Source: Mageeibacillus indolicus UPII9-5 (GTDB lineage: Bacteria; Bacillota; Clostridia; Saccharofermentanales; Fastidiosipilaceae). From it: a DNA stretch of 64,000 nt. Location: positions 1,612,001 to 1,676,000 of the forward strand of contig NC_013895.2 in NCBI RefSeq assembly GCF_000025225.2. Reading direction: 5' to 3'. The translations under genes and the position numbers were made by a program. Position 1 is the first letter of the stretch; every line of letters starts with the position of its first letter. The notes below the pieces were generated by a model, which was given only the letters and a program-made list of their open reading frames with translations, was not told where the DNA came from and did not search any database. Positions 1 through 64,000 of the stretch are shown piece by piece.

Positions 1-108
1 ATCGTAGTTAAACGCCTTCGATAACTCGCCCCTGCTCTCAAGCCTTTGCCAATAGTCATTTCCCTTTTTTAAGTTCAGTGCGGTTAGTTCATTAATTTAT
101 CAGCGACG

Positions 109-540
109 TCAACGCAATAAAGATGAGTTGGCGGCTCGTTCGCGGTTTAGCATTTTCATCGTGTAACGGCCTTCCGCCAGCAATTTGCCCCCGTCATCGC
201 GGAATTCGACCCGATACACGGATGTGCTGCGGCCGTCATGCAAACAAATGACTTCAGCGTTAAGTCCGCCTTCTTTCGTATTGCTAAAGTAGCTGATATT
301 GCCGCTTAATGTCAGCCCTAATTCGCCTTCCGACAGGGCCGCCATCCCGACCATGCTATCACCAAAAGCGTAGATTATGCCGCCGTGAAACATGCCAAGG
401 CCGTTCTCCAAATCGGGGCGCAGGGGCAGTCTTGCTTTAACGTAGTGCTTACACACCATCAGAACCTCCGGATTCATAAATCGGCAAAAATGGTTTTTGG
501 TGACAAATTGGTGGGCATATTCTTTATATTTTTCTTCCAT
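109..540 (-). CDS. PaaI-family hotdog-fold thioesterase
   Basis: This small protein (about 143 aa) has the hotdog thioesterase pattern. The helix carrying FHGGIIYAFGDSMVGMAA resembles the HGG motif of PaaI/YbgC-like acyl-CoA thioesterases, and a beta-rich second half follows. It would hydrolyse an acyl- or aryl-CoA thioester in the cytoplasm; the substrate cannot be read from the sequence. An ATG at 571-573 lies inside the end of lgt, but the ATG at 538-540 (protein MEEKYKEY...) has AAGGAAG at the right distance and is preferred. It is the last gene of the rimP-nusA operon, 22 bp after lgt. No clear hairpin-plus-T-tract terminator is visible between it and the window start. Family assignment is fairly sure, function is not. 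Confidence 0.8.
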   Translation of the reverse strand: MEEKYKEYAHQFVTKNHFCRFMNPEVLMVCKHYVKARLPLRPDLENGLGMFHGGIIYAFGDSMVGMAALSEGELGLTLSGNISYFSNTKEGGLNAEVICLHDGRSTSVYRVEFRDDGGKLLAEGRYTMKMLNRERAANSSLLR

Positions 541-562
541 AAATTCGCTTCCTTTTATAAAA

Positions 563-1690
563 TTAATTATCATTTTTTGTTGTCGGGGCAGATTGATCAG
601 CTGCCTTTTGTTCCGCCGTGACTGACGTATCAGTTGCTACAGTAGCTGTAGCGTCCGAAGCCGTCGCCCCGGTTGCTTGGTTCTCGTGCTCAGGGGACTG
701 ATTCTCATCTGCCGGATTCTCTTCCTCAGATGACGGGTTCTCAAGGGGCACATCCTCGGCTGACGTATCAGTTGCCGCAGTAGCTGTAGCGTCCGAGGCC
801 GTTGCGATTTCCAATGCCGCCCCCCAGCTCAGGCGCAGTTTAGCCGGCAGCTTTTGCCGCGATATTTGCCAATAGCCGTATGCCAGATAAACAATTCCGG
901 CCACGAACATTAGAAACGACAACAACATCGAAACTCTGATCCCCGTATTGCCGATGAACAACGCATCCGTTCGCACCGCCTCCACGAAGAAACGCAAACA
1001 ACCGTAGGTCATGATGTACCACGCCACCGTCTCCAAATAGAATGTAGCATGTTTCCTTACGTAAAGCAAAATCGCAAAAATCAACATGTTACCAATAAAT
1101 TCATACAAAAATGTCGGATGTACCGGGGCGGCAGGATTCAGATTGCTGTCATGCAAAGTCTGCAAGTAAGCCCGCGTCCCCTCAGAAATCATCCCCCAAG
1201 GCAGTTCAGTATTACTGCCAAACGCCTCCTGGTTGAAAAAATTTCCCCAGCGACCGATAGCCTGACCGAGCGGCAAATAAACAACGAAAAAATCCAGCCA
1301 ATTAACAAACCTCTTCTTTTTGAAAGCACAAATACAGGCGAAGGCAAGAATTCCGCCGATCACACCACCATAAAAAGCCAGTCCGCCGCGGCGCGTATCG
1401 AGAATCAACCACAGATTATCTTTATATTCCGACCAAGAGAAAATAACATAATACAATCTAGCAAAGACAATTATTGTCGGCAATATAATCAAATACGTAT
1501 CAATGACATCATCCTCTTTGATGCCGAAAGATTTGCTCGCCCGACGCGCCAGAAACAAAGTCAGCAGCACAGCGACAGCAATTAAAAATCCATACCAATA
1601 AATCGGGAAACCGAAAACGGTGATAAGCTCACGCTTTATCGGCAAATCATGAATGCCCAAACCGGGGAAACTAACATTAAAACCCGTCAT
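563..1690 (-). CDS. lgt: Prolipoprotein diacylglyceryl transferase with repeat tail
   Basis: Lgt transfers diacylglycerol from phosphatidylglycerol to the lipobox cysteine of prelipoproteins at the cytoplasmic membrane. The protein (375 aa) shows about seven hydrophobic segments, the signature GQAIGRWGNFFNQEAFG near residues 141-157, and the HPTFLYE and RTDALF motifs expected for the family. It begins close to the usual N-terminus (FPIYWYGF) and uses the ATG at 1690 with an AAAGG upstream. The last ~80 residues are not part of the enzyme: they are Ala/Thr/Asp/Glu/Pro-rich and contain two copies of ATASDATATxATDTS about 46 residues apart. Several lipoproteins in the window are its likely substrates. 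Seven bp separate it from the upstream M16 gene. Confidence 0.95.
   Translation of the reverse strand: MTGFNVSFPGLGIHDLPIKRELITVFGFPIYWYGFLIAVAVLLTLFLARRASKSFGIKEDDVIDTYLIILPTIIVFARLYYVIFSWSEYKDNLWLILDTRRGGLAFYGGVIGGILAFACICAFKKKRFVNWLDFFVVYLPLGQAIGRWGNFFNQEAFGSNTELPWGMISEGTRAYLQTLHDSNLNPAAPVHPTFLYEFIGNMLIFAILLYVRKHATFYLETVAWYIMTYGCLRFFVEAVRTDALFIGNTGIRVSMLLSFLMFVAGIVYLAYGYWQISRQKLPAKLRLSWGAALEIATASDATATAATDTSAEDVPLENPSSEEENPADENQSPEHENQATGATASDATATVATDTSVTAEQKAADQSAPTTKNDN
623..805 (-). repeat. In-frame repeat in the lgt 3' end
   Basis: Two ~45-bp copies (623-667 and 761-805) match at nearly every position. They start with TGACGTATCAGTTGC as read on the plus strand and lie 138 bp apart, a multiple of three, so the reading frame of lgt is kept. 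They encode the repeated Ala/Thr/Asp tail. Confidence 0.8.
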
Positions 1691-1697
1691 ATTATAT

Positions 1698-3092
1698 TCA
1701 ATCCTTTCTATTTACGTACACTGTACAATAATACATCTCGTCACTCAAATAGGCAAAATTTGCGATGATTTTATCTAAATCAGCCATTATTTCCTTGGCT
1801 ATTTGTGAAAAATCCGCCAAATCCAAGCCCTCGGCGCACAGACGGGCGTTCGACGATCCACAGCAGCCAACCGAATCCAAACTCGCCAACCACGAGCCCA
1901 TCACGGCTCTTGTTTCAACCGCCACAACTTCCGGTGACACTTTCAATTCCGCTGTCTGCAAAAATTTGCTCAAGGCAGCAACAGCCGACTGTGGCTGATG
2001 ACTATCACCGCAAATGAACCAGAAAGCCGCATCCGGTTCGCAAATGTATTGGCAGGCAAAGCTGTCGTTGATCAGACCGGCCGCGCTAAGTTTATGCCAG
2101 CTTGGGCTGCTGTCCCCCAAAAGTATCTCGCCCAAAATTTGGCCGACCAATCGTCGCTCGATCAATTGCCGACCAGTCAGCGGCTGCGCCGGATTCGCCA
2201 TTGGATCTTTAATACCCAACATAAATGCATCAATACCGACTTCGCGCTCAACCGTAATAGTCGGAAGATTTACAGCAAAAGGTTCCGACGGCAAGATTAT
2301 TTCAGGCTGGGGAGCCTCACTCGGCGACACAATTCGCCCAAGCCGCAACAATTCTGACAGTCGTCTATCCAGCATGGTTAAGACAGCTTCTTCCGGCAAC
2401 TCACCCGACAAAGTCAGTTTGATTTTATTCGGCAAATAAAAATTATCGATCGCCGGTTGCAAATTTTCCGCCGTCATTGTCGTAATCGATTCAATCGTGC
2501 CGCAGATATCGATTTTTTGCGGATGATTTTTAAACAAAGCATTCATCAGATCCAAATAACTGTTTATCTCGGGGTCGTCCAAATACATGTTGTATTCAGC
2601 CAAAATTATTTTGCGTTCTGCTTCCACTCGTTCGGCGGTGATCTCAGGGTGCATCAAAGCTTTAAAATAGGCATCTAAGGCCGTTAAAAAATTCTCGCCA
2701 TTCGGGGAAAAATCAGGGCCGCTCATGTAAAATTCTGTATGATAATTGGAGGTAAAAGCATTAGCGTCAAAGCCTAGCATCGCCATCTGATTCAGCATGC
2801 CTCCATCCTCATCGCGGCTGAAAACGCAATGCTCTAAATAATGGGCCGTGCCAGCTGGGACAGTATAGGTTGCCGCAGAAGCAGACGCTCCATGATAGTT
2901 CAAGTCACGAAAGTTTAGGAAATTAGAGCCGTATGGCACGGTAAAGTGCGCGTATTTATTCACACGGCCAGGCATTGGAACGAACGTGACTTCAAAGCCG
3001 GTAGGCTCATGGATGAACTTTCGCAAAGTCAAGGCTGTTCCTAGAACTTTTTTTTCACTGCCGACAAAATTGGCTATTTTATTTTTCCCCAC
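1698..3092 (-). CDS. M16-family zinc metallopeptidase, YmfH-like
   Basis: The protein (464 aa) belongs to the M16 (insulinase/pitrilysin) family. It carries the inverted zinc motif as HYLEH near residues 84-88, and a downstream Glu in the AEYNMYLDDPE region can act as the third ligand. The two-lobed M16 layout is visible. Bacillus and Clostridium genomes usually carry a YmfF/YmfH pair in which only YmfH keeps the zinc motif; this is the YmfH member, and the preceding gene ends in the YmfF-like partner. Translation appears to start at a GTG (3090-3092) with AGGAGG four bases upstream, and overlaps the end of the upstream gene by 19 bp, implying translational coupling. The substrate is unknown. 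Confidence 0.85.
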   Translation of the reverse strand: MGKNKIANFVGSEKKVLGTALTLRKFIHEPTGFEVTFVPMPGRVNKYAHFTVPYGSNFLNFRDLNYHGASASAATYTVPAGTAHYLEHCVFSRDEDGGMLNQMAMLGFDANAFTSNYHTEFYMSGPDFSPNGENFLTALDAYFKALMHPEITAERVEAERKIILAEYNMYLDDPEINSYLDLMNALFKNHPQKIDICGTIESITTMTAENLQPAIDNFYLPNKIKLTLSGELPEEAVLTMLDRRLSELLRLGRIVSPSEAPQPEIILPSEPFAVNLPTITVEREVGIDAFMLGIKDPMANPAQPLTGRQLIERRLVGQILGEILLGDSSPSWHKLSAAGLINDSFACQYICEPDAAFWFICGDSHQPQSAVAALSKFLQTAELKVSPEVVAVETRAVMGSWLASLDSVGCCGSSNARLCAEGLDLADFSQIAKEIMADLDKIIANFAYLSDEMYYCTVYVNRKD

Positions 3093-5443
3093 ATTTCCTC
3101 CTGAAAATTTTTGTTATCTGTCGTCGGTTGCAAACTGTAGTCCACTTTCCACTCCAGTTGAGCTGCCAAGGCCTGCAGTTCCGGCAATGTTACGGCTTTC
3201 ACTATTTCAGAATACGTTTCCGGGCGTAGATTCCAACCGGACTGCAATTGGCGGATATAATATTCGAGCAACGCCGCCGGGCGATCCTGCAGCAGAAGTT
3301 TCTCATTTTGCATCATTTTTTTGGCCCGAGCTACCGCCTTTTCCGGCAAACCCTTTTCCTTCCATTCTTGCAGAGCTTCCCGCAACAAAGTTTTTGTTTT
3401 TATTTCCTCGCCGGGGTGAATACCGGCGCAAACCGCCAGCACGGAGCGAAACGGCAAAATCGACGTATAAATTTCATAAGCCAAACCGTGTTTTTCGCGC
3501 ACCAAGTCAAAGATCAATGAGCTGCTGTCCCCACCTATAACATAATTCAGCAAAGCCAAACTGATGAGTTTTATTGATGTATAGGGTATTTTCGTGTCCA
3601 AAAGCACATTTAACCTGCTTTGCTCCAGTTGACCGTTATCCGTGAATGAACCACAACCTTGTATGGATGTAGGATGTGGCCGGCGTCCCGGCACGATTTC
3701 TACGATTGGGTTTGTGAAAAACTTAGCCAATTCAGGCAATCTTTCTGCCAAAACCGCCTCAAGATCCGCATCCGGCCGTCCCAATATGTATATGTCGACT
3801 TTGGCTCGCGACAAAGTCTCCCGGTAAGCCCGCTCTACGTCCGCTATAGAAAGTTGCCGCAAATACTCTATATCACCTATCGATGACATGCTGTACACGC
3901 TGTCCGGAAAAGCTAACCGCAAGGTTTTGCACCATGCCGCGGTCGGTTTGTAGGCCTGTTGTGCCGCCCATTCATCAAGGGCATTTTGCTTCACGCGGTC
4001 AAAAACATCCTGCCGCCACCCTCCTTTTTCATTCAGTGCCGGGCGGAGTAAGCATTGCAAGGCCAGATCCAACGCCTCGGCAAAGGGTTTGCTCCCGTCG
4101 GGGGTCTGGTGTAAAGCATTGACCCTGATCATCGTCTCTTGAATGTCACCGGCTTTTTGACCATCTGCATAAATCGAAGCGTTATACAAATTTTTTAAAT
4201 GCTTATTCAACAAATTTTCTTCCGGGTAGGCCGCTGTTACCGACGTCAAATAACTCAAAGCGACAGACACGGCTGCACTTTCCGGCTTGAGAGGCAGGCT
4301 GAACATTATTCTGGCGCGGCTGAGGACGAAACGGTCCGTCGGGAGGTAATAGACATTTATATTGCCAACGGTCATGCTCAGATACATTTCTTCCATTACC
4401 TTGTTTGGCTTGATCGCGGTGGCACAATACTGTTTTATCGCCGATTTCAAAGAAGCCAAGTCCGCAAAACTTTTCTCGGGCTGCATAAATTCCCAAAGTT
4501 CTACATTAATTTCACTACCATATAAGTCAATTGCGGCATCAAAAATATGAGTTTCCAGTTGCAAATGCTTTTGTTTTTCATTTACTGTAGGTCTGATGCC
4601 TAAAAAAGATATGCTGCGATAAGCCCTTCCGTTGACGCGGGTGAGTGAACGGTAAACGCCGTGCGGCGGCAAAACTCGGCTTTCGTCCACTAAAATATTC
4701 GCCGTGGCAAAACCCAGTTCGCGGCCAATAGCATTGCCTTTGATTACTCTGCCGGCCAACGTAAAATGCCTGCCGCTTAATTTTGCCGCCAAGCTCAGAT
4801 CGCCGGCCGCGATAGCTGTACGGATTTTGGCGGAATGTACCGTTTCCGTCCCTATTGTAACCGGAGGAACAACGCGCAGCTCAATATTATGTTCACGCGA
4901 AAAATTCGCTAGTTCTTCAACGCCCCAAGACATGTTATGCCCGAAGCGGAAATCGTAGCCAACAACAATCAGTTTTACCGGCAGATTGGGCAAAACCACT
5001 TTGGTCAAGAAATCTTCACCGGATAAATCGGCTAAGGCGGGGGTGAATTTTTGGATGAAAGTCCGTGCTACCCCTATGGAAGCTAGATCATGTAAACGCT
5101 GTTCTTTGGTTTGCAGTAAGCCGGTTACAATGCCGGGGCGTTTAAATTTGGGCAAAGTGTCAAAAGTCCAGACGTCGGGGGAATAGCCGTGTTTGCCACA
5201 TTCGTATATGAGGGTGCGCAAAAGTTCACGATGGCCTTGATGCACGCCGTCAAAAAAGCCGAGGCACAGTCCCACCCCGTTGCAGGCCGAAAACTCCGGT
5301 GCCGCCGATTCCGCTTTGACATCGGAAAGTGCCGGGGTAAAAACCACCTCACTTACCTCACCCGCCTCACTTACGCCATCTTTCACTCCAGCCGTCGCTG
5401 ATTTTGCCAAATATAATTCAGTTTCGATAATCTTCACGAGCAA
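3074..5443 (-). CDS. ribF: RibF riboflavin kinase/FAD synthetase fused to YmfF-like M16 protein
   Basis: One uninterrupted reading frame of about 789 aa joins two proteins that are normally separate. The first ~350 residues are RibF: the FMN adenylyltransferase nucleotide site GFFDGVHQGH, then the flavokinase domain with GRELGFATANI (PTAN is usual; here ATAN), FLGIRPTVN and LETHIFD. They turn riboflavin into FMN and FAD. The remaining ~435 residues, starting about MEEMYLSMTVGNINVYYL, resemble YmfF, an M16 homologue. No HxxEH motif is seen, so this half is probably non-catalytic and may partner with the next gene's YmfH-like peptidase. An Ala/Val/Ser-rich insert follows the N-terminus. The best start is a TTG at 5441-5443 with AAGGA six bases upstream (GTG at 5437 is an alternative), overlapping truB. 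Confidence 0.85.
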   Translation of the reverse strand: MLVKIIETELYLAKSATAGVKDGVSEAGEVSEVVFTPALSDVKAESAAPEFSACNGVGLCLGFFDGVHQGHRELLRTLIYECGKHGYSPDVWTFDTLPKFKRPGIVTGLLQTKEQRLHDLASIGVARTFIQKFTPALADLSGEDFLTKVVLPNLPVKLIVVGYDFRFGHNMSWGVEELANFSREHNIELRVVPPVTIGTETVHSAKIRTAIAAGDLSLAAKLSGRHFTLAGRVIKGNAIGRELGFATANILVDESRVLPPHGVYRSLTRVNGRAYRSISFLGIRPTVNEKQKHLQLETHIFDAAIDLYGSEINVELWEFMQPEKSFADLASLKSAIKQYCATAIKPNKVMEEMYLSMTVGNINVYYLPTDRFVLSRARIMFSLPLKPESAAVSVALSYLTSVTAAYPEENLLNKHLKNLYNASIYADGQKAGDIQETMIRVNALHQTPDGSKPFAEALDLALQCLLRPALNEKGGWRQDVFDRVKQNALDEWAAQQAYKPTAAWCKTLRLAFPDSVYSMSSIGDIEYLRQLSIADVERAYRETLSRAKVDIYILGRPDADLEAVLAERLPELAKFFTNPIVEIVPGRRPHPTSIQGCGSFTDNGQLEQSRLNVLLDTKIPYTSIKLISLALLNYVIGGDSSSLIFDLVREKHGLAYEIYTSILPFRSVLAVCAGIHPGEEIKTKTLLREALQEWKEKGLPEKAVARAKKMMQNEKLLLQDRPAALLEYYIRQLQSGWNLRPETYSEIVKAVTLPELQALAAQLEWKVDYSLQPTTDNKNFQEEMWGKIK

Positions 5444-6569
5444 TAAAAATCCTTTCCGGGCATAATACCTTGATTGTCGCCTGCGTCGCGGCAAGGCCAC
5501 GGTGATAACTTTGCGGCTTCTCTTCAGCCGGGAAACCCATGCCGAGGAAGCAGTCTTTATAAAACATGGCAACAAACTCCGAGTCGCCGGCCGTCTCCCC
5601 ACAAATATCTGCTCCAGACCCTTGGAGCGAAGCCGCCTCCTTAGACCTTACTCTGATTTGCCGCAAAATCGCCTGCTGTTCAGCACTAAGCCAAGCTACC
5701 GGTAAGTGCTTGCCGTTGATCAAGTCTTCTCCTTGCCGATATTCCAAATCCAGCCGTGGAAAAGTCTGTATCGCGGTTTCCGATGGTAACAAAAAATTTT
5801 GCCAGTTTTCCGTGGTTAGATCAACCAGTCTTACCGCATCCGCAGACGTAAACGGGCCGCAGCGGGTACGTTCCAAGGCGATCAAATGCCCACAGGTACC
5901 AAGTGCCTCGGCCAGTTGTTCCGCCCACGCCCTGACATATGTCCCTTTTGACACGTCTAAGTTTAACCGCAACCACGGCCATTCTGCCGCTTCAGGACCG
6001 TCCGCGGCTTTAAAGTTCAATTCTGTCGCCCCAATTTTGTCAGGCAAATCCGGAATTGAAGTCAGGCCGTAATCCGCCAGAGCAGCCGCATAAACATTTA
6101 TTTTACGGGCAGAACGAGGAATATCCAAGCCTTGCCGGGCTGCTTTGTAAAGCGGCCTTCCGTTGACTTTGACCGCCGAATACATTGGCGGGACCTGCAT
6201 TTGCTCACCAGTCAAGTTAGCAACAGCCCGACGAATAGTCTCCCCGTCCGCGGCCTGCCAAGTAGACCATTTTTCTGCGATACGAGAATCAGCATCCGTC
6301 AGCCGACCGGTACAGTCGCCGCTATCCGTAGACGCACCAAGCACCAAAGTTGCCGAATAGCTTTTATCATAACCGTCCATGAATCTTACCGCTGCAGTCG
6401 CCCGACCCAAGCAAATCGGTAAACAACCCTCAGCAAAAGGATCAAGAGTGCCGCAATGTCCGATACGCTTAATGCTCGTCAAACGGCGCAACCGATTAAC
6501 GACATCAAATGAAGTCATCCCGACAGGCTTATATATATTTATTATACCCTGAGTTTCCATATTCTCCAT
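5418..6569 (-). CDS. truB: tRNA pseudouridine-55 synthase TruB
   Basis: TruB makes pseudouridine 55 in the T-loop of tRNAs. The N-terminus reads GIINIYKPVGMTSFDVV and is followed by GHCGTLDPFAEG, whose Asp (residue 43) is the catalytic aspartate. Later family blocks such as YSAVKVNGRPLYKAAR, KGTYVRAWAEQLAEAL and GHLIALERTRCGPF are also present. At 383 aa it is longer than the usual ~300, because of an extra stretch near residues 175-195 and a low-complexity segment near residues 310-330 before the C-terminal part. Two ATGs (6569 and 6560) are possible starts; neither has a strong ribosome binding site. The 3' end overlaps the start of ribF by about 26 bp. Confidence 0.95.
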   Translation of the reverse strand: MENMETQGIINIYKPVGMTSFDVVNRLRRLTSIKRIGHCGTLDPFAEGCLPICLGRATAAVRFMDGYDKSYSATLVLGASTDSGDCTGRLTDADSRIAEKWSTWQAADGETIRRAVANLTGEQMQVPPMYSAVKVNGRPLYKAARQGLDIPRSARKINVYAAALADYGLTSIPDLPDKIGATELNFKAADGPEAAEWPWLRLNLDVSKGTYVRAWAEQLAEALGTCGHLIALERTRCGPFTSADAVRLVDLTTENWQNFLLPSETAIQTFPRLDLEYRQGEDLINGKHLPVAWLSAEQQAILRQIRVRSKEAASLQGSGADICGETAGDSEFVAMFYKDCFLGMGFPAEEKPQSYHRGLAATQATIKVLCPERIFIAREDYRN

Positions 6570-6644
6570 TATCTGTTCAGTATGATTCTACATTAAGAAT
6601 TTCGATGTATTTTCCGGATCATCTCCGGTTATCTTATCCCAAAA

Positions 6645-7685
6645 TCATTCCAATTGCTGCATAGCTTTTGCCACAACTCGGCTAATAATCTCCTCCGCCG
6701 TCAACCCGGTCACTGTGAAACCAGCCGCACGCTTATGACCGCCGCCACCCAGCCCGGCCGCCAATTTTTGTGCATCGAAATTCTCACTGCTCCGAGCACT
6801 GCCGCGCCATTTACCGCCGCCTTCTCCCCGTAGAACGACCGCTGTTTCGACCCCGTTTACATTGCGAATTTGATTGGTAAGCCCTTCAAAATCACTGTCT
6901 TCCGCACCGACTTTCTGTATAAATTCAGCTGGGAACAAACACACTGCCAGTTTGCCTGCCATGTAAAACTTCGTATTTTCGCCCAAAAAGCCGAGCAACC
7001 GCAATCTAGCCGGCGTACAGGCATCGAAAAGAGCCACCGCCAGTTCCGCCACCGGAACATTGAAACGCCGCAAAAAAGCAACCGCGAAAAGGGTCTGTTC
7101 ACGCGTGTTTGAATAACACAGCCGGCCGGTATCGGTGATTATACCGACGATTAAAGCAACGGCCACATCGAAATCGAACAAGTCGCCCCCGATATTTTTC
7201 TCCATCATATATATAAGGTAGGTCAAAAGTTCACAAGTGGCCGCCGCCATGGAATCGCGCAAAACCTGACAACCCCGCTCGGCCTGCGCGTCCTTTTCAG
7301 CGATGTGATGATCAATCATGTATTTGAATTTATGCTTAGCAAAAAAATCGGCCCGTTCGCCAATTCTCGCTCCTCCGCCACAATCAACCACTATGCCAAC
7401 TTCCGCGACCTCAGCCTCCGGCCATACCTTTACCAACTCCCGTCCACTTGCCGGAAGTACCTGCATCTTCTGCGGCACCGCTTCTTCGGCTACAATTTGC
7501 ACACAAGCACCCATCTTCTTTAAAACCAGCCCCAAAGCCATCGCCGCTCCTAAAGCATCGCCGTCAGCGTTTATATGCGGGAAAATCGAAACAAAACGAC
7601 CGTCGCGGCAGTGCGCCGGCAGGTCGCTTGCTAGTTGAGACATATCTTCAAATGCCGGAGCATTAAAGTCAAGCCAATTATTCAT
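6645..7685 (-). CDS. nrnA: DHH-family oligoribonuclease / pAp phosphatase NrnA
   Basis: The ~346-aa protein has the DHH phosphoesterase motifs in order: HINADGDALGA (DHH motif I, with Ala in place of the common Pro), VVDCGG, MIDHHIAEKD, and the C-terminal DHHA1 signature GLGGGGHKRAAGF. NrnA degrades short RNA oligonucleotides (nanoRNA) and dephosphorylates 3',5'-pAp, using manganese. The gene sits between rbfA and truB, the common place for nrnA in Firmicutes. The start chosen is the ATG at 7685 (MNNWLDF), which overlaps the rbfA stop by 8 bp; upstream in-frame ATGs would lie deep within rbfA. Confidence 0.93.
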   Translation of the reverse strand: MNNWLDFNAPAFEDMSQLASDLPAHCRDGRFVSIFPHINADGDALGAAMALGLVLKKMGACVQIVAEEAVPQKMQVLPASGRELVKVWPEAEVAEVGIVVDCGGGARIGERADFFAKHKFKYMIDHHIAEKDAQAERGCQVLRDSMAAATCELLTYLIYMMEKNIGGDLFDFDVAVALIVGIITDTGRLCYSNTREQTLFAVAFLRRFNVPVAELAVALFDACTPARLRLLGFLGENTKFYMAGKLAVCLFPAEFIQKVGAEDSDFEGLTNQIRNVNGVETAVVLRGEGGGKWRGSARSSENFDAQKLAAGLGGGGHKRAAGFTVTGLTAEEIISRVVAKAMQQLE

Positions 7686-8100
7686 CTTGTTCTCTTTCTT
7701 CATCCTTATCCGCCACAGTTGCTGCCTGCGCACGCACCTTGGCATCCGCGGCCAACGTAGCATCAATCAGCTTGTCCATGCGCAGCCCCTCCTGTACCGA
7801 ATTATCCGGTTTGAAATGAAGCTCCGGCACGATCCGCAGCCGTATCAGCCCGGCAATCTGCCGCCGTAAATAACCGGAAGCCGACTGCAATCCGAGCAAA
7901 CAATTCTTTTGCGCAAGCGCGTCGCCTAACACGCTGATATAACATGTAGCATGGCTCAAATCATTGGTAACGTCTACGGCGGTGACCGCCGTAAACGGTA
8001 ATACACGCTGATCTTTCAGGCCTCTTTGCAAAATTTTGCTCAGCTCACGTTTTATTTGGTCGCCTACTCGTTCAGCTCGTAACGCACTCATACTATTCAC
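7678..8100 (-). CDS. rbfA: Ribosome-binding factor A
   Basis: RbfA is a KH-fold protein that binds the 30S subunit and helps mature the 5' end of 16S rRNA. The sequence matches the family: [20 protein letters not shown] at the start, then [21 protein letters not shown] and the [19 protein letters not shown] block. A charged Ala/Glu/Asp tail follows. Candidate starts are TTG 8106, GTG 8100 and ATG 8091; the GTG has AGGAAG six bases upstream and is preferred. It overlaps the end of infB, typical of translational coupling. Confidence 0.93.
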
Positions 8101-11100
8101 GCTCAACTTCCTGCATGGCGTAAGCTTCTATAACATCGCCTTCTTTAATATCGTTGTAATTTTCCAGAGACAGACCGCATTCATAGCCTTGGGCCACCTC
8201 TTTGACATCATCTTTAAAGCGTTTTAAAGATGCTAGTTTACCGTCCCAAATCTGTACACCGTCACGCACTAGGCGAACCATGCAATTGCGCTGAATTTTG
8301 CCGGAGGTAACGTAGCCGCCACCGATAGTTCCAATATTTGAGGCCCGGAAAACCTGTCGAATTTCCACTTGACCTAAGTTTACTTCTTCAACTTTCGGTG
8401 CCAGCATTCCTTTCATTGCCGCTTCAACATCATCAATCGCATTATATATGACTCGATAAAGGCGAACGTCAACCCCGGCATCTTTCGCCTGGTCAGCAAC
8501 ATTGCCGGACGGACGAACATTGAAGCCGATAACGATAGCGTTGGAAACCTCGGCCAAGCGAATATCACTTTCGGTAATCGCGCCAACACCGCTGTGGACG
8601 ATATTAACCTTGACTTCATCGTTGCTTAGCTTTTGCATGGCTTGATCCACCGCTTCAACCGAACCGTTAACGTCAGCTTTAATGATCAAATTAAGCTCTT
8701 TTACTTCACCAGCGGCCATGCGGCTGAACAGATTGTCCAAGCTCATCCGCGAGCTGCCACCGATTGAGGCTTCGCGATTTTTGATGCGGCGTTTCTCGGC
8801 CAAAACTCGGGCAGTCTTTTCGTCGGCCACCTGATAGAAAGTTTCACCGGCTTCTGGCACTCCCGGCAGACCAATGATCTCTACCGGAACGGACGGTCCT
8901 GCCTGTTTGATGGTTTTTCCTCTAGCATCGGTCATCGCCCGGATATGGCCGAAAATGTCGCCCATAACCACAGAGTCTCCGGTATGCAAGGTGCCGCGTT
9001 TAACCAGCAGCGTAGCCACCGGGCCGCGTTGTTTATCCAATTTCGCTTCAATAACTATGCCTTTGGCTTGGCGGTTGGGGTTAGCCTTCAAGTCCAAAAT
9101 ATCCGCCGTCAAAAGCACCATTTCCAACAGTTCCGCTACGCCTTCCCCGGTTTTGGCGGAAACCGGTACCATAACGGTAGATCCGCCCCATTCTTCGGGA
9201 ATTAATTCGTGTGCAGCCAGTTCTTCTTTAACACGTTCGGGGTTGGCTCCAGGGCGGTCAATTTTGTTTATAGCGACTACAATTTGGGTGTTGGCCGCTT
9301 TGGCGTGGTTGATGGCCTCAATGGTTTGGGGCATAACACCGTCATCAGCAGCCACTACCAAAATGGCTATATCTGTCGCTTGTGCTCCGCGAGCACGCAT
9401 GGTTGTGAACGCTTCGTGGCCGGGGGTATCAAGGAATGTTATCTTGCGGCCGTTCAAATTAACCATGTAAGCACCTATGTGCTGCGTGATTCCGCCGGCC
9501 TCTCCGTGCGCAACGGAAGAGTTTCTGATGTAATCAAGCAGTGAGGTTTTACCGTGATCGACATGGCCCATTACGCAGACGACCGGCGGCCGTGTTTCCA
9601 GATTTTCATCTTTGTCGTCACTGTCATCAAACAAAATATCTTCTTCGGTAACCTCAACGATTTTTTCGGTCTGTATGTTGAATTCGCCGGCGATGATTGA
9701 CGCTGTATCGTAATCAAGTTCTTGGTTAAGTGTTGCCATCACGCCCATTTTCATAAGCACCTTGATAACTTCGGCCGAGGTCTTTTTTAGGGCTTCGGCT
9801 AGCTCTTTCACGGTAATCATTTCGGGCAGGCTGACGTTGGTCAATACAGCATGGATCACCGGGGCTGGAACGGCCTCTTTTTTGTTACGGACGCGGTTGC
9901 GGCGGCCGCGTTCAAATTCGCTGTCGTCAAAAACTTCATTGTTGCGGCGTTTGGCGGTTATCCGGTTGCGTAAGTTGTCACCGTCTTTGTGACGGTAATC
10001 GTTTTTCTTACCGGCGGCGCTGTCGCGGGTCGCAAAGGCTGACCGGCTCGCTTCGCGGGAGTTGTTCAGAAGTTCCACTTCAAATGCGGGACGCTTGGCC
10101 GGCTGTTTGCGGGAGTGGCTTTGCAGTTTTGGCTCGTCTTCGCTGTCTTTGTCTTTGCCGGAGAATCTCATGTCTAAACCGGAGCGACCGCCACGGCCGG
10201 GGCCGTAGCCGCCTTGGCGGTAGCCGCCATTACTGCCGGCATTGCCGTTGCTATATCCATTGCGGTTACCACCATATCCATTGCCGCCACGGCTGCCGTT
10301 GTTGGCATTGTTGCCGTTGTTGCTGTTGTTGGCAGAGTTACCACCATTTTCAGTATGGTAAGGGGCGTTTCCGGCGCCCTGGCCGTTGCGGCGATTGCCA
10401 TAGTTGGCCGGGGAATTGCTGCGTTGCGAGCTAGCCTTGGCTCTTTGCTCCGCCGCTTTCTTACGCGCCGCCGCCTGAGCTGCAAAGCGGGCTGCAGTTG
10501 CCGCCAATGCACTCTTTGCCGGGTCAACCACCGCGCCGACCTTACGTTCCGCGCCGGCCGGATTGCCGGGGGTTACCGGTTTGTTCGGTTGGGCAGTTGT
10601 TCCGGTGCCGGCAACATGTTTATGCGTCTCGTTTTTAGTGTCTTTCCCAGATCCGCGGGTCATATCGGCTGTAGCAGCCGATCCGGTTACTTCACCGCCT
10701 TTATTTTCGCCTGAATTTTCCTTTGAAACATTCGCTGAATTTATCGTCGTTTTGCCCTCCCCATGCTTGACTGTATGCCCGTTTGAGTCGGGCTGACGAT
10801 TATCTTCTGTAGGTCGTTTTGACCTGTTGGCAGCACTCGCTGCTTTGTTGTCTTGTTTCAATTTTGTCGGTTCGTCCGAGTTGGCTTGTGCTGCGTTACC
10901 CTCTCCGGTTTTCGTTCCGGCAGCTGCTCCGGCCAATGTTTCTTTTGTGGCTGTCGGCACCCCACCGACTTCTAAACCAGCATCTGATTCACGCACTGCG
11001 TTCGGCATTGTCGGTTTTTCACTGACGTTAGCAGTTGATGACTGAGCATCGGTCGTTGCCGTCGCTGCGTCGGTTACCGTTTCACCCGTGCCGGTTTTTG

Positions 11101-11560
11101 CGTGCTTATTTCCGCCCTCGGCCTCATCTTTCAACTCGGGGTTTTTATTTTCATTAGTTCTATTGGGATATTCGCTCAGGCTGTTAGAACTGTATTGGGG
11201 TTCTTTACTTGCCTCAGCTCCACCGCCTTGCATGCCGTCCGCAGTGCCGTTTGAACTGGCGGCGGTCTCGGACGCTTGCTCTTCAGCTTGTTTGTTCGAT
11301 GCATCGGAATAATCCGAGGTATCTTGCTCGGCATGACCTGCTGTGGCTGCTGTGTTTTCCATATAGTCCGTCAGGTCGTCTGCGGCGGTCTTAGAGGCAG
11401 ATTTTTTCTTGACTTTAATCATTTTTACATCTGCGGTAATTCGTTTACCTGAAACTCCCTGCATAACTATGGTTGGCCCACGGTTTCCTTCTTCGTCTTC
11501 CTTAAGATTCTCATTTGGTAAAGCGCCGGCTTCCATATCTTTCAGGTCTTTTTCTGTCAT
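8093..11560 (-). CDS. infB: Translation initiation factor IF-2 with very long N-terminal extension
   Basis: IF-2 is the GTPase that brings initiator tRNA to the 30S subunit. The C-terminal ~500 residues are well conserved: G1 [10 protein letters not shown]3 DTPGHEAF, G4 NKID, then domains II to IV. An IF2_N helix ([20 protein letters not shown]) lies before the G domain. The first ~570 residues are low-complexity: Ala/Thr/Glu/Asn-rich, then a Lys/Arg-rich helix, then Gly/Asn/Arg-rich sequence with [12 protein letters not shown]. This extension is long even for IF-2. The ATG at 11560 ([10 protein letters not shown]) has GGAGG eleven bases upstream and is preferred to an ATG 48 bp earlier. About 250 bp separates it from the upstream gene. 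Confidence 0.96.
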
Positions 11561-11645
11561 AAATTCTCTGTCCTCCAATTCATGCCGCCGTGTTTTGAAC
11601 GGTCGCAATGTTAAAAGATTGCGCCGACAAACGACTCATTCGATA

Positions 11646-11651
11646 ATTATA
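11646..11651 (-). promoter_or_regulatory. Possible internal -10 element before infB
   Basis: On the minus strand a perfect TATAAT lies about 85 bp before the infB start, in an A/T-rich patch. The hexamer 17 bp upstream is a poor -35 (TGTTAA). It could be an internal promoter boosting infB within the operon. Confidence 0.3.
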
Positions 11652-11695
11652 CTATATACTTAACTTCTTTAACACACCAACTTTATACAACTTGT

Positions 11696-11750
11696 CGGCA
11701 GTCCGGCCTCGGTGTCTATCGTTTCGTCGTCCTGACCGGCAGTCCGGCCT
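11696..11750. repeat. Short direct repeat in the ylxQ-infB gap
   Basis: The 14-mer CGGCAGTCCGGCCT occurs at 11696-11709 and again at 11737-11750, a 41-bp period. The surrounding bases match weakly. It fills most of the otherwise featureless gap between the two genes. Confidence 0.6.
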
Positions 11751-11811
11751 TAGGGCGCATCGAAGATCGAGTCAACTGCCACAACCGCCAAGTCAGTGGC
11801 CAGCTCTTGGG

Positions 11812-12516
11812 CTAGCTACGTTTCCCGTTCTCGGCTTCGGACGTCTCCGGAATAGAGATGGCCGCCGAGTCATGGTCCACATCCGTGGCCGTAGTCAGAT
11901 TTGCGCTCAAGGCGACGTCTGAGTCACCGGATCCGGCCATGTTCTGGCCGCCAGCCAAAACACTGCGCAACCCGGCCGCCAAATCAGCGCCGGTGACTGC
12001 GATTGCCACCCGCATATCAGCCCCTGTCACCCGTCCAAGTTCCGCCTTCGTGCAGATTCGATACAGTTCAACCGCACGGTCACGGCATAATTCCGCAAAA
12101 TCCTTGTACGTATTTGCCGCCACGTCCTCGGCCAAAATTAGCAGTTCAGCTTCACCGCGCTTAATTGCCAGCTCCGCCCCCTGACTGCCGGCCACAAGAT
12201 TACGCCCTCGCCGCCCCAATCCGATTAACGCCAACACCTGAGCCGGTCGTTCTCCATTTTCCAACTCTTGCCATTCAGTTCGCAGAGCCGTCGCGGCCGC
12301 AGCAGAAATTGGGGCCTTTAGTGCCGCAGCCAGCTTGCCGCTGAGCAAACCGCCATAAAAGCACTCTGTATTGCGGCAGACATAAGCACCGCGGCCAGGA
12401 GCCTTGCCAGTTCTATCCAAGGCTATCGTGCCGGCAAAATTAACGATACGGCGGAACTGCCTTTTATCGCCTTTGTGGCGACAGACCACACACATGCGTT
12501 CAATTTTTTTCGCCAT
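11812..12516 (-). CDS. RnpM (YlxR)-YlxQ L7Ae-like fusion protein
   Basis: The ~234-aa product combines two RNA-binding proteins usually encoded by adjacent genes. Residues ~1-75 are YlxR/RnpM (DUF448), with CVVCRHKGDKRQFRRIV and GRGAYVCRNTEC; this protein was recently linked to RNase P modulation. Residues ~90-190 resemble the ribosomal L7Ae-like YlxQ (ALIGLGRRGRNLVAG, AELAIKRGEAELLILAEDVA, ELGRVTGADMRVAIAVT). A ~45-aa Ser/Thr/Asp-rich tail ends the protein. The start is the ATG at 12516 (MAKKIERMC) with GAGG six bases upstream; it overlaps nusA by 17 bp. The separate-gene arrangement in other Firmicutes and the position between nusA and infB support both assignments. Confidence 0.88.
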   Translation of the reverse strand: MAKKIERMCVVCRHKGDKRQFRRIVNFAGTIALDRTGKAPGRGAYVCRNTECFYGGLLSGKLAAALKAPISAAAATALRTEWQELENGERPAQVLALIGLGRRGRNLVAGSQGAELAIKRGEAELLILAEDVAANTYKDFAELCRDRAVELYRICTKAELGRVTGADMRVAIAVTGADLAAGLRSVLAGGQNMAGSGDSDVALSANLTTATDVDHDSAAISIPETSEAENGKRS

Positions 12517-13618
12517 TATCAGCCTCATATTCGCTGGCCGCGCGGTCAAAACGATGTATTAATTCCTGTTCCAAATTTTGGCGCACTTGACTTTCACTCT
12601 TAATATCTATTTTCCAGCCGGTCAGACGTGCCGCTAGATGCGCATTTTGTCCTTCCTTGCCGATGGCCAGAGCCAGTTGATTGTCCGGAACTACCACCGC
12701 GGCCATTTTGCTTTCCGGCGCGACTTCAACGCTGACCACTTTGGCCGGGCTAAGAGCGTTGGCGATGAATTCTTCCGGGTTGGGACTCCATTGAATAATA
12801 TCAATTCTTTCGCCATTCAGTTCATCCATGACCGCCTGCACCCGCATGCCGCGTTGGCCGACACACGCACCGAGTGGGTCAACGTTTTCATTATTGGAAC
12901 GCACCGCAATTTTTGAGCGAGAACCGGCTTCCCGTGAAACCGCCATAATCTCAACTGTGCCGTCTTTGATTTCCGGCACTTCATGTTCAAACAGTTTGCG
13001 GACAAGGTTTGGATGGCTGCGGGACACGTAGACCACCGGGCGACCCATTTTTTCATTTACGCGCAAAATATACAGGCGCATTTGCTTGTTGAAATCGTAG
13101 TTCTCACCTCGAACCTGCTCATTGCCCGGCAAAATGGCTTCAGCCCGTCCAATATCAACTATGACATCGCGACGATCGCGGCGTTGCACGACCCCGTTGG
13201 CCAATTCATTGATTCGCGAACTGAACTCATTTTGGATCCGTTCCCGTTCCGCGTTGCACAATTTCTGATTAATAACATTTTTGGCGGTAGCAGCGGCCAG
13301 ACGACCGAAATCCTGCGGTGAAAGTTGGTATTCCAAAACATCGCCAATATCAAAATCCGGCGAAAACTTGCGCGCTTCTTCCAAGGAAACTTGCAAAGAT
13401 GAATCGGCAACCTCTTCCACAACCTCTTTTTCCAAAAAAACCTGCATATCTCCGGTTTCGCGATCTACTTCAGCCCGGATATTATCCGAAGACTTTACGT
13501 CAAACTCACGTTTATAGGCTGACACCAAGGCTTCTTCAATTGATTGAAAAAGTATCTCTGCGTCAATTCCCCGTTCTTTTTCCAAAAGTTTTATAGCTTC
13601 TATAAGTTCAACATTCAT
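12500..13618 (-). CDS. nusA: Transcription termination/antitermination factor NusA
   Basis: NusA binds RNA polymerase and nascent RNA and affects pausing, termination and antitermination. The 372-aa sequence has the N-terminal polymerase-binding domain (LLEKERGIDAEILFQSIEEALVSAYK is the family start), an S1 domain (NGVVQRRDRRDVIVDIGRAEAILP), and KH domains with DPLGACVGQRGMRVQAVMDEL and AIGKEGQNAHLAARLTGW. Length fits the shorter Firmicutes form that lacks the acidic repeats of proteobacterial NusA. It follows rimP by 56 bp. NusA is known to autoregulate its operon in Escherichia coli, relevant to the leader hairpin noted upstream. Confidence 0.97.
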   Translation of the reverse strand: MNVELIEAIKLLEKERGIDAEILFQSIEEALVSAYKREFDVKSSDNIRAEVDRETGDMQVFLEKEVVEEVADSSLQVSLEEARKFSPDFDIGDVLEYQLSPQDFGRLAAATAKNVINQKLCNAERERIQNEFSSRINELANGVVQRRDRRDVIVDIGRAEAILPGNEQVRGENYDFNKQMRLYILRVNEKMGRPVVYVSRSHPNLVRKLFEHEVPEIKDGTVEIMAVSREAGSRSKIAVRSNNENVDPLGACVGQRGMRVQAVMDELNGERIDIIQWSPNPEEFIANALSPAKVVSVEVAPESKMAAVVVPDNQLALAIGKEGQNAHLAARLTGWKIDIKSESQVRQNLEQELIHRFDRAASEYEADNGEKN

Positions 13619-13674
13619 CTGTTTCGCCCTTCCTTTCGCATCTTATATGTTATTATCTTTAAACTCATGTTATT

Positions 13675-14142
13675 TCAGTCAAATGTAATTACTTGCTTGA
13701 CCTTTGCTCGCTCGGCGGCTGTGAAGCTCAAAACCCCCATATTTTCTACCGCTAGCTTTAAAACGCCATCATCCACGGCAACAATTTCGCCGACAAATTT
13801 TTTGTGACCGTCCCGGGCCTGATACAAGGTTACTTCCACTTTTTCGCCTTGATGGCGCAACAAATCGCTGTCTGTTTTCAACGGGCGATCAAGGCCGGGG
13901 CTGGATACCTCTAAGTAGTAGGCCTGATCTATCGTCAAGTTTTCATCTATCAATGGGTCAATGGACCGGCTCACCTCGGTGCAGTCGTCCAAACCGACGC
14001 CGCCACGTTTGTCAATATAAAACCGCAAAAACCGATCCGGTCCTTCTTTAACAAACTCCACGTCCACCAAATCGTAGCCCATATCGTTGATCAGTTTCGC
14101 ACATAAGCTTTCCGCCTGTGCAGCAATTTTACTTTTGGCCAT
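13675..14142 (-). CDS. rimP: Ribosome maturation factor RimP
   Basis: RimP assists late assembly of the 30S subunit. The 155-aa sequence shows the typical N-terminal domain (MGYDLVDVEFVKEGPDRFLRFYID), then GGVGLDDCTEVSRSIDPLID, YYLEVSSPGLDRPLK and a C-terminal SH3-like part. It is the first gene of the operon, the normal position. The ATG at 14142 has GGAGGAAAT just upstream. Confidence 0.96.
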   Translation of the reverse strand: MAKSKIAAQAESLCAKLINDMGYDLVDVEFVKEGPDRFLRFYIDKRGGVGLDDCTEVSRSIDPLIDENLTIDQAYYLEVSSPGLDRPLKTDSDLLRHQGEKVEVTLYQARDGHKKFVGEIVAVDDGVLKLAVENMGVLSFTAAERAKVKQVITFD

Positions 14143-14305
14143 ATTTCCTCCTATCTCAAAAACCGCGTTTTACACGCACCGCTCGACCGCGCTCTGTCGC
14201 AACACTGGTTGTCACGGCACTGCTGTAGCGGCACTGACTGTCAACGGCAAATAGCTGAAATTGCCTTTTCTCATGCTCACTTGGAGCGGAGAGGAATATA
14301 AAACG

Positions 14306-14330
14306 AAAGAGTGGGCAAAACCCACTCTTT
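14306..14330 (-). terminator. Terminator-like hairpin in the rimP-nusA leader
   Basis: A perfect 10-bp stem (AAAGAGTGGG / CCCACTCTTT) with a 5-base loop lies about 20-45 bases after the predicted start of transcription and some 165 bases before rimP. On the minus strand the stem is followed by CGTTTTATATT, a modest T-rich run. This could act as an attenuator controlling read-through into the whole operon. It could instead be a terminator for transcripts arriving from elsewhere, but no gene reads into it on this strand. Confidence 0.6.
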
Positions 14331-14355
14331 ACACGGAACGCATAAATACATAAGT

Positions 14356-14384
14356 ATTCTAGCACATCGTCCCAGCTTTGACAA
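14356..14384 (-). promoter_or_regulatory. Sigma-70-type promoter of the rimP-nusA operon
   Basis: On the minus strand, TTGTCA (14379-14384) and TAGAAT (14356-14361) are separated by exactly 17 bp, a strong match to the housekeeping promoter. It lies about 210 bp before rimP and directly before the leader hairpin. The remaining stretch up to 14584, between this promoter and the antitoxin gene, holds no convincing gene. Confidence 0.75.
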
Positions 14385-14584
14385 GGCAATTTAAAGAAAT
14401 CCACGACCGCCGACATTGTTTGATTTTCCCTATTACCCTTTGAATACGCTGTTTTTGCACGCGAGACCATGCGCCCATTCCCCATGGAATAGGTTTTTAG
14501 AGATTTTGACCGCCCCTGAACATTATTTTGGTCGCATTTGTTTCACTTTTGAAATACAATATAGCCAGTAGGAGGTATAAAACT

Positions 14585-14869
14585 ATGGCTAAAACTGCAA
14601 ACATCAATGTCCGTATTGAACCCGAAGTTAAACAAAACGCTGAAGATCTTTTTGGTAGCTTTGGTATCTCTGTAACAGATGCCATCAATATTTTCTTGCG
14701 TACATCCATTATGGAAGGTGGTTTCCCTTTCACAATCAAGCAACCAAGATTTAATGCTGAAACACTGGCAGCAATGCAAGAAGCACGTGACATCATGTCC
14801 GGTAAGATTCAAGCCAAATCCTATAAAACCACAGATGAGATTCTTAAAGCACTCAATACAGAGGACTAG
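14585..14869 (+). CDS. RelB/DinJ-family antitoxin
   Basis: The 94-aa protein begins MAKTANINVRIEPEVKQNAE, the ribbon-helix-helix DNA-binding motif of RelB/DinJ antitoxins, followed by LFGSFGISVTDAINIFLR. The C-terminal half would wrap the toxin. The ATG at 14585 has a perfect AGGAGG nine bases upstream. It is the first gene of a toxin-antitoxin pair; antitoxins of this kind repress their own promoter with the toxin as co-repressor. The partner toxin next to it is broken, so this may now be an orphan antitoxin. A weak promoter (TTGTTT, 16 bp, TATAGC) ends near 14567. Confidence 0.92.
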   Translation: MAKTANINVRIEPEVKQNAEDLFGSFGISVTDAINIFLRTSIMEGGFPFTIKQPRFNAETLAAMQEARDIMSGKIQAKSYKTTDEILKALNTED

Positions 14870-14874
14870 GTTAT

Positions 14875-15036
14875 ATGCTTCAAATCCAAACGACATCCAA
14901 GTTCCGTAAGGACTACAAGCGCATCAAAAAGCGAGGTCTTGACATCTATTTACTCAAAGAAGTCCTTGACAAACTCTGTGCTAGGGAAACGCTAGACCTT
15001 AAATACAAAGACCACGCTGACCTATTTAACATGTAA
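14875..15036 (+). pseudogene. YafQ-family toxin remnant with internal in-frame deletion
   Basis: Five bases after the antitoxin an ATG opens a 53-codon frame. Its N-terminal ~45 residues look like YafQ (TSKFRKDYKRIKKRGLD, LKYKDHA). YafQ toxins are ~90 aa: after the KDH block they continue through the catalytic core to a C-terminal THxxLF. Here KYKDHA runs straight into DLFNM and a stop, so ~35-40 residues, including the catalytic residues, are missing and both ends have been joined in frame. Recombination between short similar sequences encoding the two His-Ala positions would explain it. The product should lack ribosome-dependent mRNase activity. Whether it still binds the antitoxin is unknown. 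Confidence 0.8.
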
Positions 15037-15137
15037 ATGACCATTTTTTCATTACTATTTTCTCTTTTAAGTAACCACAGCAAGAAAACCTACGTGCTCT
15101 TGCAGCAAAAATCATAGCGGCAGACACTTTTTTTTGT

Positions 15138-15143
15138 TATAAT
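15138..15143 (+). promoter_or_regulatory. Possible -10 element for the small P-loop gene
   Basis: A perfect TATAAT lies 45 bp before the start codon at 15188, following a T-tract. No good -35 is visible at the right distance. Confidence 0.35.
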
Positions 15144-15187
15144 GAACAAAAGCTGAACACCTCAATTTAAACAAAGGAGAGTAGCGT

Positions 15188-15598
15188 ATGGTAAAACTAA
15201 TCGTCGGACTAAAAGGAAGCGGCAAGACCAAGAGATTAGTTGATGAACTCAATCAACTTACCGCCCTAGGCAAAAATGTTGTGTGTATTGAACCGGGGCA
15301 GCGCTTGGATAAAAATGTCAAATATACCGTTCGTCTGGTGAACATCGAAGATTATCCCGTAACCGGCTATCAAGAATTATTGGGATTTATTGCCGGCATC
15401 AGTGCCAAAGATTTCGATTTGGATGAATTATACATTGACAGCATTTACAAAGTAGCTCGTTCCGAATGTCTGGAAAGTTTGGCCGGTTTCTTAGACAAGC
15501 TCGACAGTTTTGTCAAAGACAAAAAGTTCAATGCTACGGTCATGCTCAGCGCTGAACCGGAAACACTTCCGGCTGAGATTAAGAAATACATGGTTTAA
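15188..15598 (+). CDS. Small P-loop nucleotide-binding protein
   Basis: The 136-aa protein starts MVKLIVGLKGSGKTKRLVDEL, a Walker A (P-loop) motif GLKGSGKT right at the N-terminus. The phrase LDELYIDSIYKV in the middle could be the Walker B strand. Similar short proteins occur in many Clostridia and are annotated as ATP-binding or, misleadingly, PilT-like; their role is unknown. The start codon has AAAGGAGAG eight bases upstream. It is monocistronic, with a repeat tract and a bidirectional terminator following. Confidence 0.75.
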   Translation: MVKLIVGLKGSGKTKRLVDELNQLTALGKNVVCIEPGQRLDKNVKYTVRLVNIEDYPVTGYQELLGFIAGISAKDFDLDELYIDSIYKVARSECLESLAGFLDKLDSFVKDKKFNATVMLSAEPETLPAEIKKYMV

Positions 15599-15599
15599 T

Positions 15600-15641
15600 C
15601 CGAAGTACTTGGTATAAGCTCCAAAGTACTTGCTACAAGCT
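15600..15641. repeat. 21-bp tandem repeat, two copies
   Basis: Two 21-bp units (15600-15620 and 15621-15641) share CGAAGTACTTGG-like sequence ending in AAGCT, with a few differences. They start directly after the stop codon of the P-loop gene. Confidence 0.65.
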
Positions 15642-15678
15642 CTAGGCCAGCTCCTAAAAGACGCCGGGGCCAGCATCG

Positions 15679-15720
15679 GTACAGAGTGCAGAGTACAGAG
15701 TGCAGAGTACAGGGTACAGA
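15679..15720. repeat. 14-bp tandem repeat, three copies
   Basis: The unit GTACAGAGTGCAGA is repeated exactly twice (15679-15706) and a third time with two changes (15707-15720). Confidence 0.85.
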
Positions 15721-15734
15721 ACCGTACCCCGATA

Positions 15735-15768
15735 AAATAAGGCCGACATATCGTCGACCTTATTTTTA
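15735..15768. terminator. Bidirectional intrinsic terminator
   Basis: AAAATAAGGCCGAC and GTCGACCTTATTTTT form an 11- to 13-bp stem with one internal mismatch and a short loop. T-tracts flank the stem on both strands. It sits between the converging P-loop gene and the OppA-like lipoprotein gene and would serve both. Confidence 0.85.
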
Positions 15769-15812
15769 TGAGTTCATTTTTATGCGCTATGGAAGAGCCT
15801 AACACGAAAAGA

Positions 15813-17375
15813 CTAGCGCGGCACGGCTGCTCGCCACTGCAAATCACTGAGCAACATTTTGCCTGTCGTATCGACACTTACCCCAACCAGATGCGGCCTG
15901 GCCAAGACCAATGCATTGCGGGTAGTGAGCGGCAGTATTCCACTTTTTCCGGCCAAATGCTGCCAAACAGTTTCCAAAGTTGCCGCCTGCGCCGCTTTTT
16001 GGTCACCATCCGCCCAAACCGCCGCCTTTGCGGTCGAGTCAAGCTTTAGGCAGCCACGCAAATCCCACAAACGCAGCAGACCGTCAATATCGCCATTCGG
16101 TGCCAACTCGGTTGTATACTCAAAATCCGGCACTTTGGCGGAATCCGGAACCCGAATCAGACGGAATTTAATTTTAACAGCATTCAGCCAGTCCTTGCTC
16201 ACACCCACCAAAAGCCGATTTTCCAAAATCGTAGGTCCACCCAAACCGACCGTAAACTCTTCCTTCAGATCCTCAAGCTCCTGCTTTGACAAATCACCCG
16301 TCAACTGCGCCGCTATTTCGGTACGCATCGCTTGAGTCGGCGTCTTCCGCTGCGGCCACGGGGTTGATCCATCCTTCAAAATGACATCGGCTTGGAACGG
16401 AGCATCCGTTAAATCATATAATGCCTGTCGTTTGTTTTCAGTTGCAAATAGCTTGTGCGTGAAATTGTTTAGTTTAACATAACCAAGCCGGGCAACCGAG
16501 AAACTCAGCTTTTCGGGACTGCTTAAAGCGGCCTGACGCCGATCTTTGCCGATGGTGTAAAACGGATCTCCGATAAAATCAATATTGCCGGCGTGATAAG
16601 CCTCATAGGCCTGAACCTCATCCGGAATAACCGCGATATGCACATTTTTCAGCCAAACATTAGCAAAATCCCAATATGCGGGGTTGGCCTTCAGCGTAAG
16701 CGCATCCTTTTCCTGGCCTTCCAGAACATACGCGCCGTTGTATAACGGCTTGCCATCCGCCCCTTCTTTCGTCGGGAAAAAGAAATCTTGCGTCAGCCAA
16801 GCCGGGAAATTGGTTTGGGGTTGAGTCAAAGTTATGGTCAGAATATCGCCGGCCGCCTGCAAGCCGACTGCTTCAGCGGCTACTTCGCCACGACTATACT
16901 CTGCCGCCTTTTCAATCACAAAGCCGCGGTAGGCCTCGGCTCCGGCGGTAGTCAGATGTTTGAGCCAGCTACGGCGGTAATCATCCGCTGTCAATTTGCT
17001 GCCGTCCGACCATTTCAAATCAGGGCGCAGCTTGACATGCCAAACTTTGCCGTCCTCCGCCGGTTCAATTGTTTCCGCCTGCTGCAGGCGAATCCGGTTG
17101 TTGCGCCAATTGACCAAGCCTTCGTAAAGCTGATCCAGCACGGCTTTTTCGCTGAGATCATGCGGCATTTCAGGTTGCAAAGTACGCGGAGCAGTTTGGA
17201 TCGCTAAGCGCAAATCCGTCCGAACGCTTGCCGTCGTCTGACTCTTGTCGTTGTCTTTCAGCAACGCCCGTTCCGCCTCGGACAGCTTTGCTTCGTTACC
17301 GCCACAGCCGGCCGCTACAGCCATGATAAGGCCGACAGCCAAACCAAGACTGAGGGTCCGTTTAACATTAAACAT
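15813..17375 (-). CDS. OppA-like solute-binding lipoprotein
   Basis: The 520-aa protein has a lipoprotein signal peptide (lipobox VAAGC, Cys 24) and belongs to the family 5 extracellular solute-binding proteins. Visible blocks are VLDQLYEGLV, GKVWHVKLRPDLKWSDGSKLTADDYRRSW and NGAYVLEG. These proteins feed peptides, nickel or other small molecules to ABC importers. No family 5 permease is next to it; it lies 17 bp after an FtsX-type ABC ATPase, so either it works with transporters elsewhere or it has been recruited to the iron locus. It is the last gene before a strong terminator. The start codon has AGAGG upstream. Confidence 0.85.
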   Translation of the reverse strand: MFNVKRTLSLGLAVGLIMAVAAGCGGNEAKLSEAERALLKDNDKSQTTASVRTDLRLAIQTAPRTLQPEMPHDLSEKAVLDQLYEGLVNWRNNRIRLQQAETIEPAEDGKVWHVKLRPDLKWSDGSKLTADDYRRSWLKHLTTAGAEAYRGFVIEKAAEYSRGEVAAEAVGLQAAGDILTITLTQPQTNFPAWLTQDFFFPTKEGADGKPLYNGAYVLEGQEKDALTLKANPAYWDFANVWLKNVHIAVIPDEVQAYEAYHAGNIDFIGDPFYTIGKDRRQAALSSPEKLSFSVARLGYVKLNNFTHKLFATENKRQALYDLTDAPFQADVILKDGSTPWPQRKTPTQAMRTEIAAQLTGDLSKQELEDLKEEFTVGLGGPTILENRLLVGVSKDWLNAVKIKFRLIRVPDSAKVPDFEYTTELAPNGDIDGLLRLWDLRGCLKLDSTAKAAVWADGDQKAAQAATLETVWQHLAGKSGILPLTTRNALVLARPHLVGVSVDTTGKMLLSDLQWRAAVPR

Positions 17376-17392
17376 TGTATGTAACCTCTGAA

Positions 17393-18052
17393 TTATTCTT
17401 TAAACTTACCGCCCGCCAATTCCAGCACCCGGTCACCGTAGCTGAGCGTATCAAGCTCATGCGTAACCACCAACAAAGTTGTGCCGTTTTTGTTAATCTG
17501 CTGGAAAAGCTGCATAACTTCCGTCGTCCGTTCCGGGTCCAAATCAGACGTAGGCTCGTCGGCCAAAAGAAGTTCCGGCTCCATCATCAACGCCCGTGCA
17601 ATCAAGGCGCGCCGAATCTCACCACCGGAAAGGGTATGCGGCATTGACTCAGCCAGATTTCTGATCCCCAGTTCTTCCAATAAATAGTAAACCCGGCCGG
17701 AAACATCGCCATCACGTTTGGCCAAGTACCAAGGCAAAGCCACATTATCAAAAATATTAAGAGAAGCCAGCAGAGTCGGCATTTGAGGGACTACCCCGAT
17801 GTGCCGGTTGCGGAAAACCGCCCGTTTCTCAGCCGGTAACGAAGAAAAGGCCTCGCCGGCGATACGTATTTCCCCACTGTCAGGGGTCAACAAACCGGCC
17901 GTTAAGCTCAGCAGGGTTGATTTACCACTGCCGGAATGCCCGATTATGTGAACAAATTCCCCCTGCTTAACGTGTAAATTCAAGTTATCCACCGCGCAAA
18001 CCTCATGCTCGCCGCGGTGATATTTTTTGGTTAAATTAGTTATTTGTAACAT
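17393..18052 (-). CDS. ABC transporter ATP-binding protein, LolD/MacB type
   Basis: The 219-aa ATPase has Walker A GHSGSGKST, the signature LSGGE, Walker B LLLADEPTSDLD and an H-loop VTHE. Its similarity is to the LolD/MacB/FtsE group that pairs with FtsX-like permeases. It overlaps the upstream permease by one base (stop TAA and start ATG share an A), so the two form one transporter. It is part of the second half of the iron locus. The substrate is not evident. Confidence 0.9.
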   Translation of the reverse strand: MLQITNLTKKYHRGEHEVCAVDNLNLHVKQGEFVHIIGHSGSGKSTLLSLTAGLLTPDSGEIRIAGEAFSSLPAEKRAVFRNRHIGVVPQMPTLLASLNIFDNVALPWYLAKRDGDVSGRVYYLLEELGIRNLAESMPHTLSGGEIRRALIARALMMEPELLLADEPTSDLDPERTTEVMQLFQQINKNGTTLLVVTHELDTLSYGDRVLELAGGKFKE

Positions 18053-19257
18053 TAATCCGTCTCCCGCATACTCGTATAAGCATCACGTTTGCTAACTCGC
18101 CACGCCGCCGGTAAAGAAGCCAGCGGTCCAACCAGCATACCGATGATTAAAGTAAATATACCGTAAGCCACATATGTCTGCCACGTCGGGACGGGTAAGG
18201 GAATCGACCACTTATCGGCCATCAAAGGGAACATAATCACGGTAACCGCCAAGCCGACCAAAGTTCCAACCAGACTGCCCACACGGCTTAGCTGCCATGC
18301 TTCGAGCAAAACGATGCGGCGCAACTGTTGGCCGGTTGCCCCCAAAATACGTAAAGCACTAAGCTCGCGTTTCCGTTCATTGATCATCGTGGTAAAGCTC
18401 ATTGCCAAAATTATTATCGACATCAACCATAAGATACCCAGCGAAAATTTAATGAACCCGGCCAACATGTTCAACTTGTCGGCCAAGTCATTGACGAAAC
18501 TTTTGCTCGCCATCGCAAAAATACCTCGGTTGCTGAAATTTTTTGAAATATAGCCGGCCACCTTGATCGGATCTAGTCCCGATTTGACTTTGACCATAAC
18601 TACGCTGACCTGGCTGTTATCAACCGCTTTTTGGACGCCTTTGCTTTCGCTCGCCAAAACAAGCTCTTTAGCGGTATTCATATTAACAAATACCGTGCCG
18701 TCAAAGCCCATACCGGTTTTGCTCAAATGCCCCGCGATTTTTAATTCACGCCCGAAGAATCGGATCTTTTCACCCGCTTCCCCGACAATATTATGTCCGA
18801 CCAAAGCCTCACCGTCTTTCATTTCGCGAGGCAGAGTTTCTTTCAACCATGGTTGGACCAGAAAGTCGGTTTTGGTATCAATCCCGATGATCTGCAAAGG
18901 GTAAGAGCAGCACGAGGCGGACAACGTAGCAATGTACAGTTGCGGAGTCATCTTTGAAATGCCGGGCTTGTCACGCAAAATTTCAAGCGTATCGGCCGGT
19001 AAATAAAACGTGGAAGGTTCGCCTTTAAGTAAAACATCTTCCACGTTCGTTTTGTAGCCGGACGGCACGATCATTATGTCCGCACCCATTCGATTAGAAA
19101 CTTTGGTCACCCCGTCCGACAAGGCATTGATGAACAACGATCCTGTCAACACCGCCAAGCTGAAAATAAACACCATCAGCAGCAAAAAGAAACTGCGCAA
19201 CGGTTTACTCTGTATATTGGCTTTAGCAATCTTTTGAAAGCTAAACTTCTTTTTCAT
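18052..19257 (-). CDS. FtsX/MacB-like ABC transporter permease
   Basis: The 401-aa protein has the MacB/FtsX layout: one N-terminal membrane helix (RSFFLLLMVFIFSLAVLTGSL), a ~220-residue extracellular domain, and three C-terminal helices including SLGILWLMSIIILAMSFTTM. The extracellular part contains a Cys-Cys pair (ASCCSYPLQ), which could bind metal or form a disulfide. Permeases of this type accompany P19-FTR1 iron systems in Campylobacter and other bacteria. The start has AAGGAT upstream. Its ATPase follows directly. Confidence 0.88.
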   Translation of the reverse strand: MKKKFSFQKIAKANIQSKPLRSFFLLLMVFIFSLAVLTGSLFINALSDGVTKVSNRMGADIMIVPSGYKTNVEDVLLKGEPSTFYLPADTLEILRDKPGISKMTPQLYIATLSASCCSYPLQIIGIDTKTDFLVQPWLKETLPREMKDGEALVGHNIVGEAGEKIRFFGRELKIAGHLSKTGMGFDGTVFVNMNTAKELVLASESKGVQKAVDNSQVSVVMVKVKSGLDPIKVAGYISKNFSNRGIFAMASKSFVNDLADKLNMLAGFIKFSLGILWLMSIIILAMSFTTMINERKRELSALRILGATGQQLRRIVLLEAWQLSRVGSLVGTLVGLAVTVIMFPLMADKWSIPLPVPTWQTYVAYGIFTLIIGMLVGPLASLPAAWRVSKRDAYTSMRETD

Positions 19258-19286
19258 TATTAAATCCTTATCCTTTTTGTCGCTTA

Positions 19287-19334
19287 ACCGGACATAGGAC
19301 GGTCGCCGGTTGATTTGCCCCGGCGACCTCCGGT
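19287..19334. other. Extended intercistronic hairpin
   Basis: A perfect 9-bp stem GGTCGCCGG / CCGGCGACC (19301-19309 with 19320-19328) is flanked by a second pairing ACCGGA / TCCGGT (19287-19292 with 19329-19334). No T-tract follows on the minus strand, so it is more likely an RNA-stability or processing element between DUF4418 and the permease gene than a terminator. Confidence 0.55.
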
Positions 19335-19364
19335 CATGCTCTATCGGTTGTTACCGAAGATATA

Positions 19365-19817
19365 TCAGTCCTTTTTCATTACAAAATGCACAGCTAAATA
19401 AATCAAAGCCAAAATCACGACAATCAGTAGGCAAACGCTGGAAGCGTGGAAACTGTTCCAGCACTGCATCGGTTTCATGCAGAGACCGATGTATCTGGTT
19501 TTGCCGTTCATGCCAACTCCGATCGCGACCGGAATAATCTTGCTCGGGATCATATAACTCAGTGCGGCGACAACGATTTGGACAATGGCCAGAACCTTAT
19601 TCAAAGCGCCGTTTTTCACCAGATAATTAATCAAGGCGAGAACAATTAAAACCACACCGGCTACGGTAATCAAAATCCCGGTATAGTGACAAGACATGTA
19701 CTTACCGTTGGGCATCGGTCCGCAAACCGGTACCAAAACGAAGGACATCGCCGCTACGATGATTCCCATAATCACTTGAATCAGACTAATAGATTTTAAA
19801 CATTTTTCCTTGTGCAT
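19365..19817 (-). CDS. DUF4418-family small membrane protein
   Basis: The 150-aa protein has four hydrophobic segments with small loops. The loop after helix 1 reads CGPMPNGKYMSCHYTG, a His/Cys/Met combination that might bind a metal, and a later CMKPMQCW holds two more cysteines. It matches the DUF4418 family, often found with FtsX-type transporters and FMN-binding lipoproteins; its role is unknown. The ATG at 19817 has GGAGGTGCTGTT upstream, a clear ribosome binding site. Confidence 0.75.
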   Translation of the reverse strand: MHKEKCLKSISLIQVIMGIIVAAMSFVLVPVCGPMPNGKYMSCHYTGILITVAGVVLIVLALINYLVKNGALNKVLAIVQIVVAALSYMIPSKIIPVAIGVGMNGKTRYIGLCMKPMQCWNSFHASSVCLLIVVILALIYLAVHFVMKKD

Positions 19818-19842
19818 AACAGCACCTCCTCAATTTAAAATT

Positions 19843-19858
19843 TTCTCGCAAGCGAGAA
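19843..19858. other. Small hairpin between FMN-lipoprotein and DUF4418 genes
   Basis: TTCTCGC and GCGAGAA form a 7-bp stem with a 2-base loop, followed on the minus strand by AAATTTTAAA. It may be a weak terminator or processing site. Confidence 0.4.
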
Positions 19859-19929
19859 GCACTATGTCTCCCCCATCAGTGCTTTATTTTCATCATAAAT
19901 TTATGCAGGTGCGGCAATAGTTTATCGCC

Positions 19930-20361
19930 TTATTCCGCTTTGCTCAGAGCATCCCAAACCGCCGCTTTGAACGATTTGTAGGATACAGTTGCTCCGGAAA
20001 CAGAATCGACCAGGTCGGGGTCCTGTACTTCGACCAGTTTGGGGGCATAAGTTGATGCGCCTTTTACTGATTTCTGAGCTATCGCAAAGTTGGTATCGCC
20101 GGCTTCCTTGCCATAGTTTTCATCTTTGACTTCACCCTTGGCATCTTTTTCGACCCGTTCGGCAGCGGTTATTTTGCCGTCTTTGATCGTTATTTTAACT
20201 TCAGTGGTTGCCTTCATTCCGTCTTCGGATGTGTAGGTTCCGGTGTATGTTCCGTCTTTCAACTTCATCTTTTGGAAGTCTTTTTTGTCGCTGCAAGCCG
20301 TCAGGCTCATCGCCGTTATTCCTATGACCGCCGCAACTGCTAATGTTAATAATTTTTTCAT
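19930..20361 (-). CDS. FMN-binding-domain lipoprotein
   Basis: The 143-aa protein has a lipoprotein signal (lipobox LTAC, Cys 23) and a single FMN-binding domain: DGTYTGTYTSEDG at the start and DSVSGATVSYKSF near residue 120, in which the Thr of SGAT accepts FMN by a phosphoester bond in related proteins such as NqrC and RnfG. It is probably an extracytoplasmic electron carrier. Next to an iron transporter it could reduce ferric iron or a thiol partner. Covalent flavinylation would need an ApbE-type transferase, which is not in the window. It has its own good promoter and begins a separate transcript. Confidence 0.85.
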   Translation of the reverse strand: MKKLLTLAVAAVIGITAMSLTACSDKKDFQKMKLKDGTYTGTYTSEDGMKATTEVKITIKDGKITAAERVEKDAKGEVKDENYGKEAGDTNFAIAQKSVKGASTYAPKLVEVQDPDLVDSVSGATVSYKSFKAAVWDALSKAE

Positions 20362-20452
20362 CAGCCACCTCTTGCTCTAAATTTTCACGCTCGCGTTTGT
20401 CTTAGCATTACGGAACGTGTTTACGTTAGATATAGTTAACTTAACCGATATG

Positions 20453-20481
20453 ATTATAATTGTTACGCATTCTCTTTTCAA
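20453..20481 (-). promoter_or_regulatory. Promoter of the FMN-lipoprotein operon
   Basis: On the minus strand TTGAAA (20476-20481), 17 bp and TATAAT (20453-20458) give a near-consensus sigma-70 promoter, 92 bp before the start codon. A GTTAAGTTAAC palindrome starts about 20 bp downstream of the -10 and could be an operator. Confidence 0.75.
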
Positions 20482-20548
20482 CCGTTATTCAACAAATCGG
20501 GCGAAAACTGCCGACCATCGCACCGTCCCGCGGCAGCCGGTTCAATAC

Positions 20549-20640
20549 CCTCTTGCAGCTACCACCTGCCTACCACTTGCAACTGCAACCTGCCTGCGCA
20601 CTGCCGCCTACCACCTGCCAAATACCTGCCACCTACTAAC
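20549..20640. repeat. CCTGCC-rich imperfect repeat tract
   Basis: The gap between the two halves of the iron locus (20362-20770) carries the promoter above and this tract, in which CCTGCC occurs four times and TACCACCTGCC twice, with irregular spacing. The rest up to 20770 contains no credible gene; it is G+C-rich and ends with TAGCCCCGCCGCAT, which resembles part of the dispersed repeats near 28 kb and 56.38 kb. Confidence 0.6.
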
Positions 20641-20770
20641 TACCGACGGCCACGGTGTGGGGCTAGTTCATGGGGCAAAGCTCAGGGGGCCTGCCCATAA
20701 GCAAAGCGCGAGAGCCCTGACGGCCGGCAATTCCGCTATGGGTGTAGCCCCGCCGCATCTCGGAACTAAA

Positions 20771-21505
20771 TTAATGCTTCAAAGTAACGATCTCCTTAAT
20801 TTTGCCGTAATCCAGCACCACTTTGCGCTCCGCTTCCTCACCGACTTCAGGATCGTGGGTAACTACAATAATTGTCGCACCTTCCTTATGTAGCTCACGC
20901 ATAATACCGATAACGATGTTCTCATTTGCCTCATCAAGGTTTCCTGTAGGCTCATCGGCCAGAATGATTTCCGGATTGTTAATCAACGCCCGCGCTATGC
21001 ACACTCTTTGCTGCTCACCACCGGAAAGCTGATTAGGCAAGTGCTTGGCCCGCTTCTCCAGCCCGACCTTAGCCAAGGCCGCCAAAGCCTCCTTTTCATC
21101 CGGCATACTATGGTAATATTGCGCCACCATTACATTTTCTACCGCGGTCAAATACTGGATCAGATGGAACTGCTGAAAAACAAGGCCGATCTTCTCGCGC
21201 CGAATCGTCGTCAGTTCATGTTGATTCTTTTTGGTGATATCCTGCCCATCCAAATAGACAGAACCGGCGGACGGTTTATCCATACAACCGATAATGTTCA
21301 TCATTGTCGTTTTACCCGAGCCGGATGAGCCCATGATCGAAACCCATTCTCCCTTATGCACATCCAGGTTGATATTTTGCAAAGCATTTACGCTTTCATA
21401 TATTTTCGAAATACCTCTAATCGACAAAATTACCGGACGCGGATCGGTGTCCCCCGGCAGACGCTCAATTGCCGCCGCATTATTCGCTAAACGTTCTTCG
21501 GACAT
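20771..21505 (-). CDS. ABC transporter ATP-binding protein of the P19-FTR1 cluster
   Basis: The ~244-aa ATPase has Walker A GSSGSGKTT, signature LSGGEQQRVCIARAL, Walker B IILADEPTGNLD and H-loop VTHD. It belongs to the MacB/LolD group and pairs with the two FtsX-like permeases encoded just upstream. In the Campylobacter P19 locus the same trio (two permeases, one ATPase) follows FTR1, P19 and a DUF2318 protein. The start chosen is the ATG at 21505 (MSEERLAN), with GAGGAG seven bases upstream. Confidence 0.92.
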   Translation of the reverse strand: MSEERLANNAAAIERLPGDTDPRPVILSIRGISKIYESVNALQNINLDVHKGEWVSIMGSSGSGKTTMMNIIGCMDKPSAGSVYLDGQDITKKNQHELTTIRREKIGLVFQQFHLIQYLTAVENVMVAQYYHSMPDEKEALAALAKVGLEKRAKHLPNQLSGGEQQRVCIARALINNPEIILADEPTGNLDEANENIVIGIMRELHKEGATIIVVTHDPEVGEEAERKVVLDYGKIKEIVTLKH

Positions 21506-21587
21506 ATTTTTTCTCCTCACTTCATACTTACATCTCAAATTTACGTCTCATACTTACATCAATGATTCGCCTAAAAACTTGCCGAGA

Positions 21588-22790
21588 TCATTCTCCACGC
21601 AAAACCAACGCTGGATCAATCTTAGTCGCTTGTTTAACCGGCCAAATACTGGCCACGATAGTAATGATCACTGAAATTCCCAGGGTGACCGGAATAATCC
21701 ACCAAGAAAATTCAATCGTGCGCCCGAAAACGCTCAAGCTGACCTGTTGGGCAAAGAAGAAGCCTAAAATCACACCCAAAACGCCGCCCAAAATTCCTAA
21801 GCCGGCGCCTTCGCCCATGAACTCTGTAATAATACTGCGGTCAGATGCACCCAAAGCCTTCTTCAGGCCAATCTCCTTGCGCCGCTCCGTGACCACTGCA
21901 ATCATCGTGGTTAGGACGGAAATTATCGTCAGCAGTAAAACGACCAAATCAACAAGCAATACCAAAACTTGCAGTTTCCCGAGCACTATGTCTTGCGACT
22001 GCGTAACTCGCCGCACCGGTCGACCGACAATACCGGGAACACGCTTGGCCAAATCGGCTGCCGTCTTGTCAAGTTCCATCGCATTCCCCTCAATACTACA
22101 TTCGACACCGTCTAACCGCATTTCGTCCTCCAGCATTTTGTCCAGCACGTCGATGTTCAGAAAGATAAAACTTTCTTCCGCTCCGCCGGTTGTAATAATG
22201 CCTTTGACTCGAAATTTTTTGCTGTAATAATCTTCCGCCGCGTCCTTTTTTTTGCTAGCTTCCGCCGAATCGCTTACCTTGGAAGCCACTACCTCACGGC
22301 CGTATTTAACGCCCTCGACCTTGAACGTGTCGCCCAAATTAAGGTCTAATGTTTTGGCCACTTCCTTACCGATCATGACATCCTGTTTATCTGAATTGGT
22401 GGCCCATTCGCCCTCTATGTACCAGAACGGACTGTTTTTCTTCGCCTCTTCCATATAAGTTCCAGCCAAAATGTAGGGATGCTGATTAATTTTTGTCGTT
22501 TCATAGCGGTAAGGCGCTAGGCCGACCACTTTTTTCGCCGGCAGTGCTTTGCCTAAAGCATCAAACTGCTTTTCAGTTATTTTTTTGTCGGTAGATGAAA
22601 GAACCATAAAGTTGGCTCCGTAAGAACGGAACTCTTTGCCCAGCTGCCGCGGAATATCATAGTAAATCGTGATCATACCGGACATAATCGTCGAACCTAT
22701 GGCCACGGCCAGCAAGGCTACCACCATACGGGAACGGCGACGCAGCAAAGAACTCAATACCATTTTAAAAAACATCGATTTATTGCGCAT
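21588..22790 (-). CDS. FtsX-like permease, second of the P19 cluster
   Basis: The 400-aa protein has an N-terminal membrane helix (RRRSRMVVALLAVAIGSTIMSG), a large extracellular domain and three C-terminal helices (VLVLLVDLVVLLLTIISVLT and two more). It fits the MacB/FtsX fold and lies six bp after the other permease. It is the probable counterpart of Campylobacter Cj1662. The exact cargo of these permeases is not established; they are needed for full function of the P19 iron system. Confidence 0.9.
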   Translation of the reverse strand: MRNKSMFFKMVLSSLLRRRSRMVVALLAVAIGSTIMSGMITIYYDIPRQLGKEFRSYGANFMVLSSTDKKITEKQFDALGKALPAKKVVGLAPYRYETTKINQHPYILAGTYMEEAKKNSPFWYIEGEWATNSDKQDVMIGKEVAKTLDLNLGDTFKVEGVKYGREVVASKVSDSAEASKKKDAAEDYYSKKFRVKGIITTGGAEESFIFLNIDVLDKMLEDEMRLDGVECSIEGNAMELDKTAADLAKRVPGIVGRPVRRVTQSQDIVLGKLQVLVLLVDLVVLLLTIISVLTTMIAVVTERRKEIGLKKALGASDRSIITEFMGEGAGLGILGGVLGVILGFFFAQQVSLSVFGRTIEFSWWIIPVTLGISVIITIVASIWPVKQATKIDPALVLRGE

Positions 22791-22796
22791 CTGATT

Positions 22797-24080
22797 TTAC
22801 CTCCCGTGCAAAACTTCTGTAGGTTTTAATCTCAACAGATATCTTATCGACGGAATGCTGCCGACCAAAATAACCGCTATAAGCAAAACGATGTCAATCG
22901 GGATAACCATTACCGCCAGCGGTATCGTCGAACCGAAAACGGTCAAACCGATGATCTGAGCAAAGCCAAGCCCGATGCCGTAGCCGATCGCCCCGCCGAA
23001 CAAGCCGGTCAACATGATTTCCGTTAAAATCAATAGAATGATTCGTATATCGCGCCCACCGATCGCTTTGATCAGGCCGATCTCTTGCCCACGCTCCATA
23101 ACTGAAGCGGTGACCAGATTGCTGATACCCAGGGCCGAGCCGATTGAGCTTAAGATGGTTATCAGCAACATCAGCAGTTTGGTTTTGTTCAAAATCGCAC
23201 CCTCCGATTCAGCGACCTGACGAATGGCTTTGGCGACACCGTCACGTACCACTTCCTGAATCTGGTAACAAATCGAGCCGGTATAAGCGGTGCAATACCA
23301 TGTTTCATATTCGGTAGGGGTAAGAGAATCCGGATTGCGGGAAGCTTTTTTCGCCAAATCGTTGTCCGGCGTAGTCAATGCTGATACGTCGATACCGGAA
23401 ATTTTTCCGGCTAAACCGGCCAAAGCCTGACAGGCAGGCAAATTAACAAATATTTGCTTATCTTCATCGCCACCGGCATTCAACAAGCCGCGGATGACAA
23501 ATTCCGAGTGACGGCTGCCGTTCGTCAGCGTGATCCTGCTGCCGATTTGCCAATTATGTTCTTGCGCCAGCAAGTACCCGACTAAAGCACCGTTTTCATC
23601 CTCATCTTTGAGCCATTCGCCGTCTATCCGCCACCAAGTTTTTAAATTGCGCACACCGGCCTCCAGTTTTTCGCCGGTCGGCAAGCTTAGTTTTTTGGTG
23701 TACCAAGTTCCAATCATTCGCACAGTTTCTTCTGTGCCATCAATTTTCGCTCCGGCTTTGAGATAAGGAGCGAAATCAACAATATTGTAACCCCAGAATA
23801 TTTGCTTTATTTTGGGGGCATCTTCTTCAAACAGATATTTATCTGTAACGCCAACACCGTCTTGAATGCCGTACAAGTCATCTAACAATGACGCATCCTT
23901 CGGCACGACCGTGATATTGGCACCGTAAACTTTAAGTTCTTGATTTATTTTATCCCCCACGCCTAGCATGACGTTCATCAAAGCTGTCGCCAGAGATATT
24001 CCCAGCGCCACCGTGAAGGCAATCATTGCCATTTTCTTTTTTTGGCGGAAAAGTGTACCGCCGACCATTCTCCAAAACAT
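22797..24080 (-). CDS. FtsX-like permease, first of the P19 cluster
   Basis: The 427-aa permease has the same topology as its neighbour: helix near residues 15-35 (KKMAMIAFTVALGISLATAL), a ~260-residue extracellular domain, and C-terminal helices with LLMLLITILSSIGSALGISN. It follows the DUF2318 gene with a single base between, so it is surely co-translated. It is the probable counterpart of Campylobacter Cj1661. Confidence 0.9.
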   Translation of the reverse strand: MFWRMVGGTLFRQKKKMAMIAFTVALGISLATALMNVMLGVGDKINQELKVYGANITVVPKDASLLDDLYGIQDGVGVTDKYLFEEDAPKIKQIFWGYNIVDFAPYLKAGAKIDGTEETVRMIGTWYTKKLSLPTGEKLEAGVRNLKTWWRIDGEWLKDEDENGALVGYLLAQEHNWQIGSRITLTNGSRHSEFVIRGLLNAGGDEDKQIFVNLPACQALAGLAGKISGIDVSALTTPDNDLAKKASRNPDSLTPTEYETWYCTAYTGSICYQIQEVVRDGVAKAIRQVAESEGAILNKTKLLMLLITILSSIGSALGISNLVTASVMERGQEIGLIKAIGGRDIRIILLILTEIMLTGLFGGAIGYGIGLGFAQIIGLTVFGSTIPLAVMVIPIDIVLLIAVILVGSIPSIRYLLRLKPTEVLHGR

Positions 24081-24081
24081 A

Positions 24082-25428
24082 TTATGCTCCTACCGGGAAA
24101 CGATTAGCTTCCTTTTCCAAATCGGATTTATTTATTATTATGCGACCGTCCTTGACTTCATACGGGAAGGGTACCGGGTTACAGCCGCCCTTGAATCCGA
24201 TGGTTGCTTTATTCATTACAACGTCACAGCGTTTGCAGACAACCGTATTACCGCGTTCAAAATAACCGGCTATGCCGCAAATCTCACAGGCATCAAGACC
24301 GACACCGTAAGCGTTGCTGCCCGGTTTGCGCACGACAATAAAACGAATATTGTGTTTTTCGTACATATACGCAAAGCGGTGCAGATGGCCGTCCTCCACA
24401 GCCGACAGCGGAATTATAATCCGACCGTTTTCTTCTTGATAGGCTTCGGCCGGGGCCAACTCGACCGGGCGTGTAATATAGTCATTTACCACGGTAAGCA
24501 TCAGACAACTCAACAACATAAATACGGCGAGACTCTTGGCCCAACGGCGGCAATTTCTTTGCCACCAAGCCGCTTTACGCCGCATGGCGGAAGTTTGAAA
24601 CTCCCCTTTTAAACTACGATGCAACAGATAAACAATAATCGCCGCGATCAAGGCTATCAGTAAATAACCTACGGCAAAATAAGGCATGCTCTTGTCCTCA
24701 AAAATCATCACCTCAAAAACGAAGCTATTGCGCCGCGGCAAAATACCGAGTCTGGCACCGCTGCTGATACCGCGCATCGCCAAGTCCAAGATAAGTAAAA
24801 CATAGAACAGGCCGCCCACAAACAACATTGAATCGGTGTTTAATCGCCTGAAAGCTTGATATATACTCAGGCAAGTCAAAAATGCCAGCAGCCAGCCAAG
24901 TGCATAGCCGCCGAAACGGAACAAAGTACCAGTGCTCACCGATTCTTCGTTAAAAGCGACAAATTCACCCGTCTTCAAATAGAGTTGAGGCAAAATATGC
25001 GCCATCAACGGAATTAAAGACAGTGAAAAACATATCAACGCTACATATAAAAGAACATTTCCCACCCGGCAACCTGCCGCCCCGGGTTTGGAACTTAGCA
25101 AACTTCCATTTTCTGTCTTGCCGGCCGAACTGAAGGCTCGTAGCAGCAAAAACACAATAAATATTATCAGCGCGACACTAGCAATCATCCAGGCCGCAAC
25201 GATAACTTGCCGGTTAAGTGCGGTCAACGCACGCAATAACTTTTTCGGTTGCAGCCTCTTTGCCACATATATCGCTGTTCCTGCTAGGAAACCGATACCG
25301 GTGCAAACACCCAAAATATATTTCAGGAAGTTATTCTCTTCAATTCGCCGAATATAAGCCATAGTTAAGCCGAAAATTCCGGCAAACAACAACAGCATTC
25401 CTAATACATATATTAAAAAACTTAACAC
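24082..25428 (-). CDS. DUF2318 membrane protein of the P19-FTR1 iron system
   Basis: The 448-aa protein has about nine membrane helices followed by a C-terminal extracytoplasmic domain with four cysteines in CEICGIAGYFERG and VVCKRCDVVMN. These are the DUF2318 hallmark, likely to bind a metal or redox centre. The equivalent Campylobacter gene (Cj1660) lies in the same place next to P19. Translation starts at a GTG (25426-25428) with GAGGGG six bases upstream. The intergenic hairpin before it may reduce its expression relative to P19. Confidence 0.88.
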   Translation of the reverse strand: MLSFLIYVLGMLLLFAGIFGLTMAYIRRIEENNFLKYILGVCTGIGFLAGTAIYVAKRLQPKKLLRALTALNRQVIVAAWMIASVALIIFIVFLLLRAFSSAGKTENGSLLSSKPGAAGCRVGNVLLYVALICFSLSLIPLMAHILPQLYLKTGEFVAFNEESVSTGTLFRFGGYALGWLLAFLTCLSIYQAFRRLNTDSMLFVGGLFYVLLILDLAMRGISSGARLGILPRRNSFVFEVMIFEDKSMPYFAVGYLLIALIAAIIVYLLHRSLKGEFQTSAMRRKAAWWQRNCRRWAKSLAVFMLLSCLMLTVVNDYITRPVELAPAEAYQEENGRIIIPLSAVEDGHLHRFAYMYEKHNIRFIVVRKPGSNAYGVGLDACEICGIAGYFERGNTVVCKRCDVVMNKATIGFKGGCNPVPFPYEVKDGRIIINKSDLEKEANRFPVGA

Positions 25429-25459
25429 TGTGTCCCCCTCTCAGGAACAAATAATGCAG

Positions 25460-25486
25460 AAAAGGCCGACTACACAGTAGTCGACC
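25460..25486 (-). terminator. Hairpin terminator/attenuator between P19 and DUF2318
   Basis: On the minus strand GGTCGACTAC pairs over ten positions (one G-T) with GTAGTCGGCC, three-base loop, then TTTTC. It lies between the P19 stop and the DUF2318 start and would let FTR1 and P19 be made in excess over the downstream membrane genes. Confidence 0.75.
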
Positions 25487-25509
25487 TCGTCAACTGCAAT
25501 ACTGTCTAA

Positions 25510-26274
25510 TTACTTAGAAGCTAATTGGCTACCGTCATAATTCCAGTCCAAAGTAACTGTCTGTTTCTCATAGTACTTAGCAGCGGCTTCTTTGCCCTCT
25601 TTTTGAGCGATCGGAACACCGGTCTCGCTGTCGACATGGAGCAGATAGTCATCAGAAGCTTTGATTTCCAGAACCAGTTTGTACTTGCCTACAGGAATAA
25701 CACCCTTTTTGACGTTGATACCATAGTGAGCACCGTCATCAGCATTCATCGGCATGAAAGTACCGGAAGTAATTTCTTTCTTGCCATCTTCTGACATAAC
25801 TTTGTAGTTAACGGTCAAGTAAGCCGGCCAGATGTCTTCGCCATCACCGAAACCAAATGCTTTACCGGCTTCAGGCTTCAGGTGGATATCAGCTTCCAAG
25901 TGCATATCGGATTCTTCCGCTGAAGGTTGTTTGTTCTCAGGGATCATATCAACAGCTTGGAAATAAACAGCTTCAATGTGGAACGGGCCGGAATCGGTAG
26001 CTTCACCGATCGGGATTTCGTTAAAGCCTGAGCTACCCGGAACAGCTTTGTCATCTTTTTTATCGTCAGCTTTGGCATCCGGAGCCTTTTCGTCCTTTTT
26101 GCTTTCAGCAGCAGCCTTGGTTTCTTCCGGCTTGGACTCTTTCTCCATCTTGCTCTCTTCTGCCATTTTGCTTTCAGCAGCTTTGCTCTCGGCAGGTTTC
26201 TCCGAGTTATTACATGCAACCATAGCCATAGCCATAGCACCGGCTAAAACAATACTCAGAAATTTCTTGTTCAT
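25510..26274 (-). CDS. P19/Tp34-type iron-binding lipoprotein
   Basis: The 254-aa protein has a lipobox (VAC, Cys 21) and a ~55-residue Lys/Glu/Ala-rich tether (repeats such as AAESKMAEESKMEKESK). Then comes a P19/Tp34 domain: HIEAVYFQAVDM, SDMHLEADIHLKPEAGKAFG and MPMNADDGAHYG, with His and Met residues fitting the metal site of this family. P19 proteins bind copper and iron on the outside of the membrane and work with an FTR1-type permease. The start has AGGAGG six bases upstream. It is 161 bp after the FTR1 gene. In a Gram-positive cell the lipid anchor replaces the periplasmic location of the Campylobacter protein. Confidence 0.9.
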   Translation of the reverse strand: MNKKFLSIVLAGAMAMAMVACNNSEKPAESKAAESKMAEESKMEKESKPEETKAAAESKKDEKAPDAKADDKKDDKAVPGSSGFNEIPIGEATDSGPFHIEAVYFQAVDMIPENKQPSAEESDMHLEADIHLKPEAGKAFGFGDGEDIWPAYLTVNYKVMSEDGKKEITSGTFMPMNADDGAHYGINVKKGVIPVGKYKLVLEIKASDDYLLHVDSETGVPIAQKEGKEAAAKYYEKQTVTLDWNYDGSQLASK

Positions 26275-26435
26275 CTTAATCCTCCTAAATTTTTATTCAA
26301 AAGTCTTGCGACTATTGACAGCTTGTATTGGTTCTTTACTACTTTGTTCGACAGGTCATACCGGAAGTATGACTTATTGTACACGTAATTATGTCACAGG
26401 CCAATGGCAGTAACGCCAGCCTCCGACCGCAGTTT

Positions 26436-27839
26436 TTAGGCTTTAGTCGCCGTTTCAGCTGAAGTTGTTTCGACTGTTTCGGCGGTAGTCACCGGCGTTT
26501 CAGCGTGATCATTTGCCGCTGCTACGGCAGCCGACGCATTCGCTTTGGCCTCACGGATAGTTCTTTTGCGGTTTACATGGTTACCGATAATCAGCCACAA
26601 CGAAGCAATAACAATCATCATCTGCGGCAGCATCGTTTCAGCACGATCGTAGAAACCGAGATCCGGTATGTTAAAGCCCTTCATAAACGGCAGTGTGGTC
26701 GCACCGGAGATGAATCCGGCTTCGGTGAGTTCCTGCACACCCTTGCCGATGAAAGTGAAGCACATCAGGAACAACAAAATACTGGTGAACAGGAAAAATG
26801 GGCGCAACGGCAGACGAACCGTCGTATAGCGCATGATAAAGTATATCGCAGCCAAAACCACTGCGCAAGCCACAAAGCCAAAAAACGCATATGTTCCGTT
26901 GCTTGTGCCGCCGGATAATGTGGCTTTGTAGAAGAGGATCAACTCAGCACCTTCACGGATAACAGCCAAGAACGCCGAACCGATCAAAACGTACTGATTA
27001 CGCTTATCAATTGATTTCTGCACCGCTTTGTTGATATATTCATTCCATGCGTGTTCTTCCGATTGATGCAACATCCAGTGGCTGACGTAGAACAGAACCG
27101 CCACTGCCAAGAACATCGTCCAGCCTTCCATCAATTCCTGGCCGACACCTTGTAAAGCAATATCGATCAATACAGCCAAGATTCCGCTGCCGACGACGCC
27201 GGCCAACATGCCGAGGTAAACACCTTTGCAAAGTTGTTTGTTGCCCGACTTGATCAAATAGGTGATTATGGCCATGCAAACCAAGATCGCTTCAAGGCCT
27301 TCACGAATCAGCAAGCCGAATGACGCGAAGAATGACTTAAGCTTGACCTTGCCTGCATCAGCCGTTACGGTAGTGCCTTTGAGAACTTTCAAGCCCTCTT
27401 CTTCCGGCGCGTCTTCGCCAACAACGCCGTCCAAAATCAAGGCATCTCGACAGACGCACATGGAGAGAGTCTTAATGTTATTTATGATTTCTTTGTTATC
27501 TTTTTTGATGTTGCCGAGAATGGAATGTTTAATATCGCGGAACATTCCTTCAATTTTGCTTACCCGCTTCGCTGAAATGTTTACCATTACGTATTTTTCA
27601 AAACCTTGTATTTCGTAATGGCCAAAATAAGCATCGTTCATTGCTTTGTAAGCTGCCTTCGAGTCACCGTCTTCAATGGACTTGATCGCCCGCTGAAAAC
27701 AAGTTTCCATGTCGATGGCCACTTCCTGAAAGTTAGCGTACTTTTTCTTTGCGGTTTTGGCTTCAACTATTGAGCTTAATGGCAAAAGCATAACCAGTAA
27801 CACGGCAAGCAGCATCGCTAAACCTGTTTTATTGCGCAT
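26436..27839 (-). CDS. FTR1-family iron permease
   Basis: The 467-aa protein starts with a signal peptide-like helix and a ~140-residue extracellular domain, then seven or so membrane helices. Both iron-translocation motifs of the FTR1 family are present: REGLE at residues 179-183 and REGAE at residues 295-299. FTR1 proteins import iron across the membrane together with an oxidase or, in bacteria, with P19 or EfeO/EfeB. It is the first gene of the locus, with GGGAGG six bases before the ATG. A ~40-residue Ala/Thr/Glu-rich tail follows the last helix. Confidence 0.93.
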   Translation of the reverse strand: MRNKTGLAMLLAVLLVMLLPLSSIVEAKTAKKKYANFQEVAIDMETCFQRAIKSIEDGDSKAAYKAMNDAYFGHYEIQGFEKYVMVNISAKRVSKIEGMFRDIKHSILGNIKKDNKEIINNIKTLSMCVCRDALILDGVVGEDAPEEEGLKVLKGTTVTADAGKVKLKSFFASFGLLIREGLEAILVCMAIITYLIKSGNKQLCKGVYLGMLAGVVGSGILAVLIDIALQGVGQELMEGWTMFLAVAVLFYVSHWMLHQSEEHAWNEYINKAVQKSIDKRNQYVLIGSAFLAVIREGAELILFYKATLSGGTSNGTYAFFGFVACAVVLAAIYFIMRYTTVRLPLRPFFLFTSILLFLMCFTFIGKGVQELTEAGFISGATTLPFMKGFNIPDLGFYDRAETMLPQMMIVIASLWLIIGNHVNRKRTIREAKANASAAVAAANDHAETPVTTAETVETTSAETATKA

Positions 27840-27880
27840 ATAACGCCTCCCTAAACGCCGTCTCCAAACTCTAAATGTGA

Positions 27881-27893
27881 ATTATAATTATAA
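27881..27893 (-). promoter_or_regulatory. A/T-rich element with -10 boxes, possible Fur/PerR-like site
   Basis: The minus strand reads TTTATAATTATAATTC, giving two overlapping TATAAT boxes ~45-55 bp before the FTR1 start, but no good -35. The sequence partly resembles the inverted repeats of Fur and PerR boxes (about 10 of 14 positions for Fur). Iron regulation is plausible from the gene content, not proven by the site. Confidence 0.35.
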
Positions 27894-28064
27894 ACATTAG
27901 AATAGAACAGCGAAATTTTTCATACCTAGTTTACCGCAGTTAATTAGTTATTGCAAACTTTTATTTAACTTTTTTTCTTGATTCGTAATTCTTTCTGTAA
28001 TAAAATGTTTGTTTATGGTTTCAATGATTTGCATTTATTTATCTTGGTTCGGTTGTTGCTCAAG

Positions 28065-28205
28065 ATTCACGCTGAGCCGCTCTGACGCGGCGAGATAAGG
28101 CGCACGCGCTGATCCAGTCGCACTAACGCAGCGAAATAATGCGCCCACGCTGAGCCGAGCCGAAGTCACACCATTGACGCGGCGGAATAACGCGCACGCG
28201 CTAGC
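28065..28205. repeat. ~40-50-bp imperfect tandem repeat, about 3.3 copies
   Basis: On the minus strand the unit begins GGCTCAGCG, continues with GCGC-TTATT and ends CGCCGCGTCA. Three copies and a partial one are visible, differing at several positions. The 580-bp gap between FTR1 and the next gene holds this repeat, the terminator at 28229-28265, an A/T-rich promoter area near FTR1, and nothing else I can support. A short reading frame across the repeats has no other support. Confidence 0.75.
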
Positions 28206-28228
28206 CGCTATCAAGTTATCCATAAAGG

Positions 28229-28265
28229 AAAATCCCTCGCCGGAACAAGACCGGCAGGGATTTTT
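28229..28265. terminator. Strong bidirectional intrinsic terminator
   Basis: AAAATCCCTCGCCGG and CCGGCAGGGATTTTT form a 14-bp stem with one bulged base and a 7-base loop; T-runs flank both sides. It ends the minus-strand transcript of the giant surface-protein operon. Confidence 0.88.
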
Positions 28266-28421
28266 CACTTGCTTACATATTTTGTATGGCACTCATCAGT
28301 TGCGTAACTTCGTCAACTCCGATTAATCTACTGCCATCGGCCAGCCACCGCAGCTTTAACTGTAATTTGACCCAGCCGCGGTAGTTGCCAACAATTAGCA
28401 GACGAGAATAGGTCACCGCAC

Positions 28422-29471
28422 TCAGTTAGCGAAACGCTTGGCCGGAGCTGCAGCAACTGCAGCCGCCGTGTTCGGCACATCATCCTTGTTCGGATCTTTT
28501 TGCTTGATCTTCTCCGCCAATTCCGCTGCCCCGACTCCTAAAGGCGTTACTTTGGCACCGTAATCGCATAACGGACAAGAACGCAGGCTGAACTTCTTCT
28601 GCTTGGCAAAGGCCTCCAACAGGTGGATCTTGGCCGCCTCGACCTTGGCTTGCCGGGTCAATTCGCCCACCGTGTGATCCGCGATTTGTTTGTTACCGTA
28701 AAAGAGCATCAGTTTCTCGACCAGACCACGATATAACGGGGTCATGATCTTTTTGTCGATCAGGGTGCGAATCGCCAAAACGTTGTCTTTCAACTCGCGC
28801 CCGGTCACTCGATCCATGTATTCGATACCTAAAGCCTCGTACTTCGGCTTTTCGTTCAGGTTTTTGCTAGCCAACTCAGCATTCGTCTTGATCAATTTGT
28901 CCAGAGCTTGGGCATCTTTGTCGAGCGCGTATATTCTCGCTGCACTGCGCACAGCATCTGTAATCACCGGAAAATCATTGCGGTAGAATTGGTACGGTTT
29001 GTTGGGATTGCTAGTCTTACGCGAACGTTTATAACGGTAGGTGTCGATGCGTTTGATCCCTTCCGCCAATTCCATCAATTTACGCGTGGCGCAGATTTGG
29101 CGATTCAGTTCGTCCAAACGAAATTGGGCTACACATCTTGCCGTGCCGAGCGCACCGACCACGTCCGCGTCCTGGGCGACCGATTTTTGCGCTTGATCGT
29201 ATCTTTTAAGCGTCCGGTAAAACTCCGGCGTAGCAAATGACTTATATATTACGTTCGGCTCAATCATGCCGTTTTGGTCAGCTGCAGCTTTCGCTCCGCC
29301 ATTCGCGCCGTTTGCCTCAGCCGCCTTGCCGCGGTTCTGTTCCTCAAAAAGCTGATCTACCAGTTTCGCTTCCTCGCGGCTGAATGATGTGTATTCCAAC
29401 GCTGTCACCCCGCTCGTGGCCAGCATGGTCATCGTCAAAGCTCCGGCTAGTATTTTTATTGTCTTTCCCAT
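28422..29471 (-). CDS. Secreted protein of unknown function
   Basis: I do not recognise this ~349-aa protein. It has an N-terminal signal peptide (KTIKILAGALTMTMLATSGVTA), an Ala/Gly/Asn-rich linker near residues 45-65, and a helical middle rich in Lys, Arg and Glu. Near the end comes SLRSCPLCDYGAKVTPLG, a CxxC pair, followed by an Ala-rich tail. It starts at the ATG at 29471 with AAGAGG nine bases upstream, only 23 bp after the 2345-aa surface protein gene, so the two are one operon. A role in export, folding or attachment of the giant protein is possible; its own CxxC and the CxxC in the giant's tail may be related. Two earlier ATGs exist (29498, 29480). Confidence 0.7.
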   Translation of the reverse strand: MGKTIKILAGALTMTMLATSGVTALEYTSFSREEAKLVDQLFEEQNRGKAAEANGANGGAKAAADQNGMIEPNVIYKSFATPEFYRTLKRYDQAQKSVAQDADVVGALGTARCVAQFRLDELNRQICATRKLMELAEGIKRIDTYRYKRSRKTSNPNKPYQFYRNDFPVITDAVRSAARIYALDKDAQALDKLIKTNAELASKNLNEKPKYEALGIEYMDRVTGRELKDNVLAIRTLIDKKIMTPLYRGLVEKLMLFYGNKQIADHTVGELTRQAKVEAAKIHLLEAFAKQKKFSLRSCPLCDYGAKVTPLGVGAAELAEKIKQKDPNKDDVPNTAAAVAAAPAKRFAN

Positions 29472-29494
29472 ACGTGTCATCCTCTTATCGCGCC

Positions 29495-29874
29495 TCAATC
29501 CAAATGGCAGGACGAGCAGCCGCCCTGTCCATTCGTTTCAGTCTGCCTACCGTTTCCGCCAAACAATTTCCCGACTTGGCGTTTAATGTAGTTGCCGGCT
29601 TTGCCGGCCGCTTCGCTTACGGCCGTATAGGCTCTGTTGGCCGCCGTATAAGCCTTGTTCATGCCCATTCTGGCACAGTCGCAAATCGCTACAACCGGTG
29701 GGAAGCCATAGGTCTGTTCGCGGTTGATCACCTTGAAGCCATCGAGGCAGCGCCCGATATAGATTGCGTCAAATTTCTTGCCGCCATAGCTGAGCGTTCC
29801 GCCGGAATCGCCGACTTCGTGCAACTCGTAATCATAGGTGCGTGGGCTGGTGCGCCGGAATTTCAGACGAACAT
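29495..29874 (-). repeat. Near-identical 3' end shared with the second giant gene (copy 1)
   Basis: These ~380 bases match 36896-37275 at roughly 97 percent by eye, whereas the rest of the two genes is far more diverged. The match starts a few bases beyond the stop codon and ends abruptly near 29874. Confidence 0.9.
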
Positions 29875-32800
29875 TTCTTATCCAATCGTGCCATTTGTTG
29901 GCAGCAGTCAGATCTACCGTCTGGGGTTTCAGCAAAATCCGCGGATCCATGAAGCGCATTTCCATCGTCAACGGCTTTGGATTGGCCGCCGAGCCTACGG
30001 ACAGGGTGTTGAAATCGAGCGGCTGACCGTACTTACCATACCAATACTTCTGCACTTCTACATCAATGGTCGGCACTTCACTGTTGACCACGAAGAGTTC
30101 AGTTTCGGTGCTGCCAAACAGCTCGACCTCGAAGAGTCGTGTGCTTTCTTTATTATTGACTAAAACCTTGTGTTCGACGAAAATGCCCTTCTCCACTCCG
30201 TCGGTTTGTTCTTGTGCGCCTTCTTCAGAAGCAGACCATTCGAAGATATCGTGGGGTTGGCCGTCAATTTCTTTCAGTTTATCCAGGAAGGCCTTGGTCC
30301 AAATACGGGGTGGCAGTTTGTCATCTTCAAATTTTGAACTGTTACTATCCAAGTCGCACTGCTTGCAAGAGTCTGGTTGCCCAGCAGCCGGGGCAGTGCC
30401 TTGGTCTGGTTGTGTACCGGGAGCAGGTTGGGTACCCGGAGTCGGCTGTACACCCGGTGTAGGCTGTGTACCCGGAGTCAGCTGTCCGCCCGGTGCCGGC
30501 TGTCCACACTGACCTGGTTGTGTACCGGTGGCTTCGTCAGAGCCCTTAGCAAAAGCTTTAATTGTCTTATTTTTGTATGGCTTTTTTTGCCAATCCGGCA
30601 CTTTGCCCTGTTGATCTGCCGGTGTTGGTTCTTCAGGCGTTACCTTCTCTTCACAAATTACCTGCAAATCCGCAAAGTCGGTCAGTTCCAGCTTATTCAT
30701 TGCAGGTTCTTCAACATTCCATCTACCCTCGCCTTTGTGACCCTCGGCATTACTTGCACGATCGGGGCAATCTTTATCGTGCAAACATTTCACGGCATCT
30801 TCTTCTAATTTTGCATTATCTGCATTTTCATTTCTCGCCAAAGTTCCATCTGTGAGTGCTTTCGGTTCCGGCAAAGCGCCATTCGCATCCTTACGCGGAC
30901 TGCCGCTGACCCGCTGGCAAATAAGATCCTGGCTGGCCGGAATGTCCTCAATCTTTACCCAGCGCGGCTGATCCTTATAGTCGCCTTTGTCATTTAAATT
31001 TTTAGGCATCAGGGTAAGCTTCTTTGTCGGTTCTGTGCCTTTATTCTTCGGCGTGAGTTCAACATTAACTTTATATTCGTTCGAGAATGAAAGCTTTCTT
31101 TCCGGCTCCGGTTGCGGCGGTACTGCCTCATCCAAAGTCTTTTCCAAGTCTTCCTCCTCGATTTCACCGGGAGTGCTTTCATACAGCTTGTGGCTATAGA
31201 AATTAAGGCCTTTTTGATCGATCCAAAGCAAGGACACCGGCAGATAACGAACCGGATGGATGGGCGGCAATGGAATATTGGCATCATCAACGCCGTCGGC
31301 CACATCGACAATGTAGCGACGATTGCATACTTTATCAGCATCTATCGCGCGATAATCCAACTCATCCCCCATACCGAGAAGATCGGAAATGGTTTTGTTT
31401 TTACCCTGCCCATCAACAATATCTTTTAGCTTACTGCCTTTGGTAATGCCGTTAAACGCACCCTCATAGTTGGTCACAAATTTCATATTTTTGTCCAACT
31501 CAAAGATAACACGGTGGTAGCCGTTAGGCGTTTTAGCATTTTCAGAATTGCGCACCAACACCCGGTAATCCTTGTACTTAAATTTGAAATTATTGCCGTC
31601 TTCTTTATCATCATTGATCACCAAATGGCCATCAACGTCCTTAAACCTAGCTACCTGTTGCATAGCTTCCTGATCATTCGGGTCGGATTTGTACAACTTA
31701 TAGCCGTGAATCGGTTTGTAATTGATGACATCATAGTCGAAGTTGTCATTTTTTTCCTTTTCAGGTTCACGCATAATCTGGTATCTTGGGTCAGTGCCAC
31801 TGCTGCCTTCACCGCTGTCATCGACGCAATTGTAAGTCTTGTAGTAGACACGCCGCGCGAACGTGTGATAGTAGAACTTAAAGATGTTGGGGCTCGGTGT
31901 CAAGAGGTTATGATTACCGTCCTCCCTATCCAAGACAAATTTGTTCTGAATAAATTTATTGGTAATTTCGGGTGGAAGATCTCCACCATAATTCTTTTCA
32001 TAGACTGTAGCCAATTCCTCTGAGTTGAGCAAAACCCAGTCTTTGCCTTCGTAGACAGCCATAGCCGCCATGTTAGATCCCGGTTGACCGTTGCTATTAA
32101 TCTCGACAACACCTTTCAATCCTTGCGGGAAAGCCTTGACATCTTTTGACTTAATGTACTTGAGCAAATCCGCTTCTGAAACATTTATCGGGCTACCGAT
32201 TTCGTTATTGTCCTTGTCAAAGAAGTGGTGCTCAAAATACACTGGGACATAGTTTATAGGAAGCCACATGGCGCGGATGCCCATAGGTTCAGCCATCGGG
32301 TTGTTGAAAGAGAAAAATTCATGCGCTTTGTAGTTATCCCAATATGACTTATCTTCTATCGGCTTGCCGTCCTTCCTTTGTATTTCTTTTTTGTCGTTAA
32401 GCTCATAGCGAACCGCCTCCCAACCGAGGAATAGGTAGCCAGGCTTAGTTGGGACTTCGGTAAACGGGAGGACGTTTTTGCCGGATTTGATGCGGTAGGT
32501 TATGTTATCTACACTATACGGATCGCAATCCTTCAGTTTGTCAACCGGGACAGCCTTCTCACCATCTTTGGTATTCACTCTAATTTGGTTGGCTTCGGCC
32601 TTGTAGAAAGTATCATTGAATGGATAATCGGTCAACTCACTTTGTTCTGGCAACTTATCAAAATGGCCGCCTTGTAAGTCAATCGTCAAGTCGTAGACTT
32701 GAGGATCCATCCATTTGGCAAAGACGGTAATCGGGTTGTCGGGCATGGTGTAGCCGGGTTGATCAATGCGGAGTTTGTTTTGCTCATCAAAAGTGTAGCC

Positions 32801-35800
32801 GTCGAACACCCAGCCTGGCTGTATTTTGTCGTCGTTGTCCGGGCGATCTTTTTCATCATCGACTAGCGGTTTTTCTTTTCCAGTCTTGGCATCCTTTGAA
32901 TACAAGGCATGGAGAAGGCTGTCATCATAAAAAGTGTTCTGGGTTATGTCCTTCTTGACATTTTTTATCGTGATGGGGTAGCGGTTGCGGGCGTAGTAGT
33001 ACTGTAAATAAGCGATATCACCAAAATCACCCAAATTATCAAGAGTAGGAAAAGATGACTCATATTCACCATCTTTATTTTTTTTAATCACCGACAAAAT
33101 ACCCTCTTCTTGAATTTTTTTATCTTCCTCCTTTATTTCATCGTCGTCTGGGTCCATCTCGTCAATTAGCCTCTTAACTTTAACTAAAAACAAACAAATT
33201 TTCTCTAGATAATCCTTATTTAAAATTTCCCCGTAATCTTCCTCTAGAGATTTCTTTTCATCATCTTCAGTTCCGCTAGGATCTAGAACATAATCAACCA
33301 TATCATTAATTTTATCCATATCCAAAGACTTTGTAGGAATTTCAGATGTATCCCCACTTATGGGTTCATTAACGCTTTTCTCGGCCTCTGTTACATTAGC
33401 TACCGCAGTAAACCCAATCAGATTCGGCTTAGGAAAATTTTTAGCGCTATTTGTCACGTCACCTCTGAGATACAAAGTTCTAAATTTTTCTGTTTTTTTA
33501 GCAGACAATTTACCGTCCAAGCCCTGAACTTTTAGGGCACTTATAAACGGTCTCATATTGCTTTCCGTAGTAGTATCCGGATAAAAAGAAATAACTGAAG
33601 GTAATTTTTCGTTATTTATCCCCGTCTCCTCTTTAACAACATTGCCCTTACGATCGCATTTATAGTAATGCGCACCCTCTTTGTTAACATTTTCTCGCTG
33701 TACATATAGCATATCGTAGGAAAGAACATACGGGGGCGAGTCAAAGTATCCCGAATACTTAGATGCAATAGGTAACCACCCTATGAATCTAAAATCAAAA
33801 TTTTCATCATTGCCTGGTTCTTTAAAAGTGCAGTTCTCATAGGGATTAGGCCACACATTGTAAAGCGTTTGGCCGAAACGCGCCGTAAACTGATAAGGTG
33901 CGGTCTTGCGTTCCTCCTCATTCAGCTCCGGTATTTTATCCGGCAATGTATCCACTTTGCTATCCTTAGGCGTGTTGAAAGTATACTCAGTTCCCTCCTT
34001 CGAATCCTTAGGCAAAAGTATAGGGTTGCCCAGCTTGTCCTTTTCCTTACTTCTAAAAGTCAATGAATACGGAAGCCTGGGATTGTCTTTATAAGGATTG
34101 GTCGTAAACACCACCGTATAGCGCCGCCGCTTGAAGATAATCTTGCAGTCCGCACGGCCATCACCCGTTACGTACATGCCTTTGTTTGCTTCCGCAGTCG
34201 CCTTTTCATCGTACTCAAAGAAGTCATCGAACCTTGCTCGATTGTACAGATCTTTTTTTAATTTGTCCCATTCATAAAAATTAGTTTTTTTAGACTTGTC
34301 ATTATTGGCATCCGATATAATTTTATCTGTTTTATCCTTAAGCTTTTTCATCCAAGGGGGCCGAGAGGTGGGAAGGTTGGAATCCCAGTTGGGAGGAGTG
34401 AACAAAGTAAAAGTTGCTTCATCATGCTCACTAGGCTCCGAATACAGATACACATATTTATCGGCAAAGTTATCCCCTTGCGGGTCTTCCGGTTTTTCCA
34501 GCCAGTAACTGTAGGTGTATTTAGCCGAAGTGTTCATCACCCAGTGCGCCTTGAAAGTTATCTTCTTCGCCGGCATGGCATTGGTGACGTCTTTATTTCC
34601 CAGAAGAGTGTCCTTATATTCTTTAAGCAAGCCCTTTTCTTTTGCACTTGCGTCGTCCTTGCTCGCTTTCATTAGAGCAAAATTGACTTGAGCCTCATCA
34701 TCCATCACTTTACCGTTGATCTTTTTTTCTTCGTCACTGAGGCCGTCACGTAACTTCTTTTTAATCTCCTCACGGCTATCACTTTTGGCTTTATGGTCAA
34801 AAACAGGCTTTACTCGACTTCCGGAAACATCATACTCGTATACATCACAATCGGGCTCCCAGCCTAAGAACTTGTAGCCCTCATATTTAGGTTCTTTTTT
34901 CGGGAGCGTAATTGTTTGCCCGAATGCAAATTGCCGTGTCGGTACTTTTTCTGCCTTATCTGCCGCAACATCAAATATGCATTGAGAGTTTTTACGCAGC
35001 AGACGCAGTTTTACCCTAAAATCGCCGCATTTATCTGTTTCAGGAACGAGAATGTGGATGTCCTTGTTCGCCGGTTCAAATCCATTCTTAACGTCATCCG
35101 AAAAATCATCGCCAGGTTTTGTTTCAGGTAACATATCGTCACCTTTCGGAGCATAATCCGCTCCAATACTTGATGGCACTTCCCGACTACCACCCTTGGG
35201 CGATGTTTCAAATTTAGTTGAATCTCCTTGTGACTGAAATTCGTATTCAAGAGTTAGGCAAGCTTCCTTAGGCTCGTAGATGAAGATTTCTTCACGCAGT
35301 TTCTGGTTTTTTCCTTCGGCATCTTTTTCAGCTGTTGTTTTCTTCTCTGGTTGAAGCTCGGCCAATTTTTTCACGTAGTATATATTGCCCTTTCTGCCGT
35401 TATCACTAGCTTCGAGCTGAACATCGTTACCATGTCTGAATTCAATTTCCGCAACTGCATTAGAGGTAATCTGCTTGGGTTTTTTATCTTCGTCCGTATT
35501 TTTGGCCTGCTCTTCGAACATCTTCAGATCCCCATGATATGGGACAGGATTTTTATAACCGTCTTTGATCGGCAATTTGTATTTTATACCATCTACTGGA
35601 TGTTTCTTATCGGGATATTTACCCACGGTAATTTGGTAAGGCTTATGGAACTCGACATACTTATATTGATCTTGTTCACCTTTGCGTTGTATTACACGTC
35701 TCAGCACAAAATGCATCTTATAGCTGTAAGTCGACGGAGGTGCTTCGTTTTTCACCTGTTCATTAGCTGTATCCGGATCGGTCGGATCGCCTAAATAACG

Positions 35801-36532
35801 CGCTTGCAACGGCAGATGGCGGTTGAGGTAAGCGCCTTCCGGTTCCGTGATCTTCGGATCCGGTTTTTCGCCTTTTTCCAAGCCAACATTTTTTCCGTCC
35901 GGCTCCGAACCGAACTTTATTGAGCTGTTGGCACTATTTTTGTCAGCCTTATTGGCGCCGCCAAGCTGAGGAGTGCCTGTCGTACTTCCTGCCTCAGGGG
36001 TTGAACGATCCATGCCATTTTCGGAGCGATCTTCGTAAGCAGCACGATCCATACCACCGTCTGCCGCTTGCTCTAGCCCGAGCGGTACTTGTACATGATT
36101 ATCACGATAGGCACTGAGGTCAGCTAACAATCCTTGCCGTGCATCGGAAACGCTGCCTGACTCGCGGATGGAGCGTTTACTCCGGGCACCCGTTTTTTTT
36201 ACCGGTTCAGCAATTATATATTTTGGTTGCGGCTTAGAGAGAGCCTTAGTATTTGCTTTATCCGCTTCCGCCTTGCCTTCACCCTGCTTTGTTGCAGATT
36301 GATTTTTTGCCGCTCCATCAGCTTTGTCTGCGTTAGGTTCCGCTGCATTCGGTTGCGCAGGTTTCGCCTGGTCAGACTTATTCGCATCGCCCTGCTGAGT
36401 CATTTCATTAAAATTTTTGCTCACCGCATTTATTTCGGCCGTATTAACAGCTCGCAAAGCTGTGCAATCAAAAGAAGTAAGCACAAGAGTCAAACTGAGC
36501 ACGGCGGCAATTTTACGTAGATATTTATTCAT
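29495..36532 (-). CDS. Giant secreted repeat-domain protein, paralogue A
   Basis: The ~2345-aa protein has a signal peptide (RKIAAVLSLTLVLTSFDCTAL), an Ala/Lys/Glu-rich linker of about 200 residues, then many modules with the pattern of Listeria-Bacteroides (Flg_new) repeats: YEGYKFLGWEPD, GYLFLGWEA, PDNPITVFAKWMDPQ. A Pro/Gly/Thr/Gln-rich stalk (TPGTQPTPGVQPTPGT and more) precedes the C-terminal domain. That domain resembles Cna-B: a Lys in VEVQKYW, a Glu in YELHEV and an Asn in FKVINRE would be the isopeptide triad. After it comes a helical region and the tail GGCSSCHLD. No LPXTG, SLH, transmembrane or choline-binding anchor is seen. Its length and composition suggest a surface adhesin. The ATG at 36532 has GGAGAG four bases upstream (an earlier ATG is at 36544). 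Confidence 0.8.
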   Translation of the reverse strand: MNKYLRKIAAVLSLTLVLTSFDCTALRAVNTAEINAVSKNFNEMTQQGDANKSDQAKPAQPNAAEPNADKADGAAKNQSATKQGEGKAEADKANTKALSKPQPKYIIAEPVKKTGARSKRSIRESGSVSDARQGLLADLSAYRDNHVQVPLGLEQAADGGMDRAAYEDRSENGMDRSTPEAGSTTGTPQLGGANKADKNSANSSIKFGSEPDGKNVGLEKGEKPDPKITEPEGAYLNRHLPLQARYLGDPTDPDTANEQVKNEAPPSTYSYKMHFVLRRVIQRKGEQDQYKYVEFHKPYQITVGKYPDKKHPVDGIKYKLPIKDGYKNPVPYHGDLKMFEEQAKNTDEDKKPKQITSNAVAEIEFRHGNDVQLEASDNGRKGNIYYVKKLAELQPEKKTTAEKDAEGKNQKLREEIFIYEPKEACLTLEYEFQSQGDSTKFETSPKGGSREVPSSIGADYAPKGDDMLPETKPGDDFSDDVKNGFEPANKDIHILVPETDKCGDFRVKLRLLRKNSQCIFDVAADKAEKVPTRQFAFGQTITLPKKEPKYEGYKFLGWEPDCDVYEYDVSGSRVKPVFDHKAKSDSREEIKKKLRDGLSDEEKKINGKVMDDEAQVNFALMKASKDDASAKEKGLLKEYKDTLLGNKDVTNAMPAKKITFKAHWVMNTSAKYTYSYWLEKPEDPQGDNFADKYVYLYSEPSEHDEATFTLFTPPNWDSNLPTSRPPWMKKLKDKTDKIISDANNDKSKKTNFYEWDKLKKDLYNRARFDDFFEYDEKATAEANKGMYVTGDGRADCKIIFKRRRYTVVFTTNPYKDNPRLPYSLTFRSKEKDKLGNPILLPKDSKEGTEYTFNTPKDSKVDTLPDKIPELNEEERKTAPYQFTARFGQTLYNVWPNPYENCTFKEPGNDENFDFRFIGWLPIASKYSGYFDSPPYVLSYDMLYVQRENVNKEGAHYYKCDRKGNVVKEETGINNEKLPSVISFYPDTTTESNMRPFISALKVQGLDGKLSAKKTEKFRTLYLRGDVTNSAKNFPKPNLIGFTAVANVTEAEKSVNEPISGDTSEIPTKSLDMDKINDMVDYVLDPSGTEDDEKKSLEEDYGEILNKDYLEKICLFLVKVKRLIDEMDPDDDEIKEEDKKIQEEGILSVIKKNKDGEYESSFPTLDNLGDFGDIAYLQYYYARNRYPITIKNVKKDITQNTFYDDSLLHALYSKDAKTGKEKPLVDDEKDRPDNDDKIQPGWVFDGYTFDEQNKLRIDQPGYTMPDNPITVFAKWMDPQVYDLTIDLQGGHFDKLPEQSELTDYPFNDTFYKAEANQIRVNTKDGEKAVPVDKLKDCDPYSVDNITYRIKSGKNVLPFTEVPTKPGYLFLGWEAVRYELNDKKEIQRKDGKPIEDKSYWDNYKAHEFFSFNNPMAEPMGIRAMWLPINYVPVYFEHHFFDKDNNEIGSPINVSEADLLKYIKSKDVKAFPQGLKGVVEINSNGQPGSNMAAMAVYEGKDWVLLNSEELATVYEKNYGGDLPPEITNKFIQNKFVLDREDGNHNLLTPSPNIFKFYYHTFARRVYYKTYNCVDDSGEGSSGTDPRYQIMREPEKEKNDNFDYDVINYKPIHGYKLYKSDPNDQEAMQQVARFKDVDGHLVINDDKEDGNNFKFKYKDYRVLVRNSENAKTPNGYHRVIFELDKNMKFVTNYEGAFNGITKGSKLKDIVDGQGKNKTISDLLGMGDELDYRAIDADKVCNRRYIVDVADGVDDANIPLPPIHPVRYLPVSLLWIDQKGLNFYSHKLYESTPGEIEEEDLEKTLDEAVPPQPEPERKLSFSNEYKVNVELTPKNKGTEPTKKLTLMPKNLNDKGDYKDQPRWVKIEDIPASQDLICQRVSGSPRKDANGALPEPKALTDGTLARNENADNAKLEEDAVKCLHDKDCPDRASNAEGHKGEGRWNVEEPAMNKLELTDFADLQVICEEKVTPEEPTPADQQGKVPDWQKKPYKNKTIKAFAKGSDEATGTQPGQCGQPAPGGQLTPGTQPTPGVQPTPGTQPAPGTQPDQGTAPAAGQPDSCKQCDLDSNSSKFEDDKLPPRIWTKAFLDKLKEIDGQPHDIFEWSASEEGAQEQTDGVEKGIFVEHKVLVNNKESTRLFEVELFGSTETELFVVNSEVPTIDVEVQKYWYGKYGQPLDFNTLSVGSAANPKPLTMEMRFMDPRILLKPQTVDLTAANKWHDWIRNVRLKFRRTSPRTYDYELHEVGDSGGTLSYGGKKFDAIYIGRCLDGFKVINREQTYGFPPVVAICDCARMGMNKAYTAANRAYTAVSEAAGKAGNYIKRQVGKLFGGNGRQTETNGQGGCSSCHLD

Positions 36533-36637
36533 AATTCTCTCCATTTTCGGCGGTACAACGGCTGTGCCTCGCCTAGTAGTAAAATTATAAGAAAAAGATT
36601 ACGCGCTTGTTGCGCTTTGAGTCCTTTGCGACTTCAT

Positions 36638-36667
36638 ATTTTAACACAAATTTAATACTTGTAACAA
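36638..36667 (-). promoter_or_regulatory. Probable promoter of giant-protein operon A
   Basis: On the minus strand TTGTTA (36662-36667), 18 bp and TAAAAT (36638-36643) lie about 105 bp before the start codon. Confidence 0.55.
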
Positions 36668-36750
36668 GAAGAATCGCCCTATAACCGCGTCAGTTTATCT
36701 TGATTTTTATTTAATAAAATAAATCCAAACACACAAAAACAAATAGAGAA

Positions 36751-36795
36751 AACCCTCCCCGCTTCTGAGCAAAAATGCCCGAACCGAGAAGGGTT
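36751..36795 (-). terminator. Terminator of giant gene B
   Basis: On the minus strand AACCCTTCTC pairs with GGGGAGGGTT (some G-T pairs) around a 25-base loop and is followed by TTCTCTATTTGTTTTTG. The stretch 36533-36895 between the giant genes holds this terminator, the 11-bp repeat next to the stop codon and the promoter of operon A. Confidence 0.7.
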
Positions 36796-36838
36796 CCGTC
36801 AAAGTTCCCTTGGCTCATGTACAGGACTCGGCCGAATA

Positions 36839-36893
36839 CTGCAGTCCAACTGCAGTCCGGCTGCAGTCCGACTTCATTCCAACTTCAGTCTGT
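36839..36893. repeat. 11-bp tandem repeat, five copies
   Basis: Units run CTGCAGTCCAA, CTGCAGTCCGG, CTGCAGTCCGA, CTTCATTCCAA, CTTCAGTCTGT. The array stops directly at the 3' end of giant gene B, exactly where its homology to paralogue A starts. Confidence 0.85.
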
Positions 36894-36895
36894 CC

Positions 36896-37275
36896 TCAAT
36901 CCAAATGGCAGGACGAGCAGCCGCCCTGTCCATTCGTTTCAGTCTGCCTACCGTTTCCGCCAAACAATTTCCCGACTTGGCGTTTAATGTAGTTGCCGGC
37001 TTTGCTGGCCGCCTCGCTTACGGCCGTATAGGCTCTGTCAGCGACTGAATAAGCCTTGTTCATGCCCATTCTGGCGCAGTCGCAAATCGCTACAACCGGT
37101 GGGAAGCCGTAGGTCTGTTCGCGGTTGATCACCTTGAAGCCATCGAGGCAGCGCCCGATATAGATTGCGTCAAATTTCTTGCCGCCATAGCTGAGCGTTC
37201 CGCCGGAATCGCCGACTTCGTGCAACTCGTAATCATAGGTGCGTGGGCTGGTGCGCCGGAATTTCAGCCGCACCG
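36896..37275 (-). repeat. Near-identical 3' end shared with the first giant gene (copy 2)
   Basis: See copy 1 at 29495-29874. Differences are concentrated in one short stretch (codons for TAANRA against SVADRA) plus a handful of single changes. Confidence 0.9.
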
Positions 37276-40200
37276 CCTCTATCCAGCCATGCCACTTGCT
37301 CCCGGCCGTCAACGCCGTGTTTCGGGTCGGCAGATGTTTCGCAATAAGCGGATCCATGAAGCGCATTTCCATCGTCAATGGTTTCGGGTTGGCCGCCGAG
37401 CCTACGGACAGAGTGTTGAAATCGAGCGGCTTGCCGTATTTCCCGAACCATTTCTTTTGCACTTCAACATCTATGGTCGGCACTTCGTCGTTAAGTACCG
37501 TGAGTTCTTTCAGCTCATTAACCGAAATTCCTTCGCCGTCAATCGACTTCGGGGGAATTACTTCGTTTTTCCCGTCTTTCATTTTTTCTTTGACTCCGCC
37601 GAGTTTAACCTCGAACAGGCGGGTCTTTTTGGCTGCATCCGGGTCGTTTTCGTGCAACTTTACCTTGTGGTATATGAACACACCCCTTTCGTAGCCGTCA
37701 AACTCGTCATGCGCATTTTTTTCGGTAGCGGTGTATTGGTAGTAGCTGTACTCCTTTTTGTCTATTTTCTTTAAATTTTCATAGTCTTCGTGAGTCCAGG
37801 GATCCTTTCTGTTAACAGAAAACCTAGTAACCGGCGGATTACTATTGTCCTTCACTCCCCATGTTGAGTCTTTATCGGCTATATCGCTCAAATGAAGGGA
37901 TGGCGGCGGGGTAGTTTGGCCGTTCGCATTGTCAGCAGGCGCAGTGCCGGGTTGGCCGTTCGCATTGCCACCAGGCGCAGCGCCGGGTTGGCCGTTCGCA
38001 TTGAGGTTACCGATATAACTCAAGAAAAACGGGGTGCGCATCGGCAGATCGACTTTGTTCGCCCAGTACGGCTGATGAATCGCCTTGCCGTCAGCATCCG
38101 TTACCTTGAGATTGTCCGGAGCTTTCATCGCAACAGATATTGGCTGATTCTCAGCCTCAACCTTGCCGTCAACAATTTTCCTAAAAATAATCGTTGTCTC
38201 GTCCGGCAACATGAGCGGTTTGGAATACACCTTAGGTATCGGTTTGACAGCTTCATCAAGCTCGCTTTCCAAATCCAACTCCTCCTCAGCCTTGTCTTCC
38301 GGCAAATCAGGATATTTCTCATCGCTGTAGACGTTATGACCGCGCTGATCCAACCAAATCTTGTTAACCGGCAATTTTTTGATCGGCTCCACGTTTGGTA
38401 TGGGTATATTGGCATCTTCGTAGCCGTCTACTACATCAACGACATAGACATTTCTTTTTGGCGGCTTAGGAACATTGTTATATTTTTCGTCAATCCACCC
38501 TGCATAACCGTCGGTAAATTGCAGCTTTTCCTCGGGCAACGTGACTACTACCCGATGATAACCGTCCGGTGTAGGCGATTTCTCGGAATTGCGGAGGATG
38601 ACCCGGACATCGATGTATTCAAATTCGACCCCAAGTTTATCCTTGCCGCGTCTAAGTTCACCTTGAGACATCGTATGCTTCCTTTTTTCCGGATCCATAT
38701 TTGCCTCTTTCGAATCGTAGGGCGGGACGGACTGGCCATTAATTTTCTGGATGTCGCCTTTATCATTAAGTTCAAAATGAACCGTTTTTTGTATATCTTT
38801 TGTCTTCACCTTAAAGCCGGGTATCTTAAGGAAATTGCAAGTATCTAAATCACGATTGTCGTTCTTGACTTTTTCCGGCAGGGTAATCAAAAACGGGTCA
38901 GGCTTGGGAGCATCTTTCTCCTCTTCTCCGAGTTTGGTCAATTTGACCGGAATATCCGCTTTGTCAGTTTGCGCATCTCCTTGCAAGCTGTTCGGCGCGG
39001 TGCAGACATATTTCTTGTAGTAGAAGCGTTTCTTGAACGGTTGGTAATAAAACTTAATAACGTTCGGGTTGTTTTCTTTTTCTTCATCTGATGGGAACTG
39101 TTTGGCTTCAATACTTTTTACTTGATAGTTTTTCACCTCTTCAGCCGTATGACCCGTAATTTTTTTAAGAGTGTTCGAATCGGCGATCAAGTTCCACGTG
39201 TCATCACTAATGGAAATTGCGGCATATTTTATAGTCGGTATGCCATTAGGATCAATGCCTATGTATCCTTTGTATCCTTCCGGCACACCCTTCAGCCCAT
39301 CCTTAATTAGCTTGGGCTCACCGTCAAAGTCATCTTGATGATACGCATAATCTTGTCCATCATTCCGTTTTCCCACAATCTCCTCGTCCCGTTTGTTATA
39401 GAAGTGGTGCTCGATTCGGATAGGAACTTTTTTTATTTTTAACCATTTCGCTCGAATAATACAAGATTCTGCAACGCTACTACTGAAGCAAAAGTACTCT
39501 GGCGCTTTATTTTTATTATCGATCTCAAGCGGAATCAAATGTCCGTTTTCATCAACTTCCGGTGTTCCGTCACTATTAATTTTGCAGTGTACCACTTCCC
39601 AGCCGCCAAATGCATGTAAGCCTTCTTTTCCGCCATTCGGAGTTGTGGGGCGGAGAATCGAGCCACCTGATTTTATATAGTAGGTTGCTTTGTGTATACC
39701 GTCCCTCAGACTACCGACAGGATCTTTATGTTTAGCATAAAAATCCTGCAGTTCAGGTTTAGAATTTATCTCATTCTGATATAGTTCCGGGAACATCTGC
39801 ATTACCGGAATATCATTATAACCTTGCAGCTTTTCGTCTTTCGGTACATTCAAGTCGACCGTAATCATATAAAAATTAGGGTCAATCCATTTTACATACA
39901 CGTTTAAATTGTAATCCGGCATTTTTTCTTCTTTCGGGACCGGTATCGTGCAAGCCTTATCGAGGTAAAATCCGCCAAATTCCCAAGTTTCGGGATGACC
40001 TGCCGCAGCTTGTTGCTTATCAATATTGTACTTTTTTTTCAATTCACCCAACGCACCCGTATCACCATTCTTTCCTCCCAATGGTGTTTCAAAGGGGACG
40101 CCTTTGTCTTCGTATTTTTTATCGCCGTTATTCACAATAAGTTTATGGGTATTGCGTGTATATTTAGCTACAATAATTCCTATGTCTTCTGTTGCTTTTA

Positions 40201-43120
40201 TATTTGCATCTGGGTTAGTAAAATCGCTATAAAAGCCGTTTTTGCCAAGGCGATCATTGAGAGCAGCAGGATCCATACCGGCACCTGAAAGATGATCTCT
40301 AACAGCTTTCACTTCAGGAGGTTCCTTTTCAGTAGGTTCCACTTTTCCTTCAGGAAATTTAAAGGTTTTTTGAGAGAATCCTTTCTTATTACTACCATCA
40401 GGCAATTTTTTATTTCCTGTTTCTTCTTCAGTGGGAGAAAATCCTCGCAGACTAGGAGAAATGAAAACTTGGCCATCGTGATACTTAGCATCTGTGCGCT
40501 TGGAATACAAGTGGCGATAATTAAAATCAAAACCGCCTCCAAGCTTAGGAATCTTAAACTCAGTGTATATGATATGGTCACCTGGATATGCCGTAGGGAA
40601 GAATGTCAACACTTTTCTATCAAATATTTCCTTCGGTTTGTTTTGTTGAGATTCACCTGCTTGTTGTTCTTGTTCTGTTGGTTTATCGACAGGCGAAAAT
40701 ATCTTAGTTTTATTCACATTACCATTGATATCGGCTGCCATGTACTTACCGTTTAACATACGGGCATCAAATCTATATGGCGGATTGTCATAGAAAGTGG
40801 TGTAACCAGATGCAATCCAGCCGTTAAAACCGTATGCAGGATTGCCGTCCTTATCTTTACTACCATACTGAAGTCCGAAAATTTCGCAGTTGTTAAACGG
40901 CAGCGGCCAGAGGCCAATTGTCTCTTGACCGAAACGTGCAACGAACTGATAAGGCTGCTGACAACCGGAAGCAAGTGGAAGCGTCTTCGTAACTACCGAC
41001 TCATTATCATCATACAATTTCGTATTATGTTTTATCTCTACAGCCTGTTTCCCAGTGCTACTTAGCAAACGGTTTCCTTCAGCATCCTTTTCTCCACTAT
41101 ATTTTGCGGTCAGTTTGTATTCCACAATACTCTTGTTAGCACTATCCACCGGCAGATAGTTCGAATCAATGTCAGAGAGCCGGCCACCAAAAACAAAGTG
41201 GTAGCGTTTGCGTTTGAAAACAATCGCAACATTGGTGATGCCGGATTCAGATGGGAATTTCAAGCCAGCATTTAAAGCTTCCGTAGTGGCAGCATCATAT
41301 TCAAATCCCATATTCCTGTCGGCAAGGCCTTCTTTCTTAAATTCTTCTTCCGAGGCATTATTGAGGATCTCCTTCGCCCAATTTTCACGTACTTCTGGCT
41401 TTCCTGGATAGTCTTTCATCTCAACGGAACTTGCATCTCTTGTGACAGGATTGCTACTTCCGGCCGTAGAACCACTGTTCTGACTAGCAGTATTACCGCC
41501 TCTCGGTTGGTCCTCGGGGACAGCACTCCTATATTTTTTGGAAAAAAGGAAAGCATGCGTTCTGCCGAATGAATCAGGGGCCTCTTTATCGGCCAAAGTA
41601 TAATCAGCTTTTTCCAACCAGTAAGTAACCGTGTAGTCGGCAATCTTCGCTTTATTATGATCTGCGCTAAAAATCAAATCCGGAACAGCATCTCCAGAAT
41701 GTTTTTCCCAAAATTCCTTTGTTGGTTCAAGTTTTTTTAACTCAGATTGAGGAGCAATTAAATCGTTTATATAATACTCCTTACCATTCGCTGTGAATTT
41801 TTCTCTTTCGCTAGGTCTCCAGTTTGTGAATGTAAACCCCGGTGCAGATGGAAGCGCAGGCATTTTCAAGGTTTGACCGTGAACAAGGCACTTGCTGGGC
41901 ACATCGGTGGCGGCTGTTACGCCCTTTTGGAAGACGACATTGAACATACGACGTTTATAGCGAATTACGAGTTTAAATGTTTCATCAGAGTTAGGAACGT
42001 TACAGCTAATGCCTTTTTCCTGTTCTTCTTTGCTGACAACAGGTTCAAAGCCGTATATAGTAGGCGGATTAACATATATCTTCGCCCCGACTGTAGCTTC
42101 GCCATTGCCTATCTTTTTTGAATATTCTTCATCTGTATAACCATATTCTGTTTCTGCTTCTTCTTTATCTTTGGCTTTGCCGAATTTTTCCGGTTGACTT
42201 ACCCACTGTAAATCAGCATAAATTTCATATTTAATTTTCTTAGGCTCGTAATTGAAATCTTCCGAAAAGGAAACCACTCCATTTTGATTACCACTTTGGT
42301 CAGAGGTTTTTTGGGATAATTTTCTCACCGCATCTGAATTTTCGAAAGTAATTTTATACTTTCCGTCACTTAACGGTTCCAATTTTGTACCGGCATCAGG
42401 AAGGTTAGAAGCCCCTTTCGTAGGCGTTTTATATCCCGGTATTTTCGGCAATTCGAAGGTTATAGGAAAGTTTTTTCGTTCGGTGCTACCGTCAGGATTC
42501 GTAACTGTAGCCACATCTTTGCTGCCAACAGTAATTTGATAGGGCTGGTAAAACTCCTTGTATTCCCTATTTGATTTACCATCTTTTATCGTGTCTTTTC
42601 CAAGCTTAAAATGCATCGTATAAGTGTAGATTTTCGGGCTGTCTGGATATTTGATCTGATCATTCGCGGCATTTTTGTCACTCGGATCTTTAGTGCTTAA
42701 TATCGTAGCATACGCAGGCAGATTTCTATTTAAGTAATCGGTTCCCAAGTTTTTCGGATCCAAACCGGGTTCCTTATACTCGCCTTGTTCGAGATCGGTC
42801 TTCGCATCATATGCATCTTTGGGCGAAGCAGTAAGCATCTTGATGCCCCCGATTGCATCGTTACTCCGGTCGCGGCCTTGCTCTCCCGCCCCGCCACCGA
42901 CGGCAGCGGCTCTCCCGGCACCTTGAGTATTCCTCGCAGGCGCATTACTCGCCGGCGTTACCGTTCCACTTCCAGCGACAACCGGGCCTGCTACCGGCGG
43001 TTTGACCGGATTATTCCCCTCAGTTTCAGCGCGAACCACCTTTAAAGAACCGATATCCACTGATGTAAGCAACATCGTCAGGCTCAGCACCGCCGCAACT
43101 TTTCGTACAAAACTCTTCAT
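36896..43120 (-). CDS. Giant secreted repeat-domain protein, paralogue B
   Basis: The 2074-aa protein parallels paralogue A over its whole length: signal peptide (RKVAAVLSLTMLLTSVDIGSL), low-complexity linker, YLNRNLPAYA...KIYTYTMHF, modules with GYKTP, PGFTFTNW, FGGWEVV and EHHF, then a Gly/Asn/Pro stalk with repeated NANGQPG. The Cna-B-like domain has VEVQKKWFGKYG, YELHEV and FKVINRE, and the protein ends GGCSSCHLD. It has no visible conventional wall anchor. It is encoded on its own transcript: a terminator follows, and GGAGG precedes the ATG. Two such paralogues side by side in the same orientation point to tandem duplication of an adhesin gene. Confidence 0.8.
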   Translation of the reverse strand: MKSFVRKVAAVLSLTMLLTSVDIGSLKVVRAETEGNNPVKPPVAGPVVAGSGTVTPASNAPARNTQGAGRAAAVGGGAGEQGRDRSNDAIGGIKMLTASPKDAYDAKTDLEQGEYKEPGLDPKNLGTDYLNRNLPAYATILSTKDPSDKNAANDQIKYPDSPKIYTYTMHFKLGKDTIKDGKSNREYKEFYQPYQITVGSKDVATVTNPDGSTERKNFPITFELPKIPGYKTPTKGASNLPDAGTKLEPLSDGKYKITFENSDAVRKLSQKTSDQSGNQNGVVSFSEDFNYEPKKIKYEIYADLQWVSQPEKFGKAKDKEEAETEYGYTDEEYSKKIGNGEATVGAKIYVNPPTIYGFEPVVSKEEQEKGISCNVPNSDETFKLVIRYKRRMFNVVFQKGVTAATDVPSKCLVHGQTLKMPALPSAPGFTFTNWRPSEREKFTANGKEYYINDLIAPQSELKKLEPTKEFWEKHSGDAVPDLIFSADHNKAKIADYTVTYWLEKADYTLADKEAPDSFGRTHAFLFSKKYRSAVPEDQPRGGNTASQNSGSTAGSSNPVTRDASSVEMKDYPGKPEVRENWAKEILNNASEEEFKKEGLADRNMGFEYDAATTEALNAGLKFPSESGITNVAIVFKRKRYHFVFGGRLSDIDSNYLPVDSANKSIVEYKLTAKYSGEKDAEGNRLLSSTGKQAVEIKHNTKLYDDNESVVTKTLPLASGCQQPYQFVARFGQETIGLWPLPFNNCEIFGLQYGSKDKDGNPAYGFNGWIASGYTTFYDNPPYRFDARMLNGKYMAADINGNVNKTKIFSPVDKPTEQEQQAGESQQNKPKEIFDRKVLTFFPTAYPGDHIIYTEFKIPKLGGGFDFNYRHLYSKRTDAKYHDGQVFISPSLRGFSPTEEETGNKKLPDGSNKKGFSQKTFKFPEGKVEPTEKEPPEVKAVRDHLSGAGMDPAALNDRLGKNGFYSDFTNPDANIKATEDIGIIVAKYTRNTHKLIVNNGDKKYEDKGVPFETPLGGKNGDTGALGELKKKYNIDKQQAAAGHPETWEFGGFYLDKACTIPVPKEEKMPDYNLNVYVKWIDPNFYMITVDLNVPKDEKLQGYNDIPVMQMFPELYQNEINSKPELQDFYAKHKDPVGSLRDGIHKATYYIKSGGSILRPTTPNGGKEGLHAFGGWEVVHCKINSDGTPEVDENGHLIPLEIDNKNKAPEYFCFSSSVAESCIIRAKWLKIKKVPIRIEHHFYNKRDEEIVGKRNDGQDYAYHQDDFDGEPKLIKDGLKGVPEGYKGYIGIDPNGIPTIKYAAISISDDTWNLIADSNTLKKITGHTAEEVKNYQVKSIEAKQFPSDEEKENNPNVIKFYYQPFKKRFYYKKYVCTAPNSLQGDAQTDKADIPVKLTKLGEEEKDAPKPDPFLITLPEKVKNDNRDLDTCNFLKIPGFKVKTKDIQKTVHFELNDKGDIQKINGQSVPPYDSKEANMDPEKRKHTMSQGELRRGKDKLGVEFEYIDVRVILRNSEKSPTPDGYHRVVVTLPEEKLQFTDGYAGWIDEKYNNVPKPPKRNVYVVDVVDGYEDANIPIPNVEPIKKLPVNKIWLDQRGHNVYSDEKYPDLPEDKAEEELDLESELDEAVKPIPKVYSKPLMLPDETTIIFRKIVDGKVEAENQPISVAMKAPDNLKVTDADGKAIHQPYWANKVDLPMRTPFFLSYIGNLNANGQPGAAPGGNANGQPGTAPADNANGQTTPPPSLHLSDIADKDSTWGVKDNSNPPVTRFSVNRKDPWTHEDYENLKKIDKKEYSYYQYTATEKNAHDEFDGYERGVFIYHKVKLHENDPDAAKKTRLFEVKLGGVKEKMKDGKNEVIPPKSIDGEGISVNELKELTVLNDEVPTIDVEVQKKWFGKYGKPLDFNTLSVGSAANPKPLTMEMRFMDPLIAKHLPTRNTALTAGSKWHGWIEAVRLKFRRTSPRTYDYELHEVGDSGGTLSYGGKKFDAIYIGRCLDGFKVINREQTYGFPPVVAICDCARMGMNKAYSVADRAYTAVSEAASKAGNYIKRQVGKLFGGNGRQTETNGQGGCSSCHLD

Positions 43121-43146
43121 ATCCTGCCTCCAACTGTATTATCTAC

Positions 43147-43178
43147 GAGCACATTAATCATTGAGCACATTAATCATT
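43147..43178. repeat. Perfect 16-bp tandem duplication upstream of giant gene B
   Basis: GAGCACATTAATCATT occurs twice head to tail, 27-58 bp before the start codon, so within the leader or promoter of giant gene B. Copy-number change here could alter expression; that is inference. The remaining gap to 43521 is A/T-rich and includes the LysR promoter candidate. Confidence 0.9.
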
Positions 43179-43403
43179 TTAATCTTAGCTAGCCTTAGGC
43201 TGCAGCGAAATCATATTTATTCACAGCAAAATAAAACTATACATTTACTACTTTACCACTTCCCCAGAGAATTTAAACGCATTATGATATCTGTAATTTC
43301 TTTGTAATATACTCCTTCTTCTTGCAATTAAATAAAACGCTGAATTTTTTATTCTGCTCATTGATTTTTCGGCTAAAATTTTCATTCGACTATTTGATTC
43401 GTT

Positions 43404-43433
43404 TTGCACCATTTATTTGTGTTAAACTATACG
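43404..43433 (+). promoter_or_regulatory. Possible promoter of the LysR gene
   Basis: TTGCAC, 18 bp and TATACG lie about 90 bp before the LysR start. Just downstream is the inverted repeat GGATAT (8-base gap) ATATCC at 43449-43468, a possible operator for self-regulation. Confidence 0.4.
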
Positions 43434-43521
43434 CGGATTCCGGATGTTGGATATAGAGAACGATATCCGGTCGTCCGGCGCAGCGCAAAAACGCAGTCAC
43501 AAAAGTTAATTGGGGGTTTTG

Positions 43522-44442
43522 ATGCTTGACTTACAAAAAATGAGCTACTTTATGGCAGTGGTTGAACAAAATTTCAACTTATCCAAAGCGGCGCAAAGCC
43601 TGTTTATCTCACAACCGGCCCTGAGCAACGCCATTCACGCCATTGAAAAAGAAGAAGAGCTGACGCTGTTCGTGCGCAACAACGGCCGTTACACCGGCCT
43701 TACACCCTGCGGTAAATATCTCTACGGCGAATGCAAGTTTTTGTTCCGCAAATACAACCAAATTTTAGAGCAGGCTAGGCGTATCGAAAGCGACGATTCG
43801 GAGACTGTCACCATTGCCGCCCCGCCTTTTTTGCTCCGCAGTTACGCCGCTGCCATACTGCTTGCTCTAAAAGATCGTTTTCCCCAAGTAGAGTTCCTTT
43901 TTCGTGAAGCCGACGAGGCCGGGCTGAAACGCGGATTATTAAAAGGTCATTTCGATATCGGGCTGATCACCGAACCCAATGATTATCGCAGCGCCGGTTT
44001 GTTTGTCGTCACCATTGATCAGGGACGCTTCATGGCCGTTTTAGAGAACAACCATCCTTTGGCCGGGCGCGAGATTTTGGAATGGCGGGAAATCGTTCCG
44101 TATCCGCTGGCTATCCCGGGGCCGCATTTTCCTACTTATGATCTGATCGTCAACTCCATTCGTTCGCGTGGCTTGAAGCCAAAAATCGGGATCGCCACCT
44201 CTGGTTGGGACTTTCAGGTAAGCTGTCTGCTTAAAACTGACTACATCAGCTTGATGCCAGAAATCGTCCGCAATTATTTTACTAAAGAGATGGACGAGCA
44301 GTTGAAAATGCTGCCGGTCAATCACCCCATTGCTTGGCGGGTAGCTTATTGTGAAAACAACCACATCCGCAAAACCCGCACAATGCAAGAGATACGTGCC
44401 GCTATTCTGGCCATGTATAACATACAATGCCCTGAAAATTAA
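43522..44442 (+). CDS. LysR-family transcriptional regulator
   Basis: The ~306-aa protein has the N-terminal winged helix-turn-helix of LysR regulators (YFMAVVEQNFNLSKAAQSL, ISQPALSNAIHAIEKEE) and a C-terminal co-inducer domain of the periplasmic-binding-protein fold (FDIGLITEP is typical of the hinge). The ligand and targets are unknown; LysR proteins usually act on a divergent neighbour, but here the giant gene B starts upstream and a glycosidase gene converges downstream. The ATG at 43522 has GGGGG five bases upstream. Confidence 0.9.
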   Translation: MLDLQKMSYFMAVVEQNFNLSKAAQSLFISQPALSNAIHAIEKEEELTLFVRNNGRYTGLTPCGKYLYGECKFLFRKYNQILEQARRIESDDSETVTIAAPPFLLRSYAAAILLALKDRFPQVEFLFREADEAGLKRGLLKGHFDIGLITEPNDYRSAGLFVVTIDQGRFMAVLENNHPLAGREILEWREIVPYPLAIPGPHFPTYDLIVNSIRSRGLKPKIGIATSGWDFQVSCLLKTDYISLMPEIVRNYFTKEMDEQLKMLPVNHPIAWRVAYCENNHIRKTRTMQEIRAAILAMYNIQCPEN

Positions 44443-44500
44443 GCCTAGGCCTAGGCTTAGGCTTGGGCTTGGGCTTGGGCTTGGGCTTGGGCTTAAGCTT
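44443..44500. repeat. Hexanucleotide tandem repeat between convergent genes
   Basis: The 6-bp unit GCTTGG (with GCCTAG, GCTTAG and GCTTAA variants) is repeated about 9.7 times directly after the LysR stop codon. The first 18 bases, AAGCCTAGGCCTAGGCTT (44441-44458), form a perfect palindrome. Confidence 0.9.
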
Positions 44501-44523
44501 CCACTCGCCCACGTCCGAAAAGC

Positions 44524-47001
44524 CTATAGCAGCTCATTTATAACGTCAGTCAACAAGCCGGAAATCTCGCGAGCTGCCTTGCTCACCCCTACTTGCACTT
44601 CATCGGCAACTTCCGCTAAATCCGGGCAAACTGTGAAACCGTTCGCCTGCAAACGGTGAAAAATTCGTTCTTTAAAGTCGAAGTCAATCTGGGCATAGTT
44701 GAGAATTTTCTCCAGCAAAGGCTCAATAAATTCGCGCTGCTCCGCTCCCGTGCCGGGCAAATTCTGACTAACTGTAAAATTAAGGTGCAAGCAGTTTACG
44801 TCCTCGACCGCCGGCAAAAGCACCCGAGTCGTTTGGGTTGCCGCCTCATAAAGCGGTTCAAGCTGCAACGTATTTGCATTTTTCAACGTCAAAGTTATCG
44901 TTTCTATTTTTGTTCGCATGAAGTGCAACTCAAACCCTTTTTCAAACGATTTTATCCGGCCCAGCCCGAAATTCACTTCGACTGAATGTTCGCCCCATTT
45001 TAATTGAATGCAAGTTTTTCGCGGATTTGCGGAGTCGCCATCCGCCCCACACTCATCATCTTCATATAAAGTAAACTCGCCGTCAGCTCCCGGGTACAGC
45101 CTTATGGTCAAGCTATCTCCCTCTAACGGCACAATACCGCCGGCAGGCACTAACACCGGTATTTCGGCTAAAGGACGATGCAGCTTTACTCGTCGGCCGC
45201 CCCGGTACCTCACCCCGGTGAAAAAGTCAAAAAACATCCCTTCGGGTAGCCAAGCTTCTGTTTCTGCCAGCCTGAGCAGGGCATTCATTTTTGTCGTCAC
45301 CGGCGCGACGAGCATCTCGGAACCGAATTGGTATTCGTTCGGGTAATGATAGGCCGCTTCTTCCTCCGGCCAGGCGTGATAGAGTGGCCGTACTATAGGT
45401 ATCCCGTCTAAATGGCTGCGGTAATTCATAGAATGCAGATAGGGCAGTAACTTGGCGCGCAAACGTAGGAAATTTCCCATTATTGTCCGTACTTCTATGC
45501 TATAGTTCCAAGGTTCTTTGCCGGCAAAGCGATTACAGGTGCTGTGCAAGCGGTTAATGGGTGAAAAAACGCCGAATTGCAGCCAGCGGCAAGCTAGTTC
45601 GTCATCGCGGATGCCGTTCATGTGTCCGCCGATGTCGTGGCTCCACCAACCGTAGCCGATATTGGCCGCCGTGGCCGTAAAATACGGCTGAAAAGCCAAA
45701 CTCGCCCACGAAACCACTGTGTCGCCGGAAAAACCTATCGGGTAGCGATGCGAGCCGGGGCCGGCATAGCGTGACAAAATTAATCGTGGCAACGATTGCC
45801 TGGCGGCATGCGCAAAATGGTAGCAGTTAAGCAACCACAGGGGGTCAAGTCCCGGTATTTTGCTGTTTTCGCCTTGTTGCCAGTCGATCCACCAAAAATC
45901 CGTGCCGTCTGCTTCGAGCGGCGCAAGCAGCGTGTCGAAATAGGCCCGGCGGAATTTCGGGTCTGTGAAGTCAAAGGGGATCGTCCCCGTTCCGCTTGCC
46001 GTCTCCGTTCCGCTTGTACTAGTACCGCCCTCCTTGCCGCCGGCAACCGCAGTCGGTATCGCCGATCCCGCCATTGCAACTTTAAACGCTTGATACTCGT
46101 CTTCAAACGGCTGTACCCCGGCCGCCGGGTGCAGATTCAAAGCTGTTTTTAGCCCGGCAGCATGCAAACGCCGCAAGAACCCTGCCGGATCAGGGAACAG
46201 CTCGCGATTCCACGAGAACCCGGTCCAGCCATTGCCGCCATCAGGTACGTCAGTCAAATGCCAGTCCATGTCGATTACGGCCACGGAAAACGGCAAATTC
46301 TCTCGCTTAAAACGTTCGATTAAAGCCAGATATTCCGCCTGGCTGTAGCGCCAATACCTGCTCCACCAATTTCCCAGAGCAAAAGCAGGCAGCAGCGGCG
46401 TTGCCCCACTCAACCGATAAAAATCGCGCAAGCCGCCCACAAAATCCTTACCGTACAAGAATAAATACATATCTTCCGTGCCTGATGGCCGCGGCCAAAA
46501 ACTTTGCGCATCAGGGCGCAAGCAACTGTCGTCACGTAAAATGCCGATACCTTCCCGCGAAAACAAGCCGTCATCCATTCTGACCGCCCCGTCAGCCTTA
46601 TCTAAAGTACGAACCGTTCCGCCCAAATTGTGCAAACTTTCGCCCCACGTCCAAATATTCTGCTTTCCGGCCAAACGGACGGCAATAACCTTCGCCCAGC
46701 GGTTTAGGCTACATTTCAGGCCACGATTTAGACCACCACCATCCGCCTCAACCTCTGCCGGACAAAAATTATCCATAGGGTCCTTAGCCGTGTTAAGCCA
46801 CACCTCCGCCGCGGCAGTTTTTATGGCCACAACTCCGTCCTGTTCCGTTATTTCTGCCGTCACATCGGGGAAATCACGGTTTACCACTATTAAACTGCAA
46901 GCATCGGTAAAACGCCGCCTCGGATCGTATTCTAAACGCACTAGCCGTTCCGTCAGCAAAGTAATTCGCCAGTTCGCGCGTATGAACGATTCATTTTTCA
47001 T
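44524..47001 (-). CDS. Glycoside hydrolase family 31 alpha-glycosidase
   Basis: The 825-aa enzyme belongs to GH31 (alpha-glucosidases, alpha-xylosidases and relatives). The catalytic barrel includes VAVIDMDWHLTDVP, GLKTALNLHPAAG and DFWWIDWQQG, whose Asp in WIDWQ is the likely nucleophile. The acid/base Asp is in GFSGDTVVSW, followed by YGWWSHDIGGHMNG. An N-terminal beta-domain and C-terminal beta-domains are present. A Ser/Thr/Gly-rich insertion of about 30 residues (GTSTSGTETASGTGT) interrupts the barrel near residue 320. No signal peptide is seen, so it probably works in the cytoplasm on imported sugars. The substrate is not certain. The ATG at 47001 has GAGGGT upstream. Confidence 0.92.
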   Translation of the reverse strand: MKNESFIRANWRITLLTERLVRLEYDPRRRFTDACSLIVVNRDFPDVTAEITEQDGVVAIKTAAAEVWLNTAKDPMDNFCPAEVEADGGGLNRGLKCSLNRWAKVIAVRLAGKQNIWTWGESLHNLGGTVRTLDKADGAVRMDDGLFSREGIGILRDDSCLRPDAQSFWPRPSGTEDMYLFLYGKDFVGGLRDFYRLSGATPLLPAFALGNWWSRYWRYSQAEYLALIERFKRENLPFSVAVIDMDWHLTDVPDGGNGWTGFSWNRELFPDPAGFLRRLHAAGLKTALNLHPAAGVQPFEDEYQAFKVAMAGSAIPTAVAGGKEGGTSTSGTETASGTGTIPFDFTDPKFRRAYFDTLLAPLEADGTDFWWIDWQQGENSKIPGLDPLWLLNCYHFAHAARQSLPRLILSRYAGPGSHRYPIGFSGDTVVSWASLAFQPYFTATAANIGYGWWSHDIGGHMNGIRDDELACRWLQFGVFSPINRLHSTCNRFAGKEPWNYSIEVRTIMGNFLRLRAKLLPYLHSMNYRSHLDGIPIVRPLYHAWPEEEAAYHYPNEYQFGSEMLVAPVTTKMNALLRLAETEAWLPEGMFFDFFTGVRYRGGRRVKLHRPLAEIPVLVPAGGIVPLEGDSLTIRLYPGADGEFTLYEDDECGADGDSANPRKTCIQLKWGEHSVEVNFGLGRIKSFEKGFELHFMRTKIETITLTLKNANTLQLEPLYEAATQTTRVLLPAVEDVNCLHLNFTVSQNLPGTGAEQREFIEPLLEKILNYAQIDFDFKERIFHRLQANGFTVCPDLAEVADEVQVGVSKAAREISGLLTDVINELL

Positions 47002-47190
47002 TATCTTACCCTCATCATTTCACAACTGTTGCATTCATTCTGTCTGTTTCGTTTCAAAGTTCTTATACCATAATATTTGCTATCATACCAAATCTCTTAA
47101 AAGCTTTATTCCATCAAAAGTTTTTTCCGCACCTTCGGACTTGCTTTAGCTAATTTACTGCATTAAAATAGTTATTCACAGCAATTATCT

Positions 47191-47241
47191 AGTTCAAGCT
47201 AAATCGTTGTTCAAGCTAAGTAGTAGTTCGTGCTTATTTTA
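47191..47241. repeat. 17-bp tandem repeat, three copies
   Basis: Units: AGTTCAAGCTAAATCGT, TGTTCAAGCTAAGTAGT and a weaker AGTTCGTGCTTATTTTA. They lie in the 315-bp gap between divergent GH31 and MATE genes. The rest of the gap is A/T-rich with TATACT boxes near 47253-47270 but no clear -35. Confidence 0.75.
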
Positions 47242-47316
47242 TATTAGTTTAATTTATACTCGTTATACTAGCATTTTCTAAAATTCATGCTTTAAAGAAA
47301 GGCTTTATTAAATTTA

Positions 47317-48774
47317 ATGTTAGCAAAAAATAATCCCCAAGGCACCAAAAATAATCACAAGGGGGTAGGAAATATCTCTATTAATTTCGCTGCCGCTGCT
47401 TCTAACCCCTTGGGTCAAGAAAATATAGGTCGCCTGTTTTTTCGCCTAGCAATCCCGGCGTTGGTAGCACAAATTGTCAATCTGCTTTATACCATGGTTG
47501 ACCGCATGTACATCGGTCACATGCCGGAAGTCGGCTCGATCGCACTTTCCGGAATCGGCATCGCTTCACCGCTGTTGATGACCGTTTCCGCCTTTGCCGT
47601 TTTGCTAGGGGCAGGCGGTGCCCCAAGGGCTTCGCGACTTTTGGGAGCCGGGGATCAGGGCGGCGCTTCGTCCGTGTTAAACACGGCTGCATCTTCCTCT
47701 TTAGGCATCGGAATCGGCTTAAGCATCCTGTTCATAAGTATTTTGAAACCGCTGTTGCAAGTGCTCGGTGCGGGGCCTAATTCCCTTCCTTTCGCCTATG
47801 ATTACTCTTTCGTCTATCTGCTCGGCACGACCGCCGTGATGTTTTCTTTGGGCATGAATCAATTCATTTCCGTACAGGGGTTCGCCAAAGCCGCTATGCT
47901 CACTACCGTAATCGGTGCCGTCTTGAACATTTTTCTCGACCCGCTTTTTATTTTTGTGTTCAAATTAGGGGTAGCCGGAGCCGCTTGGGCAACCATCATT
48001 TCACAAGCCGTTTCCGCCGGCTACGTTATCACTTTTCTGCGTTCCGGGAAGTCATTTTTACGGCTACGCTTTGAAAAACCACGCGGCAAAGTTCTACTCG
48101 CCATCCTCGCCCTCGGCTTTTCGCCGTTCATTATGAATGCCACCGAATCGTTGCTACAAATATCTTTTAACCGCTCACTCTTTAAATTCGGCGGTGATTT
48201 GGCAGTCGCAACTATGTCCATCAATTCAATGATCAGTCTGATGACGATTCTACCTATTTTCGGCTTTGCGCAAGGTGCTGTAGCCTTAATTTCCTACAAT
48301 TACGGGGCGCAAAATATTGAGCGACTCACAGCTTCATTGAAATATTTGCTCTGCACCAATTTGGCGGTAGGCATTGTGTTCACCGGAATTTTGGAACTTT
48401 GGCCGCACTTTTTTGTCGGCTTATTCACCGCCAATCATCAGCTGCTCGCCGCGACCGTTCCCTGTCTGCGCATCTACGTGGCCGGAACTTTCGTGATCGG
48501 CTTGCAGATTAGCTGCCAACAGGCTTTCATCGCCTTTTCACAGGCCAAACTTTCCGCTGTCATGGCCTTGCTCCGCAAAATCGTATTATTGATTCCTCTA
48601 ATTTTCATTTTGCCAAATTTCATAAAGCCGGAAATTTACGCCGTCTATATCGCAGAACCGGTCAGCGACATAATTTCCTCTATCGTCACCACCGTTGCTT
48701 TTCTGCTCTTCTTGCGGCAAGAAATTATTCGCCTACGGCTCAAATCCACTCCGTTTGAAAGTGAGAACAGGTGA
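47317..48774 (+). CDS. MATE-family efflux transporter (MepA-like)
   Basis: The 485-aa protein has twelve membrane helices and MATE signatures such as IPALVAQIVNLLYTMVDRMYIGH, in which the Asp and the pattern NxxYxxxD fit the MepA subgroup. MATE transporters export cationic or other organic molecules using a sodium or proton gradient. A 30-residue polar N-terminus precedes the first helix. The start at 47317 has AGAAAGG upstream with long spacing. It is convergent with the next gene, leaving 15 bp between stop codons. Confidence 0.88.
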   Translation: MLAKNNPQGTKNNHKGVGNISINFAAAASNPLGQENIGRLFFRLAIPALVAQIVNLLYTMVDRMYIGHMPEVGSIALSGIGIASPLLMTVSAFAVLLGAGGAPRASRLLGAGDQGGASSVLNTAASSSLGIGIGLSILFISILKPLLQVLGAGPNSLPFAYDYSFVYLLGTTAVMFSLGMNQFISVQGFAKAAMLTTVIGAVLNIFLDPLFIFVFKLGVAGAAWATIISQAVSAGYVITFLRSGKSFLRLRFEKPRGKVLLAILALGFSPFIMNATESLLQISFNRSLFKFGGDLAVATMSINSMISLMTILPIFGFAQGAVALISYNYGAQNIERLTASLKYLLCTNLAVGIVFTGILELWPHFFVGLFTANHQLLAATVPCLRIYVAGTFVIGLQISCQQAFIAFSQAKLSAVMALLRKIVLLIPLIFILPNFIKPEIYAVYIAEPVSDIISSIVTTVAFLLFLRQEIIRLRLKSTPFESENR

Positions 48775-48789
48775 ATCACTAATCACTCG

Positions 48790-50088
48790 TTAAATTTCCC
48801 GTTGACACCAACGATTGCCGTGCAGTCGCCACGCCGAAATCAAAGCGCGTAAACCTTGGTCGCAAGCAATCGCCATCCAGGCACCCGGCAAACCAAATCC
48901 CCATGGATAGATAAATAGATACGTTATGATCGGCCGGAAAACGGCAATAATTATCAAAGAATATTTGGCCACAAAAGACGTATCGCCGGCGCCGCGCAAA
49001 GCACCCGCGTTGATCGGGGCAATAGCCTCCGGAATCAGGGCGATGCCGCTCACGAACAAGACCCGGGTTGCCAGACTCAGAACCTCGCCCTCCGCCATCA
49101 TCAAGCCGGCCAGACTGCGCCCGAACGCGATGAACAAAAACGACCCCAATACCCCTACACTCAAACTGAACAGCAAGCCCGTGCGAATGTATTGCCGCGC
49201 CTGTTTCACATCATGCGCCCCTAAACTTTTGCTAACTAGCGTAGCCTCCGCCTGTCCCATGCCGATGAAAATATAATAAAAAATATCCTCTATAATCATC
49301 GTCACGTAGCCCGTCCCCGTGCCGACCGTGCCCAAATCGGCAATCAGCCTAGCAAAGATAAACAAGCCGATACGCTCACAAATCTGCTCTGACACCGCAT
49401 GTACTGTCAGGCGAGCCATTTTAAGCGGCTTAATCAAACGATTGGTAAAGCCGAGGCCCGTATTTTGCAGCCTGAGCGCGAGAATCAGTGCCGTTGTAGC
49501 CGCACATATCATGGTCGCCAAACCGGCTCCGGCTACCCCCATGGCCGGCGCCCCGCAATTGCCGAAAATAAAAATGTAATTTAGCCCGGCGTTGAGTATA
49601 TTGCCGACCGCTCCAGCGAAAAATATCACTTTGCCGCGCCCCGTCATCATAAACGGCACTGCCAACACCGTGCTAATTGCATCAAAAAACCTGCTGACCG
49701 CTATCCACTTAAAATACGCCGCGGCAATTGCGCTGTAATCACTTTTCGCCCCCGCGATTTTCACGATATCGGTGGCAAAAATGATCGCCGGCACGGTAAG
49801 CACTGTGTACATGACCAGCGTAATAAGCATACCGGTAGTAAAGATTCTTTTCGCTTCTTCAATATTTTTTTCACCGTAGCGCCGCCCCACCAAAGCCGTT
49901 AGTGCCACTGCCAAAGCCGTGTACAAAATGCTCAAGACCATTTTCGGCTGTGAACAAATCCCGACTGCCGCCAACCCGGCAATTCCCAGCTGTCCCACCA
50001 TAGCCAAATCGAGCAAAATAGCAAAATTCAAAAACAGGCCTTGCCCCGCCAGCGGAACGGCCAAGCGCAAAAAATCTTTTTTTATCAT
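48790..50088 (-). CDS. MATE-family transporter, last gene of the methyltransferase-ABC operon
   Basis: The 432-aa protein has twelve helices and MATE features (LRLAVPLAGQGLFLNFAILLD, AGLAAVGICSQPK, GGAGDTS-like AGALRGAGDTSFVAKY). It is only seven bp after the OppF-like gene, with GAGG five bases before the ATG, so it is co-transcribed with an importer system. It may export the molecule whose complexed form the ABC system brings back, or a related product; this is inference. Confidence 0.88.
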   Translation of the reverse strand: MIKKDFLRLAVPLAGQGLFLNFAILLDLAMVGQLGIAGLAAVGICSQPKMVLSILYTALAVALTALVGRRYGEKNIEEAKRIFTTGMLITLVMYTVLTVPAIIFATDIVKIAGAKSDYSAIAAAYFKWIAVSRFFDAISTVLAVPFMMTGRGKVIFFAGAVGNILNAGLNYIFIFGNCGAPAMGVAGAGLATMICAATTALILALRLQNTGLGFTNRLIKPLKMARLTVHAVSEQICERIGLFIFARLIADLGTVGTGTGYVTMIIEDIFYYIFIGMGQAEATLVSKSLGAHDVKQARQYIRTGLLFSLSVGVLGSFLFIAFGRSLAGLMMAEGEVLSLATRVLFVSGIALIPEAIAPINAGALRGAGDTSFVAKYSLIIIAVFRPIITYLFIYPWGFGLPGAWMAIACDQGLRALISAWRLHGNRWCQREI

Positions 50089-50095
50089 GTATTCC

Positions 50096-51067
50096 TCAAA
50101 GCCTTTGAGAATCCTTGCCGATTATATCCGAAAAAAGCTGTATGGTGTAGGGATTTTTCATAGTCTCGGCAATCCTTTTCGCCGGCAGCCGCTCCAAGAT
50201 CGTGCCGTCTTTTATGATTAATATTTCATCGCAAAAAGCTGTTGCCAAAACCAAGTCATGGGAAATAAAGAGGATCGACATTTTATATTCCTCTTTCAGT
50301 TCTTTCAATAAATTAATAATATTGGCCGCCACCCCCGCATCAAGATTGGAGGTTGCTTCGTCACAGATCAAAATTTTGGGCTCGGTCAGTAAAGCTCTCG
50401 CAATCGAGGCGCGTTGACACTCGCCGCCGCTTAAATCGCCCGGTTTGGCATAATAAGCTTCTTTGGCATCGAGCCCGACCCGACGCAGCATTGCAAGACT
50501 CCGCGCTCTGCTCTCGGCCGTGTTTAGATTCAGGATTCGTTTTTGACCGATATCCAACGAAGTGCCAATCGTCTTTAGTGGATCGAAAGAATTGGTCGAA
50601 TCCTGATAAATCATTTGAACTTTTTGGTTTATAATACGGCGACTGAGCCTAATATGCGCATAAATGCTGGTTCCATCGAGAAAAACTTCGCCGGAAGAAG
50701 GCTTGGCCAGCCCCGTGAGCATTCTGGCAGCCGTGGACTTGCCGCAGCCTGAGTCCCCTAGCAAGCCGAGGATCTGAAACTTTTGCAGGTCAAAACTGAG
50801 CTTGCTTAGCACCTTTTTGCGTCCGTATCGCAACGTAACGCTGGCACAGCTGATTAACGGCGGCTCAGCTGAAGTCGCCGCACTCGGCTCAGCTGAGGTT
50901 GCCACACTAGTTTCAACTGAGGCTGCCTCGCCAGACTCAGCTGAAATTGCCGCACTCGGCTCAGCTGAAGTTGCCGCACCCGGCTCAGCTGAAGTTGCCG
51001 CACCCGACTCAGCTGAAGTTGCCGCACCCGGCAAATCATTTTCTGGTTCAATCAACGGCTTGGCCAT
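50096..51067 (-). CDS. OppF/DppF-like ABC ATPase with repeat N-terminus
   Basis: The ATPase domain (residues ~75-320) has Walker A GDSGCGKST, signature LSGGECQRASIARAL, Walker B ILICDEATSNLD and SHD. It matches the second ATPase of peptide or nickel importers (OppF, DppF, NikE). Residues 15-70 are an unusual extension of seven 8-residue repeats (AATSAEPG and variants) with no counterpart in the family. The domain ends without the long C-terminal oligopeptide-binding extension of OppF. Its partner is the adjacent OppD-like ATPase. Confidence 0.9.
   Translation of the reverse strand: MAKPLIEPENDLPGAATSAESGAATSAEPGAATSAEPSAAISAESGEAASVETSVATSAEPSAATSAEPPLISCASVTLRYGRKKVLSKLSFDLQKFQILGLLGDSGCGKSTAARMLTGLAKPSSGEVFLDGTSIYAHIRLSRRIINQKVQMIYQDSTNSFDPLKTIGTSLDIGQKRILNLNTAESRARSLAMLRRVGLDAKEAYYAKPGDLSGGECQRASIARALLTEPKILICDEATSNLDAGVAANIINLLKELKEEYKMSILFISHDLVLATAFCDEILIIKDGTILERLPAKRIAETMKNPYTIQLFSDIIGKDSQRL
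50858..51025 (-). repeat. 24-bp coding repeat in the OppF-like gene, seven copies
   Basis: Seven units of eight codons (consensus AATSAEPG) follow each other. The DNA repeats are close, GCCGCACTCGGCTCAGCTGA being typical on the plus strand. The unit is a multiple of three, so copy changes keep the frame. Confidence 0.9.
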
Positions 51068-51087
51068 TGTAACTCACCCTCTTTCAC

Positions 51088-51921
51088 TTAATTTTCTTCC
51101 ACTATGCGCCACGGGGCAACATAGTGCCGCGAATCCGGTTGCAACAAATATTCCTGCAACTCCCCGTAGTCAAAATCATTGTAGGAAACCTTCGCCGGCA
51201 AACCTTCGTTAAATTTTGGCACCGCCCCCAACAACGCTTTTGTATACGGGTGAATAGGTCGCCCTATGACCTCTGCTTGGCTGCCGGCTTCCAAAATATG
51301 GCCGCCAAAAATTACCATCACCCGATCCGCAATCTTTTCCACTACCCGCATATCATGCGTTACTAGCAAAATAGACCTGTTTTCCGCCTTAATACGGCTG
51401 AATTCCTTCATGACCATGTTTCGTACGCCCATATCCAGTGCCGACGTCGGTTCATCGGCGACAATGAAACCCGGTTCAAAAAACAAAGCCATAGCAATCG
51501 AGATACGCTGCAGCATACCGCCGCTCATTTCGTATGAGTAACCATGCAACAACTCTTCCGCGTCCTTCAAGCCGACTGTTTCCAACAAATGCACCGCCCG
51601 ATTTTTGATCTCAGACGAACGCAGCGAACTCTTGCTGTGCGCCAACTGCTTGAAATGTGTCCAAATACAATTGGTCGGGTTGAAAGACGAAAATGGATTT
51701 TGAAACACAACCCCAAAATCAGAATTACGTCTTATTTCACCGCGATAATAAAAATCTGTCAAGGCGGCATTGATAACCGCCTTGAGCAGAGTGGATTTGC
51801 CAGAGCCGGATTCACCGACAATGCACAGTACTTCGCCCGGTCGCAGGTCAAAGGAAAGGCCGTGCAGCACTTCCTTGGCCCCATAACCGGCATACAAATT
51901 TTTTACTTCTAATAGATTCAT
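51088..51921 (-). CDS. OppD/DppD-like ABC ATPase
   Basis: The 277-aa ATPase has Walker A GESGSGKST, signature MSGGMLQRISIAMAL, Walker B FIVADEPTSALD and THDM. A C-terminal stretch with GRPIHPYTKALLGAVPKF is typical of the oligopeptide/nickel family (RxxxHPYT), though the cysteine-rich part found in some members is missing. The start overlaps the stop of the binding-protein gene by one base. Confidence 0.92.
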   Translation of the reverse strand: MNLLEVKNLYAGYGAKEVLHGLSFDLRPGEVLCIVGESGSGKSTLLKAVINAALTDFYYRGEIRRNSDFGVVFQNPFSSFNPTNCIWTHFKQLAHSKSSLRSSEIKNRAVHLLETVGLKDAEELLHGYSYEMSGGMLQRISIAMALFFEPGFIVADEPTSALDMGVRNMVMKEFSRIKAENRSILLVTHDMRVVEKIADRVMVIFGGHILEAGSQAEVIGRPIHPYTKALLGAVPKFNEGLPAKVSYNDFDYGELQEYLLQPDSRHYVAPWRIVEEN

Positions 51922-53459
51922 TATTCAATATCGGTGTTCACCGTAACGATACGGTATTCAAATGGACTGATGTCCAAGTTTTTGACATTTTTCTTGTAAG
52001 CCAGATCAATTTTTACATTGCCGATATAGTAATGCAGATTATCAGCCAATGCAAGCTTTAAAATTTTTCGCGCCATTTCATCACGTTTGGTTGCGTCAAA
52101 TTCGCTTTTCATCTGTTTCAGCAGGGCGTCGACTTCAGTGTTGCTGTATTTGTTGAAATTGGCAGTCCCATTCGTGCCAAAAACTGAGGATAGATAGTCA
52201 TATGGGTCACCAATACGCAGGGTCACCATGCCATACATACCCAAGTCAAAGTCGCCTTTATTTAAGTATTTGGAATTTTCATGTTGGATTGCTTCGACTG
52301 ACCAACCGGCTTTAGTAAATTGTGCTTGCAGTTGTGTGGCGATCTTAGGAATATTCAAACGCTCATAAAACTTCAATGCTACTTTGTTTCCGCCGGCTTT
52401 CGTCTCGTCAGCCAACGCTTTCGATTTTGCCGCGTCGAAACCGACACTCTCGTTTTCTTTCAGAGCAAAAGGCAGATTGGGTGCGAAGGGGCTGTAAATG
52501 GTTTCGATGCCGCCCTTCAAAAGATCTTTGGCAATTTCTTCCCGGTTAATCGCCCGGAAAAGGCCTTCACGTACCTTGGGATCAGGCAGTTTGGTCGGAT
52601 TGGCGTAAATCATGTACACACGTGAACTCGGGGTGCGGGTAACAGTAAAATCGGGATTGCTGCTTAAGCGATCTGCCGTATCGGTGTCGACCTGAGCCAA
52701 ATCTACATCACCAGATTCAACCGCTAGCCCCAAGGTGGTCGATTTGCCGACTGCTTTATTCACAATACGGCTGAGTTTCGGCGTACCGTTCCAATAATTT
52801 TTGTTCGGCACCAACTCCATGGTCTTTTCGGGTTCAAACTTATCTATCATATATGGGCCGGTGCAAATCGGTTTGGTAGCAATTTCCGATGTATCGGTCA
52901 CATCACAAATAATGAAATGCGGATCGGCCAAGGCATTCAAAGCAGTTGCATTCGGTTCCGGCGTTTTCATGCTGAATTCGTTCTCTTCTACCTGAAATTC
53001 CGTGCCTTTTAGCGCGGCGGCTTCCGGATTCAGTTCAATCGTTCTTTGCAGGCTGGCGACAACTTTTTTGGCGGTTACCGGGTTGCCATTCGAAAATTTA
53101 AGTCCGCTTTTTAATTGTATTACCCAGGTTTGCGGATCCACATTCATGTATGATTCCACTAAATTGCCAACCAATTTATAATTGGCATCCAAGGTGAACA
53201 AGGTCTCACCTACGCCCAGTTTTACCAACTCCCAGCCGTTCCAATCCTTATGCGGATCATTAGACGCGTAGATGTAGGATGAACCGATTTTCAGCACTTT
53301 TTCCCCTTTGCTTCCGGCGGTTTTATCGGCTGCCGCAGCTTGCGTCATTGCCGGATTTTTCGTCGTGTCGCCGGTAGTTTTAGCCGTTTCACCGCAAGAT
53401 GTAAGTAGCATACTCGCGGCAAGTAGTCCGGACAAAAGTCCCAATATTATTTTTTTCAT
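51921..53459 (-). CDS. Family 5 solute-binding lipoprotein of the ABC importer
   Basis: The ~512-aa protein has a lipobox (LTSC, Cys 22) and the family 5 binding-protein fold: WELVKLGVGETLFTLD, QTWVIQLKSGLKFSNG, CTGPYMIDKFEPEKTMEL and NKNYWNG. It resembles NikA/DppA-type receptors. The start MKKIILG at 53459 has GGAGG four bases upstream; an ATG 12 bp earlier lies within that binding site. Ligand unknown: peptides, nickel complexes or other chelates are possible. Confidence 0.9.
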   Translation of the reverse strand: MKKIILGLLSGLLAASMLLTSCGETAKTTGDTTKNPAMTQAAAADKTAGSKGEKVLKIGSSYIYASNDPHKDWNGWELVKLGVGETLFTLDANYKLVGNLVESYMNVDPQTWVIQLKSGLKFSNGNPVTAKKVVASLQRTIELNPEAAALKGTEFQVEENEFSMKTPEPNATALNALADPHFIICDVTDTSEIATKPICTGPYMIDKFEPEKTMELVPNKNYWNGTPKLSRIVNKAVGKSTTLGLAVESGDVDLAQVDTDTADRLSSNPDFTVTRTPSSRVYMIYANPTKLPDPKVREGLFRAINREEIAKDLLKGGIETIYSPFAPNLPFALKENESVGFDAAKSKALADETKAGGNKVALKFYERLNIPKIATQLQAQFTKAGWSVEAIQHENSKYLNKGDFDLGMYGMVTLRIGDPYDYLSSVFGTNGTANFNKYSNTEVDALLKQMKSEFDATKRDEMARKILKLALADNLHYYIGNVKIDLAYKKNVKNLDISPFEYRIVTVNTDIE

Positions 53460-53500
53460 ATTTACCTCCATGTTATTACTTCCATTTTGTGACCTTCATG

Positions 53501-54502
53501 TTATGAAAGCTTTTTCCTTAATCTATCGCTCATTATATTAAATAAAAAAGAGCAAATTATTAATGCAGCGCACGGGCAAAGTACCGTCCAAGCGGCACGT
53601 TGCAGGTACGGAACATTTTCACTGATCATTGACCCCCACTCTGCTTGGGGCAGCGGCGCACCTAAGCCCAAAAACGACAGGCCGGCCAGGCTCACCATCA
53701 TGGTTGCAACTTGTAGGCTCATCGTTACGGCAACAACCGAACAAAAGTTAGGCAGCAGGTGACGGAACAGGATTTCCGGGCCTCGTTCTCCGGATAAAAT
53801 TGCCGCTTTGACGTAGAGGTCTTCTTTATGCGATAGGACGAAGGCTCGCACCAATCGAGCATAATTGGTCCAACTGACGCAAAGTAGGGACAGGCCGGCA
53901 TTTTTGACGCCGCCACCTAAAATCCCGGAAATAAAAATTGCTAGCAGCAATGACGGGAAAGCCATGACTAGGTCGGTCAGGCGCATCAAAATTTCGTCCA
54001 CGGCGCGGCCGTAGTAGCCGCTGATCATGCCGATTGCTGTTCCAACCACAGCAGAAACGATTACCAAGCCGATCGCCGGAATCAGGCTGGTTCGGATCCC
54101 GACAAGCACTCGCGAAAAAACACAGCGGCCGTAGCTGTCCGTGCCAAAAGGGAAAGCCGCAGATGGCGCTTGTAATGCCCGTAGCGGCACCGCTTCATTC
54201 GGGGGATTCGGCACCAGTTGATCGGCGAAAAGGCCGACTAGCAGCAGCGCCACGAACACGGCCACAAGCACATAAAGGATTTTGTCGGGGCGGCGCACCT
54301 TGGCTTTGGTGTGGCGGCAAATACGAAGGATCGGCAGTTCGGCCGCGCTTCTGTTGGCCGCGCCGCTGTTGGCCGCGCCATTTTTGGCCGCGCCATTTTT
54401 GGCCGCGCCGTTGTTGGCCGCGCCGCTGTTGGCCGCGTTTCCGCCGCCTGCGGCCTCGTCGGCCGCGCCGCTGCGAAAATTATTTTGCCTAATCTTGCCC
54501 AT
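53501..54502 (-). CDS. OppC/DppC-like permease with repeat N-terminus
   Basis: The C-terminal ~270 residues are a binding-protein-dependent permease with six helices and the EAA-type loop REILFRHLLPNF-like GERGPEILFRHLLPN. The first ~60 residues are Ala/Asn/Gly-rich, with six pentapeptide repeats (AANSG, AANNG, AAKNG and variants) at residues 23-52. This tail would be cytoplasmic and is not part of the family. It overlaps the OppB gene by 14 bp. Confidence 0.9.
   Translation of the reverse strand: MGKIRQNNFRSGAADEAAGGGNAANSGAANNGAAKNGAAKNGAANSGAANRSAAELPILRICRHTKAKVRRPDKILYVLVAVFVALLLVGLFADQLVPNPPNEAVPLRALQAPSAAFPFGTDSYGRCVFSRVLVGIRTSLIPAIGLVIVSAVVGTAIGMISGYYGRAVDEILMRLTDLVMAFPSLLLAIFISGILGGGVKNAGLSLLCVSWTNYARLVRAFVLSHKEDLYVKAAILSGERGPEILFRHLLPNFCSVVAVTMSLQVATMMVSLAGLSFLGLGAPLPQAEWGSMISENVPYLQRAAWTVLCPCAALIICSFLFNIMSDRLRKKLS
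54347..54436 (-). repeat. 15-bp coding repeat in the OppC-like gene, six copies
   Basis: The unit TTGGCCGCGCCGCTG (plus strand) and close variants are repeated six times and encode the pentapeptide AANSG/AAKNG. Being a multiple of three, changes in copy number keep the frame. Confidence 0.9.
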
Positions 54503-55433
54503 TCGTCAACGCCGGCCTCCTATCCACCAACTTATGTAAAATATCACTTAGCATATTTACAATCAAATAAGTAAACCCACTGATCAAAACAAACGCCTGC
54601 ACTGTCGGATAATCGCGGAACAAAATCGACTCCATTACCAACGAACCCAAACCCGGCCAGGCAAAAAGATTTTCCACAATCGTCACCCCGGCCATCAAAT
54701 AACCTAGTGCCATCGCCATCAAGTTAAACACCAGTGGCAAACAATTTTTGAGCACATTACCGAAAAGAATAATCGACGGTTTAAACCCTCGTACCTTTAA
54801 TGCCGTTACATAGGGTGCGCCGAGTTCATCAATCAAACCGGCTCGGATCTGCCGAGTATATTTACCAATCATCGGCAGTGAGAGCGCGATCGACGGCAAC
54901 ACCCAACCATTCGCGTTACCCATGGCCAGCACCGGAAATATTTTCAATTTTACGGCAAAAACAATCAATAAAATAACGCCCGAAACAAAGCTTGGGATCG
55001 ACGCTAACGTAAAACTTACCCCTCCGATCAGCCGATCAAGGAAACCACCTTTGTGGTAAGCAGATAAAACGGCGGCCGCGATCGCCAAAACAAATGTAAA
55101 TACGAAAGACGGCAAAGCCAACCTCAGGCTGAGCGGCAAAGCTTCCTTAATTTTGTCGCTGACCGCGCGTCCGTCACGAAAAGACCGCCCCATATCGCCC
55201 TCGATGAAGTGACCGAGCCAGCGTGAATATTGCTTCAGCCATGGATCATTAAGCCCAGCTTCCGCCCGCTTTTGCGCCAAGATCTCAGGGGACGGCAGAG
55301 GCTCATTGTGAGCAATATAATACATTTCCACCGGATCACCTTCTGCAAGGAAATTAGTCACAAACGCCAGCAAGCTTATGCAAAGCAGCAACAAAATCCC
55401 ATGCATAATTTTTGTAAATATATACTTCTTCAT
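54489..55433 (-). CDS. OppB/DppB-like permease
   Basis: The ~314-aa permease has the typical first helix (KIMHGILLLLCISLLAFVTNFL), six helices in all, and the EAA loop with YVTALKVRGFKPSIILFGNVLKN. It pairs with the OppC-like permease. Start: an ATG at 55433 or a TTG at 55457 that overlaps the methyltransferase stop codon; ribosome binding sites are weak for both. Confidence 0.9.
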   Translation of the reverse strand: MKKYIFTKIMHGILLLLCISLLAFVTNFLAEGDPVEMYYIAHNEPLPSPEILAQKRAEAGLNDPWLKQYSRWLGHFIEGDMGRSFRDGRAVSDKIKEALPLSLRLALPSFVFTFVLAIAAAVLSAYHKGGFLDRLIGGVSFTLASIPSFVSGVILLIVFAVKLKIFPVLAMGNANGWVLPSIALSLPMIGKYTRQIRAGLIDELGAPYVTALKVRGFKPSIILFGNVLKNCLPLVFNLMAMALGYLMAGVTIVENLFAWPGLGSLVMESILFRDYPTVQAFVLISGFTYLIVNMLSDILHKLVDRRPALTNGQD

Positions 55434-55453
55434 ATTTTTAGTCTCAGTATTAA

Positions 55454-56284
55454 TCAACGCTCGGCGACAACGATAAAGGTCGGGCTAGTGCGGTAAGCTA
55501 TCTGTTCCGGCAAGGCGTAAACACGCTTATCCAAGTTTTCCTCCGTCTCGACTCGCTTAAACTTCAGTTGTTGCAGCAATGCCGAATCAAAACTCGGCCT
55601 GGTTGTGTAGGTAAACGGCAATTCCGCCGCCAAAGCCGCACAAGCTTGCGATTCAGCTGCACTTATCCGGGGTTGCAAACCGTGCCGCAGCGCAAGCTGA
55701 AAATCTTTTTCCATCTGTAATTTTAACGATTCGTCATGCAAATAAGCATACCAGTTGGCATCTACTATAAGGAGCTTGCCGCCAGGTTTCAGCCAAGTTT
55801 GCCATTTAGCATAAGTGACCGCCGGGAACTTGAGCATCCAAGTGACGTTGCGCATCACAATATAATCAAAAGTTTCATCGGAAAAGGCATAGCTTTCCAC
55901 ATCTCCCAAGACAAATTTCGTCGTCGCCGCCAGATCTCCTAAATTTTTGCGAGCCATAGCCAACATGTTGGATGATTTATCCAGGGCGGTCACAGCAGCA
56001 CCATGAGCAGCAAAAATGGCCGCAAACATACCGGGGCCGGTTCCAAGGTCCAAAACCTTTCGGCCGGAAACCTCGCCGACATACTTGCTGAGGACTTGCC
56101 ACCAGGCCTCGCAGCCGCCTTGCTTTATCTCGTAAGCAACGTGCTGATCATATGTTTCAGCGCGAAGTTGCCAGTATTCATCCATCGTGGGAAGATCCGG
56201 TTTTGCTGTTTGTTCCGTTGATTCGCGCTTGGCCTGTTGATCGGCAGATTTAATTTGCATATACTTTCGCACTTTCGCCTTCAT
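55454..56284 (-). CDS. Class I SAM-dependent methyltransferase
   Basis: The 276-aa protein has the SAM-binding motif VLDLGTGPGMFAAIFAAHG and the acidic end of strand 2 (VTALDKSSNMLAMARK), with later VLGDVESYAF and YIVMRNVTWML motifs. It fits the UbiE/Methyltransf_11 type, which methylates small molecules. Being the first gene of an ABC-importer and MATE-exporter operon, it may modify the molecule transported. Start is uncertain (ATG at 56284 or at 56260). Confidence 0.85.
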   Translation of the reverse strand: MKAKVRKYMQIKSADQQAKRESTEQTAKPDLPTMDEYWQLRAETYDQHVAYEIKQGGCEAWWQVLSKYVGEVSGRKVLDLGTGPGMFAAIFAAHGAAVTALDKSSNMLAMARKNLGDLAATTKFVLGDVESYAFSDETFDYIVMRNVTWMLKFPAVTYAKWQTWLKPGGKLLIVDANWYAYLHDESLKLQMEKDFQLALRHGLQPRISAAESQACAALAAELPFTYTTRPSFDSALLQQLKFKRVETEENLDKRVYALPEQIAYRTSPTFIVVAER

Positions 56285-56522
56285 CGCAACGTTAAGTCTC
56301 TCGACATACGCTTGCTATTCCTTTTGAAGCACTGATATTTTACAGACTTAAGCGCCTCAAAGTAAGCCCCGGTGGGGGATATAACTCCGCCGCACGCGTC
56401 AACGGTTGGTCAGCCAAAAAATTTTCTGTTCTTTGCTCCAAAAATCTCGTACATGCAAAACACTTTGTGATAAAGTAATAGATGTAGTTGTATTTCTTAT
56501 TTCATATATTAAGGAGGACAAT

Positions 56523-57494
56523 ATGTCTGTAGATAAAAGAAAAGTAGTTTTAGTCGGTTGTGGAATGGTTGGTATGAGTTACGCTTACGCAATGCTTAAT
56601 CAGCAAACCTGCGATGAACTGGTCCTGATTGATTACGTGAAACAAAAGGCGGAAGGTGAAGCGATGGACTTAAATCATGGTCTCGCTTTTTCCGGCTCGC
56701 ACATGAAAATTTGGAACGGCAATTATTCGGACTGCAAAGATGCTGATATCGTAGTAATTTGTGCCGGCGTCGCTCAGAAACCCGGCGAAAGCAGAATGGA
56801 TCTGTTGGCAAGAAATACTGCGGTTTTTAAATCTATCGTTGAGCCGGTTTCAAATTCAGGCTTCAACGGCATTTTCCTGGTCGCTACCAACCCGGTTGAT
56901 GTAATGTCCAAAGTTGTATATGATTTGTCCGGCTTTAATCCGCGGCGAATAATCGGTACCGGCACTTCGCTGGACACAGCAAGATTGAGATATTTGTTAG
57001 GCGATTATCTGAAAATCGATCCGCGAAGCATTCATGGTTATGTTATGGGTGAGCATGGTGATACGGAATTCGTCCCTTGGAGCCGCGTTTGTGTATCAAC
57101 CAAGCCTATTCTTGAGATCGTCGAGGAGTCGAACGGCGTTTATAGCAAGGAAGCCCTAACCAAAATTGAGGTGGATGTCAGAACCGCTGCTTATAAAATT
57201 ATTGAAGCTAAAAAGGCGACTTACTACGGCATAGGAACTGCGCTTAACCGGATTACCAAAGCTATTTTGGGAGACGAAAATTCCATTCAGACGGTTTCTG
57301 TGTATTTGCGAGGCGAGTATAATCAAAGAGGTATATATGCCGGTGTTCCGGCGGTTATCAACGCCAACGGTGTGCAGTCTATCTTGCAGTGCGGCTTAAC
57401 CGAAGAAGAGCAGGGGAAACTTGATGCTTCGTGCAAAGAGCTGAAAGTTAAGGTAAAGGAAGCCGAGCAAACTATTGAAAGCACCAAAAATTGA
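56523..57494 (+). CDS. ldh: L-lactate dehydrogenase
   Basis: The 323-aa enzyme reduces pyruvate to L-lactate with NADH. The Rossmann motif VVLVGCGMVGMSYA, the Asp of VLIDYV for NADH, the mobile loop with QKPGESRMDLLARN (substrate-binding Arg), NPVDVM and the active-site GEHGDTEFVPWS (catalytic His) are all present. The ATG at 56523 has AAGGAGG five bases upstream; 117 bp of open frame upstream has no support. Its product suggests lactate fermentation. A TTGTGA half-site 60 bp upstream resembles half a Rex operator, but the other half is missing. Confidence 0.96.
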   Translation: MSVDKRKVVLVGCGMVGMSYAYAMLNQQTCDELVLIDYVKQKAEGEAMDLNHGLAFSGSHMKIWNGNYSDCKDADIVVICAGVAQKPGESRMDLLARNTAVFKSIVEPVSNSGFNGIFLVATNPVDVMSKVVYDLSGFNPRRIIGTGTSLDTARLRYLLGDYLKIDPRSIHGYVMGEHGDTEFVPWSRVCVSTKPILEIVEESNGVYSKEALTKIEVDVRTAAYKIIEAKKATYYGIGTALNRITKAILGDENSIQTVSVYLRGEYNQRGIYAGVPAVINANGVQSILQCGLTEEEQGKLDASCKELKVKVKEAEQTIESTKN

Positions 57495-57525
57495 GGTCTT
57501 AATTCGAAATTTCTTGTGAATCATC

Positions 57526-57556
57526 AGGGCGTAGCGGACAATGTTCGTTGCGCCCT
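57526..57556 (+). other. Hairpin downstream of ldh
   Basis: AGGGCGTAGCGGA and TTCGTTGCGCCCT pair over 13 positions with G-T pairs and a five-base loop. No T-tract follows, so it is a weak terminator or a stabilising structure. The rest to 57759 holds nothing I can identify. Confidence 0.5.
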
Positions 57557-57759
57557 ACTCTATCTAGCGCAAAATTAAGATTAGTATTTGTTCCTTTGCT
57601 CTTTGCGCCCTTGTTTCACCGCACTAATCATCGCTGCACCGCAATTAACCCTACCGTCGACCTGCTCTGCTCTGAAAATTCATGTGCGTAAGTATAACAT
57701 ATGGCTGGTTGATATCGCGGCTTAAATATTACGGTCGTTTGTTATATTTCTAAAAAATA

Positions 57760-57789
57760 TTGACACCAACAATACTATTATCTTACAAA
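57760..57789 (+). promoter_or_regulatory. Probable promoter of the acyl-CoA synthetase gene
   Basis: A consensus TTGACA (57760-57765), 18 bp and TACAAA (57784-57789) lie about 180 bp before the start codon; the 28-bp repeats fall in the leader. Confidence 0.5.
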
Positions 57790-57836
57790 ACAGTATGTAA
57801 CCGCTTTTAATTTTTGTTAGTTTGATGTTAGAATAA

Positions 57837-57919
57837 TTGAAAGTTGGGAATTTAAGTTCCGCACTTGAAGTTTGGAAGTCGAATTTTGGAAGTTGAAGTT
57901 TGGAGCTTGAATTTTGAAG
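57837..57919. repeat. 28-bp imperfect tandem repeat, three copies
   Basis: Units of 28, 28 and 27 bp each begin TTGAA and carry GTTTGGAAG/GAATTTTG sequences. They lie in the leader of the acyl-CoA synthetase gene, just before the ribosome binding site. Confidence 0.85.
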
Positions 57920-57970
57920 TTTAAAACAGACCAACTTGATTCACAAAAATTAGGTGAAAGGATTTTGACC

Positions 57971-59998
57971 ATGCAATCAACTGTCGGTCGCACTTATGTT
58001 GACCATCCTGTATTTTCCGATTTACGCACCTTGCTTGACAACTGCCGGCAACGTTTTGCCTCCCATGATGCTTATGTCTATCGTTTGCAGCCTAAAGGCC
58101 GGTGTGCTCACAAAACCTACCAGGCTTTCTGGGACGACATAAACGCGCTCGGCACCGGGTTTTTGGCCCGCGGCCTGGTCACTCTCCCCGATGATTACGC
58201 CCGCCGATCCGCAGCGACTCCGGACGTTTTGCCACCACATTACGGCGAACCGGGGTCCTGCTGTGAACTTGATTCCGCGCGATCTCGCATTGCCGTTATC
58301 GGTGAAAATTCCTACGCTTGGATCTTGCAGCACAACGCCAATCTCTTCGGCCTCGGCATTTCCGTGCCATTGGACAAACAACTTTCCGAACCCGAGTTAA
58401 AAGTCTTATTGAATCGCGCCGCAGTCGACATCATATGTTTTGATGCCAAGCATTATCCGATTTTGGCCGCCGTTTTGCCAGATGTACCCACGCTTAAACA
58501 CCTCGTATTGCTGGATGACGGTAATCTTGCTCGAAAATTGGAGGCGGAGAATCCGCAAATCATCAGCCTTGACACCCTTTTAACTGGTGGACGGGCGGCT
58601 TTGGCTGCCGGCGATGACCGTTTCAGCCGTATCTGTCTCGACCCGGACGCCCCGGCAGCCCTAATTTTCACCTCCGGTACTTCCGCCCAATCTAAAGGAG
58701 TGTTGCTCAGCCATCGCAATATCGCTTACAATGCGGGGCAGGCGGCGCGACTGTTAGATATTCCAACCGGCACAAGAGCCTTATCTCTCCTGCCTTTACA
58801 CCACACATTTGAAAACACCTGTGGGCTTTACGGACTTTGGAATTACGGTGTGACCGTGCATATCAACGACAACCTACGTTATGTCGGGTACAATCTGCAA
58901 GATTGGAAAATACAGTTCGTCCTATGTGTGCCGGCCATTGTCGATGCGCTGTACAAGCAAATTCAGCGAACAATAAAAAAGCAAAACAAAGAGCGGCAAG
59001 TCGAACTGGCCAGATTGGCCAGCAACAGTATGCGTATGGTCGGCCTCGATAATCGCCGGCAAATATTCAAAGCTATTTTGGACCGGCTTGGCGATTTACG
59101 TTGGATGATTGTCGGTGCGGCCGCCCTCGATCCAGTCGAAGCTGCTTTTTTCAACGACATCGGTATTGAACTATGGACCGGCTACGGCCTGACAGAATCG
59201 GCTCCGTTGGTTTCCTGCAACAACCAAGAACTTAGTATACTCAACTCGGTCGGAGTCGTTTGCCCCGATTTGTCTTTAAAAATAGTTTCAGACGAACAAC
59301 CCGCCCATTACGAAAACACCGCCGACAACAGCGGCCTCAACATGTTTAACATTTTCCGTTTTTTCACCTCTAATGAGACTGAGCCGGTTAAAGGTGAGAT
59401 CTGTGTCAAGGGCAAAAATGTCATGCTCGGCTACTTTGGGGACCCGGAGGCCACGGCTGCCGCTATCGACGCCGAAGGTTGGCTGCACACCGGGGATGTC
59501 GGCTATCTCAATGAGAAAGGCTGCCTGTTCATAACCGGAAGAATAAAGTCGATGATTGTCCTCAACAACGGCAAAAAAGTTTTTCCGGAAGAAATCGAGG
59601 CCAAGCTTTGCCAGATCGCCGGCGTTAAAAATGCCCTTTGTTGGGGGGAGCCCGGCAATCGCGAACAAGTCGATGTCGTTTGTAAGTTGCAGCTTAACCC
59701 GGAAGAATTACCGGAAAACTGTCGCCGCCCGGCTGACACCGCTGCGGTAACCGAAGTCGGTGCCGACTCAGTCTTGGATACTGTCGCTGTACGGGAATAT
59801 CTCGATGAGCATATCGCGGCATTGAATCAACAGCTTGCAGAATACAAGTATATACGCTATTGTATATATACATTAAAGGACTTTAACCTGACCACAACCT
59901 TGAAAATACGCCGCGCCAAAGAAATCGAAGCTACCCATGCAGCTTTAGCCAAGACCGGCGCTACTTTAAAAGACAAGCACTTGCAATCCATAGACTGA
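57971..59998 (+). CDS. Long-chain acyl-CoA synthetase (AMP-forming)
   Basis: The ~675-aa enzyme activates fatty acids with ATP to acyl-AMP and then acyl-CoA. The P-loop LIFTSGTSAQSKGVLLSHRN, YGLTESAPLVS, the hinge region GWLHTGDVGYLNEKG and ITGRIKSMIVLNNGKKV are present. The C-terminal Lys lies in NLTTTLKIRRAKE. Two low-complexity inserts interrupt it (a ~30-aa stretch near residue 435 and a Glu/Asp/Ala-rich one near residue 575). The ATG at 57971 with AAAGGA upstream is preferred over a TTG within the repeats. Confidence 0.92.
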   Translation: MQSTVGRTYVDHPVFSDLRTLLDNCRQRFASHDAYVYRLQPKGRCAHKTYQAFWDDINALGTGFLARGLVTLPDDYARRSAATPDVLPPHYGEPGSCCELDSARSRIAVIGENSYAWILQHNANLFGLGISVPLDKQLSEPELKVLLNRAAVDIICFDAKHYPILAAVLPDVPTLKHLVLLDDGNLARKLEAENPQIISLDTLLTGGRAALAAGDDRFSRICLDPDAPAALIFTSGTSAQSKGVLLSHRNIAYNAGQAARLLDIPTGTRALSLLPLHHTFENTCGLYGLWNYGVTVHINDNLRYVGYNLQDWKIQFVLCVPAIVDALYKQIQRTIKKQNKERQVELARLASNSMRMVGLDNRRQIFKAILDRLGDLRWMIVGAAALDPVEAAFFNDIGIELWTGYGLTESAPLVSCNNQELSILNSVGVVCPDLSLKIVSDEQPAHYENTADNSGLNMFNIFRFFTSNETEPVKGEICVKGKNVMLGYFGDPEATAAAIDAEGWLHTGDVGYLNEKGCLFITGRIKSMIVLNNGKKVFPEEIEAKLCQIAGVKNALCWGEPGNREQVDVVCKLQLNPEELPENCRRPADTAAVTEVGADSVLDTVAVREYLDEHIAALNQQLAEYKYIRYCIYTLKDFNLTTTLKIRRAKEIEATHAALAKTGATLKDKHLQSID

Positions 59999-60151
59999 AG
60001 CCGCTTAGTGAAGCTGGCGAAAATCTTCAGACCTTCAGGCAGGTTAAAGCGGCTAGCTCAGCTTGCGCAACCCCCGCGAACCCCACAAACCGCTTCCTGC
60101 CTTTGTCTCCCGGCTTGCCAACACCGGTCTCAGCTACATTTCAGCATGACC

Positions 60152-60250
60152 GATGTCGCTACCGGCACCGGACCGGTTGTCGACCCGAAGCTTTATACAC
60201 CGAGGCCAAGGTCGCTGCCGTCGCCGGTGTCGCTACCGATACCGGGCCGG
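60152..60250. repeat. 25-bp direct repeat pair in the 3' gap
   Basis: TGTCGCTACCGG-like 25-mers at 60152-60176 and 60226-60250 match at about 21 positions, 74 bp apart. The ~355-bp gap (59999-60354) between convergent genes holds these, an inverted repeat AGCCGCTT / AAGCGGCT (59999-60006 and 60047-60054), and no credible gene. Confidence 0.6.
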
Positions 60251-60354
60251 ATTATAAGGGTCAAAGAAGAACGAATAGTAATCAAGGAAAACATTACCGC
60301 ACTTTTAAAATTTGAGCGAACATCCAGCTTTGATGCTACTATTAGGCATCCTAC

Positions 60355-61086
60355 TTATGTCACGATAAACATGTTATAAAACTTAATCATCTGCAAATCA
60401 TATTTGGATATTTTCAGTTGTTTTACCAACGTGCTGTCCGGCACCTTTTTGACTTTGCTGACCAGAATTTTAAACGTAACCGGCATCAGTGGCCGAGACG
60501 ATATACCGGCAAAATGGCCGAATTTCTCCTCAGCATCGTTATATGTCGTCGGAATACTTATCTTCAACTCTTCCATCGCCATCGACTTATTTTGCAAAGT
60601 AAAAATGCTGATGACATCATAATGTTGGAGGGTTCCAACGAAGGTGAATTCGCAAAGCTGATACCGCTCCGCATCTTCAACGTTATAAAAAAGTTTTGCT
60701 TCAAGGGAGGCTTCCCCCTCACGCGGAATTGGATTAATCACCATCACCGACTCGGTCAGCTTTTTGTTGCGCCCGTCATAAAAATAGACATAGAACTTAT
60801 ACGTGTCCTTAAAAAAAGCCGGTATTTCAGCCTGTGAAGGCACTCGGGCCGTCGGAGCCGGCACATACAGGAGCTGCTCCAAATTAACCCCCAGTGCTCG
60901 CGCGATTTCGTACAATGTCTGAACGTCCAAAATAATTTGGCCGCTTTCGTACTTCGCCACCGTGGCCTTGCCCTTATTTATCAGGCTTCCCAGATCACTT
61001 TGGGTAAGTTTGAGACGTTTGCGAAAAAAACGTATATTGTCACCTATAATCGGGCTGATATCGGGATTCGCCCCTAAATTCGTCAT
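60355..61086 (-). CDS. XRE-family transcriptional regulator
   Basis: The ~243-aa protein has a helix-turn-helix of the XRE/Cro type (NIRFFRKRLKLTQSDLGSLI, KATVAKYESGQIILDVQTL, ARALGVNLEQLL) at residues ~17-73. The C-terminal ~170 residues form an unrecognised beta-rich domain that may sense a ligand. The ATG at 61086 has AGGAGA upstream. It diverges from the patB-like gene, which it may regulate. Confidence 0.88.
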   Translation of the reverse strand: MTNLGANPDISPIIGDNIRFFRKRLKLTQSDLGSLINKGKATVAKYESGQIILDVQTLYEIARALGVNLEQLLYVPAPTARVPSQAEIPAFFKDTYKFYVYFYDGRNKKLTESVMVINPIPREGEASLEAKLFYNVEDAERYQLCEFTFVGTLQHYDVISIFTLQNKSMAMEELKISIPTTYNDAEEKFGHFAGISSRPLMPVTFKILVSKVKKVPDSTLVKQLKISKYDLQMIKFYNMFIVT

Positions 61087-61302
61087 CCTATCTCTCCTAA
61101 AAATCAACTTTTCTTTGTAAATTTGTTCATTCGCATAATTTCGCCTTGATTATAGCGTTTTAACGGCCAAAAATCAATTATCAGGAAACTTTATTGCTTC
61201 TTTATCTAAAAACGGGCAACTTCAACAATTTTTTTTGCCGGCTCATTTCATCTATTATTTAGGCAAATAACACATGAGCACTTAGCTCAGTCGGAGGATC
61301 CC

Positions 61303-62526
61303 ATGCAATACAATTTTGATGAAATTATCGATCGCCGCCATACCAATTCAATCAATACTGACGGATTTCGTGATTTTATTTTTCACGCCGGCCCGGAGAT
61401 GACTTTTCCTTACGCCGATGACGAGTTCATCAGGATGTGGATTGCCGATATGGAATTTGCCTGTGCTGAGCCGATTCGTGAAGCGATCATACGGCGTATT
61501 GAGCGGCGGATCTTCGGCTATACCATCATGTCGCTGGATAAAGAATATCACCAATCTTTCAATCATTGGTGTGAAAGCAAATACGGGTGGAGCGTGCCTT
61601 ATGAGCGGCTCTGCTTCAGCACCGGAGTAATTCCGGCCTTGTATCAGCTGGTCGAGCTTATGTGTAATCGGGGAGAAAAAGCTTTAATGGTCACGCCGGC
61701 TTATGGGTTCTTCCAACATGCGGTTGATTACAATGACATAGGTTATGAATGTTCGCCACTGTCGGTTAAAGGGTCTGAGTTTAAAGTCGATTTTGCCGAC
61801 TTGGCCGCCCGCGCCGCCAAACCCGGCATGAAAGTGCTTATCTGGTGCAATCCACAAAATCCGACCGGTACGGTATGGACGGAAGCCGAGCTACGTCAAG
61901 TAGCCGCCATCGCTGCCGCCAACAATCTGTGGTTGATTTCTGATGAAATTCACTGTGATCTGCTCCGGCAAGGCGTTAAGCACATTCCTTTGGCCAAAGT
62001 TACCGACTACCCGAAGCTGGTCACTTGCATGTCCGCCAGCAAAACTTTCAACATGGCCGGTTTGCAGTTCTCCAACATCATCATCCGCGATCCAGTTTTG
62101 CGCGAAGCTTTCAAAGAACGTGACAAAAACGTCGGTTTCTACAACCCTCTGTCCATTGTTGCCCACAAAGCCGCCTATGATCAAGGCGATGAATGGCTGT
62201 CCCAACTCAAAGCCTATCTGGACGGAAATTTTGCTTTTGTTCAGCAGTTCTTGCAAGCCGAGCTGCCTTTAACTAAATTTTCCATTCCGCAAGCAACTTA
62301 TCTGGCCTGGGTGAATTTCAATGCCTATCTGGATGATGTGGAAGATTTGCCGAAATTTTTTGCTTATGAAGCCGGAATTTTATTGGAGGGCGGCGATAAC
62401 TTGTTTGTCGGCAATGCCCGAGGCTATGTTCGCCTGAATTTAGCTCTGCCACGGCAAACTCTCGCCATCGCCATGCAGAGGATAAAAGATGGTATACTCA
62501 AGCATCAATCCGCCCGGAAGCTATAA
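61303..62526 (+). CDS. PatB/MalY-type PLP-dependent C-S lyase (aminotransferase fold)
   Basis: The 407-aa enzyme belongs to fold type I, class I/II aminotransferases of the MalY/PatB group. These cleave the C-S bond of cystathionine or cysteine conjugates to give homocysteine or thiols, pyruvate and ammonia. Visible: the N-terminal block WIADMEFACAEPI, the cofactor-contacting NPQNPTGTVW, SDEIHCDL and the PLP lysine in SASKTFNMAGLQ. The ATG at 61303 has GGAGG five bases upstream. In anaerobes this enzyme can produce hydrogen sulfide from cysteine. The neighbouring XRE regulator is divergent. Confidence 0.92.
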   Translation: MQYNFDEIIDRRHTNSINTDGFRDFIFHAGPEMTFPYADDEFIRMWIADMEFACAEPIREAIIRRIERRIFGYTIMSLDKEYHQSFNHWCESKYGWSVPYERLCFSTGVIPALYQLVELMCNRGEKALMVTPAYGFFQHAVDYNDIGYECSPLSVKGSEFKVDFADLAARAAKPGMKVLIWCNPQNPTGTVWTEAELRQVAAIAAANNLWLISDEIHCDLLRQGVKHIPLAKVTDYPKLVTCMSASKTFNMAGLQFSNIIIRDPVLREAFKERDKNVGFYNPLSIVAHKAAYDQGDEWLSQLKAYLDGNFAFVQQFLQAELPLTKFSIPQATYLAWVNFNAYLDDVEDLPKFFAYEAGILLEGGDNLFVGNARGYVRLNLALPRQTLAIAMQRIKDGILKHQSARKL

Positions 62527-62597
62527 GCTATAGTTTTGCGGTCTGCCCAACTCTGCTAGGTGCATGATGCTGGAGCCGAATATAAGAATGCCACGTA

Positions 62598-63272
62598 TCA
62601 CTTCACTACAGCTCTTTGACGAAACGATGTCGGACTCATGTGACAATATCGCCGAAAAGATGCCGAAAAATACGCAAAAGACTGATAGCCGCAACGACAA
62701 GATATTTCCTGCACTCCGACATCCGTTGACAGCAAGAGATTCTGCGCCGTGCGCATGCGCTCACGGTAAATAAAATCTTTTATATTTTCCCCCATCGTTT
62801 CTTTAAAAATCGACGAAAGATAAGAACGACTCAAGTAAACTTGATCCGCTATTTCCCGTAATGTCAGCGGCCGGTCAATATTCTCGCGTATGTAGTTGAT
62901 AACCGTGTTAATTGCTCCTTTATAACGATTGTGGATTGAATTTGCCGCGGCAGCGTAATTATTTATAATCTGCTTGCCGACCAGTAAAAATTCATTCCAA
63001 TTTTCAACCTCATGGAACAAAATTCCGTGGCGATAACACAACTGGTGGAACGAGGCTTCAAACGTATACAGCAAAATATGGTAATGTGCCTGATTCATAG
63101 CATTCAAAAACACTCGAAAAAGTCGAACCTCTTCGCCGCCCCCCTTGATAAACAGGGCTTGTTGCACCATTTTTCGGTATGCTTCTTTTTCTCGTCCCCG
63201 TATAGTAAGCTGGCATATTTCTTGGAATCTATATAAACGTTCATCGGCAACATCGGTCTGTTCATTCGCCAT
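62598..63272 (-). CDS. AraC-family transcriptional regulator
   Basis: The ~224-aa protein ends in the double helix-turn-helix of AraC regulators: PLTLREIADQVYLSRSYLSS then GVQEISCRCGYQSFAYFSAS. The N-terminal half has no recognisable ligand domain; it is helical. The ATG at 63272 has GAGGTGA upstream. It diverges from the NifH-like gene and the gap between them holds repeated GTTAGC motifs, so it probably controls that gene. Confidence 0.9.
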   Translation of the reverse strand: MANEQTDVADERLYRFQEICQLTIRGREKEAYRKMVQQALFIKGGGEEVRLFRVFLNAMNQAHYHILLYTFEASFHQLCYRHGILFHEVENWNEFLLVGKQIINNYAAAANSIHNRYKGAINTVINYIRENIDRPLTLREIADQVYLSRSYLSSIFKETMGENIKDFIYRERMRTAQNLLLSTDVGVQEISCRCGYQSFAYFSASFRRYCHMSPTSFRQRAVVK

Positions 63273-63292
63273 AAAATCACCTCGCACGCATT

Positions 63293-63429
63293 GTTAGCAT
63301 CTGTTAACTACAATTTTAACACACGAAAATCATTTGACTATTCCCCCGCCCAAAATCGTAATAATTTTATATTTAACAAAAAAAGAATGATAACACGACA
63401 AAGTAAACTAATGCTAACATAAAGTTAGC
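63293..63429. promoter_or_regulatory. GTTAGC motif cluster between araC-type and nifH-like genes
   Basis: GTTAGC occurs at 63293-63298 (followed by ATCTGTTAAC) and in an inverted repeat GCTAAC-ATAAA-GTTAGC at 63413-63429, 28 bp before the NifH-like start. The repetition in a 185-bp divergent gap suggests operator sites, probably for the AraC-type regulator. Confidence 0.5.
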
Positions 63430-63457
63430 CAAGGCAAAGGACGGTATTTACTCTGCG

Positions 63458-64000
63458 ATGAAAAGAATTGCAATCTACGGAAAAGGCGGTATCGGTAAAT
63501 CTACCACCTCTTCTAATCTCAGTGCCGCATTGACGGAAAAAGGCCTGCAAGTGATGCAAATCGGGTGCGACCCCAAGGCTGACTCCACCAAAAATTTAAT
63601 GGGTGGGCAGCAAATTCCCACCGTTTTGGATCAGATTTCAGCTAAGGGCAGGTCCATAACACTTGACGATATCGTTTTCAAAAGCAAGACCGGCGTTTTG
63701 TGCGTTGAAGCTGGCGGCCCTGCCCCCGGTGTAGGCTGTGCCGGGCGCGGAATCATTTCCGCTTTCGAAAAACTGGAGGAACTGCACGCCTTTACCGCCT
63801 ATCACCCCGATGTCATCATTTATGATGTTTTGGGCGATGTCGTTTGCGGCGGCTTCGCCATGCCTATTCGCAGCGGTTATGCCCGCGAAGTTTATATCGT
63901 ATCTTCAGGGGAAATGATGAGTCTTTACGCCGCCCACAATATCGCTCGAGCCGTGGCAAATTTCAAGGAGCGTGGTTACGCCGAGTTGAAAGGGCTTATT
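63458..64000 (+). CDS. NifH-like nitrogenase iron protein homologue (partial)
   Basis: An open frame of 181 codons runs off the window. It carries all hallmarks of the nitrogenase iron-protein family: P-loop [17 protein letters not shown], the 4Fe-4S ligands in GVGCAGRG and GDVVCGGF, and YDVLGD. Family members pass electrons with ATP hydrolysis to a nitrogenase-like catalytic partner (NifDK, or related systems for chlorophyll, F430 or alkyl-thioether reduction). Which one is meant here cannot be told without the downstream genes. The start codon has AAAGGA about 15 bases upstream, a long spacing. The nearby AraC-type regulator and GTTAGC motifs suggest regulated expression. Confidence 0.9.

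Follow-up and report, generated by a model that had tools for sequence, protein, structure and literature searches.

An operon that begins with the last gene of the window, the 64,000-nucleotide stretch of Mageeibacillus indolicus DNA analysed here (positions 1612001-1676000 of a single 1,809,746-base contig), probably serves the use of heme under anaerobiosis, with a nitrogenase-like reductase doing the job that HmuW/ChuW does elsewhere. The original prediction held that this gene, cut off by the window edge, encodes a NifH homologue and may begin a nitrogenase-like gene cluster, whose substrate it left open. We found NifD-like and NifK-like partners and a transporter downstream, in support of such a cluster, and the substrate can now be narrowed to heme at moderate confidence.

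Results

The nifH-like gene and its operon

The complete product of the window-edge gene has 277 residues and matched PF00142 with an E-value of 2e-91, far beyond chance, which bears out its kinship with NifH. In a five-row alignment of NifH-like proteins, the P-loop GKGGIGKS, C94 in GVGCAGRG and C130 in GDVVCGGF were all invariant, so the NifH motifs and both cluster cysteines claimed from the window alone were confirmed. The protein reached none of the NCBIfam equivalog cut-offs to which it was compared (nifH, 314 of 394 bits; CfbC, 326 of 402; BchL, 205 of 345; BchX, 192 of 331). A chance frame or a pseudogene was rejected because the frames are open and conserved.

The divergent regulator of AraC type that had been proposed beside this gene was also recovered (Table 1). 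Between the two genes, arms of 18 nt at 63292-63309 and 63402-63419 are 83% complementary. The repeat core GTTAGCAT occurs at just these two places in the window, where 1.74 are expected by chance; being no rarer than chance, it weakens the case for the repeat as an AraC operator. Downstream, the operon genes are separated by short gaps or overlap, and after the flavodoxin gene an EamA gene lies on the opposite strand. A genome search showed that the FecCD permease of the operon is the only one in the genome, and the gene order of the operon is kept in relatives. Farther along the contig, beyond the window, L003:17452-19998 is a large surface-protein-like frame with a long Thr-Glu-Pro repeat array and an LPxTG-like end.

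Table 1. Genes and regulatory region of the operon. Plain numbers are window positions; an L003 position plus 62000 gives the window position.
Feature	Position	Strand	Remarks
AraC-type regulator, 229 aa	62598..63287	-	divergent from operon; PF12833 E 3.2e-20
Intergenic region between divergent genes	63288..63457	.	imperfect inverted repeat, possible operator
nifH-like gene, first 181 codons	63458..64000	+	ATG start at 63458; frame leaves window at 64000 (open-frame reading); full gene (L003:1458-2291) ends at window position 64291
Binding protein (Peripla_BP_2)	L003:2288-3433	+	beyond window
FecCD permease	L003:3448-4494	+	beyond window
ABC ATPase	L003:4512-5339	+	beyond window
nifD-like (PF00148), 459 aa	L003:5371-6750	+	beyond window
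nifK-like (PF00148), 425 aa	L003:6737-8014	+	beyond window
HmuF-like flavodoxin (Flavodoxin_3), 200 aa	L003:8077-8679	+	beyond window

The NifHDK-like enzyme and nitrogenase

NifD-like proteins were aligned with NifD references taken from three nif clusters. All three P-cluster cysteines of NifD (Cys62, 88 and 154) have their equivalents in 59 of 59 rows, and in the columns of the FeMo-co ligands (equivalents of Cys275 and His442) neither the Cys nor the His was found in any of the 59, as compared with the three NifD references. The genome contains no PF00148 gene besides the two of the operon, so NifE/NifN partners were not found, and nothing in it reaches the NifB cut-off (best 21 of 344 bits). 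Because the FeMo-co ligands are absent and neither a further PF00148 gene nor a NifB over cut-off occurs in the genome, the NifHDK-like enzyme of the operon is, judged by its residues and gene content, not a nitrogenase, and a canonical nitrogenase at the window edge was rejected. Thus, of the neighbours that the original prediction had proposed to look for downstream, NifD/NifK-like partners and a transporter are present and a NifB over cut-off is missing genome-wide; the canonical nif set that it had set against its own reading did not appear.

How, then, might the enzyme hold a metal cluster? The NifK-like proteins have no invariant cysteine. Their Cys112 is nearly invariant (58/63) and follows the third cluster site, a position taken by Ser in a profile alignment, and their PSDRMG motif carries Asp or Glu in 62 of 63 proteins. 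This pattern would most naturally be read as a single [4Fe-4S] cluster whose fourth ligand, as in DPOR, is not a cysteine, and the Asp/Glu of PSDRMG is the candidate for that ligand.

Structural models of the Murdochiella homologues are confident, with pLDDT values of 89.7 and 90.6, the latter for the NifK-like protein. In VIA-align, the first 11 rows for the NifK-like model were all DPOR, BchB being nearest (Z 35.5-36.1, rmsd 2.8-3.2 over 381-394 residues); the first row after this block had a Z of 33.4, and the BchB entry 9e7h stood at rank 26 (Z 31.6). Foldseek placed NifEN first for the same model, and its DPOR entries began at rank 10. For the NifD-like model, K subunits of iron/vanadium nitrogenase and BchB were tied in VIA-align (Z 28.4-29.6 in the first 16 rows), so that model is no help in choosing between them. 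The model thus predicts a BchB-type fold for the NifK-like protein; a common fold shows no function.

Heme-type features of the binding protein and flavodoxin

We found 57 operon binding proteins and tested 13, and IsdE was the best NCBIfam model for all 13, with scores of 68 to 246 bits that all lie under the 298.65 cut-off. The binding protein of the window's organism scored 84 bits against that cut-off of 298, and those of L084, L085 and L090 scored at least 200. IsdE was best for none of the four comparison proteins, which come from the opposite-strand systems in L063 and L088, the upstream system in L045 and the distant Sporomusa relative. The preference for IsdE does not by itself prove heme, because the L083 binding protein, which is encoded behind a cobalamin riboswitch, shows it too. 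Among 48 binding proteins, the columns that we take to be those of IsdE M78 and H229 hold Met in 32 and His in 7; both are present in L084, L085 and L090 among the binding proteins printed, and the protein of the window's organism keeps the Met and not the His. These IsdE heme ligands are named in a reference title within the excerpted part of PMC12670364.

TonB receptors are encoded near the operons of L045, L052, L055, L071 and L095, and ExbB/ExbD/TonB in L046. For the receptors of L045 and L055, hemin and B12 models were not separated and no cut-off was reached, so a choice between heme and B12 is not possible from these model scores. FRAP/NPNL-type motifs are partly present in seven receptors; such motifs are general in receptors of this kind and were therefore not used as evidence.

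A profile built from 20 of the 22 operon flavodoxins (leaving out a fragment from L049, and L051) matched the solved structure of heme-bound FldH, 8G64, with an E-value of 1.8e-29, and the next flavodoxin followed at 3.3e-7. At the position of the FldH heme ligand His134, as numbered by counting along the chain of 8G64, 19 of the 20 flavodoxins have a His; L060, the exception, has a gap. The best NCBIfam model of the operon flavodoxin is BilS, which is named for the bilirubin reductase system. Judged by its closest solved relative and the heme-ligand His, the flavodoxin is of HmuF/FldH type and is predicted to bind heme and FMN. In the excerpts of PMC10404700, FldH is a paralogue of HmuF and 8G64 is heme-bound, and HmuF, the product of the last gene of the Fusobacterium hmuTRUVWF operon, supplies HmuW with heme and reduces what HmuW makes.

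Heme-capture genes also occur beside the operon in relatives. NEAT domains lie inside the operons of L077, L082, L085, L087 and L090, a class B sortase over cut-off is encoded in that of L085, which comes from Alkaliphilus transvaalensis, and in that of L090, and L045 and L055 have a gene for the heme-binding protein ChaN. Of 41 genomes searched, 8 have NEAT matches and 33 have none. Every NEAT match of the genome falls in the operon in L082, L085, L087 and L090, which form one clade and are not independent; the NEAT-positive genomes of L032, L057, L070 and L089 have matches with no shown tie to the operon. The NEAT links come from a sister clade and Epulopiscium, require two changes on the concatenated tree and include none from the five-member clade of the window's organism, whose genome lacks NEAT; Murdochiella, its nearest relative, has NEAT genes elsewhere in the genome. 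In the window's genome the best match to radical-SAM HutW stays under the cut-off (156 of 400 bits) and ferrochelatase is missing, which fits heme as an iron source via another enzyme, without proving it.

Distribution and phylogeny of the family

NifD-like matches at an E-value of 0.001 or better occurred in 79 of 188 genomes of the same order. Below 1e-40, four genomes among the 188 had a match besides the window's own (G009, G008, G049 and G037), so close relatives are patchy within the order. A scan of named genomes, made with an alignment of NifK-like proteins, yielded 65 loci, from Murdochiella, Phascolarctobacterium, Catenibacillus, Epulopiscium, Beduini, Alkaliphilus, Dethiobacter, many Lachnospiraceae, further Clostridia and two spirochaetes; gut samples are named in many of the titles. 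Viral contigs searched with the NifK-like protein gave no relative. With the window's locus included, six core genes lie on one strand near the NifK-like gene in 51 of 66 loci, a HmuF-type flavodoxin is present in 22 and an AraC-type gene lies within 9 kb of the NifK-like gene in 25, often divergent and directly before nifH. The models used for these counts took the genes of the window's locus as seed, so more distant members may have escaped them. Among the 15 loci lacking the full six-gene set, 12 have a NifK-like match that starts no more than about 4 kb from the end of a contig; the others are L066, where the NifH-like gene is on the opposite strand, L087, where the binding protein gene is farther away, and L088, which seemingly lacks the set.

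On a concatenated tree of 61 rows made with a quick method, the window's proteins paired with those of Murdochiella (support 100) in a clade of five (100) inside a clade of 50 (100), beside which stood a clade of seven (95) with four of the NEAT loci. L083, L092, L094 and L101, the Sporomusa plasmid, were long outliers; the nifHDK-like set of the last is possibly a siderophore version of the system. The original prediction had also called for a NifH phylogeny. In it, the family did stand apart from six references, but the branch that separates it had a support of only 20 and long branches meet there, so the tree was dropped as proof of a separate clade, and it is the partners, more than NifH, that set the family apart.

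By frame reading, three loci of the same order, unlike the window's organism, carry apparent true nif clusters (L028:3952-12777, L029:5310-13842 and L030:5262-14156) with nifH, two PII-like genes, nifD, nifK and NifE/N-like genes. L031:1148-9549, in a relative, has a NifH-like gene, several NifDK-like genes and a gene whose start reads like cysteine synthase in the sequence, and is a different group IV type.

Discussion

What would such an enzyme do with heme? The binding protein of IsdE/HmuT type, the FecCD permease and the ATPase would import heme or a close iron porphyrin, and inside the cell the HmuF-type flavodoxin would bind heme and either pass it on or reduce the product. The NifH-like ATPase would spend ATP to deliver single electrons to a [4Fe-4S] cluster, which the three NifD-like cysteines would hold at the interface with the NifK-like subunit. 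Heme bound there would have its porphyrin ring reduced by this cluster, much as protochlorophyllide reductase acts on its tetrapyrrole. The ring would then lose aromaticity, and Fe2+ would be released or the ring readied for further reduction. For the window's organism we infer heme as the substrate, and likewise the type of cluster, the path of the electrons and the product. More tentatively, and with rather less assurance than for heme use itself, the family may possibly represent a further, oxygen- and radical-SAM-independent route to iron from heme, in which an ATP-driven nitrogenase-like enzyme reductively dearomatises heme. The route would be spread through anaerobic Firmicutes of gut and mucosa and also some spirochaetes, and the enzyme would then be the first nitrogenase relative to degrade a tetrapyrrole instead of building one.

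Could the imported cargo be something other than heme? In one alternative, which we consider unlikely, the operon imports a corrinoid, such as cobalamin, whose cobalt or ring is then reduced by the nitrogenase-like enzyme. It is suggested by a cobalamin riboswitch some 180 bases before nifH in L083 (L083:6467-6653; a divergent nifH-like operon with another gene order) and by a second in L045, upstream of the TonB-receptor/binding-protein pair that precedes nifH, where TonB-B12 is the best model for one receptor; the B12-binding domain PF02310 is also found in 38 of 40 related genomes searched. However, L083 branches off as a long outlier, the binding protein behind the L045 riboswitch is a different one with a best model other than IsdE, and no cobalamin riboswitch was found ahead of the operon in 64 of the 66 loci, though upstream DNA is missing in about a dozen. 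More cobalamin riboswitches in L083 and L090 lie far off on the opposite strand. Within the families searched, the window's genome contains neither PF02310 nor the adenosyltransferases PF02572 and PF01923, which makes a corrinoid role unlikely in this organism, and the genomes of L032 and L039 also lack PF02310 and PF01923. FecCD transporters widely carry siderophores, and iron might instead be freed from an imported ferric chelate by ATP-driven reduction. The Sporomusa termitida plasmid pSPTER (L101) points this way, since its NifK-like protein, 28.8% identical, is encoded near a TonB-dependent siderophore receptor, an esterase of family PF00756 and two permeases, and siderophore models score best for the binding protein there; so does L088, which seemingly lacks a transporter of its own and whose nifDK-like genes stand next to a catechol-siderophore-type system (SstD-type). 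Yet the reduction of ferric siderophores normally needs no ATP, the Sporomusa set is one of the long outliers named above, all 13 core binding proteins tested prefer IsdE and the operon includes a HmuF-type flavodoxin, which leaves a siderophore reductase a slim chance. With the cobalamin riboswitches, the SstD-type neighbour in L088 and the siderophore-linked Sporomusa relative in mind, the superfamily may serve several imported chelates, heme only in the core clades.

DPOR- and Cfb-type enzymes act on tetrapyrroles that have no redox iron in the ring, and in a heme operon the enzyme might act on a later tetrapyrrole, a free porphyrin or a bilin, and not on heme itself. The same heme evidence applies to this version, and BilS as the best flavodoxin model would suit it; but the making of an intermediate would need a heme-opening enzyme, and the genome has no HutW that passes its cut-off, nor does the operon contain any other gene known to open heme, so that the probability of this version appears small. 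An assembly role, in which a NifEN-like scaffold is tied to metal import, was suggested in passing by Dos Santos et al. 2012 (PMC3464626, in excerpt), and NifE is the best NCBIfam model of both subunits, at scores far under cut-off. In the genome no NifB passes the cut-off and a PF00148 enzyme that could be the client is missing, and the FeMo-co ligands are absent; we regard such a scaffold as highly improbable.

The preferred reading, a heme-utilisation operon, can be set against known systems. DPOR (BchL/BchN/BchB) similarly combines a NifH-type ATPase with a two-subunit enzyme lacking the FeMo cofactor, and BchB is nearest to the NifK-like model; in contrast to DPOR, the operon's proteins score below the curated BchL, BchN and BchB cut-offs and have three invariant cysteines in the NifD-like subunit and none in the NifK-like one. 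HmuT, HmuU and HmuV are a binding protein, a permease and an ATPase. The hmuTRUVWF operon of Fusobacterium nucleatum likewise joins heme-uptake genes to a central redox enzyme, with the heme-binding flavodoxin last (PMC10404700, in excerpt), whereas here NifHDK-like proteins replace the radical-SAM HmuW. The Isd system, listed as isdCDEFsrtBisdG in the excerpts of PMC12670364, shares the IsdE-like binding protein and, in relatives of the window's organism, a NEAT protein and sortase B in one operon; unlike Isd, the nine proteins of the window's cluster include no IsdG-type oxygenase, and the operon has the NifHDK-like set. CfbCD, MarHDK and IsrHDK are characterised group IV enzymes, nitrogenase-like and non-nitrogen-fixing (PMC11423573, in excerpt). 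Cfb has no NifK, whereas the operon has a NifK-like subunit and its NifH-like protein stays below the CfbC cut-off (326 of 402 bits); the Mar and Isr systems have a partner B (a radical SAM protein in Isr), and no such partner is encoded in the window's cluster of nine proteins.

As far as the excerpts of Dos Santos et al. 2012 go (PMC3464626), their light-blue clade (CLM_0808/0809 and Clos_0313/0314) has a NifE-like protein with three P-cluster cysteines and a NifN-like protein with none, adjoins NifH and an ABC ATPase, and was given no function beyond a guess at metal transport for cofactor assembly. The cysteine pattern, NifH and the ABC ATPase are common to that clade and the operon, which we liken by this description; the whole operon, its spread and the heme links described here go beyond that account. 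The word nitrogenase does not occur in a 2025 review of heme in bacterial pathogens (PMC12670364), in a 2025 HmuS paper (PMC12583661) or in the FldH paper (PMC10404700). The clade has been known since 2012, and its functional link to heme is new within the open-licence literature searched, where none of the papers listed connects a nitrogenase-like enzyme to heme use.

Heme is abundant in the gut and at blood-exposed mucosa, and how strict anaerobes without enzymes of HmuW/HmuS type use its iron is poorly known. Most of the many group IV relatives of nitrogenase have no function assigned to them. If the proposed function is true, one conserved operon would join both questions and offer a directly testable enzyme, and the nitrogenase superfamily would gain a substrate, with a catabolic tetrapyrrole reaction beside the biosynthetic ones.
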